Positions 1 to 5,217 of a DNA stretch of 5,217 nt are shown here, piece by piece. The notes beneath the pieces were generated by a model, which did no database searches, was not told where the DNA came from, and worked only from the letters and a program-made list of their open reading frames with translations. The position numbers and the translations under genes were made by a program. Every line of letters starts with the position of its first letter. The stretch's first letter is position 1. This DNA comes from Deltaproteobacteria bacterium (lineage in GTDB: Bacteria > Desulfobacterota > Dissulfuribacteria > Dissulfuribacterales > UBA3076). The DNA lies in NCBI GenBank assembly GCA_013138705.1, contig WTCF01000059.1, positions 1-5,217 of the forward strand, given 5' to 3'.

Positions 1-2
1 TT

Positions 3-263
3 TGTGAATTATACAAATGGTGGAAAACAAAGCGTCCTGCTCGAAAAAGTCCTTTGGATGATAAACGTTTGAAGGTGCCACCAATAAAATTTGAAGATAT
101 TCCCGGAACAGACCATAAAAAAATGGTAGAGCCAGATAAGAAGAAGCATGCCGCGTATTACAAAGCATTAGAGAAACACTGGCAACAGGAGAAGGAGTGG
201 CATGAGCAGGATCAACAAAATCTCCATCGTCTTATTGAAATACGTCCATATCTTTGGACATGA
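3..263 (+). CDS. Partial hypothetical protein, 3' end only (likely integron cassette ORF)
   Basis: The frame is open from the left edge (first full codon at 3) to TGA at 261-263, giving 86 visible residues, so the true start lies outside the window. An internal TTG at 54 has no convincing ribosome site and is probably not the start. The product is very hydrophilic, rich in Lys, Glu, His and Gln, with a Trp pair near the visible start (YKWWKTKRPARK), a helical charged centre (AYYKALEKHWQQEKEWHE) and the ending RLIEIRPYLWT. There is no signal peptide or membrane segment. I do not recognise the family; the Trp-rich start and the LWT ending faintly recall small phage hypotheticals, but only from memory. 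The stop lies 5 bases before the attC-like hairpin, as expected for a cassette gene. The DNA looks more AT-rich than the genes downstream, consistent with transfer. Coding status is likely; function is unknown. Confidence 0.6.
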   Translation, partial: CELYKWWKTKRPARKSPLDDKRLKVPPIKFEDIPGTDHKKMVEPDKKKHAAYYKALEKHWQQEKEWHEQDQQNLHRLIEIRPYLWT

Positions 264-268
264 AATAT

Positions 269-394
269 GCCGAACAACACCATGCACTCAGATGGGCAGG
301 GTCATGGCGTTTAAAGCTTTAACAAAGTTAGGTGGTTAATTGCCATTTACTGATGCCCATTTACCCTGCCGACTGATGATGGTGGACGTTAGAG
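269..394 (+). mobile_element. Putative integron attC recombination site (126 bp)
   Basis: The two ends fold on each other. AAC 273-275 pairs with GTT 388-390, next to short unpaired spacers (AA 276-277, GAC 385-387). CACCAT 278-283 pairs with ATGGTG 379-384, CA 285-286 with TG 377-378, and TCAG 288-291 with CTGA 373-376. G284 and C287 are left bulged on one arm only. GGCAGGGT 295-302 pairs with ACCCTGCC 363-370, and ATGGC 304-308 with GCCAT 342-346 forms an inner stem. Known attC sites share this plan: outer R boxes ending in AAC/GTT, a central spacer, L boxes with extrahelical bases on one arm, and a variable loop. The length is in the range of Vibrio repeats. The R boxes (GCCGAAC, GTTAGAG) each miss RYYYAAC/GTTRRRY by one base. 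Outer mismatches are expected, because the last six bases belong to the next cassette. The site directly follows a small ORF in the right orientation. No integrase gene is in view. Confidence 0.72.
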
Positions 395-404
395 TTTACC
401 AAAC

Positions 405-531
405 ATGAAACCACAAATTTTACTTGCACAGTTAAGAGCGCTACTAGAAAGAGCACCGGGAAGAATTGAAACAAGTAATTCGTGAGATCCTTCAGGAAAC
501 GGGGCAGACGGCCTCAGCCACGCAAATTTGA
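405..531 (+). pseudogene. Short ORF broken by a frame change (about 42 codons if joined)
   Basis: ATG 405 opens a 26-codon frame starting MKPQILLAQLRALLE that stops at TGA 483-485. Another frame, open from 448 to TGA 529-531, reads KEHREELKQVIREILQETGQ and continues to ATQI. Joined near 447-450, the two would give one roughly 42-residue amphipathic helical protein. The join needs one base removed or two added, so this may be a decayed cassette gene, a sequencing error, or chance. It begins 11 bases after the attC-like site, where the next cassette's gene would lie. There is no clear Shine-Dalgarno sequence before the ATG. I do not recognise the product, and no second attC follows it. Confidence 0.3.
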
Positions 532-637
532 ACAAGAAAAAGGAGGCGGTTGATTGCTCCTCACCGTTTTGTGTGCATGGTGTCTACGGTGAAAGTCAAC
601 AAAAATATATACCCATACGGAGTTCAGATTTTCCAAA
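532..637 (+). promoter_or_regulatory. Upstream region of the stress protein/ATPase operon, with orphan Shine-Dalgarno and short ORF
   Basis: AAGGAGG at 540-546 is a textbook ribosome-binding sequence but lies 91 bases before the stress protein ATG. The frame behind it is open from TTG 550 (3-base spacing, short) or ATT 553 (6-base spacing). It runs 35 codons to TGA 655-657, ending inside the first codons of the stress protein gene in another frame; an internal ATG is at 577. This could be a short upstream ORF coupled to the operon, or the remnant of a cassette gene. AGGAG 541-545 can pair with CTCCT 557-561, a weak 5-bp stem that would hide the site. A -10-like TATATA at 606-611 has no good -35 partner, so I cannot place a promoter with confidence. 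Confidence 0.25.
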
Positions 638-1477
638 ATGATCTATCTTGCCTATGACGGGTCGCTTAATTGTGACTGGGTAGCCCTCTACGGTATTCGT
701 CTTGCGTCCCATACGCCCGAAAAAAGACTGACTCTGGTCCACATTCAGGACGGCAGCGTCTCTCCTGTGCGAGTTGCTGAGAAAATCGAAAAGATCGAGC
801 GAAAATGCAGTGTTCAAGGGATAGAGCTTTGCCGTGAAATCCTTCCGGTAAAAAAGAACGTCTGCCAGTCTCTCCTGGAGGCCATTCCTTACGGCAGGGA
901 CAGCTTCGCCGTGTGCGGAACTCGAATTCGCTCTAAGAGGCGGGCTTTCTTATCAGGGACCATTTCTGAAGAACTCTTCAGGCATAACAAGTTCAATGTA
1001 TTGGCAGTGCGGGTCGTGCAGCCGGGTTTGCTTGCAAACCCCGGCAATTTTTTGATCCCGCTGGCAGGACATCCGAGGGGCTTTCAATCTGCCTGGCCCT
1101 TCTTCAGGCTGTTTCTGCCCGAAGTGGAAGAAGTCTACCTCCTGCGGGTTATGACCGTGAGTTCTTTTCAGCTTCACCAAATCTCTGGACAACGTATTCA
1201 GATACTGCGCAAAAAGGGGTTGAAATACCTTAGCACTGTTGTGCAGAACATTAAGCAAGGATGCGGGTCTGCCAGGTTCCGGCTGGACTGTCGTGTCGTA
1301 GTAAGTAACGACTGGCCAAGAGAAATTCTTGTCCACAGTAGCAAGTTGAAGACGCATATGATCCTACTTGGCGCATCGGAGCGAACCCGGCTTGGCCATG
1401 CCGTCTGCGCGAATTCGCTGGAGCGGATCCTGCGAGGAACACCATGTGATATAGGGATCTACAGGGGCTATGAGTAA
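638..1477 (+). CDS. Tandem-domain universal stress protein (UspA family)
   Basis: A soluble cytoplasmic protein of 279 residues with two Usp-like Rossmann domains. Domain 1 (about 1-127) opens with IYLAYDGS, where D7 sits at the usual adenine-contacting Asp, followed by LVHI at 33-36. It ends with a nucleotide-loop-like segment G94-x2-I97-x9-G107-T108. The spacing of the family motif G-x2-G-x9-G(S/T) is intact, but Ile replaces the second Gly. Domain 2 (about 137-275) begins FLIPLAGHPRGFQSA and ends with ILLGAS then LERILRGTPCDIGIYR. It keeps G245 but has E248 and A258 where the loop glycines should be, so nucleotide binding there is doubtful. No in-frame ATG, GTG or TTG lies between the upstream stop (590-592) and ATG 638. 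The nearest ribosome site, GGAG 619-622, is 15 bases away, which is long. The gene overlaps the ATPase start by 8 bases, so a role in sensing or tuning that pump is a reasonable inference, not shown. Confidence 0.85.
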   Translation: MIYLAYDGSLNCDWVALYGIRLASHTPEKRLTLVHIQDGSVSPVRVAEKIEKIERKCSVQGIELCREILPVKKNVCQSLLEAIPYGRDSFAVCGTRIRSKRRAFLSGTISEELFRHNKFNVLAVRVVQPGLLANPGNFLIPLAGHPRGFQSAWPFFRLFLPEVEEVYLLRVMTVSSFQLHQISGQRIQILRKKGLKYLSTVVQNIKQGCGSARFRLDCRVVVSNDWPREILVHSSKLKTHMILLGASERTRLGHAVCANSLERILRGTPCDIGIYRGYE

Positions 1478-4187
1478 GGCGCGACAGATACAACACGTTA
1501 ACCCTGAAGAAGTCTATGCCTATCTGGAAACCCGGCCGGAGGGTTTAACCCGACATGAGATCGAAGAACGGCTGCTGGAAGTTGGCAAGAACACTGTGGA
1601 AGTAATCGACAGATGGAAATGGGCCAGTACCTTCATAAAACAGTTTACCAATTTCTTTACCATTCTTCTGAACGTCTCTGCCATAATCTGTTTTGTCGCT
1701 GACAATATAGAACCGGGCGAGAGTATGGATGTGTTGGGTTGGGCACTGCTCGGAGTATCCTTTCTGAATGCTCTTTTCAGTTTTATACAGGAATATCGCG
1801 CCGAAAAGGCGATGGAGGCCCTGAAGAAATTTCTGCCTCCCCGCGTATGGGTCAGGCGAGAGGGAAAGAATGTCGAAATTCTTGCCGAAGACCTGGTTCC
1901 GGGAGACATTCTCATTGTATCAGAAGGCGACCGTATTGCCGCCGACGGCCGATTGGTCAAATGTGACGATCTGGTAGTAAACAACGCTCCTCTTACCGGA
2001 GAATCCAAGGCCCAAAGCCTTAAGGAGTCGGCAGTAGACGAACGTATGGCCGAAAGCGAAAACATCGTTTTTGCCGGATGTTCAGTCCTCAAGGGTAGCG
2101 GCGAGGCAGTGATCTTTGCGACCGGTCTTCGGACAGAGTTCGGCAAACTGGCACATCTTTCTCAGGCCATCCAAAGGAGTCCGTCTCCCCTGGAGCGCGA
2201 GACAGGCCGCATGGTAAGAGTCCTGACCGTTATTGCGGTCAGCATGGGATTTTCGTTTTTTCTCTACGGGGTTTTCAGCGGACGATCCCTATGGGTAAAC
2301 CTGGTATTCATGATGGGCATTATCGTGGCCAACGTTCCTGAAGGGCTTCTTCCTACATTTACCCTTTCTCTGGCAATCGGTAGCTTGAGGATGGCCAAGA
2401 AGAATGTCCTGGTAAAGGAGCTAAAGGCCGTAGAGGCATTAGGTGCGGTCCATGTGATCTGCACCGACAAAACGGGAACTCTGACTCACAACCAACTGAC
2501 GATTACGCACCTGGGCGATGCCGTTGCGTGCGAAAAGTTACAGGATAAGCGATCGGAGGTCTTTCTGTTGGAGCTTGGCCTCAGCACCTCTGAAGTCCGC
2601 AAACTGGAAAAGGGATTTTCTGGAGATCCTCTCGATGTCGCGGTCGCGAATTCCTACACAGAAAAAAGCGGGGATTTGGCTGATTTTGAAAGAACCATAG
2701 AGAAACATTTTGCCTTCGACGTCGACAAGAGAAGATCTGCCGGTATCTACTCGGCAAATTCTCAGAAACTCTTTGTAGTCAAAGGAGGGTGGGAGGCCAT
2801 ACGCCCGCTTGTTTCCTATATGCAGGTAGGCTTGACAAGGGACCCGGTCGCAGTCGATGAAGAGGCTCTTGACAAGACTGAAGCAGCGATGAGCACGGTG
2901 GCTGCAAAAGGCTTGCGCGTCATTGCCGTGGCTTACCGAGTGCTTGCCCAAGGCGATCATGCAGATGCCAAACAAGAAGACTTGGAGCACAATCTCGTCC
3001 TGGCGGGTTTTCTGGGGATCGAAGACCCCATTCGCAGGGAAGTTCCGCCCGCTGTACAAAAGTGTCGAAGTGCAGGCATCGACGTCATTATGATCACCGG
3101 CGACCATCCGGATACGGCTGTGGCCATTGCTCGTAAGAGCGGCATTATGATAAATGGTCGCAACAAGACAGGGGTTCTCACAGGAGACACACTGGAACAG
3201 TTGAGCCAGAAACAGCTCATAGAGGAACTGGGCAAAGGGGTGTCGGTCTTTGCTCGAACGACTCCTGAGCAGAAAATGAAAATTGTCGCCGCCCTGAAGG
3301 CTATGGACAAAGTCGTGGCCATGACCGGTGACGGGGTGAACGATTCCCCAGCCCTCAAGGCAGCCGACGTTGGTGTCGCCATGGGGAAAAAGGGCACCGA
3401 TGTGGCCCGGGAGTCGGCGCAGATTGTCCTATTGGATGACAATTTCGCCTCCATTGTGGCAGGAGTCGAAGAAGGACGCGCGATCTTCAGCAACATCAAA
3501 AAATTCACCAATTATGTGCTCGTCAGCAACGGACCGGAAATTCTTCCTTATCTTATCTACATCTTGTTGCCTGTTCCTTTGGCCCTGACGGTGATTCAAA
3601 TCCTTTCGATTGATTTGGGAACGGACATTATTCCTTCAATGGGTTTGGGACAGGAGCCGCCCGACCCCGAGGAGATGCGTCGTCCGCCACGGGACCGAAG
3701 CGAGGGTTTGCTTACGCCGCCTCTCATGGTGCACAGTTATTTGTTTCTGGGGTTGCTGGAAGCGCTGTGGTCGATTTTTTTGTTTTTCTACGTCCTGGTG
3801 CAAGGAGGATGGGAATACGGCCAGGAACTTGCGTCAAACGATGCTCTTTACCGCTCGGCGACGGGTATCGTACTGGCCACGATTCTCCTTATGCAGATCG
3901 GCAACCTTCTGGGACGCCGCTCCGTTTATCGTTCAGGCCTGGATAAGGGCATCTTTAAAAACAAACTGATCTTTCTCGGGATTCTTATTCAAATTCTGTT
4001 TTCTTGGGCGGTCTTGTACTTTCCTGCAGTGCAGAAAGTATTGGCCACAGGGCCTGTTCCCGGAAAGGTCTACTTTCTGGCCTGGTTCGGTATCCCTCTG
4101 ATTTTTGGTCTCGATTACGTTCGCAAAAAGATTGCGCAACTGCTACGTCCGGCTCCGGAACTTCAGCCAAGCGCGCCCAAGGCTTAA
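1470..4187 (+). CDS. Cation-transporting P-type ATPase, type IIC (Na,K/H,K-ATPase alpha-like)
   Basis: A complete 905-residue inner-membrane pump that couples ATP hydrolysis, through an aspartyl-phosphate, to cation exchange. Order: N-terminal cation-ATPase domain (about 8-50), TM1-2 (about 60-108), actuator domain with TGES 176-179, TM3-4 (about 249-303) with VPEGLL 289-294, P-domain DKTGTLT with phosphorylated D333, nucleotide domain (KRRSAG from 420, KGG 438-440), TGDHPD 543-548, TGDGVNDSP 619-627, then TM5-10 (about 680-885). VANVPEGLL, SNGPE (686-690) and IDLGTD (714-719) match animal Na,K-ATPase rather than SERCA. E291, N687, E690, D715 and D719 fall on its E327, N776, E779, D804 and D808. 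Site III differs: V685 for T774 and Q841 for E954, the latter as in H,K-ATPase. A Pro/Ala-rich tail ends the protein. No beta subunit is seen. ATG 1470 lies inside the upstream gene's end (ATGAGTAA), implying coupled translation; AGGGG 1463-1467 may help. Na+ or H+ export against K+ is likely; the exact ions are not certain. Confidence 0.93.
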   Translation: MSKARQIQHVNPEEVYAYLETRPEGLTRHEIEERLLEVGKNTVEVIDRWKWASTFIKQFTNFFTILLNVSAIICFVADNIEPGESMDVLGWALLGVSFLNALFSFIQEYRAEKAMEALKKFLPPRVWVRREGKNVEILAEDLVPGDILIVSEGDRIAADGRLVKCDDLVVNNAPLTGESKAQSLKESAVDERMAESENIVFAGCSVLKGSGEAVIFATGLRTEFGKLAHLSQAIQRSPSPLERETGRMVRVLTVIAVSMGFSFFLYGVFSGRSLWVNLVFMMGIIVANVPEGLLPTFTLSLAIGSLRMAKKNVLVKELKAVEALGAVHVICTDKTGTLTHNQLTITHLGDAVACEKLQDKRSEVFLLELGLSTSEVRKLEKGFSGDPLDVAVANSYTEKSGDLADFERTIEKHFAFDVDKRRSAGIYSANSQKLFVVKGGWEAIRPLVSYMQVGLTRDPVAVDEEALDKTEAAMSTVAAKGLRVIAVAYRVLAQGDHADAKQEDLEHNLVLAGFLGIEDPIRREVPPAVQKCRSAGIDVIMITGDHPDTAVAIARKSGIMINGRNKTGVLTGDTLEQLSQKQLIEELGKGVSVFARTTPEQKMKIVAALKAMDKVVAMTGDGVNDSPALKAADVGVAMGKKGTDVARESAQIVLLDDNFASIVAGVEEGRAIFSNIKKFTNYVLVSNGPEILPYLIYILLPVPLALTVIQILSIDLGTDIIPSMGLGQEPPDPEEMRRPPRDRSEGLLTPPLMVHSYLFLGLLEALWSIFLFFYVLVQGGWEYGQELASNDALYRSATGIVLATILLMQIGNLLGRRSVYRSGLDKGIFKNKLIFLGILIQILFSWAVLYFPAVQKVLATGPVPGKVYFLAWFGIPLIFGLDYVRKKIAQLLRPAPELQPSAPKA

Positions 4188-4195
4188 ATAGCCAC

Positions 4196-4225
4196 TTGAC
4201 TCATGAGCATCCTTTGTGCTACATC
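4196..4225 (+). promoter_or_regulatory. Candidate sigma70-type promoter for pyrB
   Basis: TTGACT at 4196-4201 is a good -35 match and starts 8 bases past the ATPase stop. With an 18-base spacer the -10 would be TACATC (4220-4225), a weak match with three consensus bases. Transcription would start near 4230-4233, placing the leader ORF start at 4233 or 4242 and the terminator about 55 bases into the RNA. The strong -35 and the position fit an attenuated pyr leader, but the poor -10 keeps this tentative. Read-through from the ATPase operon is also possible, since no other terminator lies between the genes. Confidence 0.35.
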
Positions 4226-4325
4226 CAACATTATGAAAGCAATGCTTGTTCGTGACAAAATATTTTGGCATACACGCCATACACTGCCTCCTTTTTTCCA
4301 AAAAGGAGGCTTTTTTTTGGCATGA
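4203..4325 (+). CDS. Candidate pyrB attenuator leader peptide (27-40 aa)
   Basis: ATG 4203 opens 40 codons to TGA 4323-4325; ATGs at 4233 and 4242 in the same frame give 30 or 27 codons. The 4242 start is the best fit to the predicted transcript and has a weak GAAAG five bases before it. The frame passes through the whole terminator hairpin and T-tract, which encode the ending PPFFQKGGFFLA. Its stop overlaps the pyrB ATG as ATGA. In enteric pyrBI, a 44-codon leader ORF also runs through the attenuator. Ribosomes close behind a UTP-starved, paused polymerase stop the terminator from folding, so pyrB is expressed when pyrimidines are short. The same logic fits here, with T-rich ATATTTTGG (4260-4268) about 18 bases before the stem as a possible pause region. 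The geometry is seen; the mechanism is inferred. No strong ribosome site is visible for any of the three starts. Confidence 0.5.
   Translation: MSILCATSNIMKAMLVRDKIFWHTRHTLPPFFQKGGFFLA
4286..4318 (+). terminator. Intrinsic terminator/attenuator upstream of pyrB
   Basis: GCCTCCTTTTT (4286-4296) and AAAAAGGAGGC (4300-4310) form a perfect 11-bp stem with a TCC loop (4297-4299), followed directly by eight Ts (4311-4318). This is a strong factor-independent terminator. It lies only 3 bases before the pyrB ATG, so it must act as an attenuator for pyrB. It probably also ends transcripts coming from the ATPase operon, which has no other terminator. Confidence 0.88.
4303..4309 (+). promoter_or_regulatory. 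pyrB Shine-Dalgarno inside the terminator stem
   Basis: AAGGAGG is the only ribosome-binding sequence before pyrB; the bases from 4311 to the ATG are a T-run plus GGC. It lies 12 bases from the ATG, longer than the usual 5-9, and is fully paired with the CCTCCTT side of the terminator stem. A folded hairpin would therefore block both transcription and initiation at pyrB. Alternatively, pyrB may be translated mainly by coupling from the leader ORF through the ATGA overlap. Confidence 0.5.
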
Positions 4326-5217
4326 ATCGCTTTACTGCCCGACACATATTAGGAATATCCACCCTTTCACCGGACGAAATCAATTTCATTCTGGATACTG
4401 CCGAGTCTCTCAAAGATATCCTTGAAAGACCCATTAAGAAAGTACCACCGCTCCGCGGCAAAACCGTAGTTCATCTCTTCTTTGAACCAAGCACCCGGAC
4501 TCGCCTCTCATTCGAGCTGGCAGCCAAGCGATTGAGCGCGGACACGGTGTCAATTTCAGCCAAGGCCAGCAGTGTTGTAAAAGGGGAAACCCTTATTGAT
4601 ACCGCACGAAACATCGAGGCAATGAAGCCTGATGTCATAGTCATGCGTCACCCCCATTCAGGGACTCCTCACCTGCTCACAAAATACGTTAACTCGGCTG
4701 TAATCAACGCTGGAGATGGTACAAACGAGCATCCCTCCCAGGCCCTGCTGGACATCTTTACCGTAAGGGAACACCTGGGGCATATTGAAAATTTAAAAGT
4801 TGCCATACTGGGAGATATCCTTCACAGCAGAGTAGCTCACTCAGACATACTGGCCTTTACAAAGATGGGCGCGGAGGTGGTTGTGTCAGGGCCTGCCACC
4901 ATGCTTCCTTCGCATCAATCCGAAGTCCTCGGGGCAAAAGTGGTCCTGAAGATGGAAGATGCCTTAGAGGATGCGGATGTAATAATAGTCCTCAGGATTC
5001 AAAAGGAACGTCAGGGACAGAGCCTTATTCCTTCTGTAAGAGAGTATGCAATGTTCTTCGGCCTCAGCCCTGACAAGGTCAAGTTGGCCAAATCAGGGGC
5101 CTTGATCATGCACCCCGGACCTATCAATCGTGGAGTAGAGATGGCACCGGAGGTGGCAGATGGGCCATACTCCGTAATCCTGGATCAGGTGACAAATGGA
5201 GTGGCGATAAGAATGGC
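4322..5217 (+). CDS. pyrB: Aspartate carbamoyltransferase catalytic chain, 3'-truncated by window end
   Basis: It catalyses carbamoyl phosphate + L-aspartate to N-carbamoyl-L-aspartate, the committed step of pyrimidine synthesis, as a cytoplasmic trimer. There are 298 codons visible with no stop; family members are near 305-315 residues, so perhaps 10-15 residues are missing. The carbamoyl-phosphate domain has FEPSTRTRLSFE with S57-T58-R59-T60, the mobile-loop Ser/Lys in ASSVVKGET (S83/S84, K87), R109-H110, and HPSQALLD (137-144). The aspartate domain has GDILHSR (164-170), LRIQKERQ (224-231) with R225, and HPGPINRGVE (264-273). The last is the Bacillus/Aquifex-type form, not the E. coli HPLP form, and is typical of enzymes encoded next to a dihydroorotase gene, which may follow off-window. 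ATG 4322 matches the usual family N-terminus (RHILGISTLS). Upstream in-frame codons would translate the terminator. Expression is probably set by the attenuator hairpin directly before it. Confidence 0.95.
   Translation, partial: MNRFTARHILGISTLSPDEINFILDTAESLKDILERPIKKVPPLRGKTVVHLFFEPSTRTRLSFELAAKRLSADTVSISAKASSVVKGETLIDTARNIEAMKPDVIVMRHPHSGTPHLLTKYVNSAVINAGDGTNEHPSQALLDIFTVREHLGHIENLKVAILGDILHSRVAHSDILAFTKMGAEVVVSGPATMLPSHQSEVLGAKVVLKMEDALEDADVIIVLRIQKERQGQSLIPSVREYAMFFGLSPDKVKLAKSGALIMHPGPINRGVEMAPEVADGPYSVILDQVTNGVAIRM

Follow-up and report, generated by a model that had tools for sequence, protein, structure and literature searches.

The window (the entire analysed stretch of 5,217 nucleotides), from an uncultured bacterium of the sulfate-reducer type, ends within pyrB, the gene for the catalytic subunit of aspartate carbamoyltransferase, which is preceded by a Usp-domain gene of the universal-stress type and by a P-type cation ATPase gene (Table 1). 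The pyrB product scores above the cut-offs of the NCBIfam profiles NF002032 (389 bits) and TIGR00670 (312 bits), and both Pfam OTCace_N and OTCace are matched in it. The start of the ATPase gene is overlapped by the end of the Usp-domain gene, and the two likely form one operon.

The gap between the ATPase gene and pyrB contains, in order, a TTGACT hexamer, 18 nucleotides of spacer, a TACATC hexamer, a short leader open reading frame (ORF), a hairpin with its T8 tract and the ATG of pyrB, with 11 nt separating the hairpin stem from the gene. The preliminary description of this DNA had drawn attention to the hairpin, the T8 tract and the overlap of the leader TGA (4323-4325) with the pyrB ATG beginning at 4322, and all of these are present. 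No other of the nine terminator-like sites in this DNA has so long a stem (shuffle mean 5.0), and the 47-nt fold of the hairpin has an energy of -15.5 kcal/mol (z-score -2.84). The AGGAGG motif in its 3' arm is the sole evident ribosome site of pyrB.

Table 1. Genes and sequence elements of the window
Feature	Position	Strand	Basis or remark
Usp-domain gene (universal-stress-type)	638-1477		Pfam Usp
P-type cation ATPase gene	1470-4187		ORF list and family search
-35 element TTGACT of the predicted pyrB promoter	4196..4201	+	identity to relatives
-10 element TACATC	4220..4225	+	TG at 4217-4218, 18-nt spacer; read from the sequence
Leader ORF, 30 residues, predicted leaderless or nearly so	4233..4325	+	ATG kept in 12/12 aligned loci
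Intrinsic terminator hairpin, 11-bp stem, 3-nt loop	4286..4310	+	terminator scan, folding
U6 run, 5' arm and loop	4292..4297	+	candidate UTP-sensitive pause
AGGAGG, pyrB Shine-Dalgarno	4304..4309	+	hairpin 3' arm, 12 nt before ATG
T8 tract of the terminator	4311..4318	+	
pyrB, aspartate carbamoyltransferase catalytic subunit	4322..5217	+	3' end beyond the window

The leader frame, its promoter and the hairpin in related genomes

The class of genome G002 is represented in this analysis by 46 genomes, and pyrB loci were obtained from 21 of them and then from 22 of the remaining 25; we take this class to be Dissulfuribacteria and its phylum Desulfobacterota. Groups within the class were sorted by eye. 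Eighteen loci that combine their own promoter with the hairpin were classed as leader-type (the window, L001-L009, L015, L017-L020, L075, L077 and L089), and 12 of these form the aligned set (the window, L001-L009, L015 and L075). The ATG at 4233 is invariant throughout the aligned set, and in all 12 loci the frame stays open up to a stop at the start of pyrB; in L075 a +1 and a -1 indel cancel in the alignment. The earlier statement that a leader frame runs through the terminator directly before pyrB and ends on the pyrB start is thereby borne out.

The same layout emerges when the start codon is chosen without regard to frame, as the ATG lying 33-43 nt past TTGAC (TGGAC in L020). Such an ATG is found in 17/18 leader-type loci, and 15 of the 17 resulting ORFs pass through the hairpin and stop at the pyrB start, the exceptions being L018, where the ORF stops just before the hairpin, and L019, where it stops inside. 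L017 has no ATG at this distance; its in-frame ATG 71 nt before pyrB likewise leads to a stop on the pyrB start. Among the 15 loci the distance from ATG to pyrB is 89 nt (12 loci), 83 nt (L077 and L089) or 119 nt (L020), and the -35 element stands 37-40 nt before the ATG. In L077, a GC-rich locus whose pyrB begins with GTG, the overlap is retained as GTGA.

Stops before the hairpin occur in the leader frame in none of 16 loci, and in the other two forward frames in 15/16 and 6/16, the second forward frame being burdened with stops because most leaders begin ATGA. The shuffle product of this open-frame count over 11 chosen loci is 9.8e-5. The count used picked in-frame ATGs, which makes its mod-3 result partly circular; with ATGs selected by position alone that result was obtained again. 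For L007 the stop count covers 29 of 54 nt, the whole L007 frame being open, and for L089, which has two usable starts at -83 and -71, the latter was used. A side observation concerns L009 (660-680), where ATA stands in place of the pyrB ATG and the leader stop there is TAA; a possible TTG start lies six bases upstream of the ATA, or a base may be in error.

The encoded peptide appears less constrained than the frame. Among the seven closest leaders substitutions number 12, 9 and 13 at the three codon positions, and this spread suggests that the openness of the frame is kept rather than the peptide; the class leader alignment has neither visible conservation of peptide sequence nor a conserved codon run. 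Of what the preliminary description had proposed to look for in an alignment of relatives, the frame, the hairpin and the overlap are kept, and a synonymous substitution pattern is not seen.

The predicted promoter is recognized by its conservation. Identity to the window in 11 relatives is 0.58-1.0 over the promoter and 0.44-0.64 over the 45 nt lying 5' of it (10 relatives, L003 being too short); in the closer relatives conservation begins at the -35 element, and in L007 the promoter is not distinct from its flank. The TTGACT/TACATC pair was absent from the output of a generic promoter scan of the window. A search for TTGAC followed 17-18 nt later by any hexamer, itself 4-13 nt before an ATG, found such a promoter near the leader ATG in 16/18 class loci versus 5/29 other loci, and before 21 of 793 single ATGs upstream of the other pyrB loci (the last figure counts ATGs, the former two count loci). 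A spacer of 18 nt gave the top score in the 16/18 class loci with the promoter. As the ATG follows the -10 hexamer by 7-10 nt in the 12 loci with an ATG at -89, the 5' UTR would measure roughly 0-4 nt. Transcription is predicted to start at about 4230-4233, and the leader mRNA is probably leaderless or nearly so. A precedent is Sinorhizobium meliloti trpL, whose transcript begins at the AUG (PMC7298713). Other loci of the phylum that look leaderless are L104, L165, L167, L171 and L182.

The preliminary description had placed the leader start at 4203, which would give a 40-residue ORF (4203-4325). We rejected this ATG (4203..4205, + strand), as it lies inside the promoter between the -35 and -10 elements. 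Its equivalent is an in-frame ATG in the window, L001, L004 and L005 among 16 loci, and a GTG in L006. The ATG 89 nt upstream of pyrB (4233 in the window) occurs in 12 of the 16, and because it is the start conserved at one place the leader is taken to be 4233-4325.

The consensus fold of the 12 aligned loci (RNAalifold) comprises the terminator stem, with 10 pairs, and a weak helix of four pairs around it, each of which is unformed in up to two of the 12 rows; no structure competing with the terminator appears in this consensus. Folded singly, the window sequence forms an outer helix other than the four-pair helix of the consensus. The outermost pair of the stem is G-C in nine loci, G-U in two and A-U in one. 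A run of 5-7 T lies in the 5' arm in 12/12 loci of the window's group. Since the leader-type loci L017, L077 and L020 have only 3, 2 and 1 T there, a U-run is not common to all leader-type loci. In the window's group the sequence preceding the hairpin has a T content of 19-36% and no conserved U-rich tract. A pattern of the hairpin run against 395 genomes of the phylum gave hits in 15, which lay at pyrB in six (G002, G010, G011, G015, G023 and G083) and at sites judged by eye to be unrelated in the remaining nine.

The same kind of hairpin, at the same kind of distance from pyrB, also exists without a leader. Relatives that keep the hairpin without the leader frame had been named in advance as what would refute attenuation, and 11 loci are of this kind (L010, L011, L016, L039, L079-L084 and L087), with no ATG ORF entering the hairpin and 3 T in the arm in each. 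Their hairpin lies 14-21 nt past the stop of the upstream gene, which leaves no room for a promoter. In L011 the upstream gene is porB (NF008819, 411 bits, cut-off 405), and the others look similar by eye. In these porB-type loci the terminator lies directly against pyrB and apparently provides the ribosome site of that gene as well. The arrangement may represent the ancestral state, in which the terminator of a gene later became an attenuator, or it may be a loss.

Recurrence of the layout in the phylum

An even sampling of the phylum gave 198 genomes, in 156 of which pyrB passed the threshold applied, and 148 upstream regions were examined (L204, cut by a contig end, is among those left out). 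A terminator lies within 130 nt upstream of pyrB in 34/148, and a pyrR-like motif, by which we mean a motif match within 320 nt rather than the outcome of a family search, lies upstream in 55/148. The two occur together in 0/148 (hypergeometric P 8e-9), an exclusion that is partly expected because an operon needs no internal terminator.

An ORF beginning with ATG enters the hairpin in 32 of the 34 terminator loci, passing through it in 21 and ending inside it in 11, versus 17.9 expected from shuffles of the 100 nt upstream (P 4.5e-8), and it stops at the pyrB start in 14/34 versus 5.1 expected (P 6e-5). These P values ignore relatedness among the 34 loci. With one locus per similarity cluster (14 clusters), an ORF enters the hairpin in 12/14 versus 7.4 expected (P 0.007) and stops at the pyrB start in 4/14 versus 1.6 expected, the latter being marginal (P 0.05). 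No ORF enters the terminator in L094 and L151. E. coli pyrL, used as a control, was detected by the same script.

The clear cases include L140, L152, L154, L156 and L162, with an ATGA overlap, leaders starting M-x-W and a purine-rich ribosome site; L144, L177 and L201, with a GTGA overlap; and L132, where the stop falls 1 nt before GTG. A TTGA overlap in L139 was read by eye, its hairpin having been missed by the script. The leader ends in the hairpin in L104, L125-L128, L143, L160, L165 and L167. Similar leader-terminator layouts thus recur in Desulfobacterota, in keeping with the wider distribution that had been put forward as one of two options. A literature search covering a minority of the subscription papers listed no study of pyrB leaders from this phylum.

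Proposed ribosome-coupled attenuation and the competing explanations

Enteric pyrB is a textbook case of UTP-sensitive, ribosome-coupled attenuation. At the locus described here, promoter-like elements, a leader frame, a hairpin and a stop-start overlap are seen in the sequence, together with their conservation and recurrence. A translated leader running through a terminator is the most likely interpretation of this arrangement, with the attenuator working like pyrBI as a variant of that design. In its full form, with pyrB under a translation-coupled transcription attenuator and UTP as the likely signal, the proposal seems to us reasonably probable on the strength of comparative sequence analysis.

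The mechanism would run as follows. RNA polymerase would start at about 4230-4233, nearly at the leader AUG. A ribosome following closely would cover the 5' arm of the hairpin as it emerges, so that no terminator forms and transcription proceeds into pyrB. The same ribosome would free the pyrB Shine-Dalgarno sequence held in the 3' arm, and it could restart at pyrB because the leader UGA overlaps the pyrB AUG. Should the polymerase outrun the ribosome, the hairpin would form and transcription would end; untranslated readthrough RNA might still be silent, since the ribosome site of pyrB lies inside the terminator. Leaderless initiation, termination and its suppression by the ribosome are thus steps that we infer, as is UTP sensing. 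The likely signal would be the UTP level, which would set the pace of the polymerase and slow it where the template calls for many U, the U6 run being a candidate pause site; this step is suggested by analogy with the enteric system and by the U-run of the window's own group.

In E. coli the pyrL terminator is suppressed by the coupled ribosome when UTP is limiting and the polymerase is slowed (PMC10135430 and PMC5021804). Also in E. coli, the efficiency of a terminator dropped from about 90% to <10% when the stop codon was shifted to 5 bp upstream of it (PMC4824070). Judged by these measurements, stops less than about 27 nt away, such as those of the genes upstream in the porB-type loci, may still reduce termination there. 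The same paper finds that terminators near the beginning of a coding region evade ribosomes unless the polymerase pauses, and the scheme proposed here would need such a pause.

Several observations count against an attenuator. The peptide is not visibly selected, the hairpin stands without a leader in 11 relatives, and no ORF enters the terminator of L094 or L151. There is no conserved U-rich tract ahead of the hairpin in the window's group, the U-run is absent in three leader-type loci, the overlap reaches only P 0.05 across clusters, and PyrR is encoded in 19/21 genomes.

The same coupled attenuator might respond, by way of its leaderless start, to general translation capacity or to ribosome supply and not to UTP. 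We regard this as unlikely, though deserving of some weight. It is consistent with the concentration of the leaderless-making TTGAC promoter in the class (16/18 loci versus 5/29 others), with the lack of a conserved U-rich tract before the hairpin and with the three leader-type loci that have no U-run. The U5-U7 run in 12 loci argues against it, however, as does the fact that pyrimidine-linked sensing is a known logic at pyrB. Nor were terminators found at other pyrimidine genes of the same genomes: among 17 leader-type genomes, a terminator lies upstream of carA in 0/13 read and upstream of pyrE in 0/15 read, with about 100 nt before the pyrE start covered because the match begins inside the gene.

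Alternatively, the leader might act by translational coupling only, bringing ribosomes to pyrB and opening its Shine-Dalgarno sequence, with termination playing a minor part. The AGGAGG in the 3' arm and the stop-start overlap would fit such a role, and reinitiation at leader genes has been proposed as general (PMC4833913). Yet several loci stop the leader in or before the hairpin, away from pyrB, and keep the hairpin and the T-tract all the same, which makes this explanation improbable.

Control of the terminator by PyrR or another RNA-binding protein is more doubtful still. A PyrR protein scores above the NF003549 cut-off in 19/21 related genomes, but its RNA element RF00515 was found in 0/46 class genomes by a search with stricter filters that mostly scored about 59 candidates per genome and in which the controls Bacillus subtilis, Thermus and Lactococcus were positive. 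Rfam returned nothing over the gathering threshold for 19 loci, and for the window, at E up to 1, two weak unrelated matches and no RF00515; the aligned loci, moreover, have no competing conserved structure. In the eight loci fetched (L115-L122) pyrR is not adjacent to pyrB. Its neighbour there, as searches in L120 and L115 respectively indicate, is pdxA or a birA-pdxA ORF, and for this reason PyrR may have no function beyond that of a uracil phosphoribosyltransferase.

It is hardly credible that the hairpin simply terminates the upstream gene and that the ORF is there by chance. A hairpin of this kind does follow a gene, with no leader, in eleven relatives, and shuffled sequence gives an ORF into the hairpin about half the time (17.9/34). 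This explanation is opposed by the conserved promoter upstream of the hairpin, the mere 11 nt between stem and pyrB, the fixed ATG and frame, and the lack of such terminators at carA and pyrE. The least credible alternative is slippage, or reiterative transcription on T-runs, altering the leader-pyrB frame or the initial transcript: a one-base gain in T8 would fuse the two frames, but the kept stop-start overlap and its recurrence at other spacings would be left unexplained.

Relation to known attenuators

Like E. coli pyrBI, the attenuator proposed here stands directly before pyrB and has a leader ORF that traverses an intrinsic terminator, with a T8 tract in both cases. The leader of the window is shorter (30 residues versus 44 for pyrL), and its stop overlaps the pyrB start, whereas the pyrL stop lies 3 nt before pyrB in strain MG1655. 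It is predicted to be leaderless, in contrast to pyrL with its GGGAGG before the start, and the ribosome site of pyrB lies within the terminator, unlike that of pyrBI. No conserved U-rich tract lies ahead of the hairpin in the window's group, where a U5-U7 run stands inside the 5' arm. The regulatory subunit PyrI (TIGR00240), for which E. coli was among the positive controls, was found in 0/46 class genomes, and in the relative locus L005 the gene downstream of pyrB is pyrC. Comparison of the leader with pyrL yielded no BLASTP alignment at E up to 100, the sequences being short. The characterization of the leader as unrelated to pyrL is supported, and since PyrI was not found and no leader kinship was detected, we file the system as one working like pyrBI and not as a member of the enteric family.

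Two other kinds of attenuator invite comparison. The PyrR attenuators (RF00515) similarly place a terminator before a pyr gene, and PyrR is encoded in most of these genomes; the element itself was found in none of the 46, and here the leader frame runs through the terminator. The trp/his-type attenuators, S. meliloti trpL included, share the short leader ORF. They differ from the present case, in which no alternative hairpin and no conserved peptide or codon run is seen and the ORF passes through the terminator.

A wider proposal can be made tentatively, and we would not hold it with confidence: that leader-coupled attenuation is a main control of pyrB in those Desulfobacterota lineages that have no pyrR-pyrB operon, and that it arose apart from the enteric system. 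In the window's class the terminator might then have become both attenuator and ribosome site of pyrB, with a single ribosome on the leaderless leader lifting both locks. The layout could be a widespread means of tuning pyrimidine production, as predicted from sequence. If so, the appearance of the same anatomy in another phylum, with unrelated sequences, would mark it as a recurrent solution.

The loci would also provide a natural series of variants for tests of ribosome-polymerase cooperation, in which the stop lies after, within or before the hairpin, the leader is leaderless or not, and the ribosome site falls inside or outside the terminator. A coupled leader of the leaderless kind would raise the question of how its mRNA could recruit a ribosome in time to reach the polymerase within about 60 nt. 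The peptide itself may matter in one part of this series: the leaders of L140, L152, L154, L156 and L162 have a common M-x-W-(V/F) start and mostly EGVFF (GGFF in L156). Such shared motifs, which the leaders of the window's class do not show, may mark a role in sensing or pausing.
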